Of a DNA stretch of 64,000 nucleotides, positions 1-64,000 are shown in pieces (position 1 is the stretch's first letter; every line of letters starts with the position of its first letter). The position numbers and the translations under genes are program-made. This DNA is from an uncultured Bacteroidota bacterium (GTDB lineage: Bacteria; Bacteroidota; Bacteroidia; Flavobacteriales; Flavobacteriaceae), in NCBI GenBank assembly GCA_913047695.1, contig CAJWUI010000005.1, positions 1 to 64,000 of the forward strand. The letters run 5' to 3'. The notes beneath the pieces were generated by a model. The model was given only the letters and a program-made list of their open reading frames with translations, had not been told where the DNA came from and did no database searches.

Positions 1-1196
1 ATGATTGGGTTAACATTTCAATTAATGGTAAGAATTATTTGAGAGAGACTAATACGATGCCACAATGGGCTGGATCATGTTGGTATTTTTTAAGATTTAT
101 TGATCCAGATAATAATAATGAGTTTGCAAATAAAGATCTAATTAAATATTGGATGCCAGTCGATCTGTACATTGGAGGTGCAGAACATGCCGTTCTTCAT
201 TTGTTGTATGCACGGTTTTGGCATAAAGTTCTATTTGACTTAGATTATGTCAGCACTAATGAACCATTTAAAAAGCTTGTTAATCAAGGAATGATTTTAG
301 GGAATAGTGCTTTTGCCCATAGAATCAAAAACACTAACGATTTCATTTCATTTGACATGATTAAGGACGAGAAGACACAAAAAATTCATGTTGACATATC
401 CTTTGTCGATGAAAAAAATAAATTAAATATTGAGAAATTAAAACAAAACAATCCTGAATTTAATGATGTGAATTTTATAAAAGGTGAGTCATTTTATGTT
501 TCAAGAGATATTGAAAAAATGTCAAAATCAAAATTCAACGTAGTTAATCCCGATGAAATATGTGAGCAATATGGCGCTGATACCTTGCGAATGTATGAAA
601 TCTTTCTCGGCCCAATTGAACAAGCCAAACCATGGAATACTTCCGGTATATCTGGAGTTCACAGCTTTTTAAAAAAATATTGGCGTCTATTCTATAGAAA
701 CGATGAATGGATAGTTTCGGAAATAGAGCCTAATAAAAATGAATTAAAAATTCTACATAGCACAATTAAAAAAATAGCTAATGATATTGAAAAATTTTCT
801 TTTAATACATGTGTAAGTGCTCTTATGATTTGTGTAAATGAATTAACTAATTTAAATTGTAAGAGCAGAGAAATATTATCATCACTAACCCAAATATTAT
901 ATCCATTTGCTCCTCATATAGCTGAGGAAATTTGGGAGAGTTTAGGACACAAAAATACTATTACATATGAGCCTTTTCCAAAAGTAAATGAATCTTATTT
1001 AATTGAAGAAATAAAAAACTATCCAGTATCATTTAATGGTAAATTAAGATTTAATATAAGCCTTTCCTTAAATTTAGATGATTCTGAAATTAAAGAGGCT
1101 GTACTTGGTGATTCTAGAACAGAACGTTTTCTCAAGGGTTCTTCACCTAAAAGATGGGTGATTATTCAAAATAAAATTATTAATATAGTCCATTAA
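1..1196 (+). CDS. leuS: Leucyl-tRNA synthetase, C-terminal part (5' end outside window)
   Basis: The enzyme charges tRNA-Leu with leucine in the cytoplasm. The reading frame is open from base 3, and the family signature ETNTMPQWAGSCWYFLR lies near the left edge, so the gene starts upstream of the window. A KMSKS-type loop (MSKSKFNVVNPDEI) sits near base 518, and the class-Ia anticodon-binding helical domain follows, including the typical PFAPHIAEEIWE stretch. About 397 residues are visible, roughly the last 40 percent of a normal LeuRS. The internal TTG at 39 is not a real start. The next gene is convergent on the other strand. Confidence 0.97.
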   Translation, partial: DWVNISINGKNYLRETNTMPQWAGSCWYFLRFIDPDNNNEFANKDLIKYWMPVDLYIGGAEHAVLHLLYARFWHKVLFDLDYVSTNEPFKKLVNQGMILGNSAFAHRIKNTNDFISFDMIKDEKTQKIHVDISFVDEKNKLNIEKLKQNNPEFNDVNFIKGESFYVSRDIEKMSKSKFNVVNPDEICEQYGADTLRMYEIFLGPIEQAKPWNTSGISGVHSFLKKYWRLFYRNDEWIVSEIEPNKNELKILHSTIKKIANDIEKFSFNTCVSALMICVNELTNLNCKSREILSSLTQILYPFAPHIAEEIWESLGHKNTITYEPFPKVNESYLIEEIKNYPVSFNGKLRFNISLSLNLDDSEIKEAVLGDSRTERFLKGSSPKRWVIIQNKIINIVH

Positions 1197-1237
1197 TAAC
1201 TCACAAATCCATTTTTTTGATAGCCTATTAGATTAAT

Positions 1238-1708
1238 TCAAAAAATTACCTGGTGACTAATCTGTTCTTGTAAAGAGATAAAAGTTTCCGTTCTAGAAAC
1301 CCCCTCAATAGATTGTATGTTTTTATTTAAAAGTTGCATCAAGTGTTCGTTATCTCTACATAATAGTTTTACAAATATGCTCCAGTTTCCAGTTGTATAG
1401 TGACACTCAACAACTTCAGGTATATTTTTAAGTTGTTGTACTGCTTCTGGATTACGTATTGCTTTATCAAGATATATACCAATGAATGCAATTGTATTAA
1501 ATCCTAAAACCTTGGGATTTAAAATTATTTGAGACCCAGATATTACCCGTGTATTTTCAAGTTTTTTTAATCTTTGGTGTATTGCTGCTCCTGAAATGCC
1601 ACACGCTTTCGCTAAAATTTGAATTGGAGTACGAGCCTCCTCTAATAGGTGCTTTATAATAATTTTATCTATTCCATCAAGTAAAGCTTTTTTTTCAACT
1701 AATTTCAT
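1238..1708 (-). CDS. Lrp/AsnC family transcriptional regulator
   Basis: A 156-residue protein of normal Lrp/AsnC length. An N-terminal winged helix-turn-helix (about residues 10-62, with GISGAAIHQRLKKLE as the recognition region) precedes a C-terminal RAM/AsnC effector domain (about 67-145). Family members bind amino acids and form octamers that act as global or local regulators. It converges on leuS with about 40 bases between the stops. The target is not evident from the sequence, and the adjoining genes do not form an obvious amino-acid operon. The family call is firm and the specific regulon is unknown. Confidence 0.9.
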   Translation of the reverse strand: MKLVEKKALLDGIDKIIIKHLLEEARTPIQILAKACGISGAAIHQRLKKLENTRVISGSQIILNPKVLGFNTIAFIGIYLDKAIRNPEAVQQLKNIPEVVECHYTTGNWSIFVKLLCRDNEHLMQLLNKNIQSIEGVSRTETFISLQEQISHQVIF

Positions 1709-1856
1709 TCAGAGTTATGATTTACCTAAATTAAATTTAAAATAAAATTAAATTTTCAACTCAAAATTTAGAAAATAAACCCGAAATAAATTGTTTTTTT
1801 TATTAACATGGCTTCTTTTTAAATTTCAGATAAATTATTATTTTAGGGATCGGGGT

Positions 1857-2603
1857 TTAACCTTTGTTTACTTTTATTACATACTTTTCAATAGCCATTG
1901 TCATTGAGGGTGATTCAGCTGAAGGCGCTTTTATTTGAACCTCAAGTCCAGCATCTTCAGCAGCTTTTATTGTTGTATTACCATAAGCTGCAATTCGGGT
2001 ATTATTTTGCTGAAAGTTTGGAAAATTTTTAAAAAGAGATTCAATACCAGAAGGGCTGAAAAACGCAAGTATATCGTAATAGACATCTCTCAAATCAGAT
2101 AAGTCACTTAATACAGTTCTATATAAGATTGCTCTTTTCCAATTCAACCCTAATTCGTCTAGAAAATCTGGAACTTCGCTTTTAAGTAAATCAGATGTTG
2201 GAAACAAATACTTTTCATTTTCAAATTTTTTAAAAACGGTTTCTAAATCTGTAATTTTACCTTCTCCTACATATACTTTTCTTTTTCTGTAGACTACATA
2301 TTTTTGTAAATAGTAAGCTACAGCTTCAGATAAACAAAAATATTTGGTTGAATCAGTTACAGAATAACGCATTTCTTTGCAAAGACGAAAATAATTATCA
2401 ACGGCATTCCTGCTAGTCAAAATTATATTATCAAAATTTTTGAAATCAATTCTCTGCTGGCGAACCTCCTTTGCGGTAGCTCCCTCAACATGAATAAAAG
2501 GTCTGAAATCAATTGTTAATTTCAGTTTTTCCTTTAGTCGTTTATATGGGGATTTTTCAGAAGACGGTTCTGGTTGGGAAACTAAAATTTTTTTCACTTT
2601 CAT
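1857..2603 (-). CDS. hemD: Uroporphyrinogen-III synthase
   Basis: About 248 residues. HemD closes hydroxymethylbilane into uroporphyrinogen III with inversion of ring D, in tetrapyrrole synthesis. The protein has the Bacteroidota-type signature KILVSQPEP at the N-terminus, then IILTSRNAVDNYF, the stretch SEAVAYYLQKYVVYRKRK, and FFSPSGIESLF near residue 185. I chose the ATG giving MKVKKILVS rather than the ATG two codons upstream, by analogy with the family. It lies 9-15 bases downstream of the DUF4271 gene and is probably cotranscribed with it. The pairing is common in Flavobacteriia. Confidence 0.93.
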   Translation of the reverse strand: MKVKKILVSQPEPSSEKSPYKRLKEKLKLTIDFRPFIHVEGATAKEVRQQRIDFKNFDNIILTSRNAVDNYFRLCKEMRYSVTDSTKYFCLSEAVAYYLQKYVVYRKRKVYVGEGKITDLETVFKKFENEKYLFPTSDLLKSEVPDFLDELGLNWKRAILYRTVLSDLSDLRDVYYDILAFFSPSGIESLFKNFPNFQQNNTRIAAYGNTTIKAAEDAGLEVQIKAPSAESPSMTMAIEKYVIKVNKG

Positions 2604-2617
2604 AATCATCCTTTAAT

Positions 2618-3283
2618 TTAAAATCTAGGCTCCAAAACAATTTTATAAAACCAATACCAAGGAAATATTTTAAAAGTGCAAAGATAAAGAATAAAATAGA
2701 TAACTTCTTTTGCTTCAAATTTAAATATTGAAAAAAAAACTTTAGATTGAGATAAAACCCACATAACTGAAATAATGTTTACTGTAATAAAAAATAAGAA
2801 CGAAGGTATATTATAGTTAAAACCTATAAAAACTATTAAAAAATATGCGAAAGCATATTGTAAATTAATAGTAAAATTTCTAAAAATTAAAGGTTTAATT
2901 TTTTTCCAAACATTATTTCTTCTTGTTAGTAATGTGGCAATAAAATATCGAGTTATTAAAAAAATGATAATCAACAAAAGCAGAGAACAAAAATCAAAAA
3001 AATAAATTTTTTGATTTTTAACTTTTTGTAAATAGAAAACCAATAAAAGGCAAGCTGTATTTGAAATAATTAGCGTTCCAATAATATTATAAGGATTGAG
3101 GTACTGTGTTTCCCTTTCCGAGTTGTGTTTACTCAAGTAAATATCGATTTTTAGGAAATTAAATAACCGAAATGTTCTAATTCGATTTATCTTAATCAAT
3201 AAAAAAGCAAGAAATATATTGCTGATTGAAGCAAAACTTATCCAATCCTGATTTAAATTTAATTTGTAGACTAATTCACCCAT
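2618..3283 (-). CDS. DUF4271 family membrane protein
   Basis: A 221-residue, very hydrophobic protein with about six predicted membrane segments. Conserved features are the YNIIGT region near residue 65, the TRYFIATLLTRR stretch around 110, and an FKIFPWYWFYKIVL-type C-terminus. This is the DUF4271 family, which in Flavobacteriia usually sits directly upstream of hemD, as here. The function is unknown. The link to haem synthesis is only genomic. It starts 85 bases from the divergent mannose synthase gene. Confidence 0.8.
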   Translation of the reverse strand: MGELVYKLNLNQDWISFASISNIFLAFLLIKINRIRTFRLFNFLKIDIYLSKHNSERETQYLNPYNIIGTLIISNTACLLLVFYLQKVKNQKIYFFDFCSLLLLIIIFLITRYFIATLLTRRNNVWKKIKPLIFRNFTINLQYAFAYFLIVFIGFNYNIPSFLFFITVNIISVMWVLSQSKVFFSIFKFEAKEVIYFILYLCTFKIFPWYWFYKIVLEPRF

Positions 3284-3350
3284 CCCTCTAATTTAATTCT
3301 TTTAAAAGATAATTCTATTTATCATTACTATGTCTAAATATAACATTTGC

Positions 3351-3358
3351 TAATTTTG
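3351..3358 (+). promoter_or_regulatory. Candidate -7 promoter element (TAATTTTG)
   Basis: An exact match to the Bacteroidota -7 consensus TAnnTTTG, 10 bases before the ATG of the mannose synthase gene in the divergent 3284-3368 gap. No convincing -33 TTTG is seen at the right distance, so this rests on one element and its position. Confidence 0.4.
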
Positions 3359-3368
3359 CATAGTAAAT

Positions 3369-4088
3369 ATGAAAAAAACTCTAATAATTATTCCTACTTA
3401 CAATGAGATTGAAAATATTTCATCAATTATTGAAGCCATTTTTGATGTGAATTTAAATCTCGATGTTCTTGTTGTCGACGACAATTCGCCAGACGGAACG
3501 TCTAATGTTGTTAAGAATCTAATTATTAAGTACAAGAAAAAATTATTTCTAGAAGAAAGAGATAAAAAAGAAGGTTTAGGCGTAGCGTATGTTCACGGAT
3601 TCAATTGGGCATTAGATCGGAAATATGATTATATTTTTCAAATGGATGCTGATTTATCACATAATCCTATCGAGTTAATAAAAATGAAAGAGCGTCTTGA
3701 GGGCGATGCGGATTTAATTATTGGCTCTCGATACAAAAATGGAGTAAATGTAATTAATTGGCCATTATCTAGGATTTTGTTATCATACATCGCCTCGATT
3801 TATGTTAGATTTATAACATCCATGCCAATCAAGGATCCAACGTCAGGTTTTGTTGGCTATAAAAGGGAGGTACTTAAGGTTATAAGTGTAAATAAAATTA
3901 AGTTTGTTGGTTATGCGTTCCAAATAGAAATGAAATACAAGGCATGGATAAATGGATTTAATTTAATGGAAGAATCCATAATATTTTTAAATAGGACTCG
4001 TGGTAATTCAAAAATGGATAGCAGTATTATTTTAGAAGCTTTTTTTGGAGTTTTATTTCTAAGAGCATTTAAAAAGAAAACTAAATAA
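3369..4088 (+). CDS. Polyprenol monophosphomannose synthase-like GT2
   Basis: A 239-residue family 2 glycosyltransferase of the DPM1 type, which transfers mannose (or another hexose) from a nucleotide sugar to polyprenyl phosphate at the inner membrane face. Visible motifs are IIPTYNE (residues 7-13), DDNSPDGT (37-44) for nucleotide binding, and QMDADLSH (91-98) with the metal-binding DxD. There is no C-terminal membrane domain, as in the soluble DPM1 class. It is followed after one base by dihydroorotase in a compact operon of unrelated functions that recurs in Flavobacteriia. The sugar and acceptor are inferred from the family. Confidence 0.88.
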   Translation: MKKTLIIIPTYNEIENISSIIEAIFDVNLNLDVLVVDDNSPDGTSNVVKNLIIKYKKKLFLEERDKKEGLGVAYVHGFNWALDRKYDYIFQMDADLSHNPIELIKMKERLEGDADLIIGSRYKNGVNVINWPLSRILLSYIASIYVRFITSMPIKDPTSGFVGYKREVLKVISVNKIKFVGYAFQIEMKYKAWINGFNLMEESIIFLNRTRGNSKMDSSIILEAFFGVLFLRAFKKKTK

Positions 4089-4089
4089 A

Positions 4090-5427
4090 GTGGGAATTAT
4101 AAAAATTATAAATGGGAAATTAGTCAACGAAGGACATATTAAGCAGAAAGATATTTTGATCAGTGATGAAAGGATAGAAAAAATTGGTAATTCTATCCAA
4201 ACTCCTAGAAATGCTAAAGTGTTTGATGCTGCAGGAAAATATATAATCCCAGGTCTTATCGATGATCAAGTACATTTCAGGGAGCCAGGGCTTACGCATA
4301 AAGCAACAATAGAGTCAGAATCTAAAGCTGCAATTGCTGGCGGTATTACATCTTTCTTAGAGATGCCTAATACAATTCCAAATACAACGACAATCAAAGA
4401 ATGGGAAATAAAAAATATTATTGCTTCCAAAACATCTTATGCTAACTATGGATTCATGTTTGGAGGTACAAATCATAATTTGGAAGAAATTAAAGCCTTA
4501 GATGAGCAAAAAGTTCCTGCACTAAAACTTTTCTTAGGTTCTTCTACTGGTAATATGTTAATTGATAATGAGAAAGTATTAAAAGAGATTTTTAGTTCAA
4601 CAAATTTGGTAATTGCTGTTCATTGTGAGGACGAAAATACAATTAAAAAAAATCTTGATAAGGCAAAAAAAAAATATGATCAAAATATACCTGTAAGTTA
4701 TCATCCAATAATTCGAAGTGAGGAGGCATGTTTTTTTTCCTCATCAAAAGCTGTCCAGCTAGCAAAAGAAACTGGAGCTCGTTTACATGTATTTCATTTA
4801 TCAACAGCGAAAGAAATTTCTCTTTTTCAAAACGATATCCCATTAGAACAAAAGAAAATAACTTCCGAGGTATGTACCCATCATTTATGGTTTAGTGACG
4901 AAGATTATTTAGAAAAAGGATCCAAAATTAAATGGAATCCAGCTATAAAATCAATAAAGGATCAAGAAGCGCTATGGGATGGATTAAATAAAGATTATAT
5001 TGACGTTTTAGCGACTGATCACGCTCCCCATACACTAGAAGAAAAGTTAGCACCATATCTAAATTCACCTTCTGGAGGACCACTTGTACAACACTCGCTT
5101 TCAGCCCTACTGACTTCTTTCCATAAAAATCGCATATCTTTAGAAAAAATTATCGAAAAAGCATGTCATAATCCTTCTATTCTCTTCGATATTAAAGATA
5201 GAGGTTTTATACGCGAGGGTTTTTTTGCCGATCTTGTAATAATTGATTTAGAAAAAAATTATACTGTAAAAAAGACTAATATTTTATATAAGTGCGGTTG
5301 GTCTCCTTTCGAAAATGAAACTTTTAAGGGAATAGTAGAAAAAACTTTTGTTAATGGTCACTTAGCTTATGATAAAGGAAAAATATCGACGAAAATAGCT
5401 GGAAGAGCTTTAGCTTTTAAAAGATGA
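4090..5427 (+). CDS. pyrC: Dihydroorotase
   Basis: A 445-residue amidohydrolase that interconverts carbamoyl-aspartate and dihydroorotate in pyrimidine synthesis. It starts at GTG, 1 base after the previous stop. Motifs are DDQVHFREPG (from residue 58), the LKLFLGSSTG region carrying the lysine normally carbamylated, VAVHCEDE-type (here IAVHCEDE) and HVFHLSTA metal-ligand strands, and LATDHAPH with the catalytic Asp. In the usual DxHxH motif the first His is Gln60 here. I recall the same Gln in other Bacteroidota sequences, so it is probably a clade feature, not decay. Its last four bases overlap the DUF4296 gene. Confidence 0.92.
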   Translation: MGIIKIINGKLVNEGHIKQKDILISDERIEKIGNSIQTPRNAKVFDAAGKYIIPGLIDDQVHFREPGLTHKATIESESKAAIAGGITSFLEMPNTIPNTTTIKEWEIKNIIASKTSYANYGFMFGGTNHNLEEIKALDEQKVPALKLFLGSSTGNMLIDNEKVLKEIFSSTNLVIAVHCEDENTIKKNLDKAKKKYDQNIPVSYHPIIRSEEACFFSSSKAVQLAKETGARLHVFHLSTAKEISLFQNDIPLEQKKITSEVCTHHLWFSDEDYLEKGSKIKWNPAIKSIKDQEALWDGLNKDYIDVLATDHAPHTLEEKLAPYLNSPSGGPLVQHSLSALLTSFHKNRISLEKIIEKACHNPSILFDIKDRGFIREGFFADLVIIDLEKNYTVKKTNILYKCGWSPFENETFKGIVEKTFVNGHLAYDKGKISTKIAGRALAFKR

Positions 5428-5795
5428 ATCAAACTCTACTAAAAATAAACGTTTCAATTTTTTTTCTACTGTTCATTATATCTTGTCAAGATTCAACTTC
5501 AGCTAGAGTACCTAAAAATTTAATAGATGAAGACATAATGGAAAATATAATTTACGATGCTACAACAATGGATGTTATGAGTACTTTTATTCCAAAAAAT
5601 CAAAGCTTTATTGATATTATGGGCTCACCGTATCTTTTTTTGAAATATGAAATCGACAGTCTTCAACTTGCTGAAAGTCAAGAGTATTATTCAAAGAACC
5701 CTAAAGTCATGAGTAAAATATTCAGAAAAGTGCTAAGAAGAATGGAAAATAGTAAAGACAGTATTGACAGAATTGTTAGAAAAAAAAATAATTAA
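5424..5795 (+). CDS. DUF4296 family lipoprotein
   Basis: A 123-residue protein with an N-terminal hydrophobic segment ending in a lipobox (LFIISC, Cys at about residue 21), so it is probably a lipoprotein. The remainder is polar and alpha-helical, with the MENIIYDATTMDVM core typical of DUF4296. Its ATG overlaps the dihydroorotase stop by four bases (ATGA), which indicates translational coupling. The family is restricted to Bacteroidota and often follows pyrC. Its function is unknown. Confidence 0.82.
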   Translation: MNQTLLKINVSIFFLLFIISCQDSTSARVPKNLIDEDIMENIIYDATTMDVMSTFIPKNQSFIDIMGSPYLFLKYEIDSLQLAESQEYYSKNPKVMSKIFRKVLRRMENSKDSIDRIVRKKNN

Positions 5796-5825
5796 AAACT
5801 CAAAACTTAAGGACCCGGGAACATT

Positions 5826-6788
5826 TTAAAACTTTTTATAATTATAAGATAATAAACGTAAAACTTTTGAACCATCATAATTTTGTTCTGAACAGAGTGT
5901 TTCAATAAGAGCTTTACTCATAAACTTTTTTTTAATGCCCAAATAATTTAATATGGTCTCAATAGTTAATAAAAAGTTTAATATAGATCTAGTTAGAGGC
6001 AAATAAGCCTCTTTTTTTCCAACAGTTAGTTTTAACTTATTTAAAAGTTTTTTTTGTTTTATATTATCGCTCACTAAAATAAAGCGTTCGTTGGTTATGT
6101 TCGAATCCATAAGTAGTAAAAGTATTTTTACAACATCATTTATATCAATGACAGCAATATTTCCTGTTGGATAGAAAATGAAATTACTACGAGCAATCTT
6201 TAGCATTTTTTTCATGCTAGAATTATTGAATTTACCTCCTAAGATTAAGCCTGGATTTACTATAACAACATTTAACCCCTCTTGCGAACCTCTCCAAACT
6301 TCTTTTTCTGCGGCGTATTTTGAGAAAGAATAAAAAGTATAGAGTTTTGTATCATCCCATGAATGATTTTCGTTTATCATTCCAACACTTTTTTTTGGGT
6401 TGATAGATGCTATAGAACTTATATAACAAAGTTTTTTTACTTTATGTTTAATGCAAAGATTTACAACATTTGCGGTTCCTTCAATATTTGTCTTATATAA
6501 TTGATTCTTATCGTAATTTGCTAGAGATACTTTTGCAGCGCAATGATATACGAAATTTACACCTTTCAAGGCATCATCAAGACTTGTGATATCAATAACA
6601 TCAGAATAAATCCAATCAATAGAATTTATATAATTGGAATTTATTTTGAAATATTTACTAAGACAACTTTTAAGGTTTTTTAAATTTTCTTTGCATCTAT
6701 ATGTGACCCTTAATTCAAGGTTCTTTCTGTAAATTTCTAAAATTAAATGAGATCCAACTAAACCTGTACCCCCAATAATCAATACCAT
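5826..6788 (-). CDS. NAD(P)-dependent SDR epimerase/dehydratase
   Basis: A 320-residue extended short-chain dehydrogenase. The N-terminal Rossmann motif is GGTGLVG (about residues 6-12), followed by the VYHCAAKVSL strand, and the catalytic pair is in YSFSKYAAEK (YxxxK). The open frame extends antisense into tyrS, but the ATG at 6788, just before VLIIGGTG, is the natural start. The substrate is unknown; relatives act on nucleotide sugars, sterol-like or dihydroflavonol-type substrates. The gene is divergent from tyrS with a 73-base gap and converges on the DUF4296 gene. Confidence 0.87.
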   Translation of the reverse strand: MVLIIGGTGLVGSHLILEIYRKNLELRVTYRCKENLKNLKSCLSKYFKINSNYINSIDWIYSDVIDITSLDDALKGVNFVYHCAAKVSLANYDKNQLYKTNIEGTANVVNLCIKHKVKKLCYISSIASINPKKSVGMINENHSWDDTKLYTFYSFSKYAAEKEVWRGSQEGLNVVIVNPGLILGGKFNNSSMKKMLKIARSNFIFYPTGNIAVIDINDVVKILLLLMDSNITNERFILVSDNIKQKKLLNKLKLTVGKKEAYLPLTRSILNFLLTIETILNYLGIKKKFMSKALIETLCSEQNYDGSKVLRLLSYNYKKF

Positions 6789-6861
6789 ATTTTTAAAGTT
6801 ACACTTTTTTAATTTTGATTTTTTGTTTATGTAAGAGAAATATATCTTTACCGAAAAACAA

Positions 6862-8160
6862 ATGAAAACAAATTTTGTTGAAGAACTAAAGTGGCGTGGA
6901 TTAGTCCAAGATCTAATCCCAGAAACAGAGACTTTTCTTTTAGATAGTCCTGCTAAGGGGTATATTGGATTTGATCCGACATCAGATTCCCTCCACATTG
7001 GTAGCTTAGTACAAATTATTATTTTGATACATTTCCAAAAAGCTGGGCACTGCCCCATAGTTTTAATTGGAGGAGCTACAGGGATGATTGGGGATCCATC
7101 TGGAAAGTCTGATGAGAGAAATTTGTTAGATTTTGAAATTCTTGAAAAGAATTGCAAGGGTCTTAAAACTCAATTTGAAAAGTTTTTAAATTTTAGCACC
7201 AACATAAAAAATCCTGCTACAATTATAAATAATTACGATTGGATGAAATCATTTTCTTTGATTGACTTTTCTAGAGATATTGGAAAACATTTAACTGTAA
7301 ACTACATGATGGCTAAAGAATCTGTAAAAAAAAGGCTAACAAGTGAATCTAAGGTAGGAATGTCTTTTACAGAATTCACCTATCAATTAATTCAGGGATA
7401 TGATTTTTATCATCTATTTAAAACTATGGATTGTAAACTTCAAATGGGAGGAAGTGATCAATGGGGAAATATTACAACTGGTGCAGAATTGATACGCAGA
7501 AAGGAGGGTTCAAAAGCTTTCGCGATAACATGTCCTTTAATAAAAAAATCTGATGGCTCAAAATTTGGTAAAACAGAGGAAGGCAATGTTTGGTTAGATG
7601 AAACTAAAACTTCTTGTTACAAATTTTATCAATTTTGGTTAAATACTTCGGATGAGGATTCTACAAACTATATCAAGATGTTTACTTTTTTAAGTAAGGC
7701 TGAAATAGAAAAAAAAATAAATGAACATTCTAAACAACCACATTTGAGAATCCTTCAAAAAACAATTGCTAAACAAGTTACAATATTAGTTCATGGTGAA
7801 GAGGCTTTTAATAAGGTGTTAAGTGCATCAGAAATTCTTTTTGGAAATTCCACTGAAAAAAATTTGCAAAACTTAGATTCAAAAACTTTTTTAGAACTTT
7901 TTGAGGGTGTTCCCCAAGTCTTGGTTGAAATGTCACTATTAGTTCATGGTTTGAGTATTGTAAGTGCTCTAGTTTCTCAAACAGGATTTTTAAAGTCAAA
8001 TGGTGAGGCTAGGCGAGCGTTGATAGAGAATGCAATCTCTGTTAATCAAAAAAAAGTCAATATTGATTTTATTTTAGGAGTGGATGATTTGATAGCAGAA
8101 AAATACATACTATTAAGAAAAGGCAAAAAAAACTATTTTATTATCAAAGTTAATTTATGA
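6862..8160 (+). CDS. tyrS: Tyrosyl-tRNA synthetase
   Basis: A 432-residue class-Ic synthetase of bacterial TyrRS length, charging tRNA-Tyr. The HIGH motif is HIGS (residues 45-48), the KMSKS equivalent is KFGKT (234-238), and GGSDQWGNI binds tyrosine. A C-terminal S4-like RNA-binding domain (about 365-430) completes it. The cognate tRNA-Tyr gene is in this window at 42169. The start is an ATG 73 bases from the divergent SDR gene. Confidence 0.97.
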   Translation: MKTNFVEELKWRGLVQDLIPETETFLLDSPAKGYIGFDPTSDSLHIGSLVQIIILIHFQKAGHCPIVLIGGATGMIGDPSGKSDERNLLDFEILEKNCKGLKTQFEKFLNFSTNIKNPATIINNYDWMKSFSLIDFSRDIGKHLTVNYMMAKESVKKRLTSESKVGMSFTEFTYQLIQGYDFYHLFKTMDCKLQMGGSDQWGNITTGAELIRRKEGSKAFAITCPLIKKSDGSKFGKTEEGNVWLDETKTSCYKFYQFWLNTSDEDSTNYIKMFTFLSKAEIEKKINEHSKQPHLRILQKTIAKQVTILVHGEEAFNKVLSASEILFGNSTEKNLQNLDSKTFLELFEGVPQVLVEMSLLVHGLSIVSALVSQTGFLKSNGEARRALIENAISVNQKKVNIDFILGVDDLIAEKYILLRKGKKNYFIIKVNL

Positions 8161-8168
8161 TTTAGAAA

Positions 8169-9152
8169 TTAAATAACTAATAGATTACAACCTCTAATTT
8201 CAGAATTATCGAAACGGCCTAAGACCTCAAAACATCCTTTTTCATTCAGTTTTCCTAGGTCCTGTGTTGCAATAAAACCACATGAGTCGATGTTTGCAAG
8301 ATCAATTATATTTATTGCACCTGTTTTTTTGTTCCCTAGAATCTCAAAAGGATCTTCTATTGAACGAGTATAAACTCTCATCCATGGTGGGCATTTAAAT
8401 AAGCCATCCCCCATAGAATAAGCTTGACTTAATATTTCTGTCATTCCATACTCTGAATGAATATGAGATACACCAAAGGATTTTTTTAGAATATCATGAA
8501 GTTCACTCCTAATAAGTTCTGTGCGCATTCCTTTCATTCCTCCAGTTTCCATCACTATTGTATTTTTTAAATTCCAATTATATTTCTCAGCTCCTTTAAT
8601 TAATGCAAAAGTTACACCAAACAAAATCGTCTTTTGACCTTTATTTTCTAAATGATCTAATTTTCTTCTTAAATGATACCAGTCATCTAGATAAAAATCA
8701 CTTTCTTTTCTTTTGGTTTTTTTTATTAATCTATCAATCATAAAAACTAATGAGGAATTTTCTTGTTCAATATAATTTGGAAGTAAAGCTAGAATCACAT
8801 AATCTTCAATATTTCCGTAAAAATATTCAAACCCTTTTTCAAAACTTCTTATGTAAATATCGATATCATTAATTAAATGTGTAGATCCCTTTTGACTAGT
8901 AGTCCTACTCGATACAAATTTAATATCAGGCTGTTTTCTGGATGAATTAAGATTATGAGTTTTAAAAAAATTAACAGGCAAAAACGGAATTTTCTCTACT
9001 ATGTTGACATCTTTTTTTTTTGTTTTTATTAAGTCACAATATGATCTATATATTTTATTCTCTTCATATTGATATTTAAAAAGCTTTAATGCTTGTTTTT
9101 CGAAAGCAAAATCTGAATTAATCTTATCAAAGTCCAACAAAAGTTTTCTCAC
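8169..9152 (-). CDS. LuxE-like acyl-protein synthetase
   Basis: A 327-residue member of the acyl-protein synthetase (LuxE) branch of the adenylate-forming enzymes. Visible are PFLPVNFFKTHNL near residue 55, a serine/threonine-rich FVSSRTTSQKGSTH loop that matches the ATP-binding P-loop position, METGGMKGMR near 200, SEYGMTEILSQAY near 235 and LGRFDNSEIRGCNLL at the end. LuxE activates fatty acids and hands them to a reductase for bioluminescence. No luxC, luxD or luxAB lies nearby, so that role is not implied. In Bacteroidota such proteins probably acylate a carrier or sugar. It converges on tyrS with 8 bases between them. Confidence 0.75.
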   Translation of the reverse strand: MRKLLLDFDKINSDFAFEKQALKLFKYQYEENKIYRSYCDLIKTKKKDVNIVEKIPFLPVNFFKTHNLNSSRKQPDIKFVSSRTTSQKGSTHLINDIDIYIRSFEKGFEYFYGNIEDYVILALLPNYIEQENSSLVFMIDRLIKKTKRKESDFYLDDWYHLRRKLDHLENKGQKTILFGVTFALIKGAEKYNWNLKNTIVMETGGMKGMRTELIRSELHDILKKSFGVSHIHSEYGMTEILSQAYSMGDGLFKCPPWMRVYTRSIEDPFEILGNKKTGAINIIDLANIDSCGFIATQDLGKLNEKGCFEVLGRFDNSEIRGCNLLVI

Positions 9153-9325
9153 TGTAAATTCAAAGTATTAGAATGGCATTTGTGAGTTAAAATAGCTAAT
9201 TAAACTAAAAACTCTAATTAAAAAAACTAATAATTGATAATTATATGGTTTTTGATATTTAAAATAATAATGCTTTGATAACATATAAAAGATTAAATAA
9301 GTGTTAAATTTATTATTTATAATTG

Positions 9326-10018
9326 ATGAAAAAAGAAGATATAAAAATCCTTTTAGTTGATGACGAGCCTGACATTATTGAAATAATTCAATTCAATTTA
9401 AATTCGGAAGGATATCAAATATTTACTGCCAATGATGGGTTGGAGGCTATAAGGCTCGCAGAAAAACATATCCCTAATCTCATAATTATGGATGTTATGA
9501 TGCCAAATATGGACGGAATAGAAGCATGTGAAAACTTAAGAAAAGATAACCGATTTAATGAAACAATAATTATGTTTTTATCTGCTAGAGGCGAAGACTT
9601 TTCATATGTTGCCGCTTTCGATGCAGGAGCGGATGATTATGTTACTAAGCCAATTAAGCCAAAAGTTTTAATTTCAAAGGTTAGAGGATTATTGAGAAGA
9701 TTTAAAAGGGATAAAATTAAAGATAATCAGTTTGATTTCGGGAACTTGATAATTGATCGAGATGAGTATAAAATTATTTTGAATAATAATGAAATTTCAC
9801 TTCCAAGAAAAGAATTTGAACTAATATATCTTCTAGCATCAAAACCAGGTAAAGTTTTCAAAAGAGAGGAAATTATGGAAAAAGTGTGGGGGGGAGACGT
9901 TATCGTGGGTGATCGAACTATTGACGTCCACATTAGGAAATTAAGAGAAAAAATTGGTGATGAATTTTTTAAAACTATTAAAGGAATAGGTTATAAATTT
10001 GTAAAACCAGAAAAATAA
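9326..10018 (+). CDS. OmpR/PhoB-type response regulator
   Basis: A 230-residue regulator. The receiver domain has the acidic pair in VDDEPD (about 11-16), phosphoacceptor Asp56 in IIMDVMMPNMDG, and KPIKP with the conserved Lys. The C-terminal winged helix carries LPRKEFELIYLLASKPGKVF and VDVHIRKLREKIG-type recognition elements. I chose the ATG over the adjoining TTG one codon upstream. It is five bases upstream of the histidine kinase and forms a two-component pair resembling PhoBR in layout. The signal and regulon are not visible. Confidence 0.94.
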   Translation: MKKEDIKILLVDDEPDIIEIIQFNLNSEGYQIFTANDGLEAIRLAEKHIPNLIIMDVMMPNMDGIEACENLRKDNRFNETIIMFLSARGEDFSYVAAFDAGADDYVTKPIKPKVLISKVRGLLRRFKRDKIKDNQFDFGNLIIDRDEYKIILNNNEISLPRKEFELIYLLASKPGKVFKREEIMEKVWGGDVIVGDRTIDVHIRKLREKIGDEFFKTIKGIGYKFVKPEK

Positions 10019-10023
10019 AACAC

Positions 10024-11091
10024 TTGATATTTCCAAAATTTAATAAACTAAGCTTTCTACTTTCACTTGTTATTTCTGTTTTTTCTGTTATCACACTTCT
10101 GTCATTTATAATTTTTTTTCTCAAACTCGACCAGTATTGGCTCATTGGTTTTAGTTTAGTTGGCTTTCTGCTTATTTTGTTTTTTTCTTACATTTTGTTG
10201 ACCTATCATATAAATAATTATTTGAGAAAGAGAGTTAGAGAATTATACAACAGCATTTTTACATCAACAACCTCCACTTCAATCCTTAAGACGAATCAAG
10301 ACATAGATCTTTTAATGCGAAACTTAAAAAAATTAAATTCAGATAAAAATCTACAGATAGAGGATTTGAAAAACCAAGAAAATTTTAGAAAGGAATTTAT
10401 TGGAAACATTGCTCATGAATTAAAAACACCTCTTTTCACTATTCAAGGATTTATTTTAACATTATTAGATGGGGGTGTTACTGATCAAAAAATTATAAAG
10501 AAATATTTGAAAAAGACCTTGAATGGTGTTGATCGTCTCACATACATTGTTAACGATTTAGATTTAATTACAAAATTTGAGTCTGGTATTGCAAAATTAG
10601 ATATTAGTCAGTTTAATATATTATCAACAATTAATGAAGTAATAGAAATGTTAGAAGTACAAACTGACAAGAACAATATAAAACTTTCTTTAAAAAATAA
10701 ATTTGAGAAACCTATTTACGTTTTAGCAGATGAAGAACGTATCCAACAAGTAATATTAAATCTTGTAATGAATTCAATAAAATACGGTATAAAAAGAGGT
10801 ATTACTGAGATAGGTATCGATTTTATAGAACAGAACAAAATTCTAATTCGAATTTCTGATAATGGAAAGGGTATTGATAAAGAACATTTGCCTCGGCTTT
10901 TCGAGCGCTTTTATAGGGTCGAATCTGCTCGGAATAGGAAACAAGGTGGATCTGGATTAGGCTTATCAATTGTAAAACACATTATTGATGCACACAATGA
11001 AAAAATCTTTGTTGAAAGTGAACCAAACGTTGGTTCTGAATTTTCTTTCTCTTTAACACTTGTTGAATCAGCTAATTTAGTGGAAGCCTAA
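10024..11091 (+). CDS. Sensor histidine kinase
   Basis: A 355-residue kinase, partner of the preceding response regulator. Two membrane helices (about residues 10-35 and 40-60) are separated by almost no periplasmic loop, so it has no evident external sensing domain. The HisKA box is NIAHELKTPLF with His131. The ATPase domain has the N box (QVILNLVMNSIKYG), G1 box (ISDNGKGID) and G2 box (GGSGLGLSIVKH). It starts at TTG. The short sensor region resembles PhoR-like kinases of Bacteroidota, but phosphate sensing is not shown by anything here. Confidence 0.92.
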   Translation: MIFPKFNKLSFLLSLVISVFSVITLLSFIIFFLKLDQYWLIGFSLVGFLLILFFSYILLTYHINNYLRKRVRELYNSIFTSTTSTSILKTNQDIDLLMRNLKKLNSDKNLQIEDLKNQENFRKEFIGNIAHELKTPLFTIQGFILTLLDGGVTDQKIIKKYLKKTLNGVDRLTYIVNDLDLITKFESGIAKLDISQFNILSTINEVIEMLEVQTDKNNIKLSLKNKFEKPIYVLADEERIQQVILNLVMNSIKYGIKRGITEIGIDFIEQNKILIRISDNGKGIDKEHLPRLFERFYRVESARNRKQGGSGLGLSIVKHIIDAHNEKIFVESEPNVGSEFSFSLTLVESANLVEA

Positions 11092-11117
11092 ATTTTCCTA
11101 ATTTAAAAAAATAGAAT

Positions 11118-11786
11118 GTGGGAAGTAAAAATAAGCTAAAGCGTTTTAAAGAAAATCAAACTTTTACAAACGTTATACAACCAGATCGAGAAAAAATAAT
11201 TGAAGAAAATTTATTTTTAAAGGGTAAATGGAGTTCAAAATTCTTTAAAAATAAAGCTCCAATAATTTTAGAGTTAGGTTGTGGAAAAGGAGAGTATTCC
11301 ATTTATCTTTCAAAAAAACACCCAAAAAAAAATTTTGTCGGGATCGATATAAAGGGTGCTCGTTTATGGAGAGGTGCAAAAACTGCTGTTGAAAACAACA
11401 TAAATAACGTAGCATTTCTTAGAACACAAATTGAATTAATTGAACACTGTTTCGATACAAATGAAGTAGACGAAATTTGGATTACGTTCCCTGATCCACA
11501 AATTAAACATAAACGCTCAAAACATAGGCTTACGAATCCTAAAATGCTAGATATTTATAAAAAAATCTTAAAAGAGAATGGCATTGTTCATCTTAAAACA
11601 GATAATGAATTCTTTTTTGGATACACAATTGGTATCGTTTCTCAAATTGGTGAGGTAATTTATGCTCATAACAATATCTATAGCAATTCAAATGCACCAA
11701 AAGAGGCAATTGCTATACAGACTTTTTATGAAAAAATTTTCATAAATCAAAATAAACCCATTGCTTATATGAAATTCCGACTCTAA
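11118..11786 (+). CDS. trmB: tRNA (guanine-46-N7)-methyltransferase
   Basis: A 222-residue SAM-dependent methyltransferase that makes m7G46 in the tRNA variable loop. The SAM site is LELGCGKGEYSIYL (about residue 50). FVGIDIKGARLWRGAKTA and WITFPDPQIKHKRSKHRLTNP are hallmark TrmB stretches. The start is GTG, and the stop is one base before the ATG of the alkyltransferase-like gene. Confidence 0.94.
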   Translation: MGSKNKLKRFKENQTFTNVIQPDREKIIEENLFLKGKWSSKFFKNKAPIILELGCGKGEYSIYLSKKHPKKNFVGIDIKGARLWRGAKTAVENNINNVAFLRTQIELIEHCFDTNEVDEIWITFPDPQIKHKRSKHRLTNPKMLDIYKKILKENGIVHLKTDNEFFFGYTIGIVSQIGEVIYAHNNIYSNSNAPKEAIAIQTFYEKIFINQNKPIAYMKFRL

Positions 11787-11787
11787 T

Positions 11788-12123
11788 ATGAGTAAAAATG
11801 ATTTTTTTGATAAAGTATACAATGTAGTACGACAGATCCCGGAAGGGAAGGTCACATCATATGGAGCTATAGCCAATTATTTGGGAGTCAAAAAAAGCGC
11901 ACGGCTTGTCGGTTGGGCAATGAATGCCTCACACGGAGACAATTCAATACCAGCACATAGAGTAGTTAATAGAATAGGTCTTTTAACGGGTAAACATCAT
12001 TTTGGAGGGACAAAAATTATGCAACAGCTTCTTGAAAACGAAGGAATACTAATTAAGGAAAATAAAATTCTTAACCTAGAATTACATTTTTGGGACCCTC
12101 GAAATGAATTACCTGTCCTTTAA
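11788..12123 (+). CDS. Alkyltransferase-like (ATL/MGMT family) protein
   Basis: A 111-residue protein matching only the C-terminal DNA-binding domain of O6-methylguanine methyltransferases: VYNVVRQIPEGKVTSYGAIA, then SARLVGWAMNA with the helix-turn-helix and Arg finger. The alkyl-acceptor motif PCHR reads PAHR here (Ala56), so it cannot accept alkyl groups. ATL proteins bind O6-alkylguanine and recruit nucleotide excision repair. Most described ATLs carry Trp at this position, while Ala occurs in some. It follows trmB by one base. Confidence 0.85.
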   Translation: MSKNDFFDKVYNVVRQIPEGKVTSYGAIANYLGVKKSARLVGWAMNASHGDNSIPAHRVVNRIGLLTGKHHFGGTKIMQQLLENEGILIKENKILNLELHFWDPRNELPVL

Positions 12124-12158
12124 ACACTAAATATTTTTAGAAATTTAATCCTTAACAC

Positions 12159-12166
12159 TATCTTTG
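12159..12166 (+). promoter_or_regulatory. Candidate -7 promoter element (TATCTTTG)
   Basis: An exact TAnnTTTG match 18 bases before the ATG of the Mrp-type ATPase gene, in the 61-base gap after the alkyltransferase-like gene. It would start the mrp / NifU-like / ferredoxin unit. No clear -33 element is seen. Confidence 0.4.
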
Positions 12167-12184
12167 TATTCCAAGACATAACTA

Positions 12185-13318
12185 ATGAATATTGACAAAA
12201 ATGATGTGCTAAAAGCTTTAAAATCAATATCTATACCAGGTGAGGAAAAAAATATTGTTGAAAGTAAAGCGGTTATAAATGTAATGACTTTTGGGGATCA
12301 AATAGATGTTGATCTTAAGCTAGAAAATCCAACTCTACAGGCAAGAAAAAAAATTGAGGTCAATATTCTTAAAACTATTCATGAACAAGTTTACGAAAAG
12401 GCAAAAATTAAGGTAAATTTCAAAATCGTACCATCAAAAAAGTCTAATGATACTATAAAAGGGTCACCAATCCCCGGAATACTAAATGTAATTGCCATAT
12501 CATCTGGAAAGGGGGGTGTTGGAAAATCAACTGTAACAGCTAATATTGCTATAATGCTAACAAAAATGGGATGTAAAGTTGGTGTTCTAGATGCGGATAT
12601 ATATGGTCCTTCAATACCTACAATGTTTGATCTTGAGGGGGCAAGGCCACGTTCTGTTCAAGTTGAAGGTAAATCTAAAATGGAACCTATTGAAAATTAT
12701 GGTGTGAAAGTTCTCTCTATAGGATTTTTTACAAGGCCTGAACAGGCCGTAATTTGGAGAGGACCTATGGCATCAAAGGCTTTAAATCAAATGATTTTTG
12801 ATGCCGCCTGGGGAGATTTGGACTTCTTGATTGTTGACTTACCACCAGGTACAGGAGATATTCACCTAAGTATTGTACAATCCCTTCCTCTAACTGGTGC
12901 TGTTGTAGTTAGTACCCCTCAAAATGTTGCTCTCTCAGATGCTAAAAAAGGGATCACTATGTTTCAACAAAAAAACATAAATGTTCCTGTTTTAGGCATA
13001 ATCGAAAATATGAGTTATTTTTCGCCTCCTGAGCTACCTAAAAACAAATATTATATTTTTGGTAAGCGAGGTGCAGAATATCTTGCAAATGATAAACAAG
13101 TCCCTTTTTTGGGTTCTATTCCTATAGTTCAAAGTGTAAGAGAAGCGTCTGATTTTGGGCACCCTGCATCATTACAGGAAAATTCAAGTATTGCCAAGGA
13201 ATTTGAAAACCTAACAAAAAATCTTGTTTCACAAGTTCTTTTGAGAAATAAAAATTTACCTCCTACAAAAGTCGTAGAAATTACTAATTTAGTAGGTTGT
13301 GAGGCAATAAAATCTTAA
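12185..13318 (+). CDS. apbC: Mrp/NBP35 family Fe-S carrier ATPase
   Basis: A 377-residue P-loop ATPase that binds and delivers Fe-S clusters. An N-terminal MIP18/DUF59 domain (about 5-85) is joined to the Mrp ATPase, whose deviant Walker A is [11 protein letters not shown] (about 105-115), with the switch I region [13 protein letters not shown] and the Walker B-like [11 protein letters not shown]. The ENMSYF element is present, but the usual CxxC that follows is absent. I recall the same pattern in other Bacteroidota Mrp proteins. The next gene encodes a NifU-type scaffold, which supports an Fe-S role. Confidence 0.92.
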
Positions 13319-13321
13319 AAG

Positions 13322-13567
13322 ATGAATACTGAGGAAATAGAATCAAAAGTACATATAGCTCTAGAGGAAATTAGACCTTTTTTAAATTCAGATGGTGGTG
13401 ATATTTCTCTTGTTTCTATAGATGATGACAAACATGTTAAGGTTCAACTTCACGGCGCTTGTGTTGGTTGTTCTGTAAATCAAATGACCCTTAAGACTGG
13501 GGTTGAGATGACTATTAAAAAGCATGTTCCACAAATTGAAACAGTCACCAGTATTGATCCTGAGTAA
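13322..13567 (+). CDS. NifU C-terminal domain Fe-S scaffold
   Basis: An 81-residue protein that is entirely a NifU-like C-terminal (Nfu) domain. The core is LNSDGGDISLV, then HGACVGCSVNQMTLKTGVE with the cluster-binding CxxC. Nfu proteins hold a 4Fe-4S cluster between two subunits and pass it to targets. It lies 3 bases after the Mrp ATPase and 3 bases before a ferredoxin, so these are probably one transcript devoted to Fe-S assembly. Confidence 0.93.
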   Translation: MNTEEIESKVHIALEEIRPFLNSDGGDISLVSIDDDKHVKVQLHGACVGCSVNQMTLKTGVEMTIKKHVPQIETVTSIDPE

Positions 13568-13570
13568 AAG

Positions 13571-13894
13571 ATGGATAAAGATATCACTATCCATTTAACA
13601 GATCGGTATGGGAATTCACATAAATTAAATGCTCCTGTCGATATGCAACTCAATCTGATGGATCTATGCAAAGCTTATAAATTTCCGGTTGAAGGTACTT
13701 GTGGCGGAATGGCACTTTGTGCTTCCTGTCAATGCTATGTAACAAGCAACCATACAATACCTGAAAAGTCTGAGGATGAGAAAGCTATGCTAGCTGAGGC
13801 ATTTAATGTAAGAGAAAACAGTCGTCTAGGTTGCCAAATTTTTCTAACACCTGAATTAAATGGTCTTAGCATTACATTAGCACCTGAAGAATGA
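13571..13894 (+). CDS. 2Fe-2S ferredoxin, adrenodoxin type
   Basis: A 107-residue electron carrier. The cluster ligands are in GTCGGMALCASC (C-x5-C-x2-C) and the fourth Cys is in SRLGCQI near residue 91, the pattern of adrenodoxin/Isc-type ferredoxins. In this setting it probably supplies electrons for cluster assembly or for a hydroxylase. It is the third gene of the Mrp-NifU-ferredoxin unit. Confidence 0.92.
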   Translation: MDKDITIHLTDRYGNSHKLNAPVDMQLNLMDLCKAYKFPVEGTCGGMALCASCQCYVTSNHTIPEKSEDEKAMLAEAFNVRENSRLGCQIFLTPELNGLSITLAPEE

Positions 13895-13925
13895 ATTTGA
13901 TTGCTAGTTTAATTTTTCTTATAAA

Positions 13926-14576
13926 ATGAAGCACAAACTTGCTTTATTTGACTTAGACGGAGTGATAGTTGATACAGCTAAATATCATTTTATTTCGTGG
14001 CGTAAAATTGCAAAATGTTTTGATTATGAATTAAAAACAGAAGATAATCAAAAATTAAAGGGACTAAGTCGCCCAGATTCTTTAAATCAAATTCTAAATT
14101 TAGCTAACATAACTTTAGATCCTAGCTCCTTTCAAATTTACCTTGAAAAGAAAAATCAAGACTACCTTAATTATGTTAGAGAGATTACAGTTGATGATAT
14201 CCTACCAGGAATTTTAGAAGCACTAGATTTTCTAGATAAAAGAGGGATAAAAATAGCTTTAGGATCTGCTAGTAAAAATGCTAGATTAATTCTTGAGCAA
14301 TTAGAAATTACTTCTTTTTTCAAAATTGTTGTTGACGGAAATCAAGTAAAAAAAAGTAAACCTCATCCTGAGGTTTTTTTAAAAGCTAGTACGGAAATGG
14401 GTATAATTTCCAAAAAATGTGTCGTTTTCGAAGACTCTCAGGCGGGTATTAATGCAGCTAAAGCAGCTGGGATGACAGCAGTAGCTATTGGAGACAGAAA
14501 TGATTTCGCAAATTATGATTTTTGTTATCCAAATTTTACATCAATAAATAGTGGTGAATTAGAGATGCTTTTTTAG
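13926..14576 (+). CDS. pgmB: Beta-phosphoglucomutase
   Basis: A 216-residue HAD-superfamily enzyme converting beta-glucose 1-phosphate to glucose 6-phosphate. Motif I is LFDLDGVIVDTA (nucleophile Asp near residue 9, acid/base Asp two later), motif II is LGSASKNA, the Lys is in KKSKPHPEVFLKA and motif IV is FEDSQAGINAA. The next gene encodes the GH65 phosphorylase that makes beta-glucose 1-phosphate, so the pair forms a phosphorolytic maltose route. Confidence 0.94.
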   Translation: MKHKLALFDLDGVIVDTAKYHFISWRKIAKCFDYELKTEDNQKLKGLSRPDSLNQILNLANITLDPSSFQIYLEKKNQDYLNYVREITVDDILPGILEALDFLDKRGIKIALGSASKNARLILEQLEITSFFKIVVDGNQVKKSKPHPEVFLKASTEMGIISKKCVVFEDSQAGINAAKAAGMTAVAIGDRNDFANYDFCYPNFTSINSGELEMLF

Positions 14577-14618
14577 AATTAAAATAAAATTATAAATTGC
14601 TTTATATGACATTTTCAA

Positions 14619-16892
14619 ATGCAGAAAGTAAATTATAAAATAGATCCTTGGAAAATAATAGAAAAAGATTTTGATTCCTCAAAAGTTAAAGCTTCGGAAA
14701 GCATTTTTAGTTTAGGAAATGGATCAATGGGCCAACGTGCAAATTTCGAAGAGCATTACTCAGGGACAACTTTCCAGGGCAGTTATGTAGGGGGTATTTA
14801 TTATCCAGATAAAACAAAAGTAGGTTGGTGGAAAAATGGATATCCAGAATATTTCGCAAAAGTTCTGAATTCCCCTAGTTGGATTGGAATCCACATAACT
14901 GTGAATGGTTTTCCTCTCGATCTGAATAAATGCATAGAAGTTTCAAACTTTAAAAGAATACTTGACATGAAGTCTGGTATCTACAAAAGATCATTTGAAG
15001 CACAACTTACTCAAAGTACTAGAATTGCTGTTGAGGTAAAGCGTTTTTTATCAATGGATAAAAATGAATTAGGAGTAATAAATTATCAAATAAAATCATT
15101 ACAAGGAAAATTAAAATTAACTATTGAATCATTTATTGATGGTAACATTAAAAATGAAGATTCAAATTGGAGTGATCCTTTTTGGAAACATAGAGGTTCA
15201 ATTTGCTCCGAAGATTTAATTTTACTTAATTCTCAGACCCTAAAAACTAAGTTTGATATTGCAACTTATGCTCAAACTGAACTATTAAATCATTCTGGAC
15301 ACCATTTATCGAAATTTAACTTTAGTGAAAAAGATTTTAGAATAAGTCAAACTAAAGAACACTACTTGAATGAGCTTGAGCACTGCACTATTTTAAAATA
15401 TGGGGGTTATATTAATGGATTAAATCACAATCCAAACAAGTTTAGAAAAATCGCGGAAGACACAGTTAAATATGCATCTGAAAAAGGTTTTAAAATTCTA
15501 GAAGATGATCATCGAAAAGCTTGGTCGGAAATATGGAATCAATCTGATATTGAAATTGTAGGAGATGATAAAGCTCAACAGGGTATACGATTTAATATTT
15601 TTCAACTTAATCAAACTTACAATGGAAGAGATGCAAGGCTAAATATTGGTCCTAAAGGATTTACAGGTGAAAAGTATGGCGGAAGTACATATTGGGATAC
15701 TGAAGCCTATTGTTTACCCTTTTATATGGCTACCAAAAATCATAAGGTTGCTCGTAATTTACTTAAATATAGATATGATCATTTAGAAAAGGCTATAGAA
15801 AATGCTGAGAAATTAGGCTTTAAAAATGGATCAGCTTTATATCCCATGGTAACAATGAATGGTGAGGAGTGTCATAATGAATGGGAAATAACTTTTGAGG
15901 AAATACACAGAAACGGAGCTATTGCATATGCTATTTTCAATTATGAAAGATTTACAGGAGATCTTACTTATATGCCTGAAATGGGCCTTGAGGTGCTAAT
16001 TGCAATTTCAAGATTTTGGGCTGAACGTGTTAATTATTCAGACAATAAAAAAGCCTATGTAATTTTAGGTGTTACAGGGCCAAATGAATATGAAAATAAT
16101 ATTAATAACAATTGGTATACAAATTATTTAGCACAGTGGTGTTTGAAATATACAACTAAGGAAATTTTAAAGATCAAAAAAATGCATCCCCAGCATTGGA
16201 ATAGAATAAAAGAAAAAGTTTCTTGGCAAGAATCTGAAATTGACAAATGGAACCTAATTGTGTCCCAGATCTACTTTCCAAGACATCCAGAAAATGATAT
16301 TTTTTTACAACAGGATGGTTTTTTAGATAAGACTATAATTCCAGCAAGTTCAATAGATAAAACTGAAAGACCGATTAACCAGCATTGGTCATGGGATAGA
16401 ATTCTGCGGTCACCATTTATTAAACAGGCAGACGTTTTACAGGGTTTATTCCTTTTCGAAGAAAATTTTGATGATGTGATTATTAAGAAGCATTTCGACT
16501 TTTATGAACCTTTGACAGTTCATGAATCATCACTTTCTGCATGCGTACATTCTATTTTAGCATCTCGTTTAGGCAGAATAGAAAAAGCTTATTCACTTTA
16601 TCTTAGGACTTCTCGTTTGGATTTGGATGATTATAATAAAGAAGTTGAAGAGGGGCTTCATATCACAAGTATGGCCGGAACATGGATGAGTTTAGTTCAA
16701 GGTTTTGGAGGTGTTCGTATAATTAACAATCAATTGCATATAGATCCAATTCTCCCAAAATCTTGGGAAAAGTATCATTTTAAAATCAACTACAGAAATA
16801 CTTCTATAAATGTTGAAGTTGATAAAGAAAATGTAAACATCTATTATTCAAATCCTAGCCTTATAATTTATTGTAATGGAGAATTAGTCTAA
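14619..16892 (+). CDS. mapA: GH65 maltose phosphorylase
   Basis: A 757-residue family 65 glycoside phosphorylase that splits maltose with phosphate into glucose and beta-glucose 1-phosphate. The order is N-terminal beta-sandwich, helical linker, (alpha/alpha)6 barrel and a small C-terminal beta domain. The catalytic region is EECHNEWEITFEEIHRNG (from residue 416), which carries the general-acid Glu of the family. There is no signal peptide, so it acts in the cytoplasm. It is 42 bases after pgmB and 12 before an amylase. Kojibiose or trehalose phosphorylase is possible, but the FEEIHRNG sequence and the amylase neighbours favour maltose. Confidence 0.92.
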   Translation: MQKVNYKIDPWKIIEKDFDSSKVKASESIFSLGNGSMGQRANFEEHYSGTTFQGSYVGGIYYPDKTKVGWWKNGYPEYFAKVLNSPSWIGIHITVNGFPLDLNKCIEVSNFKRILDMKSGIYKRSFEAQLTQSTRIAVEVKRFLSMDKNELGVINYQIKSLQGKLKLTIESFIDGNIKNEDSNWSDPFWKHRGSICSEDLILLNSQTLKTKFDIATYAQTELLNHSGHHLSKFNFSEKDFRISQTKEHYLNELEHCTILKYGGYINGLNHNPNKFRKIAEDTVKYASEKGFKILEDDHRKAWSEIWNQSDIEIVGDDKAQQGIRFNIFQLNQTYNGRDARLNIGPKGFTGEKYGGSTYWDTEAYCLPFYMATKNHKVARNLLKYRYDHLEKAIENAEKLGFKNGSALYPMVTMNGEECHNEWEITFEEIHRNGAIAYAIFNYERFTGDLTYMPEMGLEVLIAISRFWAERVNYSDNKKAYVILGVTGPNEYENNINNNWYTNYLAQWCLKYTTKEILKIKKMHPQHWNRIKEKVSWQESEIDKWNLIVSQIYFPRHPENDIFLQQDGFLDKTIIPASSIDKTERPINQHWSWDRILRSPFIKQADVLQGLFLFEENFDDVIIKKHFDFYEPLTVHESSLSACVHSILASRLGRIEKAYSLYLRTSRLDLDDYNKEVEEGLHITSMAGTWMSLVQGFGGVRIINNQLHIDPILPKSWEKYHFKINYRNTSINVEVDKENVNIYYSNPSLIIYCNGELV

Positions 16893-16904
16893 TTTTAGAA
16901 TTTT

Positions 16905-18728
16905 ATGAAGGATCTATTTATTTGTTTTCTATTGTCCTTATCTGCAGCAGCTCAAATAGAACGGGTTGAACCTCCATTTTGGTGGCATGGAATGAAAAAT
17001 AAGAAGCTGAAAGTTTTATTGTATGGAAAAGATATATCTAAATATGATGTTAAATCGAGGGGTATGCATTTACTCAGTATAGAAGAGGTTAAAAATAAAA
17101 ATTATCTTTTTCTGAATTTTGATTTAACCAACCAAAAGGCTGGAAATTTTAAAATTAATTTAATTGAAGGAAAAAAAATAAAATACACATTTAGATATGA
17201 AATTAAAAGTCGAAATAGAAATTTTGATTTTTCAACCTTTGATTCTTCTGATGTTGTTTATCTTTTGATGCCAGACCGATTTGCTAACGGAAACCCATTA
17301 AATGATTCCCATCCGGGCTTAAAAGATAAACTTAATCGCTCCGACAAAGATGGAAGACATGGAGGTGATTTGGAGGGTATTATTAAAAACTTAGACTACA
17401 TCGAAGAATTAGGTGCAACTGCTATTTGGTCAACTCCTCTTTGCGAGGACAACGATCCCAGTGTTTCTTATCATACTTATGGCCAAAGCGATTTGTATCG
17501 AATTGATCCAAGATATGGATCCAATCATGACTATAAAAGATTGGCTACTAATCTTCATAAACGAGGCATGAAACTAATTATGGATTATGTAATTAACCAT
17601 TGGGGCACTCAACATTGGATGGTTAAAGATCCCCCAACAAAAGATTGGATTCATTATTTTGAAGAGTATACAAACACTAATCATAGAAAAGAGATACATT
17701 CTGATCCATATGCATCAATAATTGATAAAAAGGAATTACTAAAAGGTTGGTTCGTACCTACTATGGCGGATCTTAATCAAAGTCAACCGAAACTATTGAA
17801 TTATTTGATTCAAAATGCCATTTGGTGGATAGAATTTGCTGGTATTGATGGTTTTAGAGTTGATACATTTCCATACAACAATCCTAAACCGATGATTAAA
17901 TGGCTAGAAGCTATTCGTCTGGAGTATCCAAAATTTAATATTGTTGGTGAAGGATGGATGTATAACACTATTCATCTTTCATATTGGCAGGAAAACAGTC
18001 CAATAGCAGCAATACAAGGGTTTAATTCAAAGTTACCTAGTGTTATGGATTTTGCTTTATATAATGCTTTTACAAAAGCATTCAGTGAGAGAGATGAGTA
18101 TTGGGAGTATGGAATGACTAGAATTTATAAAACATTACAAAATGATTTTCTTTATCCAAATATTAATAATGTTCTGATATTTGCAGAAAATCATGATACT
18201 AACAGAATAAATGATTTTTATCCAGAATTTAAATCATATAAAAGAATAATGGCGGCTTTGATGACTTTAAGAGGAATACCTCAAATTTATTATGGAAGTG
18301 AAATAGGAATGACTGGAAAAAAAGAAAACGGAGATGGTGACATTAGAAGAGATTTTCCTGGAGGTTGGATATCTGATAAAAAAAGTGCGTTTAATGAGAA
18401 AGAAAGGTCCCCAGTTCAAAAATCATATTTTAATTTTACAAAAAAATTGATTAACTGGCGCCGAACTAAAAGTGTTATTCATAACGGTAAAACTCTTCAT
18501 TATGTTCCCGAAAACGACGTTTATGTGTATTTTAGATATTCTGAAAAAAGTCGAGTAATGATAATTATTAATAATAGCCCTGAAAAACAAATTCTTTCTC
18601 TCGACAGATTCCATGAAGGAATTGCAGGAAGAACAAATGGTTTTGAAATAATATCCGAAAAACAAATTAGTTTAGCTAAAAATCTCGAGGTTTCATCCGA
18701 AACAGCCTACATTATTGAATTACATTAG
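16905..18728 (+). CDS. GH13 alpha-amylase, neopullulanase/cyclomaltodextrinase type
   Basis: A 607-residue enzyme with a short signal-like N-terminus (LFICFLLSLSAAAQ), an N-terminal cyclomaltodextrinase domain (about 20-110, IERVEPPFWWHGM), then a GH13 barrel and a C-terminal beta domain. The catalytic triad is Asp320 in GFRVDTFPY, Glu349 in VGEGW and Asp431 in AENHD. It resembles SusA-type periplasmic neopullulanases that cut maltodextrins or cyclodextrins. It lies between the maltose phosphorylase and a second GH13 gene, 3 bases apart, in one operon. Confidence 0.92.
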   Translation: MKDLFICFLLSLSAAAQIERVEPPFWWHGMKNKKLKVLLYGKDISKYDVKSRGMHLLSIEEVKNKNYLFLNFDLTNQKAGNFKINLIEGKKIKYTFRYEIKSRNRNFDFSTFDSSDVVYLLMPDRFANGNPLNDSHPGLKDKLNRSDKDGRHGGDLEGIIKNLDYIEELGATAIWSTPLCEDNDPSVSYHTYGQSDLYRIDPRYGSNHDYKRLATNLHKRGMKLIMDYVINHWGTQHWMVKDPPTKDWIHYFEEYTNTNHRKEIHSDPYASIIDKKELLKGWFVPTMADLNQSQPKLLNYLIQNAIWWIEFAGIDGFRVDTFPYNNPKPMIKWLEAIRLEYPKFNIVGEGWMYNTIHLSYWQENSPIAAIQGFNSKLPSVMDFALYNAFTKAFSERDEYWEYGMTRIYKTLQNDFLYPNINNVLIFAENHDTNRINDFYPEFKSYKRIMAALMTLRGIPQIYYGSEIGMTGKKENGDGDIRRDFPGGWISDKKSAFNEKERSPVQKSYFNFTKKLINWRRTKSVIHNGKTLHYVPENDVYVYFRYSEKSRVMIIINNSPEKQILSLDRFHEGIAGRTNGFEIISEKQISLAKNLEVSSETAYIIELH

Positions 18729-18731
18729 AAT

Positions 18732-20132
18732 ATGAAACAATATTTTGCACTTTTTTTTAGCCTTTTAATTTTATCCTGTCAGTCTGGAAGTGAGGAGTCT
18801 CGAAAGCCTGAAGATTCAAAATTTCAAGTTAAACCTATTGAACCCATCACAAAAAATATTATATCCCAATCAGTATTGTATGAAGCCAATATCAGACAAT
18901 ATTCTAATGAAGGAACTTTTAACGCTTTTGCTAATGATTTACCTATTATCAAAAAGCTAGGAGTTAAAATCTTATGGCTAATGCCAATTAATCCAATTTC
19001 TACAACAAAAAGTAAGGGACCATTAGGTAGTTATTATGCTGTTTCTGATTACACCAAAGTTAACCCTGAGTTTGGTTCATTGGAAGACTTCAAAAATTTA
19101 GTTGATAAAGCTCATGAATTAGGCATGTATGTTATTTTGGATTGGGTTCCAGGTCATACTGGCTGGGATCATCACTGGATTATTGAAAAGAGTGATTATT
19201 ATCTAAAAAATAAAAAAGGTGAAATTATTGATCCGATAGATTATAGGACTGGGAAATCTTATGGGTGGACTGATGTTGCTGATTTAAACTATAATAATAT
19301 TGAGATGCGAGAAGAACTTCGAGAGGCAATGATATATTGGGTTAAAGAAACAAATATTGATGGATATAGAATTGATAATGCATACACAATTCCTCAAGAT
19401 TTTTATGATAAAACCTTAAAAGCTTTAAGGGAAATAAAGCCATTATTTATTTTAGCAGAGACAGATATTTATCATCCTGGGGGAATAAAACTAGTTAATA
19501 AATTTGATGCAACTTATGATTGGCCCGGGCACCACCTTTCAAAGGACATAGCTCAAGGGAAAAAAAATGCTAATGATTATCATAAACATGTTAACAGGAC
19601 ATTACGTCTATATGGTACTGATAAAATACTTATAAATTTTGTTTCTAATCATGATGAAAATTCTTGGAACGGAACTGTTGAAGAAAGTTTTGGTGAAGCA
19701 GGCCACGCATTTATGGCACTAAATTTTACTCTGCCAGGTATGCCTTTAATTTATTCAGGTCAGGAATATGACTTAGGTAAACGATTACACTTTTTTGAAA
19801 AAGATAGCTTTCCAAAAATAAAAGGTAAAACCATGAATTTACTCAGACAACTTGGAGCACTTAAAAATAATCATAGGGCCCTTGAAACAGGTTCTTTAGG
19901 AGGCTCTTACAAACGCATAAATACTACAAGAAATGACAAAATACTAGCTTTTGAAAGAGAAAAATCAGGAGATACAATTGTAGTATTAGCAAACCTTAGT
20001 AAAGATTATGTTCAATTTACTATGCCATATGACGGAGATTTTCATAGATATCAAGATTTCAAGCGAAAAACCCTTTCTTCCTCATACCAATATGATATAA
20101 AGCCATGGGAATTCTGGATTTTAATTAAGTAA
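18732..20132 (+). CDS. GH13 alpha-amylase lipoprotein
   Basis: A 466-residue amylase with a lipoprotein signal (LLILSC, Cys at about residue 16), so it is probably attached to the outer membrane. The barrel begins with VLYEANIRQYS, and the triad is Asp215 in GYRIDNAY, Glu243 in LAETD and Asp308 in VSNHDENSW. It is shorter than SusG and has no carbohydrate-binding domain that I can recognise. Its likely role is hydrolysis of starch or glycogen fragments outside or at the cell surface, feeding the periplasmic neopullulanase. Confidence 0.91.
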   Translation: MKQYFALFFSLLILSCQSGSEESRKPEDSKFQVKPIEPITKNIISQSVLYEANIRQYSNEGTFNAFANDLPIIKKLGVKILWLMPINPISTTKSKGPLGSYYAVSDYTKVNPEFGSLEDFKNLVDKAHELGMYVILDWVPGHTGWDHHWIIEKSDYYLKNKKGEIIDPIDYRTGKSYGWTDVADLNYNNIEMREELREAMIYWVKETNIDGYRIDNAYTIPQDFYDKTLKALREIKPLFILAETDIYHPGGIKLVNKFDATYDWPGHHLSKDIAQGKKNANDYHKHVNRTLRLYGTDKILINFVSNHDENSWNGTVEESFGEAGHAFMALNFTLPGMPLIYSGQEYDLGKRLHFFEKDSFPKIKGKTMNLLRQLGALKNNHRALETGSLGGSYKRINTTRNDKILAFEREKSGDTIVVLANLSKDYVQFTMPYDGDFHRYQDFKRKTLSSSYQYDIKPWEFWILIK

Positions 20133-20153
20133 TAGTTTTTAAAAATTATTTAT

Positions 20154-20930
20154 TTGAAAAATAAGAACAGACTTTTAGTTTTAAAATTTGCCTTAGTTTT
20201 TAATCTAATTATGATTAATTGCACAATAAAGTCATTACCAGTAATTATAGGTCATCGTGGGGCCATGGGATACATAGCTGAAAATACATTACCATCGATT
20301 AAAAAAGCCATAGATTTAGGAGTAAATGGTGTAGAAATTGATGTTTTTAGATGTGCTAGTGGAGAGCTTGTAGTCTTTCATGACAAGACGTTAGAAAAAT
20401 TGACCAATGCAACTGGTTATATTGAAGCTCTAGATATAGACTCTATTCAAAAGATAGATGTTTTAGGAGGTTATACTATCCCAACACTCGATGAAGTGTT
20501 AGATCTTATAAATGGACGAATTTTTGTAAATATTGAACTAAAAGGGAGCCAGACGGCAATCAAAACGAATGAAATTTTGATTAACTATTTAAAAAATAAC
20601 GTATGGTCTTCTGATAAATTTTTAATCTCAAGTTTTGATTGGGATGAGCTTAAGATATTTCGAAAAATAAATCAGAAAATACCTGTTGCTGTAATCACTG
20701 AAGACGATCCATTAGATGCTATCCCTATAGCCTTGGAATTAAATGCCGTGGCAATTAATCCAGATTACAAAACTCTCAACTCATTTAATATTAAAAAGAT
20801 TAAAGAAAAAAAACTTAAAATTTATCCTTGGACAGTGAATGAAATGGTTGATATCAATAAGATGATTGATTTTCAGGTAGATGGAATAATAACTGATTAT
20901 CCTGATCGTATTCCAAGGTCAACAAACTAA
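20154..20930 (+). CDS. Glycerophosphodiester phosphodiesterase lipoprotein
   Basis: A 258-residue GDPD-fold enzyme releasing glycerol 3-phosphate from glycerophosphodiesters. Motifs are IGHRGAMGYIAENTL (catalytic His and Arg), GVEIDVF and VVFHDKTLEK. A hydrophobic N-terminus ends in a lipobox-like IMINC (Cys near residue 23), suggesting periplasmic anchoring. The frame opens at TTG and no ATG precedes the signal. It follows the amylases by 21 bases and overlaps the end of the convergent tspO by 4 bases. Confidence 0.9.
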   Translation: MKNKNRLLVLKFALVFNLIMINCTIKSLPVIIGHRGAMGYIAENTLPSIKKAIDLGVNGVEIDVFRCASGELVVFHDKTLEKLTNATGYIEALDIDSIQKIDVLGGYTIPTLDEVLDLINGRIFVNIELKGSQTAIKTNEILINYLKNNVWSSDKFLISSFDWDELKIFRKINQKIPVAVITEDDPLDAIPIALELNAVAINPDYKTLNSFNIKKIKEKKLKIYPWTVNEMVDINKMIDFQVDGIITDYPDRIPRSTN

Positions 20931-21412
20931 TTTAAAAATATTATTGCACCATTCAGAATTGCAGCAAAACTTACCCATGCTATGTAGGGGTATAGCATCA
21001 AAGATGCCTTTTGATCAATCAAGCGAAACCAGAAAATACACCGTTGGATTAAAAACCACAAAATAATTATTACGATCAATGACAGTAAAGGTATTTTAAA
21101 ACCGAAAAAAATTAATGACCACACCCCATTTAACATAAGTTGAAAGATAAAATATAAAACTGCTGTCTTTTTATTTCGATTATGTCTTCCATAATACCAA
21201 ACTCTTCCTAAAGCAATACCCATTAGAATATACAAAAAAGACCAAACGGGTGCAAAAATCCAATTTGGTGGAGAAAAAAAAGGCTTGTTTAAATTTGCAT
21301 ACCAATTAGGTATTGCCTGCCTCGTAGTTTTACTAGAAATAAAACCAACAAATAATGAAATAATTATACCAATTATACAATAAATAACAAGTCTATATTT
21401 GTTCTCTTTCAT
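20927..21412 (-). CDS. tspO: TspO/MBR family membrane protein
   Basis: A 161-residue protein with five predicted membrane helices and the family signature NWYANLNKPFFSPPNWIFAPVW. TspO proteins bind porphyrins and are linked to tetrapyrrole and stress regulation. In marine Flavobacteriia the gene often lies near mevalonate or carotenoid genes, and here it is divergent from mvaD with a 75-base gap. The ligand and partner cannot be read from the sequence. Confidence 0.93.
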   Translation of the reverse strand: MKENKYRLVIYCIIGIIISLFVGFISSKTTRQAIPNWYANLNKPFFSPPNWIFAPVWSFLYILMGIALGRVWYYGRHNRNKKTAVLYFIFQLMLNGVWSLIFFGFKIPLLSLIVIIILWFLIQRCIFWFRLIDQKASLMLYPYIAWVSFAAILNGAIIFLN

Positions 21413-21487
21413 AGTTTATAAAACTAGAAAAAATACATTTAGAATAATTATCTAAATAAAGATTTCAATTGAAGCCCTATATTTGAA

Positions 21488-22567
21488 ATGAAAATGAATG
21501 AAAATTTTTTTATTTCAAAAGCTATAGATCCATTACCATATGAATCAAAATGGGAAGCACCAAGTAATATTGCATTAATCAAATATTGGGGAAAAAAAAA
21601 GCTACAAATACCCAAAAATCCTTCACTTAGTTTCACTTTAGATAAGAGTGTCACTAGAACTTTTATTCGTTTTGAGCCATCTAAATCTGGTAAATTTAAA
21701 TTTAAATTTTTCTTTAACGATTCTCTCAAGCCTGATTTTGATGATAAGCTACATGTTTTCTTTGATCGTATTAAAAAATATGTGTGTTGGATAACAAGTT
21801 ATGAGTTAACAATAAAAAGTATAAACACATTTCCACACAGCAGCGGTATTGCTTCATCTGCATCAGCAATGGCAGCGCTTTCTCTAGCGATCATGGATTT
21901 AGAGTTCTATTTATTTAATTTTGAAAAAAATGATTTTTTCTTCACTAAAGCATCATTTTTAGCCAGAATCGGTTCTGGGAGTGCATCGAGAAGTATAAAA
22001 GGTCCTGTTACAATTTGGGGAGATAATAGAAAAATATCAAACTCATCAGATTTATATGCTATCGAATTCGGTAAAGATTTAAATTCAATTTTTAAATCTT
22101 ACCAAGATATCATATTACTAGTTGACAAAGAGTCAAAAAATGTGTCGAGTACAAAGGGTCACGATCTAATGCACTCTAATCTCTATGCTGAAAAAAGATT
22201 TTTACAAGCTAGAAGAAACTTTGATTCTTTAATTTCTATTATGAAATCAGGTGATTTAGATACATTCATTAAAATTGTCGAATTAGAAGCTTTATCATTG
22301 CATGCTATGATGATGACATCAAATCCCTATTATATTCTCATGAAACCTAATACGTTATCAATTATTGAAAAATTATGGGATTTCCGTAAGGCAAAAAATA
22401 TTCCTGCTTGCTTTACAATGGATGCAGGAGCTAATGTTCATATTTTATATCCTTTAGAATATGAAAAACAAATGATCCCATTTATTGATCAAGAATTATC
22501 TTCACTTTGTAAGAACAAAGAATATATTGTTGATCAAGTTGGAGCTGGAGCAAGGAAACTAGATTAA
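21488..22567 (+). CDS. mvaD: Diphosphomevalonate decarboxylase
   Basis: A 359-residue GHMP-family enzyme that makes isopentenyl diphosphate from mevalonate diphosphate. Diagnostic stretches are SNIALIKYWGKK near residue 27, the phosphate-binding loop FPHSSGIASSASAMAAL, GSASRSIKGPVTIWG and TMDAGANVHILYP. The mevalonate-kinase-like gene follows 21 bases later, so two pathway steps are together. A second in-frame ATG two codons downstream could also serve as start. Confidence 0.94.
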   Translation: MKMNENFFISKAIDPLPYESKWEAPSNIALIKYWGKKKLQIPKNPSLSFTLDKSVTRTFIRFEPSKSGKFKFKFFFNDSLKPDFDDKLHVFFDRIKKYVCWITSYELTIKSINTFPHSSGIASSASAMAALSLAIMDLEFYLFNFEKNDFFFTKASFLARIGSGSASRSIKGPVTIWGDNRKISNSSDLYAIEFGKDLNSIFKSYQDIILLVDKESKNVSSTKGHDLMHSNLYAEKRFLQARRNFDSLISIMKSGDLDTFIKIVELEALSLHAMMMTSNPYYILMKPNTLSIIEKLWDFRKAKNIPACFTMDAGANVHILYPLEYEKQMIPFIDQELSSLCKNKEYIVDQVGAGARKLD

Positions 22568-22588
22568 ATATTTTTAGTTATTCATTTT

Positions 22589-23518
22589 ATGAACCAATCT
22601 GTCTTTTTTTCTAAAATTTTGCTTTTCGGAGAATATGGTATAATAAAAAACTCAAAGGGACTAACGATACCCTATCGGTTGTATAAAGGTAATTTGAATA
22701 CATCTTCAAAAATTAATAAGGAAATCGATTCTTCTAACAAAAAAATTTTAGAATTCGTAAAATATCTAAAGAATTTAAATCAAAATCTTGTAGAATTTAA
22801 TTGGCAGAAGTTAGATAATGATCTTAAAGAAAATTTATATTTCAATAGCAATATACCTCAAGGTTATGGTTTAGGAAGTAGTGGTGCCCTTATAGCAGCA
22901 GTATATGAAAAGTATGCTATGTCAAAGATTATTCCTAGTAATTATACAACCTTGAAAAATATTCAAACTCTAAAAAAAATTTTTAGTCATATGGAATCTT
23001 ATTTTCATGGTAATTCTTCTGGATTTGATCCTTTAGTTAGCTATTTAGACACCTCAATTTTGATCGGTCCAGGTAATCATATTAGTACTACTCAAATCCC
23101 TTTTCAAAAGAAAAATGGCAAAGGAGCTATTTTTTTAGTTGACAGCGGAATAAGCAGAAAGACTACATCTATGATTTCAATATTTATGGAAAAAATGAAA
23201 AGCTCAAAATTTAGCCAAACAATCTTTATGGATTTTATAAAGTTTTCTGAAAATTGCATTGATGACTTTATAAATGAAAATCATGATTCTTTTTTTAGAA
23301 ATATCAAAATATTATCGTCTCTAGTTATCCAGAATTTTGATAAAATGATTCCAAAGCCAATTTTTCAATTATGGGAAGAAGGTATAAATACTGATAATTA
23401 TTATCTTAAATTATGCGGATCTGGGGGAGGTGGTTATTTTTTAGGATTTACAGGAGATTTTAAATCTGTAAAAAAAAACCTAAGAGGTTATCCCTTAGAA
23501 TTGATTTATAAACTCTAA
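22589..23518 (+). CDS. Mevalonate kinase-like GHMP kinase
   Basis: A 309-residue GHMP kinase. The N-terminal KILLFGEYGIIKNS, ATP loop YGLGSSGALIAAVY, HMESYFHGNSSGFDPLVSY and C-terminal KLCGSGGGGYFLGF match the Bacteroidota mevalonate kinase group. It phosphorylates mevalonate in isoprenoid synthesis. Its place between mvaD and an S4-domain gene is the usual flavobacterial arrangement. Phosphomevalonate kinase activity is a less likely alternative. Confidence 0.87.
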   Translation: MNQSVFFSKILLFGEYGIIKNSKGLTIPYRLYKGNLNTSSKINKEIDSSNKKILEFVKYLKNLNQNLVEFNWQKLDNDLKENLYFNSNIPQGYGLGSSGALIAAVYEKYAMSKIIPSNYTTLKNIQTLKKIFSHMESYFHGNSSGFDPLVSYLDTSILIGPGNHISTTQIPFQKKNGKGAIFLVDSGISRKTTSMISIFMEKMKSSKFSQTIFMDFIKFSENCIDDFINENHDSFFRNIKILSSLVIQNFDKMIPKPIFQLWEEGINTDNYYLKLCGSGGGGYFLGFTGDFKSVKKNLRGYPLELIYKL

Positions 23519-23558
23519 TCAGCAAATATTTTAAACTTTATTAGTCGTTCAAAAATAC

Positions 23559-24320
23559 ATGAAATCAAAAAAAACCTACCTAGATTCAGAAAATAAATCT
23601 AATATGATGGATCAAAATATTAGAATTAATAAATTTTTATCAAATGCTGGGCTTTGCTCTAGAAGAGAAGCAGATCAATATATCAAAATGGGTTTAGTAG
23701 AGGTAAATGGTAAAATAGTTACAGAATTAGGTTACAAAGTTGCGGCTTCAGATGAAGTTAAATATGATGGTACTCGCATTAAAACAAAACCATTTTTATA
23801 TCTTCTGATAAATAAACCAAAAGGATTCATTGCAACTTTTCAAGGAGACAAAATAGATAAGCCAGTTCAAGATTTAATAAGTTCTAAAACTAATCCTGGG
23901 TTAATACCTGTTGATGATATGGGTAGACCAATGACAGGTCTTTTGATTTTGACAAATGATAGAGAACTTAGGAAAAGACTCAACAAATCTAAATCTACAA
24001 AAATGGTTTATAAAGCCGTATTAAATGAAAATGTAACAAAGCAAATAATTAATAAATTAAAAACAGGGCAGGTGGTATATAATAAACTTTTAAAAATAAA
24101 AGATATTAGCCATATTAATGGAAAGCCTAAAAATGAGGTTGGTTTAGAGGTAAATTCTATAGGTACATCAGAACTGGTAAAGCTTTTTAGTATATGTGGC
24201 TTAAAAGTTGTTTTAATCGATAGAGTTGTATACGGTAGCCTTACAAAAAAAGATTTGCCAAGAGGAAGGTGGAGAAATTTAAGTTCTAAGGAAGTTGGTT
24301 TTTTGAAGATGATGTCCTAA
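23559..24320 (+). CDS. RluB/RsuA-like pseudouridine synthase fold, catalytic motif lost
   Basis: A 253-residue protein with the RsuA/RluB/E/F layout: an S4 RNA-binding domain (about 21-75, IRINKFLSNAGLCSRREADQYI) and a synthase-like domain (about 80-250). The catalytic GRLD motif, whose Asp is universal, is replaced without any gap: the segment from residue 117 reads PVDDMGRPMTGLLILTND, with Gly122 where Asp belongs. The basic motif normally near the end (R/KNRxVRR) reads GTSELVKLF. The flanking family sequence, such as LPRGRWRNLSSKEV, is intact. It may bind RNA without modifying it. The 3' end overlaps the convergent mannosyltransferase gene by 42 bases. Confidence 0.85.
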   Translation: MKSKKTYLDSENKSNMMDQNIRINKFLSNAGLCSRREADQYIKMGLVEVNGKIVTELGYKVAASDEVKYDGTRIKTKPFLYLLINKPKGFIATFQGDKIDKPVQDLISSKTNPGLIPVDDMGRPMTGLLILTNDRELRKRLNKSKSTKMVYKAVLNENVTKQIINKLKTGQVVYNKLLKIKDISHINGKPKNEVGLEVNSIGTSELVKLFSICGLKVVLIDRVVYGSLTKKDLPRGRWRNLSSKEVGFLKMMS

Positions 24321-25619
24321 ACGCTCCATAAAAAACTCATAAAAAACACAAAGGTAAACCAAAAAATAAGCCCCTATCTGCCAATATAATTTTTCTTCAA
24401 CTATTTCGACTCCATACGCGCTGTAGCTCCAAAATACAGTCATACTCCACAAAACTGGATATAAATATCCGCTTAAAATTCCTAGAATTATTATATTAAT
24501 TATGTACCAAGGATGGACTGTTGTTGAGAAAAAAAAATAAATGCTTAAAATAAATAGCATATTTTTAAAAACATCTTTTGGCTCACGATTTGATCTAATA
24601 AACGCGAAAATAAAAACAAATACTGAAATCACATAAGGTGTGATTTTTCCTAAATCTTTAATAATGTTATATCCTTTCAATTTATATCCTATTGCTCTTA
24701 TAATATTGTAAATACTACCATTAAATTCAAAAGTTGAAAACCAAAGTTGAATGGTTTGAAGATAATTTGGGAGAAAATCTTCATCCCAATATGGTAAAAA
24801 TATAACTCCAGTAAAAATCAAAATAAATACTCCATAAATTATAAAATTCTTCAGTCCTAAATACTGAAAGAAAAAAGGAACTAAAATTAAAGGTAAAAGT
24901 TTAGTACCTATCGCAAATGCCATAAAAATTCCACCTAAAATCGGTTGTTGTTTAATGCAATAAAGCCATGAAATAACAGTAAAACACATCATAAGACATT
25001 CCCCATGAAGATTTCCATAACCTTCAACAATTACCAATGGATTAAGGAAATACCATGCAAGATATTCTTTTGATAGCATTAATTTTTCTAACAAGCTTTT
25101 TATTATAAAAAATATTATTATTTCACTTATTAAATATACGCTGCGTATGCAAAGAATTGGTGTGAAAATATTTTCAGAGTTAAAGTTGGCTGCTAAGGCA
25201 AATAGGTATTGACTTATTGGAGGATAATTTGAAAAATTATTTCTACTCAGATATCCCATTTTTTCAAATAATAGTTTCGAATTAGGAAAACCTACTAAAT
25301 CAATTATTTGATTTGGTGTGTAATGATAGGGATTAATTCCAAAAAGCTGAATACTTCCATCCCAAATAAACCTATAAAAATCTTGTGACAGATTAGGTAT
25401 ATAATTCCAAAAAATTAAACGACATATTATACCTATAAAAAAAATATTCCCTATTGAAGAATACTTTTTAACCCAAATCCAAAGCAAAAGAAATAAAAAC
25501 ACGTAGGTACCAATTAAGGGAAGCGTTTGAAACCTTTTTAATTCAAATGATAATAAGGAAAAGCCAAAAAATATTGCAAGCAATATTATGCAACTTGAAA
25601 TGATATAGTTTTTATTCAT
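24279..25619 (-). CDS. Membrane mannosyltransferase-like protein (GT87-type)
   Basis: A 446-residue integral membrane protein with about eleven predicted helices. The first large loop has QDFYRFIWDGSIQLFGINPYHYTPNQI, a pattern of polyprenyl-phosphate-sugar-dependent transferases (GT87/DUF2029 and related Bacteroidota mannosyltransferases). It would use a lipid-linked sugar donor on the outer face of the inner membrane. It overlaps the upstream cellulose-synthase-like GT2 gene by 8 bases. The acceptor is unknown. Confidence 0.75.
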   Translation of the reverse strand: MNKNYIISSCIILLAIFFGFSLLSFELKRFQTLPLIGTYVFLFLLLWIWVKKYSSIGNIFFIGIICRLIFWNYIPNLSQDFYRFIWDGSIQLFGINPYHYTPNQIIDLVGFPNSKLLFEKMGYLSRNNFSNYPPISQYLFALAANFNSENIFTPILCIRSVYLISEIIIFFIIKSLLEKLMLSKEYLAWYFLNPLVIVEGYGNLHGECLMMCFTVISWLYCIKQQPILGGIFMAFAIGTKLLPLILVPFFFQYLGLKNFIIYGVFILIFTGVIFLPYWDEDFLPNYLQTIQLWFSTFEFNGSIYNIIRAIGYKLKGYNIIKDLGKITPYVISVFVFIFAFIRSNREPKDVFKNMLFILSIYFFFSTTVHPWYIINIIILGILSGYLYPVLWSMTVFWSYSAYGVEIVEEKLYWQIGAYFLVYLCVFYEFFMERLGHHLQKTNFLRT

Positions 25620-27111
25620 TCTTTATGTATTGGCTAATCCCAAAATAGCTTATAACTCCAAATCCTATAAAAAGAACTAGATGAAATAAAAACATTCCTA
25701 AATTAAATGATGTATTAAAATTCAAAGAGCATAGAATCCCAAAAAGAAAATAAATTGATAGCACTAATTCTACCAAAGAATATGGAGACATCTTATTTTC
25801 AGAATATTTAAAATTCTTCAAAGAACTCTTGTTAAACTTGGGTGTACGAATAAAGGCACTTTTTTTACCTAAATAAGCCTCTAAAACTGCAACCGAATTG
25901 TGCACCGAGAACCCTAGCATTAATGTATAAAAGTTTATAAACCGCCTAACGTAAATCAAGAAAGAATAAAATCCACCTCCAAATGAGTGTTTGTGAACAT
26001 GCCAATAACAATAAAAAAATATTATTGTACTTAAAATGAACAGGGAACTCATATTAAATATTAACTGATATTCAGGGAAAGTTTCTTTTATAAATATTAA
26101 GGGAACACTTAAAACTGATATTAAAAAAACATTTACAAACATATTACTACTAAATAAATGGAAAAAAGCATTTATTTTTTTATTAAATGTGTATTTTTCA
26201 GAAAATACAACCTTCGCAACCAATTTTCTAAAATTTTCCGCTCCCCCTTTATTCCATCTGAATTGTTGAGAACGTATTGCATTGATTGTTATAGGAAGTT
26301 CTGCCGGTGTAACCACGTTATCCAAATAAACAAACTCCCAGTCTTTTAATTGGGCTCGATAGCTTAGATCTAAATCTTCTGTTAAAGTATCCGCTTTCCA
26401 ATTACCCGAATCCATTATGCAATCTTTTCTCCAAATCCCAGCTGTTCCATTAAAATTTATAAAATGTTTTTGCTGATTTCTACCTACTTGTTCTAAAAGA
26501 AAATGGGCATCTAGAGCAAAGGCTTGTGCTTGTGTAAGAATTGAATGTTCACGGTTTAAATGCCCCCATCTTGTTTGAACTACTCCTACTTTATTATTTT
26601 GAAAATATGGAATTGTTTTTAGAAGCCAATCTGGATTTGGTAAAAAATCTGAATCAAAAATAGCTATAAACTCACCACTTGCTGTTCTCAATCCATTTTT
26701 AAGTGCTCCAGCTTTAAACCCTTTTCTTTTAGCTCGAATAATGTGATGTATAGATAAACCTTTTTCTTTATATTTTGATACTATTTTTTTTGTAACTAAA
26801 AGTGATTCGTCAGTTGAATCATCTAGTATCTGAATTTGAATTAACTCTTTTGGGTATTCTAGATTTGTTATACATTTTAATAAGCGCTTTATCACATAAA
26901 ATTCGTTGTACAGTGGTAATTGAATTGTTACTCTTGGAAGCTTTTCAGGGATTTTACATTTTAAATTATTTTTTTTTTGATAGATTTTAAAATACTTTAA
27001 CATATTCAATTGCAATAAGCTATAACAGAAAATAACGATTAAGCAGCACACATATACTACTATGATCAAGAGTACAGATACTTTAATAACTAAATCTGTG
27101 ACTAATTCCAT
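25612..27111 (-). CDS. Processive-type family 2 glycosyltransferase (cellulose synthase-like)
   Basis: A 499-residue GT2 with an N-terminal membrane helix, a catalytic domain and about four C-terminal helices. Motifs are QLPLYNE, DDSTDES, FDSDFLPN (DxD), TLTEDLDLSYRA and QQFRWNKGG (QxxRW), as in cellulose- or glucomannan-synthase-like proteins. It overlaps its upstream neighbour by 10 bases and the downstream one by 8, so translation is coupled. The polymer or glycolipid it makes is not known. Confidence 0.86.
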   Translation of the reverse strand: MELVTDLVIKVSVLLIIVVYVCCLIVIFCYSLLQLNMLKYFKIYQKKNNLKCKIPEKLPRVTIQLPLYNEFYVIKRLLKCITNLEYPKELIQIQILDDSTDESLLVTKKIVSKYKEKGLSIHHIIRAKRKGFKAGALKNGLRTASGEFIAIFDSDFLPNPDWLLKTIPYFQNNKVGVVQTRWGHLNREHSILTQAQAFALDAHFLLEQVGRNQQKHFINFNGTAGIWRKDCIMDSGNWKADTLTEDLDLSYRAQLKDWEFVYLDNVVTPAELPITINAIRSQQFRWNKGGAENFRKLVAKVVFSEKYTFNKKINAFFHLFSSNMFVNVFLISVLSVPLIFIKETFPEYQLIFNMSSLFILSTIIFFYCYWHVHKHSFGGGFYSFLIYVRRFINFYTLMLGFSVHNSVAVLEAYLGKKSAFIRTPKFNKSSLKNFKYSENKMSPYSLVELVLSIYFLFGILCSLNFNTSFNLGMFLFHLVLFIGFGVISYFGISQYIKNE

Positions 27112-27803
27112 TTTGAAAAGTAAAATTTAAATATCCAACTTAATATTTTATAGCCTGCTAAAAGAGTTCCTTTTATTGTACCTGAAACTTTTGAAACACC
27201 TACACGCTTTCGATACCTGACTGGAATTTCTTTATAGGACATTTTTTTTCTTAAAACTTTGAGTTGCATTTCAATTGTCCATCCATAAGTTTTGTCCTCC
27301 ATTTTTAATTCTTGAAGAGACTGCCATTTAATAGCACGAAATGGACCTAAATCAGAAAACTTACCTTGATACAGCAATTTCATCAGAAAACAAGCTAATT
27401 TATTTCCAAAGATTTGTTGATATGTAAGAGAACCTTTTTCCCTTAATTTTTTGTCTCTAGCGCCAATACAAAAAACAACTTCTTTAAGAATAATCGGAGA
27501 AACAATTTTGTCAAGGTCTTCTGCATAATCTGAATAATCACCATCCAAAAAAACTACAATATCTGGACTATTTTGGGCTAGGTGTTCTAAACCTTTTAAA
27601 CATGCATAACCATAACCTTTTCTGTTTTCTGTAACTACTTCGGCTCCTTTTTTCTCTGCTATTTTAGATGTATTATCGGTTGACGCATTATCAACAACAA
27701 CTATTCTATCAACACTTTTTGGAATTGCATCAATTACAAGGCCTATTGATAGCGATTCATTATAAGCTGGTATAATAACAGCAATTTTTATATCAAATTT
27801 AAT
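27102..27803 (-). CDS. DPM1/DPG-like GT2 with a non-ATG start
   Basis: A 233-residue family 2 transferase of the polyprenyl-phosphate-sugar synthase kind. Reading upstream of the internal TTG at 27548 keeps the frame open through IAVIIPAYNES, IVVVDNASTDNT, NRKGYGYACLKGL and VFLDGDYSDY, so the full catalytic domain is present. The frame has no ATG, GTG or TTG before IAVIIPAYNE. The only candidates are ATT at 27803, directly after the stop of the upstream gene, or ATA at 27791. Translation probably starts at ATT by coupling to the upstream stop. It may supply the lipid-linked sugar used by the GT87-type protein. Confidence 0.82.
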   Translation of the reverse strand: MKFDIKIAVIIPAYNESLSIGLVIDAIPKSVDRIVVVDNASTDNTSKIAEKKGAEVVTENRKGYGYACLKGLEHLAQNSPDIVVFLDGDYSDYAEDLDKIVSPIILKEVVFCIGARDKKLREKGSLTYQQIFGNKLACFLMKLLYQGKFSDLGPFRAIKWQSLQELKMEDKTYGWTIEMQLKVLRKKMSYKEIPVRYRKRVGVSKVSGTIKGTLLAGYKILSWIFKFYFSKWN

Positions 27804-28235
27804 TTAGATGTTTAACTCTTTTTGCTGTTGAGGAACAATAAATTCGTCAAAATACCAGGAAGACCAGGACTCAAACGCTAAGAAAAAAGAAACACCAAAT
27901 GTAATTAATAAAAAAATTAGCATTGCTAAGTTTAAATTTTTTCTTTTGGGATCTATAGAACATTGATTTTGTTTTTTTCTAAAAACGTAGGCTGCATAGA
28001 TTCCTAGACCGATCGCAACTGTTCTTAAGATAATAGATCCTGTTCCTAAACTTCCATCTTCTTTGTAAAAAAAATCTGCGAATGATATAGCTACTACACC
28101 CCCCATCAAACCAAACATAAAAAGAACAGCAGGGGCAACACAACATAACATACCTGTCAAGGCTGAAATAAGACCATATTTTATTGACCACTTAAACGCA
28201 TTTGGACTTTTCATATTAATTTTATTTAGAATCAA
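27804..28235 (-). CDS. Small membrane protein with MerT-like Cys-Cys motif
   Basis: A 143-residue protein with three predicted helices. The first helix contains TGMLCCVAPAVLFMFGLMGG, a vicinal Cys pair followed by Pro and Gly-rich helix, which resembles the metal-binding first helix of MerT/MerC mercury transporters. Another Cys (QNQCSID) lies in a loop. There is no close family that I can name. It lies 9 bases after the DUF547 gene and abuts the GT2 gene, in a minus-strand run that may be one transcript. A role in metal(loid) or thiol transport is only a hypothesis. Confidence 0.65.
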   Translation of the reverse strand: MILNKINMKSPNAFKWSIKYGLISALTGMLCCVAPAVLFMFGLMGGVVAISFADFFYKEDGSLGTGSIILRTVAIGLGIYAAYVFRKKQNQCSIDPKRKNLNLAMLIFLLITFGVSFFLAFESWSSWYFDEFIVPQQQKELNI

Positions 28236-28244
28236 AAATATTTA

Positions 28245-28940
28245 TTATTCATTTAAATCCCAATTGTACGGTAAATAATCGATTTTAAATTTATTAAGTT
28301 TAACTCCTGCATATTTAGATATGAATTCTTTGATCATTTTTTTAGATCCAAAGTCTTTTCCAAACCAAAGAAAGATTTTCGAGATCATGGATTTATTCTC
28401 CTTAATGATATTTTTTGTAGAATCAATTAAAAATTCCTTTGTTGCTGCATTCAACTGATTATTTAGATTTTTTTCAATATAAGCTTCATTAAGAAGTTTT
28501 GGACATGATTTTGAAGCACAATTTATTGCAAAATGAATCCTAGGTTCATTCATTTTTCTAAGAATTTTATGTTCTATATCTCCAAGACTGTAATTGTTTT
28601 TACCATCATTAAAGCATTTAGTCTTCCAAGGAAATTTGATCTCTTTAATACTTTTTAGAGGGTAATTTTTAATTATAAGACTTATTGTGAGAGCATTATA
28701 TGCATTTATCCAATATGCTAGTTTATATTCTTTCGAAGTATTTTCATTAGGAGAATTTGATTCTAAAGTATTAATATATGCTTTTAGCTGATCTATATTT
28801 TTCCCCCATTCTTTGTAATTAACAATGCCGTCATTTGACACATATTTTTTTAATTGTGTATTCCATCTATGATGAATATTTTTTTGTGCAAATAAACTAG
28901 CTGAAAAAATCATGCAAAAAGCAAAATATAAAGTCCTCAT
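28245..28940 (-). CDS. DUF547 family exported protein
   Basis: A 231-residue protein with a signal peptide (residues 1-18, FCMIFSASLFAQ). The DUF547 core includes KLAYWINAYNALTISLIIKNYPLKSI, a LGDIEHKILR segment and IHFAINCASKSCPKLLNEAY with conserved His and Cys residues that suggest a papain-like fold. In many bacteria DUF547 genes accompany arsenosugar-synthesis genes, including a TIGR04282-type transferase, which is the next gene downstream of the trp operon here. The biochemical activity is not established. Confidence 0.85.
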   Translation of the reverse strand: MRTLYFAFCMIFSASLFAQKNIHHRWNTQLKKYVSNDGIVNYKEWGKNIDQLKAYINTLESNSPNENTSKEYKLAYWINAYNALTISLIIKNYPLKSIKEIKFPWKTKCFNDGKNNYSLGDIEHKILRKMNEPRIHFAINCASKSCPKLLNEAYIEKNLNNQLNAATKEFLIDSTKNIIKENKSMISKIFLWFGKDFGSKKMIKEFISKYAGVKLNKFKIDYLPYNWDLNE

Positions 28941-29001
28941 GATGTTCTATAAATAAATCTTTAAATTAAAATTTTTAAATCAAATGACAATTAGACAAAC
29001 T

Positions 29002-29613
29002 CTATCCAAATTTTTCCAAATACAAATTATAAAGATTTGAATCATTTTTTAGATCGATAAAATCATCAATATCATTTTCTATTTCTAGAAAGTAGACAGA
29101 ATCATTTTTAATTTTTTTTAATGTTTCCTCTAAAACGCGGTCTGTGCTCCAAGGAATATTTTGAAAAATTTTCTTTTTCATTTTTTTCATACCAATCAAA
29201 TAATATCCACCATCATAAGTAGGGCCAATCACAAAATCTTTATTTTCTAATACATTTCTAGCTCGAATTACCATACTCTCACTAATATTCCATAGATCGG
29301 TTCCAATTAGTATAACATTTTTATATTCTTCATTGAAGGCCCACTGAAAAGCTGATAGCATTTTATCTCCTAGATCAGATCCATTTTGAACTAAAAAATT
29401 TTTTGCTTTATCAAAAATTGATTCGATTTTTTTATTTGGTTTACTCTGAAATACAATAATATCTTGATTGTTATTTGATATATTTTTAGCTGTTTTTTTT
29501 ATTAGTTGTAGATAAACCCAATGAGATTTTTCGGATCCTATATTGTTACCAAGTCTGGTTTTAACTTTACCTTTTATAGGTGACTTTGCAAAAACCATCA
29601 ATAAGTTTTTCAT
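29002..29613 (-). CDS. TIGR04282 / DUF2064 glycosyltransferase
   Basis: A 203-residue nucleotide-diphospho-sugar transferase-fold protein: MVFAKSPIKGKVKTRLG at the N-terminus, LIGTDLWNIS and FVIGPTYDGGYYLIGMKK. It belongs to the DUF2064 group, some of which are annotated as arsenosugar-biosynthesis glycosyltransferases, while others may have cofactor roles. Its start shares one base with the trpA stop, so it is the last gene of the trp transcript. No arsM or radical-SAM arsS is in the window, so an arsenic role is uncertain. Confidence 0.82.
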   Translation of the reverse strand: MKNLLMVFAKSPIKGKVKTRLGNNIGSEKSHWVYLQLIKKTAKNISNNNQDIIVFQSKPNKKIESIFDKAKNFLVQNGSDLGDKMLSAFQWAFNEEYKNVILIGTDLWNISESMVIRARNVLENKDFVIGPTYDGGYYLIGMKKMKKKIFQNIPWSTDRVLEETLKKIKNDSVYFLEIENDIDDFIDLKNDSNLYNLYLEKFG

Positions 29614-30374
29614 TAACGTATAGAAGAAATAAATGAACCTATATTTTCCACACCTTCTTTTTCAAGAAATTTAATAAATGCTGATCCGATTATTGCTCCA
29701 CTTGAGTACTTAATGGCTGTCAAATAGGTTTCTGAATTACTTATCCCAAAACCTACAACCGTTGGTGTGGCTAGTTTCATTTTAGCTATGCGATTAAAGT
29801 AGTCTGTTTGTGTGCTCCCGAATTTATCCTTAGCACCAGTGACACTTGCACTACTAACCATATAAATAAATCCATTTGATACTTTATCAATATAGTTAAT
29901 TCTTGCCTCAGGAGTTTGTGGAGTTATCAAAAACATATTGTATAAACCATATTTTTCAAATAGGCTTTTATAATTTTCATGATAAACATCAACAGGTAGA
30001 TCAGGAATAATTAATCCGTCAATACCTATTTTTTGACAATTTTGACAAAATTTTTCGATGCCGTATTGCATCATTGGATTTAAGTAACCCATTATTACCA
30101 AGGGAATTTTAATTTTTTCACGAACATTTTCAAGTTGTGAAAAAAGTTTTTGTGTCGTCATCCCATTTTGCAGTGCTTTAGTAGAACTTTTTTGGATAGT
30201 TGGCCCATCTGCTAATGGATCAGAAAACGGAAGTCCAATTTCGACCATATCAACCCCAGAATACTCAAGTTTTTCCAAGATAGTTAATGTATCCTCTAGC
30301 TTTGGATGACCAGCTGAAAAATAGATAGACAAGAGTTTCTTGCCTTCTTTAAACTTTTTATCAATTCTATTCAT
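29613..30374 (-). CDS. trpA: Tryptophan synthase alpha subunit
   Basis: A 253-residue TIM barrel that cleaves indole-3-glycerol phosphate to indole. The catalytic residues are in VEIGLPFSDPLADGPTIQ (Glu and Asp), and VSSASVTGAKDKF forms the phosphate loop. It is the last trp gene, sharing one base with trpB upstream and one with the TIGR04282 transferase downstream. Confidence 0.97.
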   Translation of the reverse strand: MNRIDKKFKEGKKLLSIYFSAGHPKLEDTLTILEKLEYSGVDMVEIGLPFSDPLADGPTIQKSSTKALQNGMTTQKLFSQLENVREKIKIPLVIMGYLNPMMQYGIEKFCQNCQKIGIDGLIIPDLPVDVYHENYKSLFEKYGLYNMFLITPQTPEARINYIDKVSNGFIYMVSSASVTGAKDKFGSTQTDYFNRIAKMKLATPTVVGFGISNSETYLTAIKYSSGAIIGSAFIKFLEKEGVENIGSFISSIR

Positions 30375-31555
30375 TAAAGTTTGAAATAGTCTATATAAGT
30401 TGACAAATCCTTATCACCTCTACCAGAACAATTAAAAACAATTATTTCCTCTAGACCAAATTTGCGGACATCAAGAACTGCAAATGCGTGAGCTGTTTCA
30501 ATCGCTGGAATAATACCTTCGGTTTGAGATAAAGTTAGCCCCCAATCCATTGCCTCTTGATCAGGTATAGAGATAAATTCAGCCCTCTTAGATCTGAATA
30601 GATGCGCGTGCATTGGCCCTACTCCGGGATAATCTAAACCTGCTGAAATGGAGTAGGGTTCTGTAATTTGTCCATCACTGGATTGCATCAAAAGAGTTTT
30701 GCTACCGTGTATTATTCCCTCTTTGCCTAGCGCAGATGTAGCAGCACTTTGACCTGAATCAATACCCTTACCTGCAGCTTCTATTGCAATTATATTAACC
30801 CGTTCATCGTTTAAATAATGATAATATAGACCTGCAGCGTTACTACCCCCACCAACACAAGCAATGACATGGTTGGGATAGTCTCTTCCCTCTTGTTCTT
30901 CAAGTTGCCATTTTGTTTCTTCACTAATAACAGATTGAAAACGTGCAACCATATCTGGATAAGGATGAGGTCCAACTACTGAACCAATTATATAATGCGT
31001 ATCTATCGGATTGTTTATCCAGTCCCGAATTGCTTCGTTCGTTGCATCTTTGAGAGTTTTACTACCAGACTTTGCTGAACGTACCTCAGCACCTAACATT
31101 TTCATTCGAGCTACATTAGGGGCTTGCCGGTGAATATCTAATTCACCCATATATACAATGCACTCGATACCCATTAAAGCACAAACAGTCGCTGTAGCAA
31201 CACCATGTTGTCCAGCTCCTGTTTCGGCAATAATTCTATTTTTTCCAAGACGTTTTGCTAAAAGTATTTGTCCTATAGTATTGTTTACTTTATGAGCCCC
31301 TGTATGGCATAAGTCCTCTCTTTTTAAATAAATTTTTGTTTTGTATTTTTCTGATAAGCGACTTGCAAAATATAGTGGTGTGGGGCGTCCAACATAAACC
31401 TTTAAAAGATTTTCAAACTCTTTTTTAAAATCAGCTCGCCCAGTTATTTCTAAATAATTATCACGCAATTCAGCCACATTTGGATATAACATTTCTGGAA
31501 TAAAAGCCCCTCCAAAATCACCATAATATCCTTTTTCATTTACATTATAATTCAT
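30374..31555 (-). CDS. trpB: Tryptophan synthase beta subunit
   Basis: A 393-residue PLP enzyme joining indole and serine. The PLP lysine is in CHTGAHKVNN, the carboxylate loop is AETGAGQHGVATA, and GGGSNAAG binds the PLP phosphate. Length and sequence fit TrpB1. It overlaps trpF by 11 bases and trpA by 1, so the subunits are translationally coupled. Confidence 0.98.
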   Translation of the reverse strand: MNYNVNEKGYYGDFGGAFIPEMLYPNVAELRDNYLEITGRADFKKEFENLLKVYVGRPTPLYFASRLSEKYKTKIYLKREDLCHTGAHKVNNTIGQILLAKRLGKNRIIAETGAGQHGVATATVCALMGIECIVYMGELDIHRQAPNVARMKMLGAEVRSAKSGSKTLKDATNEAIRDWINNPIDTHYIIGSVVGPHPYPDMVARFQSVISEETKWQLEEQEGRDYPNHVIACVGGGSNAAGLYYHYLNDERVNIIAIEAAGKGIDSGQSAATSALGKEGIIHGSKTLLMQSSDGQITEPYSISAGLDYPGVGPMHAHLFRSKRAEFISIPDQEAMDWGLTLSQTEGIIPAIETAHAFAVLDVRKFGLEEIIVFNCSGRGDKDLSTYIDYFKL

Positions 31556-32162
31556 ACAATTCCTTTTTAAAAAATTTTAATTTATCAATATTTTTTTTTG
31601 CAGGTGAAATTTCAAATTTACTATTTACATCAATAGCATATATTGGTAATTGAGAATTTAAAAATTTTTTGATTTGATCTATGTTTTCTATGCCAATTCC
31701 GCCACTTAGAAAAAAGGGTTTTTGAAGTGGATAATTTTTAAGAATTTCCCAATCAAAATTTACACCGTTTCCACCTGGTAGATCTCCTTTTGTGTCAAAT
31801 AAAAAAAAGTCACAATTTTTTTCATAGCTTTTCAAAATTGAAAAGTTATAATTATTACTTATCGAAAATGCTTTAATTACCTCAACATTTAAGTTTTTTA
31901 TCACCTTGCAATAATCAGGTGTTTCATCACCGTGTAATTGTACTGCACTCAATTGATGTTTTACTATCATGGTTTCGATATAATCTATTGAAGCATTAAC
32001 AAAGACTCCCGTTTTTTTAATACTACCGTCTATTTTTGGAGTTTTATCAGTAACGTATCTTTCCGAAGGGGCCCAAAAAATAAAGCCAATATAGTTTGGT
32101 TTCAGCTTACAAAGCGAAGTAATGTTTTCAAACTCTCTCATGCCACAAACCTTTAATTTCAT
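31545..32162 (-). CDS. trpF: Phosphoribosylanthranilate isomerase
   Basis: A 205-residue TIM barrel, step 3 of tryptophan synthesis. LKVCGMREFENI carries the catalytic Cys, FVNASIDYI and AVQLHGDE follow, and LSGGIGIENI forms the phosphate site. It overlaps trpC by four bases (ATGA) and trpB by 11. Confidence 0.95.
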   Translation of the reverse strand: MKLKVCGMREFENITSLCKLKPNYIGFIFWAPSERYVTDKTPKIDGSIKKTGVFVNASIDYIETMIVKHQLSAVQLHGDETPDYCKVIKNLNVEVIKAFSISNNYNFSILKSYEKNCDFFLFDTKGDLPGGNGVNFDWEILKNYPLQKPFFLSGGIGIENIDQIKKFLNSQLPIYAIDVNSKFEISPAKKNIDKLKFFKKELYEL

Positions 32163-32944
32163 TGTGTAATTTTTTTGATAAAATCTTTAGCTGTATTCCC
32201 AGGGTGATCTGATTTCATGAAGTTTTCACCAATTAAAAAACCTTTGTAGCCGAGTTCTATTAATTCTTTTATACTATTAGGATCACTTATTCCGCTCTCT
32301 GATACTTTTAAAAACTGGTCAGGTATTTTTTCTGCTAAACTTCTGCTTGTCTCTAATGAGACTTCAAAGGTTTTTAGATTCCTATTGTTGACTCCAAATA
32401 AATTAATTGTTGGTATAATTGACTTTTCGATTTCTTCAAGGTTATGAACCTCCAATAATACTTCTAAGCCTAAGTTGTTTGCTAGAGACGAAAAATTCTT
32501 AATTTCATTTTTAGATAATACCGCTGCAATAAGAAGAATAACGTCAGCTCCATTAGCTTTGGCTTCAATTATTTGGTATTCGTCAATAACAAAGTCTTTT
32601 CTAAGAAGAGGTAAACTAATTATTGATCTTGAAAGAATTAAATCCTCGAGAGACCCACTAAAATATTTTCCATCAGTTAAAACAGACATTCCACTCACAC
32701 CGGCGTCCTCATACTCTTTAGCAACTTTAGTTACAGAAAGAGAACTATTAATATTTTTTTTTGAAGGGGAACGACGTTTGAATTCTGCGATAATACCAAA
32801 ATCATTAATCTTAATTTTCTTTACAAGCGAGTTACAATGCCTTTCAAAAAGAGGAGATGTTTCTAAATAAGAGATTGGAAGTAATTTTTTTTTCTGAATC
32901 ACTTCAACTTTTTTGTCAGCTACTATTTTATTGAGAATATTCAT
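32159..32944 (-). CDS. trpC: Indole-3-glycerol-phosphate synthase
   Basis: A 261-residue TIM barrel that ring-closes CdRP into indole-glycerol phosphate. IIAEFKRRSPSKK carries the catalytic Glu and Lys, LLRKDFVIDEYQI the second Lys, and VNNRNLKTFEV and VSESGISDPNSI follow. It is a separate gene, not fused to trpF as in enterics. It overlaps trpD by four bases. Confidence 0.96.
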   Translation of the reverse strand: MNILNKIVADKKVEVIQKKKLLPISYLETSPLFERHCNSLVKKIKINDFGIIAEFKRRSPSKKNINSSLSVTKVAKEYEDAGVSGMSVLTDGKYFSGSLEDLILSRSIISLPLLRKDFVIDEYQIIEAKANGADVILLIAAVLSKNEIKNFSSLANNLGLEVLLEVHNLEEIEKSIIPTINLFGVNNRNLKTFEVSLETSRSLAEKIPDQFLKVSESGISDPNSIKELIELGYKGFLIGENFMKSDHPGNTAKDFIKKITQ

Positions 32945-33954
32945 TCTTTACTAATATTTTGAAGTTTATTAAGTGCTTCAAATGCTTTTCCTGATACCAA
33001 AGATTCTTTTGCCAACTTAAAACCCTCAATTGGAGAAAGATCTAAGGCAGTGGTAATAGCCATACCAGCATTTGCACAAACTACGTTTTCTTGTGATTTA
33101 GTACCCTTGTTTTGTAATACATCTATAAAAATTTTAGCTGATGATTTAACATTATTTCCACCTTGAATAGATTTTGCTTTTATTTGTTCTGTACCAAAAT
33201 CTTTGGCTGTGATTAATTTTTCAAAATCATTTCCAATTGCTTTTACAGGACTCGTTAAAGAAATTTCATCATATCCGTCTAGGGAGTAAATAATGGTAAA
33301 ATTTATATTGGTTTTTTGTAATAGGTAATTATAAAGACGGGCTAGTTCAAGATTAAAAACTCCGGTTAGTTGATTTTTAGGAGAACATGGATTGACTAGT
33401 GGTCCAAGCATATTAAAAAATGTTTTCAAACCTAGCTCCTTGCGAACGGGCCCAACATTTTTCATAGCAGGATGAAATAAAGGGGCATGAAGAATACATA
33501 TTCCAGCCTTCTCTAAACAACGTTTTAAAAAGTCTTTATTATTGGAAAATTTAATTTCTAAGGCTTCGAGTACATTACTAGAACCGCATCCTGAGGAAAC
33601 CCCGTAATTTCCATGTTTTGTAACCTTTATTCCAGCTCCTGCAGTTACAAACGAGGATAATGTTGAAATATTAAAAGTATCCTTACCATCACCACCTGTA
33701 CCACACAAATCTATTGTGTCAAATTCACTTAAGTCTACTGAAATGCATAATTCGAGTAGTGCCTCTCGAAAACCTTCAAGCTCTTCAAGGCTAATATTTC
33801 GCATCATAAAGACAGTTAGAAAAGAAGCAATTTGTGAGTTATTATATTTGCCTTCAGCAATATTAGTGATTATCTCTTTAGCCTCATTTTTACTAAGGGA
33901 TTCATAGTTCGTAAGTCTTTTAAGAGTAGTTTTCATACCTAACTTTTTATCCAA
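32941..33954 (-). CDS. trpD: Anthranilate phosphoribosyltransferase
   Basis: A 337-residue transferase adding phosphoribosyl to anthranilate. The PRPP loop is DLCGTGGDGKDTFNIST (about residue 83), KHGNYGVSSGCGSSNVLEAL follows, and GPVRKELGLKTFFNMLGPLVNP contains the anthranilate site. It overlaps trpG by 16 bases. A start at M7 (33936), after the trpG stop, would also fit. Confidence 0.96.
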   Translation of the reverse strand: MDKKLGMKTTLKRLTNYESLSKNEAKEIITNIAEGKYNNSQIASFLTVFMMRNISLEELEGFREALLELCISVDLSEFDTIDLCGTGGDGKDTFNISTLSSFVTAGAGIKVTKHGNYGVSSGCGSSNVLEALEIKFSNNKDFLKRCLEKAGICILHAPLFHPAMKNVGPVRKELGLKTFFNMLGPLVNPCSPKNQLTGVFNLELARLYNYLLQKTNINFTIIYSLDGYDEISLTSPVKAIGNDFEKLITAKDFGTEQIKAKSIQGGNNVKSSAKIFIDVLQNKGTKSQENVVCANAGMAITTALDLSPIEGFKLAKESLVSGKAFEALNKLQNISKE

Positions 33955-34502
33955 TTTTCTAATATTTTTTTTCCATTGGGAGTTAAGACTGATTCAGGAT
34001 GGTATTGAACAGATCTAATATCATAAGTTTTGTGTCTTAAAGACATAAGATGCCCTTCATCATCAAAAGATGTAGCTATCAATTCATTTGGTAATGGAGT
34101 AGCGACTACCCATGAATGGTATCGACCTATTTCAAACTTTTTTGGTAAGTCTTTAAAAAGTATGTCACTTTCCGATATAGTTACAGAAGTTGAAATGCCA
34201 TGGTAAACTTTTTTCATATTTACAAGGGTTGCACCAAAAACCTCACCAATTGCCTGCTGTCCTAGACATATCCCTAGTATTTTTTTTGTTGGAGCATAAT
34301 GTCGAATGGCTTCTTTTAATAAACCAGATTCATCTGGTATTCCAGGACCGGGAGATAAAAGAATTAATGGATATTCTTCAATTTCATCAAGTTTGAATTC
34401 ATCATTACGTTTTACAGTAACATTACCATCAAGCTCTTTCAGATAATGAACAAGATTATATGTAAAGGAGTCGTAATTATCTATAACAAAAACTTTTTTC
34501 AT
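33939..34502 (-). CDS. trpG: Anthranilate synthase component II (glutaminase)
   Basis: A 187-residue class-I glutamine amidotransferase providing ammonia to TrpE. LSPGPGIPDESGL forms the oxyanion region, GICLGQQAIGE has the nucleophile Cys, and VQYHPESVLT the catalytic His and Glu. It lies 3 bases after trpE. Similar proteins may be shared with folate synthesis, but no pab gene is nearby. Confidence 0.95.
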   Translation of the reverse strand: MKKVFVIDNYDSFTYNLVHYLKELDGNVTVKRNDEFKLDEIEEYPLILLSPGPGIPDESGLLKEAIRHYAPTKKILGICLGQQAIGEVFGATLVNMKKVYHGISTSVTISESDILFKDLPKKFEIGRYHSWVVATPLPNELIATSFDDEGHLMSLRHKTYDIRSVQYHPESVLTPNGKKILENWIKS

Positions 34503-34505
34503 TAA

Positions 34506-35906
34506 TCAAATTTTTTCTGCTTGTAACAAAGCTTTGTCTAAAGCACCTAACTTATTATATACTTCTTGCAATTCATTTTCTGGTACAGAAGCTGCTACAA
34601 TACCTGCTCCAGCTTGATAATGCAATCTATTGTTCATACTCAAAAATGATCGTATGATTATTGCATGGTTAAAATTTCCATAGAAGTCCATATATCCAAT
34701 TGCTCCACCGTAAAAATTTCGTTGTGTTTTTTCATATTTATCTATAAGTTGAAGTGCTTTATGCTTTGGAGCTCCACTTAAAGTACCTGCAGGAAATGTG
34801 TCTGCTACTACTCTAAATGTCTTGGCTGAATCTTTCATAGTGCATGTAACTTTAGAAACTAGATGTATTACATGCGAAAAAAATTGAATCTCACGATTTT
34901 TTTCTACCAAAACATTTGAACCGTTTCTACTCAAGTCGTTTCTGGCTAAATCGACTAACATTACATGCTCACTATTTTCTTTTGGATCTTTGGCTAATTC
35001 TTTAGCTGCTCGTGTATCTTTTAGGTCATTACCTGTTCTTCGGAAAGTACCAGCAATAGGATGAATTTCGGCTTTTCCATTATCAACAATTAATTGAGCT
35101 TCTGGTGAACTTCCAAATATCTTGAAATATCCATAGTCGAAAAAAAATAGATAAGGTGATGGATTTATGGAACGAAGAGTTCTATATACATTAAATTCGT
35201 CACCTTTAAATTGTTGTGAAAATTGACGAGATAATACTAGTTGAAATACATCTCCTCTGTAGCAATGTTCTTTTCCTTTTTTTACAAAATCTATAAATTC
35301 TGAATCTGTTAGATTAGAAGATTTTTCTCCAACTTTTTCAAATTTGAAGGGAGTACTAATTTGAGAATTTAATAAGTTTTCTATCTCATTTAAATTATGA
35401 TCACCATCATAAGTATTAGAAAATAAATAGGCTTCATGATTAAACAAACTTATGGCAATAATATTTTCATATACAGCATAATACATGTCAGGTATATTTA
35501 TTCCGGTTTTATTTCTATCTAGTTTGATTTTATCAAAACGCTCAACAGCTTCATGAGCGATAAATCCAAAAACACCATTATTAATGAATTCAAAGGGTAG
35601 TTTTTCACTTTTAAATTGAGTTGAGAATTCATGAACGCGTTCAGGAATATCAATTGACTCGTCTACTTCCTCAATTATTGAACTTTTGTCAGGAAAATTA
35701 GTTGTTAATTTTTTATTTTTTAATTCAATTGAGGCAATGGGATTACAGCATATGTATGAAAAGTTTTTGTTATTTGAAGAATAATCACTACTCTCAAGAA
35801 GTAGGGAATGTGGAAATACATCTCTCACTTTCAGATAAACATTTACTGGTGTAATTGTATCTGCTAGGATTTTTCTAAATACTGTTTTTAAAGAATAAAT
35901 TTTCAT
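34506..35906 (-). CDS. trpE: Anthranilate synthase component I
   Basis: A 466-residue chorismate-binding enzyme, the first committed step of tryptophan synthesis. The N-terminal part has the feedback-site LLESSD, and the C-terminal domain has VLSRQFSQQFKGDEF, IHPIAGTFRRTGNDLKDT, HVMLVDLARNDLSR and FPAGTLSGAPKHKALQLID. It heads a complete trpEGDCFBA operon. Its ATG lies 14 bases after a strong intrinsic terminator that forms the 3' part of an attenuator. Confidence 0.97.
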   Translation of the reverse strand: MKIYSLKTVFRKILADTITPVNVYLKVRDVFPHSLLLESSDYSSNNKNFSYICCNPIASIELKNKKLTTNFPDKSSIIEEVDESIDIPERVHEFSTQFKSEKLPFEFINNGVFGFIAHEAVERFDKIKLDRNKTGINIPDMYYAVYENIIAISLFNHEAYLFSNTYDGDHNLNEIENLLNSQISTPFKFEKVGEKSSNLTDSEFIDFVKKGKEHCYRGDVFQLVLSRQFSQQFKGDEFNVYRTLRSINPSPYLFFFDYGYFKIFGSSPEAQLIVDNGKAEIHPIAGTFRRTGNDLKDTRAAKELAKDPKENSEHVMLVDLARNDLSRNGSNVLVEKNREIQFFSHVIHLVSKVTCTMKDSAKTFRVVADTFPAGTLSGAPKHKALQLIDKYEKTQRNFYGGAIGYMDFYGNFNHAIIIRSFLSMNNRLHYQAGAGIVAASVPENELQEVYNKLGALDKALLQAEKI

Positions 35907-35920
35907 AAGTCCACAAAATT

Positions 35921-35951
35921 AAAAAAGGCCTGTCGTGATGACAAGCCTTTT
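35921..35951 (-). terminator. trp attenuator terminator
   Basis: Read on the minus strand, AAAAGGCTTGTC and GACAGGCCTTTT form a 12-pair stem (one G-T) around the 5-base loop ATCAC, closed by a run of six T. It lies between the leader peptide and trpE. Its 5' arm and loop (35933-35942) can instead pair with 35973-35981, which includes the leader stop codon, giving an antiterminator. Confidence 0.9.
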
Positions 35952-35973
35952 GAAATAGTAATATTAGATTTCG

Positions 35974-36033
35974 TCACACGAGAATTTGTTGCTTCGCGTA
36001 CCACCAGCTAATATTGCAAATAAAATTTTTCAT
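35974..36033 (-). CDS. trpL: trp operon leader peptide with tandem Trp codons
   Basis: A short ORF reads MKNFICNISWWYAKQQILV and stops with TGA, 19 residues long. Residues 10-11 are adjacent Trp codons (TGG TGG). The bases directly after them (TACGCGA, 35994-36000) can pair with the region of the stop codon (TCGTGTG), and that same region can pair with the 5' side of the downstream terminator. This is the region 1-2-3-4 plan of ribosome-mediated attenuation: stalling at Trp codons would free region 2 to build the antiterminator. It was too short for routine gene calling. The peptide itself has no function expected beyond being translated. Confidence 0.88.
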   Translation of the reverse strand: MKNFICNISWWYAKQQILV

Positions 36034-36037
36034 TAAA

Positions 36038-36045
36038 CAAATATA
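36038..36045 (-). promoter_or_regulatory. Candidate -7 promoter element of the trp operon (TATATTTG)
   Basis: An exact TAnnTTTG match on the minus strand, ending four bases before the trpL ATG. If used, transcription would begin at or within a few bases of the ATG, so the leader mRNA would be leaderless or nearly so. No clear -33 TTTG lies 19-21 bases upstream. Confidence 0.4.
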
Positions 36046-36113
36046 ACATAAATTTTTAGAAACCTTTAACCTTAATAATTATTCAAAAGATTCAAAAAAC
36101 TGTTATATCGTAT

Positions 36114-36674
36114 TTAAAAATAAAGGCTGACTTCTAATTCGATATCGTCGTAAATAAGTTTATCACCTAAATTAGAAAAAAAGCTTGATGATCTATGCTT
36201 AACATCAAATTTAGATCTATCAAAAACCATTTCTACTGTTGCACCCTCATTGTTTAGTAATAATATAAAATTAGTTGATTTTGTTATGCCTTTGATTGTT
36301 AAATCCCCTGTAACTTCATATTTTTCACTGTCAATTTTTTTTGTAGAGGTTATCTTTAATGAAGATTTGGGATATTCCTCCACTGAAAAAAAATCTTCGG
36401 AGCGCAAATGATTTTCTAGATAATCTTTGGACCTTCCAGTCAAATCCTCATTTATTAAGCTCAACATGTCAACAATGAATTCGCCGCTAACAATCTCATC
36501 GTTTTCAAACAAAATATTTCCTGATGTAAACTTTAAGGAACCATAATGGGTTTTAGTGGTAATTTCCTTTCCAGTCCATTTAATTTTGCTTAGTTGTAGG
36601 TTAATATTTTTATTTTGCCCAAATAAATAGAGGTTTGTGAAGCTTAGAAGTATAACTATAAATAACTTTTTCAT
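36114..36674 (-). CDS. YceI family periplasmic protein
   Basis: A 186-residue protein with a signal peptide (residues 1-19) and a YceI lipocalin-like barrel: SKIKWTGKEITTKTHYGSLKF at the start, FIVDMLSL in the middle and VTGDLTIKGITKSTNF near 120. YceI proteins bind isoprenoid-type lipids in the periplasm, and their role is poorly known. It is separated from the trp leader by about 80 bases on the same strand and divergent from the rhodanese gene. Confidence 0.9.
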   Translation of the reverse strand: MKKLFIVILLSFTNLYLFGQNKNINLQLSKIKWTGKEITTKTHYGSLKFTSGNILFENDEIVSGEFIVDMLSLINEDLTGRSKDYLENHLRSEDFFSVEEYPKSSLKITSTKKIDSEKYEVTGDLTIKGITKSTNFILLLNNEGATVEMVFDRSKFDVKHRSSSFFSNLGDKLIYDDIELEVSLYF

Positions 36675-36792
36675 GATTTTTTTTTACAAATTAAAAAATT
36701 AATGTTTTAAGCAATAAATATATTTAAATTCAAATTACGTTTATACTATTTTTCAATTTGTTTAATCACAATCACTGTTGTAATTTTAATTT

Positions 36793-37101
36793 ATGGATTT
36801 GAGTCAAAATGAATGGGCAGCAATGCACCGAAGTAAAAAAGAAACCATTTTATTAGATGTACGAACTTTAGAGGAATATAACCAGGGACATATCCCAAAT
36901 GCTAAATTGATCGATATTCAAAACCCTCCAAATTTCTTACATGAATTAGAATTACTTAACCCTTCAAAAATATATCTAGTTTACTGTAGGTCCGGGGCTA
37001 GAAGTTCACAAGCATGTATATTGATGAAAAATAAAGGGATAGAAAACTGTTTTAATTTGTTAGGAGGTATTAATCAGTGGAACGGGGAGATTGTTACTTA
37101 A
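36793..37101 (+). CDS. Single-domain rhodanese
   Basis: A 102-residue rhodanese domain. The active-site loop is YCRSGARS with Cys65, and LLDVRTLEEYNQGHIPNAKLID is the characteristic first half. There is no signal peptide, so it is cytoplasmic. It may carry persulfide sulfur. It is followed after one base by a PspC-like gene. Confidence 0.92.
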   Translation: MDLSQNEWAAMHRSKKETILLDVRTLEEYNQGHIPNAKLIDIQNPPNFLHELELLNPSKIYLVYCRSGARSSQACILMKNKGIENCFNLLGGINQWNGEIVT

Positions 37102-37102
37102 A

Positions 37103-37330
37103 ATGAAAAAATCAACTAGAGTTCGTATTTTCTTTGAACGAAATGGTTTTGCAGTTTGTTCTCGTTTAGCTGAAATATTGGGGATGAAAGTAAAAAGTGT
37201 TCGTTTATTTTTTATTTATGCGTCATTCACAACTCTTATAGGTGGGTTTATACTTTATTTAATATTAGCATTTTGGATAAAATTAAAGGACCTAGTTTAT
37301 ACTAAACGTACCTCGGTTTTCGATTTGTGA
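37103..37330 (+). CDS. PspC domain membrane protein
   Basis: A 75-residue protein with a PspC-like fold: FAVCSRLAEILGMKVKSVRLFFIYAS followed by one or two membrane helices (GGFILYLILAFWI). PspC proteins act in envelope stress. The ATG at 37103 is preferred to the TTG at 37091, which overlaps the rhodanese. It is a stand-alone domain with no other psp genes nearby. Confidence 0.8.
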   Translation: MKKSTRVRIFFERNGFAVCSRLAEILGMKVKSVRLFFIYASFTTLIGGFILYLILAFWIKLKDLVYTKRTSVFDL

Positions 37331-37449
37331 AATTAGAATTTTAACTTTTTTATTTTCACTTTAGCTTTTTTTAATAAATCTTTCCCTTTTAATAATTTGA
37401 TATTCTAATCCTTTTTATGATATTGAACAACCAAATCTGTAATTAGAAA

Positions 37450-39060
37450 ATGAAGCTCAAGTATCTTACCAAAAGTACTTTATTACATTTTTTTTTCTTG
37501 CTATCATGTAATAGCCTTTTTTCTCAAGGGAGAGGATTAGATGAACAAATTAATGAAGCCTTTACACCAATTGCAAATTGGTGGGAAGAATTAATACTTC
37601 ATAATTTTCCAGGTACAGAGATCCCAACAATAATAATTCTATTGGTAGGGGGGGCACTGTTTTTTACTTTCTATTTTGGATTTGTTAACATACGCCATTT
37701 TTCAACTGCTGTGAATACAGTGCTAGGGAAATATGATAGTGTAGATGAAAATATAAAGAAAGAAAATAAAACTCAAAATTCTGAAAGTCTAGATACAACT
37801 CAATTAAAAAAAACTGACCAAGGAGAGGTAAGTCACTTCCAAGCACTGGCAACAGCAGTCTCTGGAACTGTGGGTAACGGAAATATTGCTGGTGTAGCAC
37901 TGGCTATAGCGGTTGGAGGGCCAGGAGCTACTTTTTGGATGATCCTATGCGGTTTAATAGGAATGTCAACAAAATTTGTAGAATGTACCTTAGGAGTAAA
38001 ATACAGAGATCTTGGTTCAGACGGTACAGTTTATGGGGGTCCTATGTATTATTTAACTAAAGGACTCCAAGAGAAAGGATATGTTTCTTTAGGAAAAACT
38101 TTAGCAGTAATATTTGCTTTTTTGTGTATCGGAGCTTCTTTTGGAGGGGGTAATGCTGCTCAATCTAATCAGGCTGCTATGCAACTTGTAAGCTCTTTTG
38201 GAATGAGCGGCGGAAGTGCTAGAACTATTATAGGAATAATAATGATGATTTTGGTTGGTATTATAATAATAGGTGGAATTAAGCGAATCGCTTCTGTAAC
38301 CGAAAAGGTAGTTCCATTTATGGCATTAATGTACATAATCGCCTGTTTATACATAATTTTTTCAAACTTTAGTTTTGTTGATGATGCATTTGGTATGATC
38401 TTTACACAAGCATTTAAACCCCAGGCTGGGCTTGGAGGCTTATTAGGTGTATTAATCACCGGCTTTAGGAGAGCTGCTTTTTCAAATGAGGCAGGAGCCG
38501 GTTCAGCATCAATTGCTCATTCAGCTGTGAAAACAAAATATCCAGCCTCGGAAGGCCTAGTTGCTCTATTAGAGCCATTTATTGACACGGTTATTATATG
38601 TACAATGACAGCTTTGGTGATAATTATTTTCAATGGCAATAATAGTGTATTTGAATACGGTGGTATTGGAGGTGTAGTAATGATTGATGGGGTACCTGCT
38701 GAGGGCGCTGGGATTACTGCTGCTGCATTTTCAGAATACATATCATTTTCCGGTCCTTTTCTCACCATAGCTGTCGTATTGTTCGCAATCTCAACAATGA
38801 TTTCATGGTCATATTATGGCTTACAATCATGGATGTATATTTTTGGAAAAAGTAAAGCTTCTGAACTAACTTATAAATCAATCTTCCTGATTTTTATTGT
38901 AATTGGTGCTGCTGGTGACATGTCATCCGTTTGGGCATTTTCAGATGCGATGATTTTGGCACTAGTTTTTCCCAATATGATAGGGCTATTGATTCTATTT
39001 CCTAAAGTTAGAGATGAACTTAATAACTATCTAAATTCAATTAGGGCTATTAAAAATTAA
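37450..39060 (+). CDS. Alanine:cation (Na+) symporter, AGCS family
   Basis: A 536-residue inner-membrane transporter with about eleven helices. Family signatures are HFQALATAVSGTVGNGNIAGVALAIAVGGPGATFWM, GGPMYYLTKGLQEK, ASFGGGNAAQSNQAA and FSNEAGAGSASIAHSAVKTKYP, each fitting AGCS. The N-terminus has an extra 40-residue segment with a signal-like helix and a tryptophan (NWWEELILHNFPG), common in Bacteroidota members. It takes up alanine or glycine with sodium, as inferred from the family. Confidence 0.93.
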   Translation: MKLKYLTKSTLLHFFFLLSCNSLFSQGRGLDEQINEAFTPIANWWEELILHNFPGTEIPTIIILLVGGALFFTFYFGFVNIRHFSTAVNTVLGKYDSVDENIKKENKTQNSESLDTTQLKKTDQGEVSHFQALATAVSGTVGNGNIAGVALAIAVGGPGATFWMILCGLIGMSTKFVECTLGVKYRDLGSDGTVYGGPMYYLTKGLQEKGYVSLGKTLAVIFAFLCIGASFGGGNAAQSNQAAMQLVSSFGMSGGSARTIIGIIMMILVGIIIIGGIKRIASVTEKVVPFMALMYIIACLYIIFSNFSFVDDAFGMIFTQAFKPQAGLGGLLGVLITGFRRAAFSNEAGAGSASIAHSAVKTKYPASEGLVALLEPFIDTVIICTMTALVIIIFNGNNSVFEYGGIGGVVMIDGVPAEGAGITAAAFSEYISFSGPFLTIAVVLFAISTMISWSYYGLQSWMYIFGKSKASELTYKSIFLIFIVIGAAGDMSSVWAFSDAMILALVFPNMIGLLILFPKVRDELNNYLNSIRAIKN

Positions 39061-39217
39061 AAACTAATTTGAAATCCAAAAGATTTTAGAACACATAAAG
39101 TGCTAAACAGCTGAAAGATATTTATTTAAAAATTTCATTATGATAATGTGTTTACAACAATACCGATTTTGTCTTAACTTTTTGTTATTTTCCCAAACAA
39201 ACTCTAAATAATAAAAC

Positions 39218-39225
39218 TATATTTG
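39218..39225 (+). promoter_or_regulatory. Candidate -7 promoter element (TATATTTG)
   Basis: An exact TAnnTTTG match 15 bases before the acyl-CoA dehydrogenase ATG, in the 180-base gap after the symporter. No reliable -33 element is recognised, so confidence is moderate. Confidence 0.4.
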
Positions 39226-39240
39226 TAATAAAACTTGTTT

Positions 39241-40404
39241 ATGATTGATTTCGAATTACGTCCAGACATAAAGACTTCCGAAACACAGCGGATGGTTTAT
39301 GAAGCAGCTAGAGACTTTGCGACTCAATTTATTAAGCCAAACGTTATGGAGTGGGATGAGGCTCAATATTTTCCCGTCGAAATTTTCGACAAAGCAGGAG
39401 CACTTGGTTTCATGGGAATGCTTATACCAGAAAACTATGGTGGCTCTGGTATGGGTTATCACGAGTATGTCACATTAATCGAAACAATATCAATTGTTGA
39501 CCCCTCCATAGGTCTTTCAATAGCTGCACACAATTCTTTATGCGTGAATCACATATATTCTTTTGGAACTGAGGAACAGAGGCTCAGGTGGCTACCAAAG
39601 CTGTGTGAAGGAATAGCTATCGGAGCTTGGGGCTTGACTGAACATAACACTGGATCTGATGCTAAGGGTATGTCAACTACGGCTCGCAAACAAGGAGACC
39701 AGTGGATTTTAAATGGAACCAAAAATTTTATTACACATGGTATCTCGGCAGATATTGCAGTTGTTATTGCTAGAAGTGGCGATAAAGGCGACAGTCGTGG
39801 AACGACAGCATTTGTCGTTGAGAGAGGAACACCTGGATTTTATTCGGGCAAAAAGGAAAATAAACTAGGTATGAGAGCATCAGAGACAGCAGAAATGATA
39901 TTTGAGAACTGCGTAATCCCTGACGAAAACCGTTTAGGCCCAGTTGGTGACGGTTTTATACAGTCAATGAAAATTTTAGATGGAGGAAGAATTTCAATAG
40001 CTGCACTTTCTTTAGGTCTAGCAAAGGGAGCTTATAACGCATCCTTATCCTACTCTAAGGAGAGGAAACAATTTGGTAAACCTATAAGTGATTTTCAGGG
40101 AATTTCATTCAAACTAGTCGATATGGTTACTGAAATTGAAGCTGCCTCACTTTTAACTCAAAAGGCATCAGAAATGAAAAATCAAAACTTGAGTGTAACT
40201 CAGTCTGGGGCAATGGCTAAGCTTTTTGCTTCAGAAACTTGCGTAAAGGTTGCTAATGAGGCTGTACAAATTCATGGTGGTTATGGATTTACGAAGGATT
40301 ATCCAGTTGAGAAATTTTTGAGAGATTCTAAGTTGTGTACAATTGGAGAGGGAACAAGTGAAATCCAAAAAATTGTAATAGCGAGAAAAATTTTAAATTC
40401 TTAG
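39241..40404 (+). CDS. Acyl-CoA dehydrogenase
   Basis: A 387-residue FAD enzyme that oxidises acyl-CoA thioesters at the alpha-beta bond. [16 protein letters not shown] and [15 protein letters not shown] form the FAD/substrate domain, [20 protein letters not shown] the helical domain, and [34 protein letters not shown] the C-terminal helices, with Glu of GEGTSE as the probable base. I chose the ATG two codons after the TTG. The chain-length preference is not evident; short-chain or branched substrates are plausible. Confidence 0.93.
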
Positions 40405-40445
40405 AGTTAGAATTTATATAAGATTATCAAGTAAATTCTTTTGTA

Positions 40446-40453
40446 TATATTTG
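40446..40453 (+). promoter_or_regulatory. Candidate -7 promoter element of rpsU (TATATTTG)
   Basis: An exact TAnnTTTG match 28 bases before the rpsU ATG. Transcription starting a few bases downstream would leave a short leader that holds the SD-like sequence at 40466-40473. The -33 region is not clear. Confidence 0.4.
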
Positions 40454-40465
40454 CAACCATGTTAA

Positions 40466-40473
40466 AAGTAGGT
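40466..40473 (+). promoter_or_regulatory. Shine-Dalgarno-like site of rpsU
   Basis: AAGTAGGT matches the ideal AAGGAGGT at seven of eight bases, and the spacing to the ATG is eight bases. Most starts in this window have no such site. In Flavobacteriia the anti-SD tail is sequestered by a pocket that includes bS21, and rpsU is known as an exceptional SD-bearing gene that responds to bS21 level, so the site may be regulatory. Confidence 0.6.
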
Positions 40474-40481
40474 ATATTTAA

Positions 40482-40676
40482 ATGTTAATAATTCCAATCA
40501 AAGAAGGGGAAAGTATTGATCGTGCCTTAAAAAGGTTTAAGCGAAAGTTCGATAAAACAGGTGCTATGAGACAATTAAGGGCTAGAAAACAATTTATAAA
40601 GCCGTCTGTTAAACATCGCCAGAAAATACAAAAGGCCCAGTATATCCAGCGTTTATTTGACAACGAGAATATTTAA
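40482..40676 (+). CDS. rpsU: Ribosomal protein bS21
   Basis: A 64-residue small-subunit protein: MLIIPIKEGESIDRALKRF, then TGAMRQLRARKQF and KPSVKHRQKIQKAQYI, standard for bS21. In Bacteroidota bS21 helps cover the 3' end of 16S rRNA. A short overlapping frame begins at ATG 40459 and runs across the rpsU start, but I see no evidence that it is a gene. Confidence 0.96.
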   Translation: MLIIPIKEGESIDRALKRFKRKFDKTGAMRQLRARKQFIKPSVKHRQKIQKAQYIQRLFDNENI

Positions 40677-40743
40677 TTCTTAATTTATTTTCTTGACTTT
40701 AGTTTTTTTTGGTCGAAGCCGTTAATTTTACTTTAAAAATTAT

Positions 40744-41640
40744 ATGACTGTAAGGGCTTTTTTAGACTACATTTCGTTTGAAAAAAAATATTCATCCAAC
40801 ACTCTAAAAGCCTACAAAAAAAATCTTGATGACTTTGAAAAATTTATTCTTTCGAACAATCTTGACATCTCTATTGAAAAAGCTACTTATAAAGAAATTA
40901 GATCTTGGATGGTCTTTCTTGTAGAGCTTGGAAACAGTAAAAGAACAATTAATAGAAAAATTTCTGTTTTAGCCTCTTATTACAAATTTTTATTAAGGAC
41001 AGAAACAATCAGTATTTCTCCACTTAAAGAGCATAAAGCTTTGAAAACAGAAAAAAAAGTTGTCATTCCTTTTTCTAAAGATGAAATAAACAAATTGATG
41101 TCTGATGATTATTTTTCTGATAATTACACAGGTTTTCTCCAACAAACAATTATCAAACTCTTTTATTTTACAGGCATAAGAAGAAGTGAACTTCTTGCAT
41201 TAAGGATTAATGATTTTGATTTCTCGCAGAGCTTAATTAAGGTTCTAGGTAAAGGAAATAAAGAACGTTTGATCCCGCTTTTGCCAGAGATAAGGGATCA
41301 AATCAAGAGTCTTTTAGACTATCAAAATGTAGATAAAATCCAAAGGAAAGAAGACTTATTATTTGTTAATAACAATGGAAAAAAGCTCTCTACAGCATTT
41401 GTTTATAAGACTGTAAAAATGTACTTTGGATATGTGTCAAGTAAGATAAAACGAAGCCCACATGTCCTGAGACACAGCTTTGCAACTCATCTGCTTGACC
41501 AGGGAGCGGATTTGAATGCAATTAAAGATCTTTTGGGACATAATAGTATAGCTGCAACGCAGCATTACACAAAAAGTAGTATGGCAAAGATCCAAGAAGT
41601 TTATAAAAAAGCTCATCCTAAAGAAAAAAAAAATAATTAG
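40744..41640 (+). CDS. Tyrosine recombinase XerC/XerD family
   Basis: A 298-residue site-specific recombinase with a SAM-like N-terminal domain (about 1-85) and a catalytic domain. The active-site Arg is in YFTGIRRSELLAL, HxxR is HVLRHSFATHL, and the nucleophile is Tyr275 in QHYTKSS. It has normal Xer length and sits in the conserved rpsU - xer - hibernation factor - tRNA order, so it is probably the chromosome-dimer resolvase, not a mobile-element integrase. Confidence 0.9.
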   Translation: MTVRAFLDYISFEKKYSSNTLKAYKKNLDDFEKFILSNNLDISIEKATYKEIRSWMVFLVELGNSKRTINRKISVLASYYKFLLRTETISISPLKEHKALKTEKKVVIPFSKDEINKLMSDDYFSDNYTGFLQQTIIKLFYFTGIRRSELLALRINDFDFSQSLIKVLGKGNKERLIPLLPEIRDQIKSLLDYQNVDKIQRKEDLLFVNNNGKKLSTAFVYKTVKMYFGYVSSKIKRSPHVLRHSFATHLLDQGADLNAIKDLLGHNSIAATQHYTKSSMAKIQEVYKKAHPKEKKNN

Positions 41641-41652
41641 AAATAAACTCTT

Positions 41653-41952
41653 ATGGTAACAATGCACTTTAGAGCCGTAAATTTTAAAGCGGGAATGAGA
41701 CTCAAAAAATACGCAAAAAAGCGAATTGAAAAACTTTCCCTATTTCATCAGAAAATTTCAGAGGTTTTTGTATTTGCTAAAGTTGAAAATAATTCAGACG
41801 GTTTCAATAAGTGGGCTGAGCTCAAAATTGAAATACCAGGAGATTACGTTGTGGTTAAGAAAATCTCTCGTTCTTTTGAAGAATCTATAAACAACGCAGC
41901 TGCTAGTGCTATTAGAATTTTGAAGAAAAGAAAAGGTAAAGAGAGGAGCTAG
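41653..41952 (+). CDS. hpf: Ribosome hibernation factor, HPF/RaiA family
   Basis: A 99-residue short-form hibernation protein: MHFRAVNFKAGMRLKKYAKKRIEKL at the N-terminus, then AELKIEIPGDYVVVKKISRSFEESINNAAASAIRILKK. It binds 30S subunits and blocks translation in stationary phase. It follows the xer gene by 12 bases and precedes four tRNA genes. A start at the second ATG (41662) is equally possible. Confidence 0.88.
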   Translation: MVTMHFRAVNFKAGMRLKKYAKKRIEKLSLFHQKISEVFVFAKVENNSDGFNKWAELKIEIPGDYVVVKKISRSFEESINNAAASAIRILKKRKGKERS

Positions 41953-42029
41953 TAAATTTTGATTTTTTCTTTTGATTCCAATAAAATTAACATTTAATTT
42001 GCAATCAATTTTATTAAAATATTTAATTT

Positions 42030-42103
42030 GCCGATGTAGCTCAGCTGGCTAGAGCAGCTGATTTGTAATCAGCAGGTCGTGGGTTCGAGTCCCTCCATCG
42101 GCT
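42030..42103 (+). tRNA. tRNA-Thr (anticodon TGT)
   Basis: 74 bases. The acceptor GCCGATG pairs with CATCGGC, the anticodon loop reads TTTGTAA with TGT, and GGTTCGAGTCC forms the T arm. CCA is not encoded. It is first in the cluster Thr-Tyr-Gly-Thr. Confidence 0.97.
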
Positions 42104-42168
42104 CTAATCATCAAAATGAACAAAGGTATATTTTTAAAATTAATATATGATTTAATCTCATCAGACTC

Positions 42169-42251
42169 GGGGAGATACTCAAGCGGCCAACGAGGACAGA
42201 CTGTAAATCTGTTGTTTTTTAACTTCGCAGGTTCGAATCCTGCTCTCCCCA
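42169..42251 (+). tRNA. tRNA-Tyr (anticodon GTA)
   Basis: 83 bases, with a long variable arm as expected for bacterial tRNA-Tyr. The acceptor GGGGAGA pairs with TCTCCCC, the anticodon loop is CTGTAAA with GTA, and the T arm is GGTTCGAATCC. CCA is not encoded. Confidence 0.97.
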
Positions 42252-42326
42252 CAGCTTTATTATAATAGAATTAATTATATTCACAATTAAAATAATCCAC
42301 TATAAAGTGAAACTTAATAATAATAT

Positions 42327-42399
42327 GCGAGAGTAGCTCAGTTGGTAGAGCGTCAGCCTTCCAAGCTGAATGTCGCCGGTTCGAACCCGGTCTCCCGCT
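42327..42399 (+). tRNA. tRNA-Gly (anticodon TCC)
   Basis: 73 bases. The acceptor GCGAGAG faces CTCCCGC, leaving one A-C mismatch at the fourth pair; all other arms pair normally, and the loop CTTCCAA gives anticodon TCC. The mismatch is odd, because GCGGGAG is the expected sequence. CCA is not encoded. Confidence 0.95.
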
Positions 42400-42409
42400 C
42401 AACTTTTAA

Positions 42410-42481
42410 GCCGGTGTAGCTCAGGGGTAGAGCGTTTCCTTGGTAAGGAAGAGGTCCCGAGTTCAAATCTCGGCATTGGCT
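42410..42481 (+). tRNA. tRNA-Thr (anticodon GGT)
   Basis: 72 bases. The acceptor GCCGGTG pairs with CATTGGC using two G-T wobbles, and the anticodon loop TTGGTAA gives GGT. The T arm GAGTTCAAATCTC is normal. It is the last of the four tRNAs and is followed 48 bases later by a terminator hairpin. Confidence 0.96.
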
Positions 42482-42528
42482 CTAAAATAAATTAAGGTCT
42501 TTAGCCAAGAACCTCAATTACTTTCAGA

Positions 42529-42568
42529 AACATCAAAGGGACTTGTAGGGAACCTTTGGTGTTTTTTT
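42529..42568 (+). terminator. Intrinsic terminator of the tRNA cluster
   Basis: ACATCAAAGG pairs with CCTTTGGTGT (one G-T) around a 13-base loop, followed by a run of T. It ends the tRNA transcript. The tRNA-tuf unit seen in relatives is therefore interrupted here. Confidence 0.8.
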
Positions 42569-42630
42569 ATATTTTAACTTCCTCTTGATTAAATACCATA
42601 AAGTCTATGTGGTTTTTGTAATTTTACTAA

Positions 42631-42819
42631 ATGGCAAAATACATAAATAGAACTGCGATAATTTTGTATTTAAATCTTTTGATCGGACTAATTCACGTTT
42701 TACATGAATTTGAAATCCTAGATTTCATACCCGACACATATTACTTTATAATTCCTGTATCATTCTTGTTGACATTAGTAATTTGGAATAGTCTTTTAAT
42801 ATTGAATAAAAATAAATGA
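42631..42819 (+). CDS. Small two-helix membrane protein
   Basis: A 62-residue hydrophobic protein with two predicted helices (about 8-27 and 38-57) joined by a polar turn (LDFIPDTYY). I do not recognise the family. Its stop overlaps the ATG of the CPxCG-like gene by four bases (ATGA), which indicates that it is translated. It is the first gene after the tRNA cluster terminator. Confidence 0.6.
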   Translation: MAKYINRTAIILYLNLLIGLIHVLHEFEILDFIPDTYYFIIPVSFLLTLVIWNSLLILNKNK

Positions 42820-42986
42820 TTGAATATTTTTTTACTTGTCCATTTTGTTGGGAAGGAATTTCAATGTTATTAGAAAGATCTGATGAAGTTCAAAATTATA
42901 TTGAAGATTGTGAAGTTTGTTGCCAGCCAATTCAAATCGAATATCTATTTCAGAAAGAGGTAGAAAGATTTAGTGTTATTACATAA
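42816..42986 (+). CDS. Small CPxC-type zinc-ribbon-like protein
   Basis: A 56-residue ORF reads MIEYFFTCPFCWEGISMLL and later EDCEVCCQPIQIEYLF. Two Cys pairs (CPFC and CEVC) plus Cys after the second pair make a zinc ribbon, as in the CPXCG family of short cysteine-rich proteins common in Bacteroidota and Proteobacteria. Function unknown. The ATGA overlap with the preceding gene supports real translation. Confidence 0.78.
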   Translation: MIEYFFTCPFCWEGISMLLERSDEVQNYIEDCEVCCQPIQIEYLFQKEVERFSVIT

Positions 42987-43020
42987 TTTTATTTTCTATT
43001 TATCATACGCGCATTTTATG

Positions 43021-43028
43021 TAATTTTG
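43021..43028 (+). promoter_or_regulatory. Candidate -7 promoter element (TAATTTTG)
   Basis: An exact TAnnTTTG match that ends four bases before the GTG start of the DUF423 gene. As with trpL, the mRNA would start at or next to the start codon. The -33 region is not clear. Confidence 0.35.
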
Positions 43029-43032
43029 GCGT

Positions 43033-43401
43033 GTGAAAATAGCAAGATTATTTGGGGCTATGTTTGCCTTGTTATCCATCATTTTAGGTGCACTAAATAG
43101 TCACACTTTTAAAAAAATACTTCCTGAAATAGAATCTAAATCCATTGATGTAAGCCTCAGATACATGATGTTTCATGCCCTAGCATTATTAATATTATCT
43201 GTGTTATCTGTAGAGGGGAAAAAAATGATTTCACTTTTTTTAATTACTGGCACACTACTTTTTTCTTTTAGTATTTTATTTTTATCATTTCAATCACAAA
43301 TTGTTTTCAATCTTAGCTGGTTAGGACCTGTTACCCCTATTGGCGGCAGCCTATTAATTTTTGGATGGATTTTAATTCTTTTCCAATTCATAAAAAATTA
43401 G
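43033..43401 (+). CDS. DUF423 family membrane protein (copy 1)
   Basis: A 122-residue protein with four predicted helices. DUF423 features are FGAMFALLSIILGALNSHTFKKIL, SLRYMMFHALALLIL and WLGPVTPIGGSLLIFGWILIL. The start is GTG. Family members are conserved inner-membrane proteins of unknown function. A second, diverged copy lies at 49615, in the same accessory stretch. Confidence 0.85.
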   Translation: MKIARLFGAMFALLSIILGALNSHTFKKILPEIESKSIDVSLRYMMFHALALLILSVLSVEGKKMISLFLITGTLLFSFSILFLSFQSQIVFNLSWLGPVTPIGGSLLIFGWILILFQFIKN

Positions 43402-43496
43402 TTTTGGGATTTTCTTGAAATTAGATAAATTAGAAATAAATAAAAGTTTGTTAAACAATTTTTATATTAGTCATGTAATCAAAAATTTGAACCAAA

Positions 43497-43901
43497 ATGA
43501 AAAAATACATAATTGCATTTATTTCCTGCTTTGTATCAGTTTCTATTGCAAGCATTATACCGACAATACTATTTTATGGGCCTGAGCAAGCTGAATTGAG
43601 TAAACTTTTCCCAGGTGTTGTAAATGAAGTTCCTGACCCTTTATTTATACTTATTAGTGCAACGGCACTGATAATCTTGTGGGTTATAACTTTTGATAAA
43701 ATGGGTATTACAAATTTAAAAAATGGATCAATTACAGGAATTTGGTTTGGAACTCTAACCTTTACCTTTTTTGGCTTCCAATTTATGGCTCTAACAAATA
43801 TTGTTTCAATCCAATTTGCTTTAACAGATATACTTATATCCGCAATTATGGGTGCGGTTCAGGGGGGAGCTATTGGTTGGTCTTTGGGTAGATTTGCTTA
43901 A
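43497..43901 (+). CDS. Four-helix membrane protein, family not recognised
   Basis: A 134-residue protein with about four predicted helices and a signal-like N-terminus. A glycine-rich last helix (AIMGAVQGGAIGWSLGRF) and a periplasmic stretch with Pro-Glu (GPEQAELSKLFPG) are notable. I cannot assign it to a named family. Both neighbours are separated by 70-95 bases, so it is probably transcribed alone. Confidence 0.7.
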   Translation: MKKYIIAFISCFVSVSIASIIPTILFYGPEQAELSKLFPGVVNEVPDPLFILISATALIILWVITFDKMGITNLKNGSITGIWFGTLTFTFFGFQFMALTNIVSIQFALTDILISAIMGAVQGGAIGWSLGRFA

Positions 43902-43968
43902 AATAATTGTATAATATGATAGGGATATTATAAAAGGTCTAATTAAGATTATTCTTAGCTAAATATTT

Positions 43969-44328
43969 TTATATTTTAGGATAGTTACCCTTTGTAATTT
44001 CAGCTATTACGTTGCCTGTGTGCTTCGTACTGATTGGCTCAAACAAAAGAATCCAAGTTTCTATTTTAGCTGATGGACGATGTTCAACTCCCTTTGGAAC
44101 TACAATCATTTCTCCGGATAGAACCTCCACTGTTTTGTCACGGTATTCCATGTTGAGCTTTCCTTTTATTACATAAAATAATTCATCTTCATTTTTGTGT
44201 GAATGCCACACAAATTCTCCTTTTATTTTTGCTAATAAAACTTGCTGATTATTTAATTCTGCAATTGAATGAGGACTCCAAATGGACTCAAATTCTTTAT
44301 ATTTTGATAAGATATTTATTTTGTCCAT
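43969..44328 (-). CDS. Cupin domain protein
   Basis: A 119-residue single cupin. The metal site motif is GEFVWHSHKNEDELFYVIKGKLNMEYR, with two His and one Glu, and the second motif VVPKGVEHRPSA gives the last His. It is the size of small cytoplasmic cupins whose substrates are mostly unknown. It lies 32 bases downstream of the PAS gene on the same strand and could be cotranscribed. Confidence 0.88.
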   Translation of the reverse strand: MDKINILSKYKEFESIWSPHSIAELNNQQVLLAKIKGEFVWHSHKNEDELFYVIKGKLNMEYRDKTVEVLSGEMIVVPKGVEHRPSAKIETWILLFEPISTKHTGNVIAEITKGNYPKI

Positions 44329-44360
44329 TTAAATGAACTTAGTAAATACTAGAGGATTAT

Positions 44361-44876
44361 TTAAGATAAGTATGAATCAATTCTAGGCTTATCAACTGGA
44401 ATCTCTTTTTCGAAAGCTATGAAATTATCTAATCTCTCTTTAGCATCATATATAGGGAATATGGAAATCTGACATAAGTAGGATTCCCCATTTTTTCTGT
44501 AATTTATAAGTGATCCACTGAAAGTATGATTGTAAAACAATTCTTCACTAATTTGACTTTTTACTGATTTAGAAGTTTGTTCTCCTTGTAGAAAGGAGGG
44601 TCTTTTACCTACTGCATATTTTTTTGAATAGCCTGTCATATCTCTAAAACCGTCACTAACCCATAGTATTTTTTGATTTGTATCTGTCAGAACGATAGCA
44701 TCATAATCTTCTTGAAATACTTTTTTAGTTAGCTCGGTTGTCCAACTATCATTTAAAATAGATTTGATATGTGAAATATCGTTGTTTCTTCTGAATTCAT
44801 TAACTAGGCTTTGGTAGTTCTCAAGATGAATATCAAAACTGGCCAGTGGTAAAAAATTTTTTTTACTTCCTTTCAT
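44361..44876 (-). CDS. LOV-like PAS protein without the photoactive cysteine
   Basis: A 171-residue protein with one PAS domain in its C-terminal two thirds and no output domain. The segment TDTNQKILWVSDGFRDMTGYS, then GKRPSFLQG, NYRKNGESYLCQ and IFPIYD follow the LOV pattern, but GxNCRFLQ reads GKRPSFLQG, so the adduct-forming Cys is Pro and the adjoining Asn is Arg. The Gln of FLQG and the Asn before YRK remain. It may still bind flavin, or may sense something else. The N-terminal 55 residues are helical. Confidence 0.75.
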   Translation of the reverse strand: MKGSKKNFLPLASFDIHLENYQSLVNEFRRNNDISHIKSILNDSWTTELTKKVFQEDYDAIVLTDTNQKILWVSDGFRDMTGYSKKYAVGKRPSFLQGEQTSKSVKSQISEELFYNHTFSGSLINYRKNGESYLCQISIFPIYDAKERLDNFIAFEKEIPVDKPRIDSYLS

Positions 44877-45171
44877 TTCAAATTAGATGGAATACCATCC
44901 TTTTGTTTAGCAAGATCAATTTTACTTGCTAGGCTTTTTAATTAAATAATTGACAATGCTCTAAATTCTAAATAAAGATAACATAATATGATCATATCCC
45001 AAAAATTACTATAGGATTAGTAAAGACATAAACTACTTTTTTTAGGAAGTTTTTTAAATTAATTTTTGAATTTATAGAAAATTAAAATTTAGAATTAAGA
45101 AAATGGATAAAACATAATCTTTTAATTATAAGGTCGAATAAAAACTTCTTTTTGTGGTTTAAAATTTTGAT
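44877..45171. other. Intergenic region with two hairpins before the PAS gene
   Basis: No gene is visible in these 295 bases. GATGG-AATA-CCATC (44886-44899) lies 10 bases upstream of the PAS start codon, and TAGCAAG/CTTGCTA (44908-44931) lies just beyond, so the PAS mRNA leader can form two adjacent hairpins. On the plus strand the second hairpin is followed by GGCTTTTT, so it could also be a terminator reading the other way. The remainder is AT-rich without a recognisable element. Confidence 0.4.
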
Positions 45172-45522
45172 TTATGTTTTATTTTTTCGTGCTGAAATAA
45201 AGCTTTTTATAAAACTTATCATAGCCCATAAGGAAGAAATTATCATTAACAATACACGAATTATCGCATAGGTATTTTCTCTTTCAAAGGCTCCCAATAA
45301 AGGCTTTATCAAACCAAGTAATATTAAAAACGTAAGTAAAACAGCAATGTGTGCAAGAGCCTTGTTTTCATTTTTCACTCCCTTATTTACAAGCAAAAGG
45401 ATTATACCAATAATTACTGGAATTAATGCTGTGATTGCTTTAGATTCTGATTCAAAATAGCCCCATAATCCCATTGATATTAGAATTATTGCGTTTAATA
45501 AACTTGATGTACTTGCTTTCAT
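45172..45522 (-). CDS. Four-helix membrane protein
   Basis: A 116-residue hydrophobic protein with four predicted helices and a polar C-terminus (ISARKNKT). It starts MKASTSSLLNAIILISMGLWGYFES, which is the look of small uncharacterised Bacteroidota membrane proteins. I cannot name the family with confidence. It stands alone, with gaps of 295 bases downstream and 135 upstream on the coding strand. Confidence 0.7.
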   Translation of the reverse strand: MKASTSSLLNAIILISMGLWGYFESESKAITALIPVIIGIILLLVNKGVKNENKALAHIAVLLTFLILLGLIKPLLGAFERENTYAIIRVLLMIISSLWAMISFIKSFISARKNKT

Positions 45523-45657
45523 AATTTTTATTTAAAGTTAAAAATACAAATTAAAAAAAAGTTTTTATTTTAATTTGTGTTGACCTTGTTTTAGAATTCG
45601 TTAATCAAAATAAGCTGTTATTCTTGGCTACACAAATAAATATTAAGACGAAGTGTT

Positions 45658-46161
45658 TCAATATTGATTTTTACAATTACATTGATTACCCCACCTTCCA
45701 TCAGTTTGCTTAATTCTTTCAAAACAAATATTTAAACATTCATATATGCCCTTTATTTCTAAATTAAAACTAGGATTTAATAAATTGAAATCACCCTGTT
45801 TTTTTAAATCATTAAATACATTTTTTGAAATTTCTATAACTAGCTTAACGTTTCCTATATGATCATAATTCTCTTGAAAAAACCTCCAATCACCTGATGT
45901 GACATGTACATTATTTGTAATTCTGACCTCATAGTTAGGAAAATAACTTTTTTTATTTTTTACTTGATTTAAAAATAAAATCCCTTTATCGTCGTATTCA
46001 CTCGGAATAAATACATCATTTGCAATTTCGCTTTTTATTTTTTCTTTTATTGAAATTTCTTTTTCGTCATTAGAATGTTTTTGGGATATAATATATATGA
46101 TGCAAAGTAAAAATATAACTAAAAATAATATTGAAATACCTTTTTTCATATGTTTATGCAA
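45658..46161 (-). CDS. Hypothetical membrane-anchored protein with C-terminal cysteines
   Basis: A 167-residue protein with one N-terminal membrane helix (about 8-27) and a soluble domain that would be periplasmic. Its C-terminus is cysteine-rich: YECLNICFERIKQ and WGNQCNCKNQY. I do not recognise a family. The first ATG and a second four codons downstream are both possible starts. It is divergent from the phosphoribosyltransferase gene. Confidence 0.6.
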   Translation of the reverse strand: MHKHMKKGISILFLVIFLLCIIYIISQKHSNDEKEISIKEKIKSEIANDVFIPSEYDDKGILFLNQVKNKKSYFPNYEVRITNNVHVTSGDWRFFQENYDHIGNVKLVIEISKNVFNDLKKQGDFNLLNPSFNLEIKGIYECLNICFERIKQTDGRWGNQCNCKNQY

Positions 46162-46344
46162 TTATGAAAATATACTTTTTAAAAGCTAAAGAACATAAAT
46201 TTAGTAGAAACTAAAAAATGTTGAAAAAGTATATTGTTGAATATTTATATTTTATCAAAAAATAGTTGTGATATTTATCTTAAAAACATCCTTTTTTAGT
46301 CAATTATTAAATTCCCTAAGGGTTAATCTATTAAAAACTTGATC

Positions 46345-46806
46345 ATGAAAAAAAAAGATTACTTCAGCCAAAAAGAGATGGAACTAGCATTAATAGAAAT
46401 CAAAATTCAGATAAATCAATCAAATTTTTTACCCGAAATAATTTTTAGCATAAATAGGGGAGGCTGTATTCCAGGAGTTTACCTTTCACATATACTGAAT
46501 ATCCCTCATCATGTTATAAACATTCAACTTAGAGATCAGAAAAATAATATTAATATTTCTAATCTATTAGAGTCCGCTAAATTGAAAAAAAATATTCTAA
46601 TAGTAGATGATATAAATGACACAGGAGCTACATTTAATTTTGTCAAAAATTCCTTAGCTGAATCCAAGGGTAATTTATGTTACGCATCTTTAGTTGAAAA
46701 TAAGTCTAGCAACTTTAAAGTAGATTTTAAAGGTAAAATAATTGACAAAAAAATAAATCCAAATTGGGTCGTATTTCCTTGGGAAAATCTTAACCAATCT
46801 TATTGA
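46345..46806 (+). CDS. Phosphoribosyltransferase
   Basis: A 153-residue type-I PRTase. The PRPP signature is ILIVDDINDTGATFNF near residue 90, and FSINRGGCIPGVYLSHIL provides the early loop. The size and IIDKKINPNWVVFPWE ending resemble xanthine/guanine-type enzymes. I chose the ATG over the TTG two codons upstream. It lies 10 bases before a queuosine-precursor transporter gene, so both may serve purine or deazapurine salvage. Confidence 0.87.
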   Translation: MKKKDYFSQKEMELALIEIKIQINQSNFLPEIIFSINRGGCIPGVYLSHILNIPHHVINIQLRDQKNNINISNLLESAKLKKNILIVDDINDTGATFNFVKNSLAESKGNLCYASLVENKSSNFKVDFKGKIIDKKINPNWVVFPWENLNQSY

Positions 46807-46816
46807 AATAAAACAA

Positions 46817-47407
46817 ATGAAGAATAAAAATATATTGTTTTTTTTGATCATAATTCACGTTTTTATTACCACATTATCAAATGCATTAGTAGCCATACCT
46901 TTAAATGTTTATGATTTTAAAATCACATGGGGTGCACTGATTTTTCCACTTGTTGTCGTTGCAACAGATCTCACAGTAAGATTAGTTGGTAAAAGAATTG
47001 CCCAAAAGACTATTTTTTTCTCATATCCTCTGGCAATTATTTCATCTATCCTAGTGGTTTTCTTTGAAGGTAATTTTTTTTCTATGGCAGTAAGGATAGG
47101 GATCGCAAGTGCAACGGCTTATGCCCTAGGTATGACAATTGATGTTTATGCCTTTCAGGCGATACGAGAAAAATATAAATCTTGGTGGATAGCTCCGTCA
47201 TTGTCTACTGTAATTTCTAATGTAATTGATTCATATGTATTCTTTTTTACTGCTTTCTATAACTCAAAAAATATGTACATGTCTGATAATTGGGTCGAAA
47301 TAGCAAGTACCCAAGCGTTCATAAAAATAATAATTGGTTTAATTTTTTTTTTACCAGCCTATGGTATTTTACTTAATTTACTTCTAAAATATGTTAAAAA
47401 AAATTGA
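46817..47407 (+). CDS. Queuosine precursor transporter (VUT/YhhQ family)
   Basis: A 196-residue protein with six predicted helices. VUT-family features are ITWGALIFPLVVVATDLTVRLVGKRIAQ near the N-terminus and a LSTVISNVIDSYVFFFTAF segment. YhhQ imports queuosine precursors such as preQ0 and preQ1. It pairs with a phosphoribosyltransferase gene and not with tgt or queA. I saw no preQ1 riboswitch upstream. Confidence 0.87.
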   Translation: MKNKNILFFLIIIHVFITTLSNALVAIPLNVYDFKITWGALIFPLVVVATDLTVRLVGKRIAQKTIFFSYPLAIISSILVVFFEGNFFSMAVRIGIASATAYALGMTIDVYAFQAIREKYKSWWIAPSLSTVISNVIDSYVFFFTAFYNSKNMYMSDNWVEIASTQAFIKIIIGLIFFLPAYGILLNLLLKYVKKN

Positions 47408-47466
47408 CGAATTATTATATTGACAAAAGCTTTTTTAGAAGTTTTAATGTAAGTGTTCAATTGATC

Positions 47467-47829
47467 ATGGAAAAAAATATTTTTGGTGAACCTATTAAAG
47501 TTTGTTGTACAAGCCCAATGACAGGTTATTTTAGGGATGGTTTGTGCAGAACAATTTCCCAAGACACTGGAACACATACTGTTTGTGCAGTAATTACAGA
47601 GGAGTTTTTAAAATTTTCAGCTTCAAAAGGGAATGATTTAATTACACCGATACCCCTTTATCAATTCCCAGGTCTTAAAGAAGGTGATAGATGGTGTCTA
47701 TGCGTAACCAGATGGATCGAGGCAGAAAAAGCAGGGAAAGCACCAAAGATAATTCTAGAAGCAACTCACGAAAAGACACTTGAGTATACCTCTTTACATT
47801 TACTAGTTAAATATGCTTATAAGGATTAA
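47467..47829 (+). CDS. DUF2237 family protein
   Basis: A 120-residue protein matching DUF2237 almost end to end: NIFGEPIKVCCTSPMTGYFRDG, TGTHTVCAVITEEFLKFS, GNDLITPIPLYQFPGLKEGDRW and EATHEKTLEY. I chose the ATG at 47467, where the family begins; the longer frame from 47404 starts at TTG and overlaps the transporter. There is no membrane helix or signal, so it is cytoplasmic. Function unknown; the conserved CC, His and Glu suggest a metal or cofactor site. Confidence 0.88.
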   Translation: MEKNIFGEPIKVCCTSPMTGYFRDGLCRTISQDTGTHTVCAVITEEFLKFSASKGNDLITPIPLYQFPGLKEGDRWCLCVTRWIEAEKAGKAPKIILEATHEKTLEYTSLHLLVKYAYKD

Positions 47830-47863
47830 TTAAAAGAATTTAAATATTATTATACACAGACTA

Positions 47864-49324
47864 ATGAAAAAAATTCAACTATACTTTTTATTTGCTTTAA
47901 TTTTTATATTACAAAAATTTATTTTTGCACAGTACTCATATGAAACAAGAGAGTATAATTTTGAAGATAAAGAATTAAATGTTTTTGTTACTGCGGAAAA
48001 CACAAATTTGAAATTAACAAAAATAGAGTCTCCTAAATTTATAAAAACAAGTCAACCCTTAGAAACTGAAATTGGAGTTTTTGTTAATCCAAAAAAGAAA
48101 TTTCAAGAGTTTTTGGGAATTGGAGGTGCAATTACGGATGCATCTGCAGAAGTTTTCTCTAAATTAAGCAACACTAAACAAAAAGAGTTTTTAAAAGCAT
48201 ATTTTACAGAGGATGGAATAAATTACAATATTATAAGGACAAGTATCCACAGTAGTGATTTTGGTTTGGGAAGTCATACCTATATTGAAGAAGGTGATGA
48301 TAAATTAAAAACATTCAATATTGGAAAAGACAAAAAAAAACGTATTCCATTAATAAAGCGTTCAATAGATTTGATTAAAGAAAATTTGGTTTTTTATGCA
48401 AGCCCGTGGAGTCCGCCCGCATTCATGAAAACTAATAATAATATGCTTAGAGGTGGTAAACTTCTTCCAAAATATTATCAATCTTGGGCTAATTATTTTG
48501 TGAAATTTATCGAAGCCTATGAGGCTGAAGGCATTCCTGTATGGGGGGTGACTATTCAAAACGAGCCAATGGCAACACAGCATTGGGAATCGTGTATATA
48601 TTCGGCAGAAGAAGAAAGAGACTTTTTAAAAAAATTTTTAGGACCTACTTTCGAAAAAGTCGGATATGGAGATAAAAATATTATTGTATGGGATCACAAT
48701 AGAGATCTAATTTCTCATCGTGCGAATACTATTTTTGAAGATCCTGATGCAATGAAATACGCATGGGGTATTGGGTTTCATTGGTACGAGACATGGGCAG
48801 GTGGTGATCCTAAGTATGATAACTTAAAAAATATTAAAGAGTCTTATCCCTCCATTAACCTCCTTTTTACTGAAGGCTGTCAGGAAAGATTTGATTCAGA
48901 TCATTATAATAGATGGTCTAATGCTGAGCGATATGGTAACTCTATGATTAATGATTTCAATAGTGGAACTGTAGGTTGGACTGATTGGAACATATTATTA
49001 AATCAAAATGGTGGTCCTAATCATGTAAAAAATTATTGTTTTGCACCAATACATGCAAATACGCAAACAAATGAACTAATATATACACCTAGTTATTTTT
49101 ATATTGGACATTTCTCCAAATTTATTAGACCCAAATCCAAAAGGATAAGCACTTCTGTAAGTAGAAGCACAATTGAAAGTACATCCTTTCAAAATCCAAA
49201 CGGTAAAATTGTTACTGTCGTGATGAATAAAACTAACCAAAATATTGACTACAAATTAATTGTTGGAGAATATGAAGCTCGATTAAGCATTCTACCTCAT
49301 TCAATTCAATCACTAATCTACTAG
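47864..49324 (+). CDS. GH30 glycoside hydrolase
   Basis: A 486-residue secreted enzyme with a signal peptide (about residues 1-21) and a GH30 barrel plus side beta domain. FLGIGGAITDASAEVF is the family start, the acid/base is Glu234 in VTIQNEPMATQ and the nucleophile is Glu337 in LLFTEGCQE. The architecture matches glucosylceramidase or beta-1,6-glucanase members. The likely target is a beta-linked glucan or glucoside in algal or fungal matter. It stands alone, without a SusCD pair. Confidence 0.9.
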   Translation: MKKIQLYFLFALIFILQKFIFAQYSYETREYNFEDKELNVFVTAENTNLKLTKIESPKFIKTSQPLETEIGVFVNPKKKFQEFLGIGGAITDASAEVFSKLSNTKQKEFLKAYFTEDGINYNIIRTSIHSSDFGLGSHTYIEEGDDKLKTFNIGKDKKKRIPLIKRSIDLIKENLVFYASPWSPPAFMKTNNNMLRGGKLLPKYYQSWANYFVKFIEAYEAEGIPVWGVTIQNEPMATQHWESCIYSAEEERDFLKKFLGPTFEKVGYGDKNIIVWDHNRDLISHRANTIFEDPDAMKYAWGIGFHWYETWAGGDPKYDNLKNIKESYPSINLLFTEGCQERFDSDHYNRWSNAERYGNSMINDFNSGTVGWTDWNILLNQNGGPNHVKNYCFAPIHANTQTNELIYTPSYFYIGHFSKFIRPKSKRISTSVSRSTIESTSFQNPNGKIVTVVMNKTNQNIDYKLIVGEYEARLSILPHSIQSLIY

Positions 49325-49448
49325 CAATTAATCTTATAAATAAGTTTTCATTATACAGGTATTAGGCTTAAATATCTTAGAATATATCAATAATTAAAGA
49401 ATTTTTTGAATTTTGAATATTGTTTGTAATATTTTATTGATTTGTTAA

Positions 49449-49522
49449 ATGTGGGGACATGGTGATGAAGTAGGATAATGACTGATGGATAAATCCTTGT
49501 TATTTGCTCCCCACTTTTTTTT
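49449..49522 (+). ncRNA. Candidate structured small RNA
   Basis: Within the 290-base gap after the GH30 gene, GTGGGGA (49451-49457) pairs exactly with TCCCCAC (49508-49514), enclosing about 50 bases, and is followed by eight T. Inner bases AGGAT and ATCCT can extend the fold. It is G-rich against a very AT-rich background. It may be a short independent transcript with its own terminator, or only a long-looped terminator for the GH30 gene. Confidence 0.35.
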
Positions 49523-49614
49523 AGGTTTAAACTAGAATTTCAAATTTCTTCTTGCTGAGGTTAAAATAATTTTTTAAAACAATTAGTTTTAATTACACTT
49601 CTTAAATTTATAGA

Positions 49615-49995
49615 ATGTTATATGTCAATGAAATTTTAGGAGCTTCCTTTTGCCTTTTTTCTGTAATTCTTGGGGCCTTTACCTCTCATTATTTAAAAAA
49701 AATTATTCCATATTCAGCGATCCAATCTTTTGAAGTAGGAGTAAGATATCTAATGTATCATGGATTAGTTTTAATGATAGTACCTCAATTCTACCTAGAT
49801 ATTAATCCATTAGTATTTAAATTTTTTGTTATTGGAACATGTGTATTTTCGTTTAGTATTTTTTTTCTTTCGATTAAAAGTCTAATAAAGATTAATTTAA
49901 AATGGTTGGGACCTCTGACCCCAGTAGGTGGAGCTATTTTAATTATAGCTTGGTTTTTTTTACTTATCGAGCTTATTAATCCATTTATAAATTAA
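49615..49995 (+). CDS. DUF423 family membrane protein (copy 2)
   Basis: A 126-residue protein with four predicted helices, clearly related to the one at 43033: LGASFCLFSVILGAFTSHYLKKII, VRYLMYHGLVLMI and WLGPLTPVGGAILIIAWFFLL. The two share the layout but have diverged widely, so they are old paralogues or were acquired separately. Function unknown. Confidence 0.85.
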   Translation: MLYVNEILGASFCLFSVILGAFTSHYLKKIIPYSAIQSFEVGVRYLMYHGLVLMIVPQFYLDINPLVFKFFVIGTCVFSFSIFFLSIKSLIKINLKWLGPLTPVGGAILIIAWFFLLIELINPFIN

Positions 49996-50012
49996 GAGAT
50001 AATTAATTTAGT

Positions 50013-50369
50013 TTAATTTAAAAAGAATCTTTTTTCATTTATATCAAAAAGGGACGCATAATTGTTATTCTCAGGTTTAGTAATTAACACCAATTCCTTT
50101 AAAGCTTGTAATTCACTTTTATTAAAAATTAGGACTAAATTTTGTTGGCTTGTTGATATTGGATAAATTCTACATTCATTTGAATATTTATTTATTTTTT
50201 CCCAATAATTTGTGTCAATTTCTTTAACAACCAAATGAAAGGCTTTAAATTCTTTGTGAGTTAGTTCGATTAATACGCTGGAAAACTTTAGATAAAATAA
50301 TTTACAATTACTACAAAATGATAGTTGACCAAAACCATTTTTTTTTATCAATATTTCTTCATTTCTCAT
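50013..50369 (-). CDS. Small cytoplasmic protein, DUF6686-like
   Basis: A 118-residue protein without signal or membrane helix. It has FSCNCKLF-like residues near 18-25 (SFCSNCKLFYLKF), a Cys pair seen in the Bacteroidota DUF6686 group, and a TSQQNLVLIFNKSELQALKELV stretch. The assignment is from memory of the family pattern and is only moderately certain. It is convergent with the DUF423 copy 2. Confidence 0.55.
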   Translation of the reverse strand: MRNEEILIKKNGFGQLSFCSNCKLFYLKFSSVLIELTHKEFKAFHLVVKEIDTNYWEKINKYSNECRIYPISTSQQNLVLIFNKSELQALKELVLITKPENNNYASLFDINEKRFFLN

Positions 50370-50461
50370 CCTATTGAATTTTATGTAAATATAATTTCTT
50401 ATTTATATTTAATCTAAATAAATTTAATAATTTTACGAATAAATTTAAAAAGTGTTTAATA

Positions 50462-51364
50462 ATGAATATTAGAGTTTTTATTTTGGTATTAACTTCTTTA
50501 GTTTCTAATCTTTTTAGCCAGAGTAAAATAAATAAAGACAGAAACTCAATTCTAAAAATGTGTGGTTGCTTTGAGATTGAGTTTAAATTTAAGGAGACAT
50601 TTCAACATATTGATGATGAAAATTATAATCCCTCAAAAGATTACAGGTCTTATGCACTAGAATTTGCATTACCAATTATAAATGAAAAGAAAAAAATATC
50701 AATACAACATTTACTTATTGTGGGCTATGGTAAAGAGAAAATGATAGTTAAGCATTGGAGACAAGACTGGATTTATCAAAATCGAGATCTCTACGATTAT
50801 TCAACAAATAATAAATGGGAATACTTGAATTTGCCAAAAATAGATGTTAAAGGTCAATGGACTCAAAAGGTTTATCAAGTTGATGATAGCCCAAGATACG
50901 AGGGGACTGGGACTTGGATACATGTTGATGGTAAAAGTTATTGGGAAAACGTTTCTAATGCTCCACTTCCTAGAAGAGAGAGAACAAAGAGAAAAGATTA
51001 TAATTTAATGATCAGAAACAATAGACATCAAATTACTGATGATGGCTGGATACATATTCAAGACAATAAAAAGATTTTAAAAAATGATAATGAAACTATT
51101 TTACTAGCAGAGGAAAAGGGAATAAATACTTACAAGAAAGTATCAAATAAAAAATGTTCTCTAGCAGAAAATTGGTGGTACGAGAATAAGGAAAAATGGA
51201 CCTCTGTAAGAAATACTTGGGAAAAAATTTATGATAAAAAAAAGGATCTGCAATTAAATGAAAAAGTTGATGGAATGAGACTTTATGAATATTTATTATT
51301 CACCACTGATTATGAAACAAAAGAGAAGCATCAAACATTAATCAATAAGTTTATATTAAATTGA
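50462..51364 (+). CDS. DUF6607 family exported protein
   Basis: A 300-residue protein with a signal peptide (about 1-19). The signature stretches IEFKFKETFQ, LLIVGYGKEKMIVKHWRQDW, GQWTQKVYQVDDSPRYEGTGTW and APLPRRERTKRKDYN match DUF6607 of marine Bacteroidota. The many Trp and His residues suggest a beta-rich envelope protein. Function unknown. It lies 72 bases before a RidA-like lipoprotein gene on the same strand. Confidence 0.82.
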   Translation: MNIRVFILVLTSLVSNLFSQSKINKDRNSILKMCGCFEIEFKFKETFQHIDDENYNPSKDYRSYALEFALPIINEKKKISIQHLLIVGYGKEKMIVKHWRQDWIYQNRDLYDYSTNNKWEYLNLPKIDVKGQWTQKVYQVDDSPRYEGTGTWIHVDGKSYWENVSNAPLPRRERTKRKDYNLMIRNNRHQITDDGWIHIQDNKKILKNDNETILLAEEKGINTYKKVSNKKCSLAENWWYENKEKWTSVRNTWEKIYDKKKDLQLNEKVDGMRLYEYLLFTTDYETKEKHQTLINKFILN

Positions 51365-51435
51365 CATAACACTCAAAAATTTAATAAACAATTAAAGGTA
51401 TTATTACAGATTATTAATAACTAGAATTTAAAACA

Positions 51436-51957
51436 ATGAAAAAAATATTTTTAACATTAATTACTATTTTAATCGTTTCTTGCACTCAAACTAACGGTAA
51501 AGCAAATTCTGAAAATAATTGTGACTCAGACCCTATATATTTTTTACTGAGACCAGAGGTTGAAAAGGCCTATGGGTATTCCCATGCAGTAAAAATTTGT
51601 AATCAAATTAAAATTTCTGGAGCCGTTAGCATGGATAATGAGGGTAGCCCAACTGCTATTGGGAATTTAGAACAACAAATGAAAAATTGTTATGCAGATT
51701 TACAAAAAATCCTAGAACATTTCAACACTTCATTTGAAGATGTTGTAGTGGAGAATATTTTCACTACCGATATGGCAAAATTTTTAGAGGTTGCATCATA
51801 TCGAAATGATATTTACGGTGATAAGTTCCCAACAGGTTCTTGGTTAGGAGTAAAAGAGCTGGCATTACCCGAATTCATGATTGAAATAGAATTAGAAGTT
51901 CATGTTTCTGAAGAAAAATTAAAATATGAAGAGTATCCCGATCAAGATAATGATTGA
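51436..51957 (+). CDS. RidA/YjgF-like lipoprotein without the catalytic arginine
   Basis: A 173-residue protein with a lipoprotein signal (TILIVSC, Cys near residue 16) and a Rid-type fold from about 35 (VKICNQIKISGAVSMD, then MKNCYADLQKILEHFNTSFEDVV). RidA deaminases hydrolyse reactive enamines using an Arg that would lie in the PxRS segment. Here that segment reads FPTGSWLGV, so the Arg is missing. Envelope anchoring and the missing residue suggest a non-RidA role. It may be a Rid-related binding protein. Confidence 0.8.
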   Translation: MKKIFLTLITILIVSCTQTNGKANSENNCDSDPIYFLLRPEVEKAYGYSHAVKICNQIKISGAVSMDNEGSPTAIGNLEQQMKNCYADLQKILEHFNTSFEDVVVENIFTTDMAKFLEVASYRNDIYGDKFPTGSWLGVKELALPEFMIEIELEVHVSEEKLKYEEYPDQDND

Positions 51958-52261
51958 TTAGAGAGACAATTATCCACATAATTTAATTTTTAAAAAACAA
52001 TGACTTAAAAAAAAATCATAATTTCAATAAAATTGAATTTTAAAACTTTTTATTACTAATCAAAATAACTGTGAAAGCGTCCTAAGATTTATTCTATCAG
52101 TTATTTTAATTCCCGCTCCCATTGTTAATGGGTATGACCAATTTTAAATAGTCCAGGCTGCTTTTGGAGGTATTTTACTCTTTAATTCTATATCCGGTAT
52201 GTTTGTTATTCACCTTTTTTTTCATGCTAACACTTGCAAGTTATAGTTTTGAATAAAAAAA
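51958..52261. other. 304-base intergenic region with possible gene remnant
   Basis: There is no intact gene. In one plus frame (about 52070-52206) the translation RFILSVILIPAPIVNGYDQF, a stop, then IVQAAFGGILLFNSISGMF looks like two membrane helices separated by one stop, which could be decay of a small membrane protein. A hairpin CCCATT-GTT-AATGGG lies at 52118-52132 without a T-run. Both could be chance in AT-rich sequence. Confidence 0.25.
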
Positions 52262-53317
52262 TTATTTATCAATAATCAGCATATCCCAAACTTCACCAAC
52301 ATCATTTTCTTCTAAAACAAAAGGTTCGTCTTCTACCCATATGCAAGGTGTACCGGGGAAATAGGATTTAGTCCCAGCAGATATAATTTTACCATCAACT
52401 ACTTTTAAACTTCTTATAACACCTGAGGTTTCACCATTTTCTAGAATATATTTCTGACAATTTTTCCAATAAGTTGGATATTCAGTGTCCATGTCTTGAG
52501 AAAAGCCAGCCAAGTAAATATTTTCTTCTTCATCTACGAATAAATCAAACACGTCACTGTTCTGCCAACCGTGATCAACAGATCCAATTTGGCATGAGGT
52601 ACGAGACCCATTTATCCAATATGTCGGCTTTGTTAAGTAGCCGAGAAAATTGTGTGGTGCCATCACAGTTCCAGCTATAATTTTCTTATTTCCAAAGATT
52701 TTAATGTATTTTGCTTCTCCATCTCCATGTCTTGGTCGGTTTAGATTTACTCTTCGTTTGTTTTTCCAATAAGCTGGTATCAAGTTGTGAGATTTCATGT
52801 AGTAACCAACATTATAAATATTATTTTCAGAATCCAATTCTATTCCCCATGTCATAGAATCAGCATTGGTTGTCAAATTAAATTTTTCACCATTCTTCCA
52901 ATAGCACGAGCCATTTTGAAAATATCCTCCTACGTAAATATCGTCATCGCGTAAAATAATCCGTTGTCCCTCAGAAAATTGACCTTCAAGTTCAATTAAT
53001 GTTTGATTGGTACCATCTAAATTTAAACTCCAAATACTTCCAGTCCCACCATATTTCCATCCAGTAACATAAATTTTTTCATTGTTAAAAAATAACCCAG
53101 TAGCCTCATCTGAATCACCTATCAAAATAATCTTATTTTGATTTATCCAAATAACAGCTCCATCACCAAGAGTTGATCCAGCAACAATGATGTTTTTATT
53201 TTCCAAATTATTGTTTAAGAAGTTTTCGGATTCAGACAAAGCCTCTTCACCCGAACATCCAAGAAAAAGTAGAAAAATAAATTTTTTAAGAAATTTAAAT
53301 ATAAATTTTGACTGCAT
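52262..53317 (-). CDS. Lipoprotein with seven propeller-like repeats
   Basis: A 351-residue protein with a lipoprotein signal (LLFLGC, Cys near residue 20). After it come seven repeats of about 45 residues, each with an IxxxG strand followed by an aromatic-Trp element and a short strand: VIWINQNKIIL, SIWSLNLDG, CYWKNGEKFNL, AYWKNKRRVNL, TYWINGSRTS, TYWKNCQKYIL, CIWVEDEPFVL. This suggests a seven-bladed beta-propeller on the cell surface or in the periplasm. I chose the ATG at 53317 that directly precedes the signal. No family name is certain. Confidence 0.75.
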   Translation of the reverse strand: MQSKFIFKFLKKFIFLLFLGCSGEEALSESENFLNNNLENKNIIVAGSTLGDGAVIWINQNKIILIGDSDEATGLFFNNEKIYVTGWKYGGTGSIWSLNLDGTNQTLIELEGQFSEGQRIILRDDDIYVGGYFQNGSCYWKNGEKFNLTTNADSMTWGIELDSENNIYNVGYYMKSHNLIPAYWKNKRRVNLNRPRHGDGEAKYIKIFGNKKIIAGTVMAPHNFLGYLTKPTYWINGSRTSCQIGSVDHGWQNSDVFDLFVDEEENIYLAGFSQDMDTEYPTYWKNCQKYILENGETSGVIRSLKVVDGKIISAGTKSYFPGTPCIWVEDEPFVLEENDVGEVWDMLIIDK

Positions 53318-53449
53318 TTTAAAATTATAAAACCCGTACACAAAAATTAAATAAAAATACTTAATTATTTAATTTTAAAAATTTTCCATAAACATCCAAA
53401 ATTTCAGATATTTAAGTTTTCAGGCAAAACCAAGTTAAAATTTAATTCA

Positions 53450-53542
53450 ATGGATAACTTATCAAAAACACAAAAACTTTTTATAGCCCTTTTACTATGG
53501 ATTTCAGCAGGTTTTTTTATTTATCTGTATTTTTTTGATTGA
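53450..53542 (+). CDS. Possible 30-residue membrane peptide
   Basis: ATG to TGA gives MDNLSKTQKLFIALLLWISA and ten further residues: a short basic start followed by one hydrophobic helix ending in FFD. The composition fits a single-pass micropeptide, but an AT-rich ORF this short can arise by chance. No promoter or ribosome site is clear. Confidence 0.3.
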   Translation: MDNLSKTQKLFIALLLWISAGFFIYLYFFD

Positions 53543-53722
53543 AAAATTAATGACTTTTAATTTGTTGAAGTATGACATCTACAGATACATATTTACTTCA
53601 AGATTGATGCAATATTTATATCTAAAATTATTTAGTTTTTTTGAATAAAGTTCTTCACTTTTGAATTATCAACTCTTGTTTAAAAAAAACTCAAAAACCA
53701 CCATCCTAATCAAAAAAATTAG

Positions 53723-53730
53723 TAAATTTG
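53723..53730 (+). promoter_or_regulatory. Candidate -7 promoter element of tuf (TAAATTTG)
   Basis: An exact TAnnTTTG match 33 bases before the tuf ATG, following about 400 bases without a substantial gene. It would start the tuf - tRNA-Trp - secE - nusG - rplKAJL - rpoBC region. No -33 TTTG at the expected spacing. Confidence 0.45.
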
Positions 53731-53763
53731 CACTCCTAAAATAACATTGAAACAACTATTATT

Positions 53764-54951
53764 ATGGCTAAAGAAACATTCGACCGGTCAAAACCTCATT
53801 TAAATATTGGAACAATTGGCCACGTTGATCATGGTAAAACTACGCTTACGGCTGCTATAACTAAAGTTTTAGCTGATGCTGGCTTCTCAGAAGCTAAAAG
53901 CTTTGATCAAATAGATAACGCACCCGAAGAAAAGGAACGCGGTATTACAATTAATACATCACATGTTGAATATCAAACATCAAATAGACACTACGCACAT
54001 GTAGACTGCCCAGGTCACGCTGACTATGTTAAAAATATGGTTACTGGTGCAGCTCAAATGGACGGAGCAATTCTTGTAGTTGCTGCAACAGATGGGCCTA
54101 TGCCCCAGACTAGAGAGCATATCTTGTTAGGGCGACAAGTAGGAGTTCCAAGAATTGTTGTTTTCTTAAACAAGGCTGATATGGTTGATGATGAAGAATT
54201 ATTAGAATTAGTCGAAATGGAGGTAAGAGAATTACTAACATTTTATGACTACGACGGTGATAATACCCCAGTGATTCTTGGATCTGCTTTAGGTGCTTTA
54301 AATGGAGAGCAAAAGTGGGTAGATACTGTAATGAAATTAATGGAACAAGTTGACACTTGGATTGAACTACCAAAAAGAGATGTTGACAAAGATTTCCTTA
54401 TGCCTGTTGAAGATGTATTTTCAATAACTGGACGTGGGACAGTTGCTACAGGACGAATTGAAACCGGTGTTGCAAATACAGGTGACGAAATTGACATAAT
54501 CGGAATGGGTGCTGAAAAAATGAAGTCTACTATTACTGGCGTTGAAATGTTTAGAAAAATTTTAGATAGAGGAGAAGCAGGAGATAATGTTGGAATACTT
54601 CTAAGAGGAATTGAAAAAACTGATATTAAAAGAGGAATGGTGCTCTGTAAAACGGGTTCTGTTAAGCCCCATGCAAAGTTCAAAGCTGAAGTCTATATTT
54701 TGAAAAAAGAAGAGGGAGGGAGACACACCCCTTTTCATAACAATTATAGACCTCAATTTTATGTGAGAACAACTGATGTTACAGGTAATATAGCTCTACC
54801 TAATGGGGTTGAAATGGTAATGCCGGGTGATAATTTGACTATTAATGTTGATTTGATCCAACCTGTAGCACTTAATACTGGCCTCAGATTTGCAATTCGC
54901 GAGGGGGGTAGAACTGTTGGAGCTGGACAAGTTACTGAGATTTTAGACTAA
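53764..54951 (+). CDS. tuf: Elongation factor Tu
   Basis: A 395-residue GTPase that brings aminoacyl-tRNA to the ribosome. G motifs are [17 protein letters not shown] and NKADM, the switch region is [14 protein letters not shown], and domains 2 and 3 follow with [19 protein letters not shown] and the C-terminal [13 protein letters not shown]. It is the only tuf copy in the window and is linked to tRNA-Trp and the ribosomal genes. Confidence 0.99.
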
Positions 54952-54968
54952 AATAATTTTGAACTACA

Positions 54969-54999
54969 CTTCGGTATTCAAATTTTTTGAACGCCGAAG
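54969..54999 (+). other. Long hairpin between tuf and tRNA-Trp
   Basis: CTTCGG-TA-TTCAAA, loop TTT, TTTGAA-CG-CCGAAG: two six-pair stems separated by one T-G wobble and one A-C mismatch. No T-run follows on the plus strand. It lies 14 bases before tRNA-Trp and is probably an RNA-processing or mRNA 3'-end stabilising hairpin, with partial termination also possible. Confidence 0.6.
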
Positions 55000-55012
55000 A
55001 TTTCAAGAATAT

Positions 55013-55085
55013 ACGGGTTTAGCTCAGTTGGTAGAGCACTGGTCTCCAAAACCAGGTGTCGGGAGTTCGAGCCTCTCAACCCGTG
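55013..55085 (+). tRNA. tRNA-Trp (anticodon CCA)
   Basis: 73 bases. The acceptor ACGGGTT pairs with AACCCGT, the loop CTCCAAA gives anticodon CCA, and the T arm is GGAGTTCGAGCCTC. CCA at the end is not encoded. Its site between tuf and secE is conserved in Bacteroidota. Confidence 0.97.
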
Positions 55086-55099
55086 CTGAAAAAATATAA

Positions 55100-55294
55100 A
55101 TGGCAGAAATAATTAACTACATAAAAGATTCCTACGAAGAACTAAAAAATAACGTTTCATGGACGGAACGTTCGGAGCTTCAACGCCTAGTAGTAATTGT
55201 TTTGGTCTTTTCAGTTTTATTTTCTCTAGCGATATGGGGTGCAGATACAGTTTTATCTAGGATAATCAAATTTTACTTTAATCTAATTGGATAA
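55100..55294 (+). CDS. secE: Preprotein translocase subunit SecE
   Basis: A 64-residue protein with one membrane helix (about 30-58) preceded by the amphipathic segment YIKDSYEELKNNVSWTERSELQRLV, as in short bacterial SecE. It stabilises SecY in the translocon. It lies 14 bases after tRNA-Trp and 1 base before the nusG start. Confidence 0.95.
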   Translation: MAEIINYIKDSYEELKNNVSWTERSELQRLVVIVLVFSVLFSLAIWGADTVLSRIIKFYFNLIG

Positions 55295-55295
55295 T

Positions 55296-55850
55296 ATGAC
55301 TACAACTATAAACGATAAAAAGTGGTACGTTGTTCGTGCTGTTAGTGGACAAGAAGCTAAAATTAAAGACTATATAAAGTCCGAAATCTCAAGACTTGGC
55401 TACGATAATTCAGTAGAAGACCTCTTAGTTCCTACAGAAAAAGTAATTCAAATTAGAAATGGGAAAAAAATTAGTAAGGAAAGAACATATTTTCCCGGTT
55501 ATATAATGATTAAAGCTAATTTATCGGGCGAACTTCCCCACATTATAAGATCTGTTACAAATGTTATTGGATTTTTAGGAGAAACTAAAGGTGGAGTTCC
55601 TGTTCCGATGCGAGAGGCTGAAGTAAACAGAATGCTCGGAAAGGTTGATGAGTTAGCACTAACAACTGAACATATCTCAATTCCATTTGTTGTAGGAGAA
55701 AATGTAAAAGTTATTGACGGCCCTTTTAATGGATTTACAGGTTCTATAGAAAAAGTTAATGAAGAAAAACGTAAGCTTGAGGTAATGGTTAAAATTTTTG
55801 GAAGAAAAACTCCTTTGGAATTGAGTTACATGCAAGTTGAAAAAATTTAA
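55296..55850 (+). CDS. nusG: Transcription antitermination factor NusG
   Basis: A 184-residue protein: KKWYVVRAVSGQEAKIKDYI is the NGN start, FPGYIMIKANLSGE and VTNVIGFLG follow, and the C-terminal KOW domain has FVVGENVKVIDGPFNGFTGSIEKVNEEK. It binds RNA polymerase and links transcription with translation. I chose the ATG over the upstream TTG. Confidence 0.97.
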   Translation: MTTTINDKKWYVVRAVSGQEAKIKDYIKSEISRLGYDNSVEDLLVPTEKVIQIRNGKKISKERTYFPGYIMIKANLSGELPHIIRSVTNVIGFLGETKGGVPVPMREAEVNRMLGKVDELALTTEHISIPFVVGENVKVIDGPFNGFTGSIEKVNEEKRKLEVMVKIFGRKTPLELSYMQVEKI

Positions 55851-55897
55851 AATAATGAAATTTTTTAAAATGATCATCATTCGGTAATTTAAATAAT

Positions 55898-56335
55898 ATG
55901 GCTAAAGAAATAAACAAGATATTAAAACTACAAGTAAGAGGCGGGGCTGCGAATCCTTCACCACCAGTTGGACCTGCACTTGGTTCTGCAGGTGTAAATA
56001 TCATGGAATTTTGCAAGCAATTTAATGCTAGAACTCAAGACAGTCAAGGAAAAGTTTTACCTGTTGTAATTACTGTTTTCAAAGACAACTCATTTGAATT
56101 TGTAATAAAAACACCACCGGCTGCTGTTCAATTAATGGAAGCAGCAAAAGCTAAAAAGGGTTCGGGTGAACCAAATCGGCAAAAAGTAGCAACAGTTACA
56201 TGGGACCAAGTTAAGGTAATAGCTGAAGACAAAATGCCAGATTTAAATGCATTTACAATCGAATCAGCTATGAAAATGGTTGCTGGTACTGCTCGTTCAA
56301 TGGGTTTCCAAATATCTGGAGATGCCCCATTTTAA
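55898..56335 (+). CDS. rplK: Ribosomal protein uL11
   Basis: A 145-residue protein: [33 protein letters not shown], then [21 protein letters not shown] and a GTARSMGF C-terminal rRNA-binding segment. It forms the base of the factor-binding stalk. It lies 48 bases after nusG and 14 before rplA. Confidence 0.98.
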
Positions 56336-56349
56336 ATTAAATTATAACA

Positions 56350-57036
56350 ATGCCAAAGCAAACTAAAAATCAGAAAGAATCATTTTTAAAAGTAGACTCT
56401 ACAAAAACTTACACACTAAGGGAAGCATCTACTCTTGTAAAAGAAATAACTTTTACAAAATTTGACGCTAGTGTTGATTTAGCTATCAGACTTGGTGTTG
56501 ACCCAAAAAAATCAACAGAAATGGTCAGGGGTGTTGTAGCTTTGCCTCACGGTACTGGGAAAAAAGTTAAAGTTTTAGCCCTAGTAACACCAGATAAAGA
56601 GACAGAAGCTAAAGAGGCTGGAGCTGACTTTATCGGTCTTGATGAGTATCTAAAAAAAATAAAGGATGGCTGGACTGATGTTGATATAATTGTAACTATG
56701 CCTAGTATTATGGGTAAATTAGGTCCTTTAGGAAAAATATTAGGACCACGTGGCTTAATGCCAAATCCAAAGACAGGTACAGTTACTATGAACGTAAAAA
56801 AGGCAATATCAGATATTAAAAGCGGAAAAATTGACTTTAAAGTTGACAAAACCGGGATAGTTCACGCCTCCATTGGCAAAGCATCTTTTTCTGCAGAAAA
56901 AATTTTTGAAAATGCTGATGAACTTCTCAAAACAATAATAAAGATAAAACCATCAACTTCTAAGGGTACATATGTTAAAAGTATTTTTATGTCCACAACA
57001 ATGAGCTCGGGAATTTCAGTTGATACAAAACTATGA
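56350..57036 (+). CDS. rplA: Ribosomal protein uL1
   Basis: A 228-residue protein with the two-domain L1 fold: [58 protein letters not shown]. It binds the 23S L1 stalk and, in many bacteria, represses its own mRNA. It is followed by rplJ on the same strand. Confidence 0.98.
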
Positions 57037-57055
57037 TAAAGAATATTTCTCAGAT

Positions 57056-57580
57056 ATGATAAAAGAAAGAAAACAACAAGTAATTGACGAATTAAATGAA
57101 GCCTTGAAAGAGGTGAAAAGTTTGTATTTTGCTGATACTAGTGGACTCAATGCTTCAGAAACAAGTAATTTAAGACGGTCTTGCTTTAAAGAGAATATCA
57201 AGCTAAAAGTGGTGAAAAATACATTGTTAGCCAAAGCTATGGAATCTTCCAATCATGATTTTGGAGATTTGTTTGGCACCTTAAAGGGTAATACTTCTTT
57301 AATGTTTTCAGAATCTGGCAATGCTCCTGCTAAGATCATCAAGAATTTTAGAAAAAAATCAGATAAACCAATTTTAAAAGGGGCTTTCATAGAGCAAGCT
57401 ATCTATATTGGTGATAGTCATATTGATACTCTTGCTTCTATAAAATCTAAAGATGAAATCATTGGTGATTTAATCTCATTATTGCGTTCACCTATCAAAA
57501 ATGTAGTTTCCTCACTTCAGTCGGGGGGTGGGAAATTATCTGGAATATTAAAAACACTTTCAGAAAAAAACGATTCCTGA
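57056..57580 (+). CDS. rplJ: Ribosomal protein uL10
   Basis: A 174-residue stalk protein: MIKERKQQVIDELNEALKEV, then KLKVVKNTLLAKAM and FGTLKGNTSLMFSE, ending in a helical segment that holds bL12 dimers. The longer frame from 57020 overlaps rplA, so I chose the ATG at 57056, where the family begins. Confidence 0.95.
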   Translation: MIKERKQQVIDELNEALKEVKSLYFADTSGLNASETSNLRRSCFKENIKLKVVKNTLLAKAMESSNHDFGDLFGTLKGNTSLMFSESGNAPAKIIKNFRKKSDKPILKGAFIEQAIYIGDSHIDTLASIKSKDEIIGDLISLLRSPIKNVVSSLQSGGGKLSGILKTLSEKNDS

Positions 57581-57632
57581 CATTATGATTTATTCATTCA
57601 AATAAATAAGTTTAAATAGAAAAACAATAAAA

Positions 57633-58013
57633 ATGGCAGATTTAAAAGAATTCGCAGAAAAACTAGTCAATTTGACTGTCAAAGAAGTCAATGAGTTGGC
57701 TGATATTTTAAAAGATGAGTATGGCATAGAGCCTTCTGCAACCGCAGTAGCCGTTGCAGGGACACCAGGTGGAGACGCCTCAGGTGATTCTGCTCAAGAG
57801 AAGTCAGAATTTGACGTAATTTTAAAAGCAGCAGGGGGTTCTAAACTTGCTGTTGTAAAACTAGTTAAAGAATTGACGGGTCTTGGTTTAAAAGAAGCAA
57901 AAGACTTAGTAGATAAAGCACCTACACCTCTTAAAGAGGGCATAGTGAAAGATGAAGCGGAATCGCTTCAAAAATCCCTTGAAGAAGCAGGTGCGGAGGT
58001 TGAGCTTAAGTAG
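57633..58013 (+). CDS. rplL: Ribosomal protein bL12
   Basis: A 126-residue acidic stalk protein: an N-terminal dimer domain ([20 protein letters not shown]), an Ala/Gly-rich hinge (about 35-55), and the C-terminal factor-binding domain ([40 protein letters not shown]). A hairpin follows before rpoB. Confidence 0.98.
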
Positions 58014-58038
58014 ATTTATAATATTCTATTTAGGGTTA

Positions 58039-58069
58039 GGCTTTTGAATTTTCAAAGGCCAAATTTTTT
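58039..58069 (+). terminator. Intercistronic attenuator between rplL and rpoB
   Basis: GGCTTTTGA pairs with TCAAAGGCC (one G-T) around a four-base loop ATTT, then AAA and six T. It lies 26 bases after the rplL stop. In other bacteria a partial terminator at the same place lowers rpoBC expression relative to ribosomal genes, and this hairpin can do the same. Confidence 0.75.
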
Positions 58070-58119
58070 CGTTTATCCAATTGATATCAATAATACCATT
58101 ACAATAAAAATTAATTTAA

Positions 58120-61100
58120 ATGCCAGTTAAAAATAGTCAGAGAACAAATTTTGCTCTAGCAAAACACACCCCTGAATATCCAGACTTTCTTGATATTCAG
58201 ATCAAATCTTTTCAAGATTTTTTCCAATTAGAAACAAAATCTGACGAAAGAAACGAAGAAGGTCTTTTCAATACCTTTAAAGAGAACTTTCCTATTTCTG
58301 ATACTAGAAATCAATTTGTTCTTGAATTTTTAGATTATTTTGTGGATCCACCTCGATATACCATACAAGAATGTATTGAAAGAGGACTTACTTATTCGGT
58401 TCCACTCAAAGCAAGACTCAAACTTTTTTGTAATGATTTGGAGCACGAAGATTTCGAAACTATTGTTCAAGACGTTTTTCTTGGAACAATTCCTTACATG
58501 ACCCCAAGTGGCACATTTGTAATCAATGGTGCTGAAAGAATTGTTGTTTCTCAACTTCACCGTTCACCTGGAGTATTTTTTGGCCAGTCATTTCACGCTA
58601 ATGGAACGAAACTATACTCCGCTCGAGTAATCCCTTTTAAAGGATCATGGATTGAATTCGCAACTGATATCAATAGCGTAATGTATGCATACATAGACCG
58701 TAAGAAAAAATTGCCTGTAACAACTCTTTTTAGAGCAATTGGATTCGAACATGATAGAGATATTTTGGAAATTTTCGACCTTGCTGAAGAGATAAAAGTA
58801 ACAAAGTCAGGAATAAAAAAGGTATTGGGAAGAAAATTAGCTGCACGTGTTTTAAGAAGTTGGATTGAAGATTTTGTAGACGAAGACACAGGCGAAGTTA
58901 TATCAATTGAGAGAAATGAAATTGTGATTGACAGAGATACTGTTCTTGAAAAAGAACATATCGACGAGATTATTGATGCTGGATCTAAAAATATCCTATT
59001 ACACAAAAAAGATGCTCACATGTCAGATTATGCGATTATCTATAATACTTTACAAAAAGATCCAACAAATTCCGAGAAAGAAGCAGTTGAACATATTTAT
59101 AGGCAATTAAGAAATGCAGAGCCGCCAGATGAAGATACAGCACGTGGTATTATAGATAAATTATTTTTTTCGGACCAAAGATATAACCTTGGAGAGGTTG
59201 GTCGTTACCGAATGAATAAGAAGTTGGGATTGAATGTAGATATGGACAAACAGGTCCTAACAAAAGAGGATATAATTACTATTATAAAATATTTGATTGA
59301 ACTAATTAATTCAAAAGCTGAAATAGATGACATTGATCATCTCTCTAATAGGAGAGTTCGAACAGTCGGAGAACAGTTATCTTCTCAATTTGGGGTTGGA
59401 TTGGCCCGCATGGCAAGAACCATCAGAGAAAGGATGAATGTGAGAGATAATGAGGTTTTTACACCAATTGATCTTATTAATGCAAAAACACTTTCCTCAG
59501 TAATAAATACCTTTTTTGGAACGAATCAATTGTCTCAGTTTATGGATCAAACCAATCCTTTAGCTGAAATCACCCATAAACGGAGGCTTTCTGCACTTGG
59601 GCCCGGAGGACTTTCCCGGGAGAGAGCAGGGTTTGAAGTACGTGATGTTCATTATACCCATTACGGTCGGCTTTGTCCTATTGAAACTCCTGAAGGACCA
59701 AATATTGGATTAATCTCCTCTTTGGGTGTTTATGCCAAGGTAAATAATCTTGGTTTTATAGAAACTCCATACCGGAAGGTTGAAAATGGTAAAATTGATT
59801 TGAAGGATACACATTATTTGAGCGCTGAAGAAGAAGAAAATAATTTAATAGCTCAGGCCAACATAGCGTATGACGAAAATGGAAAAATAATCGATGACAA
59901 GATAATCGCTCGCGATCAAGCTGATTTTCCAGTTGTTGGGCCCCAACAAATCAATTATACAGATGTAGCTCCGAATCAAATTGCATCAATCTCAGCATCC
60001 TTAATTCCATTCTTAGAACATGATGATGCTAACCGTGCTTTAATGGGATCAAATATGATGCGTCAAGCGGTGCCTTTATTACAGCCTGAATCTCCAATTG
60101 TAGGTACAGGTCTTGAAAAGCAGGTAGCTTCTGACTCAAGAGTTCTTTTAAACGCTGAAGATAACGGAGTTGTTGAATACGTGGATGCAGAAAAAATAAC
60201 AATTCGTTATGACCTTACCACATCTGAGAAGCTTGTAAGATTTGATGGAATGAAGAAAACTTATAATCTAGTAAAATTCAGGAAGACAAATCAGGGGACT
60301 TGTATAAACCTTAAACCCATTGTAAAAAAGGGAGACCATGTTGTAAAAGGTCAAGTCCTATGCCAGGGCTATGCTACAGAAGAAGGAGAATTAGCTCTTG
60401 GTCGCAATATGAAAGTAGCTTTTATGCCTTGGAAAGGATATAATTTTGAGGATGCAATAGTTATCTCAGAAAAGGTTGTAAGGGAAGATATTTTTACATC
60501 AATTCACATAGACGAATATTCACTTGATGTTCGAGACACTAAATTAGGAACAGAAGAATTGACAAATGACATTCCGAATGTTAGTGAGGAAGCAACAAAA
60601 AATCTTGATGAAAATGGTATGATTCGTATAGGTGCAGAAGTCAACTCCGGTGACATTTTGATTGGAAAAATAACCCCTAAAGGTGAGTCTGATCCAACAC
60701 CCGAAGAAAAATTACTACGGGCAATATTTGGAGACAAAGCAGGTGATGTAAAAGACGCATCTCTCAAAGCTCCTCCATCTTTAAGTGGAGTTGTAATTGA
60801 TAAAAAGCTTTTTACTCGTTCTGTAAAAGACAAACGTAAAAGGAATTTAGATAAAGAGGAATTAGATAACTTGGAAAAGAAATATGATGAGAAGTTCGAT
60901 GATTTAAAGCAGATTTTAGTTGAAAAACTATTTTCCATTGTAAATGGTAAAACTTGTCAGGGAATAAATAATGACTTGGGTGAGGAAATTCTTCCAAAAG
61001 GAAAAAAATATTCTTTAAAATTACTTTCTTCAGTTGACGATTATACACATTTGTCAAAAAGTACATGGACAACATCAAATGAAGTCAATAACTTGATTGC

Positions 61101-61929
61101 AGACCTGATTCATAATTACAGAATTAAAGAAAATGATCTTCAAGGGGCTTTACGTAGAGAAAAATTTACTATTAGTGTTGGAGACGAGCTTCCTGCGGGT
61201 GTTAAAAAATTAGCAAAAGTTTATGTTGCCAAGAAGCGCAAGCTTAAGGTAGGAGATAAAATGGCTGGTCGCCATGGAAACAAAGGTATTGTTGCTAGAA
61301 TAGTACGTGAAGAGGAAATGCCATTTCTAGAGGATGGAACCCCCGTCGATATAGTTTTAAATCCTTTGGGTGTTCCATCTAGAATGAATATCGGTCAAAT
61401 CTATGAAACAGTTTTAGGTTGGGCTGGACAAAATTTGGAGGAGAAATATGCTACCCCAATTTTTGATGGGGCTTCCATTGAGGAAATAAACAAACTGACA
61501 GAAAAAGCAAAGATCCCGAAATACGGCCATACATACTTATATGATGGTGGCACTGGAGAACGTTTTGATCAACCTGCCACTGTCGGAGTTATTTATATGC
61601 TGAAACTAGGACATATGGTAGATGATAAGATGCATTCTCGGTCAATTGGGCCATATTCACTTATTACGCAACAGCCTCTCGGTGGCAAAGCTCAGTTTGG
61701 TGGTCAAAGATTCGGGGAAATGGAAGTTTGGGCATTGGAGGCTTACGGAGCATCAAGCACTTTACAAGAAATTCTTACAGTTAAATCTGACGATGTCATT
61801 GGAAGGGCAAAAACATACGAATCTATAGTAAAAGGAGACACCCTACCCGAGCCTGGGTTACCAGAATCCTTTAATGTTTTAATGCATGAACTTAAGGGCT
61901 TAGGACTTGATATAAGACTGGAAGAATAA
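58120..61929 (+). CDS. rpoB: RNA polymerase beta subunit
   Basis: A 1269-residue subunit of usual Bacteroidota length. Recognisable regions are [12 protein letters not shown], the rifampicin-site segment [75 protein letters not shown] and [12 protein letters not shown]. The rifampicin-site residues are wild type as far as I can see (Ser, Gln, Asp, His, Arg and Ser present). rpoC follows after 17 bases. Confidence 0.99.
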
Positions 61930-61946
61930 TTAATAAATAAATTTAA

Positions 61947-64000
61947 ATGGCTAGAAACAGCGAAATCATCACTCAGAAAAAATTCAATAAAATTTCTATT
62001 GGATTAGCCTCTCCTGAAGTAATTTTGGGAAACTCTAAAGGCGAAGTACTTAAACCAGAAACAATAAATTATAGAACACACAAACCTGAACGAGATGGAC
62101 TTTTTTGTGAACGGATTTTTGGCCCTGTTAAGGATTATGAGTGTGCTTGTGGCAAATACAAAAGAATAAGATATAAGGGAATTGTTTGCGACAGATGTGG
62201 TGTAGAAGTAACCGAGAAAAAAGTTCGTCGAGATAGAGTAGGACACATTAATTTGGTGGTACCAGTTGCTCACATATGGTATTTTCGCTCTTTACCAAAC
62301 AAAATAGGCTATTTATTAGGTCTACCATCAAAGAAACTTGATATGATAATTTATTATGAGAGATACGTAGTAATTCAGCCTGGTTCAGCAAAAAATCAAG
62401 AAGGTGAAGATTTAAAACAATTAGATTTCCTCACAGAAGAAGAATACCTTAATGTAATTGAACAAATACCTGCTGAAAATCAATATTTAGAGGACTCTGA
62501 TCCAGACAAATTTATTGCAAAAATGGGAGCAGATTGTTTAATTGATCTATTGGCTCGTATTGACCTTGAAACTCTTTCATATGAGCTTAGGCATAAAGCG
62601 AATAATGAAACCTCAAAACAAAGAAAAACAGAAGCTCTAAAACGCTTGCAGGTAGTCGAGGCTTTTCGTGATGCTAATGAAAGAGGAGAAAATTTACCAG
62701 AGTGGATGATAATGAAAGTCATACCAGTTATCCCGCCGGAGCTCAGACCTCTCGTACCACTTGACGGTGGACGTTTTGCTACTTCTGATTTAAATGACCT
62801 TTATAGAAGAGTTATAATTAGAAATAATCGTCTTAAAAGGTTAGTTGAAATTAAGGCACCAGAAGTAATTCTAAGAAATGAAAAAAGAATGTTACAAGAA
62901 TCAGTTGATTCCCTTTTTGATAATACAAGAAAAGCTTCAGCCGTAAAAACGGATTCAAATAGACCTTTAAAATCACTTTCAGATTCTCTGAAAGGAAAGC
63001 AGGGTAGATTTAGACAAAATCTTCTAGGCAAAAGAGTAGATTATTCTGCTAGGTCAGTTATAGTCGTCGGGCCTGAACTAAAATTATTTGAATGTGGATT
63101 GCCTAAAGATATGGCAGCTGAATTGTATAAGCCATTTATAATTAGAAAAATTATTGAGAGAGGGATTGTTAAAACTGTAAAATCAGCAAAAAAAATAATT
63201 GACAGAAAGGAACCTATTGTTTGGGATATTTTGGAAAATGTGTTAAAAGGACATCCTGTATTACTGAACCGCGCTCCTACTCTACATCGCCTTGGAATTC
63301 AAGCATTCCAACCAAAGCTCATCGAAGGAAAAGCTATACAACTTCACCCTCTAGTCTGTACTGCATTTAACGCAGACTTTGATGGTGACCAAATGGCAGT
63401 TCATTTACCTCTTGGTCCAGAGGCTATATTAGAGGCACAACTCTTGATGTTAGCCTCACATAGTATTTTAAATCCTGCAAATGGATCTCCAATTACGGTT
63501 CCCTCACAAGATATGGTTTTGGGACTCTATTATATGACCAAAGCAAAAAAATCTACCGGGAAGGAAAAAGTAAAAGGAGAAGGCCTTACTTTTTATTCAG
63601 TTGAGGAAGTCCATATTGCTTATAATGAGAAAAAAGTTGAGCTTAACGCTATAATTAAAATAAGGACGAAAGTTTTAAATGATGATGGTAATCTGACTGA
63701 AAAAATAATTGATACAACTGTTGGCCGTGTTTTATTTAATGAAGTGGTTCCAGAGGCTGCTGGCTTTTTCAATGTCGTGTTAACTAAAAAAAATCTACGT
63801 GAGATTATTGGAGATATTCTAAAAGTGACAAGTGTTCCGGAGACAGCAAATTTTTTGGACAAGATAAAATCTATGGGATATGGATTTGCATTTAAAGGTG
63901 GGTTGTCTTTTAGTTTGGGAGATATAATCATTCCACCAGAAAAACTAAGTATGATCAGTGAAGCTAATGGTCTAGTAGACGGTGTTATTAGCAATTATAA
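61947..64000 (+). CDS. rpoC: RNA polymerase beta' subunit, N-terminal part (3' end outside window)
   Basis: The frame opens at ATG (61947) and runs to the right edge, giving 684 residues. The zinc site [13 protein letters not shown]...VCDRCGVEV is near residue 70, [15 protein letters not shown] is at about 365, and the catalytic [12 protein letters not shown] is near residue 475, so the active-site half is present. The frame has no stop in the window, so it is only truncated by the window edge. Confidence 0.98.

Follow-up and report, generated by a model that had tools for sequence, protein, structure and literature searches.

The trpL region preceding the trpEGDCFBA operon in the window (the whole stretch of DNA analysed, 64,000 nucleotides from an uncultured Flavobacteriaceae bacterium) is in all probability a ribosome-mediated transcription attenuator of that operon, its start site, ribosome stalling and switching being deduced. 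The elements found are a leader ORF with tandem Trp codons, an intrinsic terminator, an antiterminator exclusive with it just beyond the Trp codons (judged from pairing and spacing) and a protector stem, the last being supported in the leaders nearest the window. Sequence comparison establishes the attenuator anatomy, its conservation and the conservation of the predicted alternative pairings. The mechanism is an ordinary one, and on comparative evidence the predicted attenuator is soundly present. The locus is of a kind already catalogued for the phylum, in a branch missed by the existing family model. What is new is the full predicted three-stem switch, which the catalogued RF01692 model does not contain, together with a predicted leaderless start and a parallel His leader.

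The features described below are on the minus strand, and the coordinates of the original prediction proved right when the sequence was reread and the positions were recomputed. A -7 promoter box read directly from the sequence, TATATTTG (36045-36038; Bacteroidota consensus TAnnTTTG, as given in a passage of PMC6847099), is separated by 4 nt from the ATG of trpL. This 19-residue leader ORF, MKNFICNISWWYAKQQILV, is present as proposed at 36033-35974 (ATG at 36033, TGA at 35976-35974), with its AUG at the predicted +1, a point absent from the original prediction. Its tandem Trp codons, TGGTGG (36006-36001), are the putative sensor. The leader thus has a Bacteroidota promoter box on one side and a strong terminator on the other, and a complete trp operon follows directly. 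The first gene, trpE (34506-35906, ATG at 35906), carries the Pfam domains Anth_synt_I_N and Chorismate_bind; it is followed in order by trpG, trpD, trpC, trpF, trpB and trpA (29613-34502), identified from ORFs and Pfam, the names of trpG, trpD and trpB being given by Pfam match and gene order. The seven genes adjoin or overlap, forming a single contiguous run down to 29613.

Folding recovered the proposed pairing of region 1, TACGCGA (36000-35994), with the stop-codon region: by itself the protector segment has a folding energy of -6.0 kcal/mol, or of -4.7 kcal/mol (z -1.5 against shuffles) when two bases shorter. Taken alone, this predicted protector is weak evidence; it is conservation in relatives that excludes chance. 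Region 2, TCGTGTGAC (35981-35973), overlaps the trpL stop codon. It had been proposed to pair with the antiterminator strand GTCATCACGA (35942-35933) with one bulged base. The pairing and the bulge stand, but the helix is longer than had been said: RNA cut after CACGA forms a helix of 11 pairs and one bulged base (TCGTG/CACGA plus TGACGA/TTGTCA), reaching -9.7 kcal/mol with three further inner pairs. The partner of region 2, region 3 (TTGTCATCACGA, 35933-35944), is made of the upper 5' arm of the terminator, its loop and the first bases of its 3' arm; an antiterminator formed by the loop and 3' arm only was rejected, since folding also takes the upper 5' arm. The 12-pair terminator and its T-run just before trpE were found as described (hairpin 35951-35923, T-run 35926-35921; AAAAGGCUUGUC-AUCAC-GACAGGCCUUUU, computed at -16.2 kcal/mol).

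In the proposed mechanism, transcription would begin at the A of the leader AUG or beside it, with a ribosome translating trpL close behind the RNA polymerase. With plentiful Trp-tRNA, the ribosome would reach the stop codon and cover region 2, and the terminator would form before trpE. With scarce Trp-tRNA, it would stall on the Trp codons and cover region 1, region 2 would pair with region 3, and the polymerase would read on into the operon. If there were no translation, regions 1 and 2 would pair and the terminator would form. When the RNA is folded to completion, the terminator beats the nascent antiterminator even with a stalled ribosome (-13.7 versus -9.8 kcal/mol), so that switching would have to be kinetic.

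Conservation of the Trp codons, the check put forward with the original prediction, was first seen in close relatives. A TrpE search of 40 genomes (the source genome and 39 relatives) gave some match in 38; 30 loci were fetched, the TrpE N-terminus was reached in 26, and a WW leader stands before trpE in all 26 loci with readable upstream sequence, that of the source genome included. For named genomes, the best 80 loci among the matches listed were scanned. Among these matches Bacteroidetes bacterium SCGC AAA795-G10 is the nearest named relative (97% identical); after it come marine Flavobacteriaceae, Candidatus Arcticimaribacter among them, and then Cellulophaga, Zhouia, Flavobacterium and Allomuricauda. 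Usable loci numbered 77, trpE being truncated in L053 and L064 and only 34 bases being available upstream in L039; an ATG-started WW or WWW leader was found in 74 of them. The leader of L059 has a GTG start, that of L063 has a single Trp codon (MKLNFNKKYWLESLN, by eye) with the terminator and the CGTGA strand kept, and L105 has no recognisable leader before trpE. L063 is a natural variant as to sensor strength.

For comparison of the stems, the 104 loci with a TrpE start were reduced to 98 by skipping L022, L023 and L026 (other terminator words), L039, L063 and L105, and then to 82 non-redundant family leaders by removing 13 duplicates, the order-level L021 and L024, and L015 (which contains an N). 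The distance from the end of the WW codons to region 2 is 18-21 nt in 82/82, a count limited to leaders with the CGTG-like word by which region 2 was located, which all 82 had. Most of them have the CGTG core itself, and the position of the stop codon relative to the start of region 2 ranges from -14 to +5 nt. The fixed distance would leave region 2 exposed just beyond a ribosome stalled on the Trp codons and covered by one that has come to the stop codon or close to it, the ribosome footprint being taken at its generally known size.

The covariation expected of the three stems was obtained in part: species-matched protector pairings beat permuted ones and two compensated changes were seen, but two-sided changes in the antiterminator are rare within the family. 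For the protector, the species-matched mean over the 82 leaders is -5.12 kcal/mol versus -4.36 kcal/mol when permuted (0/2000 permutations as good); for the 42 closest to the window (trpE identity >67.45%) the values are -4.33 and -3.90 (5/2000 as good), these counts not being strict probabilities since related sequences are non-independent. The compensated changes, found by eye, are a T for C at the second base of the strand in L009 and L010 with A for G in the partner, and TACGA/TCGTA in L011 versus CACGA/TCGTG in L008. The Flavobacterium protectors are short hairpins that score no better than shuffled sequences, evidence against a protector common to all leaders.

The antiterminator has a mean z of -2.59 over the 82 leaders (77 below -1, 64 below -2), with values no better than shuffles in L011, L019 and L034 (z -0.65, -0.39 and -0.32). 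At least four pairs of region 2 into the terminator half are kept in all 82; in a rigid six-pair register, six pairs are formed in 65 leaders, five in 14 and four in 3. Each of the 8 inner terminator pairs is kept in 81 or 82 of the 82, and the terminator loop is ATCAC in 67, a constancy expected if the loop is a pairing partner. As the antiterminator partners hardly vary, support within the family consists of conservation and pairing, and depends on the conserved region-2 word. The argument is stronger outside the family, where the words differ (e.g. GAACAGC/GCTGTTC, GAGAAGC/GCTTCTC). There, 34 of the 38 leader-plus-terminator loci described below were considered (all but L021, L024, L111 and L112), less L147; the 33 leaders have a mean z of -2.23, with 26 below -1, 18 below -2 and 7 above -1. 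The best pairing reaches the loop in 33/33, a figure without a separate control. Taken together, the comparative data support the original reading of protector, antiterminator and terminator, the switching being a prediction.

To describe the spread in the class Bacteroidia, 149 class genomes were searched with TrpE, giving 47 strong places (E 1.2e-114 or better; the source genome and L022 included). The 45 other strong places and the order-level loci L021-L024 and L026 made a set of 50, of which two had too little upstream sequence. Upstream of trpE, 38 of the other 48 carry both a terminator and a WW or WxW leader; in 3 the finder used detected a leader but no terminator, and in 7 no WW or WxW leader was found directly before trpE. 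In three of these seven loci (L144, L150 and L151) a coding sequence lies just before trpE and RF01692 matches about 1.3 kb further upstream, which is consistent with a trpB-first operon, gene identity being judged by eye; by eye, the short ORFs of L123, L127 and L149 contain one Trp each, and in L134 nothing leader-like stands directly before trpE. Spaced Trp codons (WRW, WLW, WCW) replace WW in other families (L118, L119, L121, L122, L126 and L114).

Counted against the attenuator are the advantage of the terminator in the complete fold, the short Flavobacterium protectors, the near-constancy of the antiterminator partners within the family, L105 without a leader, L063 with its single Trp codon, the 7/48 loci without WW or WxW, the three shuffle-like antiterminators of the family and the 7/33 outside it with z above -1. 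Other explanations were weighed with the same data. The hairpin might serve only to terminate the upstream gene, with the WW ORF arising by chance: a yceI-like gene (36114-36674) does lie on the trpL strand and ends 80 bases before the leader. The upstream gene varies among relatives, however (a CDGSH-like frame in several, by eye), while box, WW ORF and terminator remain associated; most of the class-level loci examined show this arrangement too, and the spacing of 18-21 nt between the Trp codons and region 2 argues against a chance ORF. We consider this explanation barely credible.

Tryptophan might also be sensed by other means, as trp genes elsewhere are regulated by the Trp repressor, the TRAP protein or a tRNA-binding T-box. 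Neither the repressor nor TRAP was found in the 25 genomes of the window's genus (0/25 each), most of which are incomplete (the source genome is 89% complete), and no T-box was found in the source genome (0/1) or, at gathering score, in the window. These results support the attenuator and make such sensing very improbable. It is likewise highly unlikely that ribosome arrest is caused by the trpL peptide binding free tryptophan rather than by lack of Trp-tRNA. A short Trp-containing ORF before a Trp-related operon does resemble TnaC-like arrest, but the residues around WW vary widely in the window's genus, although the Flavobacterium peptide is rather constant (NNTWWWnNLRQTS, its 3' codons doubling as protector and region 2), and for biosynthetic genes induction by excess tryptophan would have the wrong sign.

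A ribosome-mediated attenuator is further supported by a sub-threshold match of Rfam RF01692 (Bacteroid-trp, Bacteroidete tryptophan peptide leader RNA), which covers window positions 36052-35940 (36.8 bits, E 0.004-0.005; curated cut-off 49) and falls exactly on it. Window and model share an orthologous place (upstream of the trp operon in Bacteroidota) and common conserved segments, the AUG, UGGUGG and 5' arm GGCUUGUC of the window aligning with it. They differ in that the window breaks roughly ten of the 24 base pairs of the model (NC line counted by eye), and that the model ends at the 5' arm of the terminator and thus has neither terminator nor antiterminator. The RF01692 hairpin seems less likely to be what operates here: many of its pairs are non-standard in the window, and other pairings are better supported. 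The model passes its cut-off in none of the 40 genomes (the source genome and 39 relatives), with sub-threshold matches upstream of trpE in many genus members, and passes in 3/20 loci scanned (Zhouia, Flavobacterium salmonis and Cellulophaga), whose leaders have WWW, the CGTG strand and the terminator stem in common with the window's clade. In the class, where many of the genomes may lack trp genes, it passes in 9/197 under stricter filters, and in the Bacteroides ihuae control; this figure and the 38/48 loci with leader and terminator come from different samples and denominators and are not a measured ratio. Ribosome-mediated trp attenuation is indicated, by extension from named relatives, as common in Bacteroidia and wider than the Rfam model recovers.

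The view in the original prediction that trp attenuation is little described in this phylum holds poorly. RF01692 is listed in Table 1 of Weinberg 2010 (PMC2864571, in the part consulted). A passage of PMC6414381 (2019) places Bacteroid-trp before the trp operon of F. psychrophilum and finds it similar to the E. coli trp leader, and one of PMC9723704 reports strong signs that amino-acid biosynthesis operons are preceded by leader-peptide attenuators; PMC4833913 cites Lopatovskaya 2010. Among the matches listed in the open-licence literature, as judged by title and start of abstract, none dissects a three-stem switch or describes a leaderless trpL in Bacteroidota.

With respect to other known systems, the window shares with the enteric trpL plan the tandem Trp codons, the 1:2, 2:3 and 3:4 stems and a stop codon over region 2. 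Rfam Trp_leader (enteric) has no match in the window at gathering score or at E up to 10, and the absence of a Trp repressor from the 25 genus genomes searched is another difference from the enteric system. The AUG of the window lies at the predicted +1 with no room for a Shine-Dalgarno leader; trpL, unlike its enteric counterpart, would therefore have no ribosome-binding leader. In S. meliloti, the trpL/rnTrpL RNA also begins with the trpL ATG and is leaderless, and trpLE(G) is not under transcription repression, according to passages of PMC7298713; the phylum and sequence are unrelated, however, and trans-acting roles are reported there for the S. meliloti RNA. A weak Atu_C9 match in the window (20.2 of 40 bits, opposite strand) was taken as chance.

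From the box-to-ATG distance, the start codon of the window trpL seems to be at the very first RNA base. A box 3-8 nt upstream was found in 1/49 of the ATG ORFs of at least 150 codons in the window. The smallest box-to-start spacer was chosen throughout, which favours short values in all the following counts. In the nearest clade (trpE identity >67.45%) the start codon lies no more than 2 nt from the predicted +1 in 42/43 leaders, with spacers of 4-6 nt (40 ATG and 2 GTG starts); at the remaining one, L041, the contig ends there. The other 40 family leaders (among them L025, a genus member) have spacers of 4-5 nt in 11 cases and of 16-20 nt in 29, with none between. In the order- and class-level set, an exact box lies within 45 nt in 28/41 leaders (15 at 4-8, 7 at 9-13 and 6 at 18-33 nt). 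Predicted near-leaderless trpL starts thus recur and are not universal. According to passages of the literature, many predicted starts of F. johnsoniae follow the -7 box by 4-5 nt, and 87% of its predicted leaders are >10 nt (PMC6847099); 5.5% of mRNAs are leaderless in F. psychrophilum (PMC9723704), and about 3.7% of 5' UTRs are <10 nt in B. thetaiotaomicron (PMC7366714).

The predicted start raises the question of early transcription-translation coupling for attenuation in a phylum without Shine-Dalgarno sequences. We give an even chance to the generalisation that the transcripts encoding trpL and hisL leader peptides in Bacteroidia are as a rule leaderless or nearly so, promoter and start codon being fused and the first ribosome loading as the RNA emerges. 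If true, this fusion would serve specifically for coupling, in a phylum that has no Shine-Dalgarno sequences and in which mRNAs are seldom leaderless.

A His counterpart was found before hisG. A hisG match was obtained in 23/25 genomes of the window's genus (24 loci fetched, L203 being a second, partial one), and in 23/23 a leader with 3-4 His codons starts 5-8 nt after a -7 box. That of the source genome is MKTLLHHIHQFENCSNEK (L198, G000:C1 near 364115-364579, minus strand). The loci (L180-L202) have a conserved terminator, AACCCGTTTGA...TCAAACGGGTT, and a TCAAACG-like strand around the SNE codons that is complementary to, and pairs with, the terminator CGTTTGA (mean z -3.4, 23/23 genomes). 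The Rfam his-leader model had no match in the three hisG loci scanned (E up to 0.5). Simple scans and inspection by eye of thrA and ilvD in the source genome recognised no box with short leader and terminator. Of all these results, the predicted leaderless start and the His counterpart most deserve to be taken further.

Two further observations concern the trp promoter region. The trpL promoter of L007, L012, L017 and further relatives is flanked by an inverted repeat of 12 bases, ATTATTGTTCGG / CCGAACAATAAT, whose second half lies inside leader codons. Searched as a regulon mark, the exact 9-base core pattern occurs in 3/25 genus genomes, only at trpL, and is absent from the window; in this part of the genus the repeat is a possible operator. 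A second -7-like box, TAATTTTG, lies at window positions 35914-35921 on the minus strand, 7 nt before the trpE ATG and overlapping the end of the T-run. Such a box is also present before trpE in L002, L003, L005, L032, L034 and L036, without being general, and is possibly an attenuator-independent promoter.
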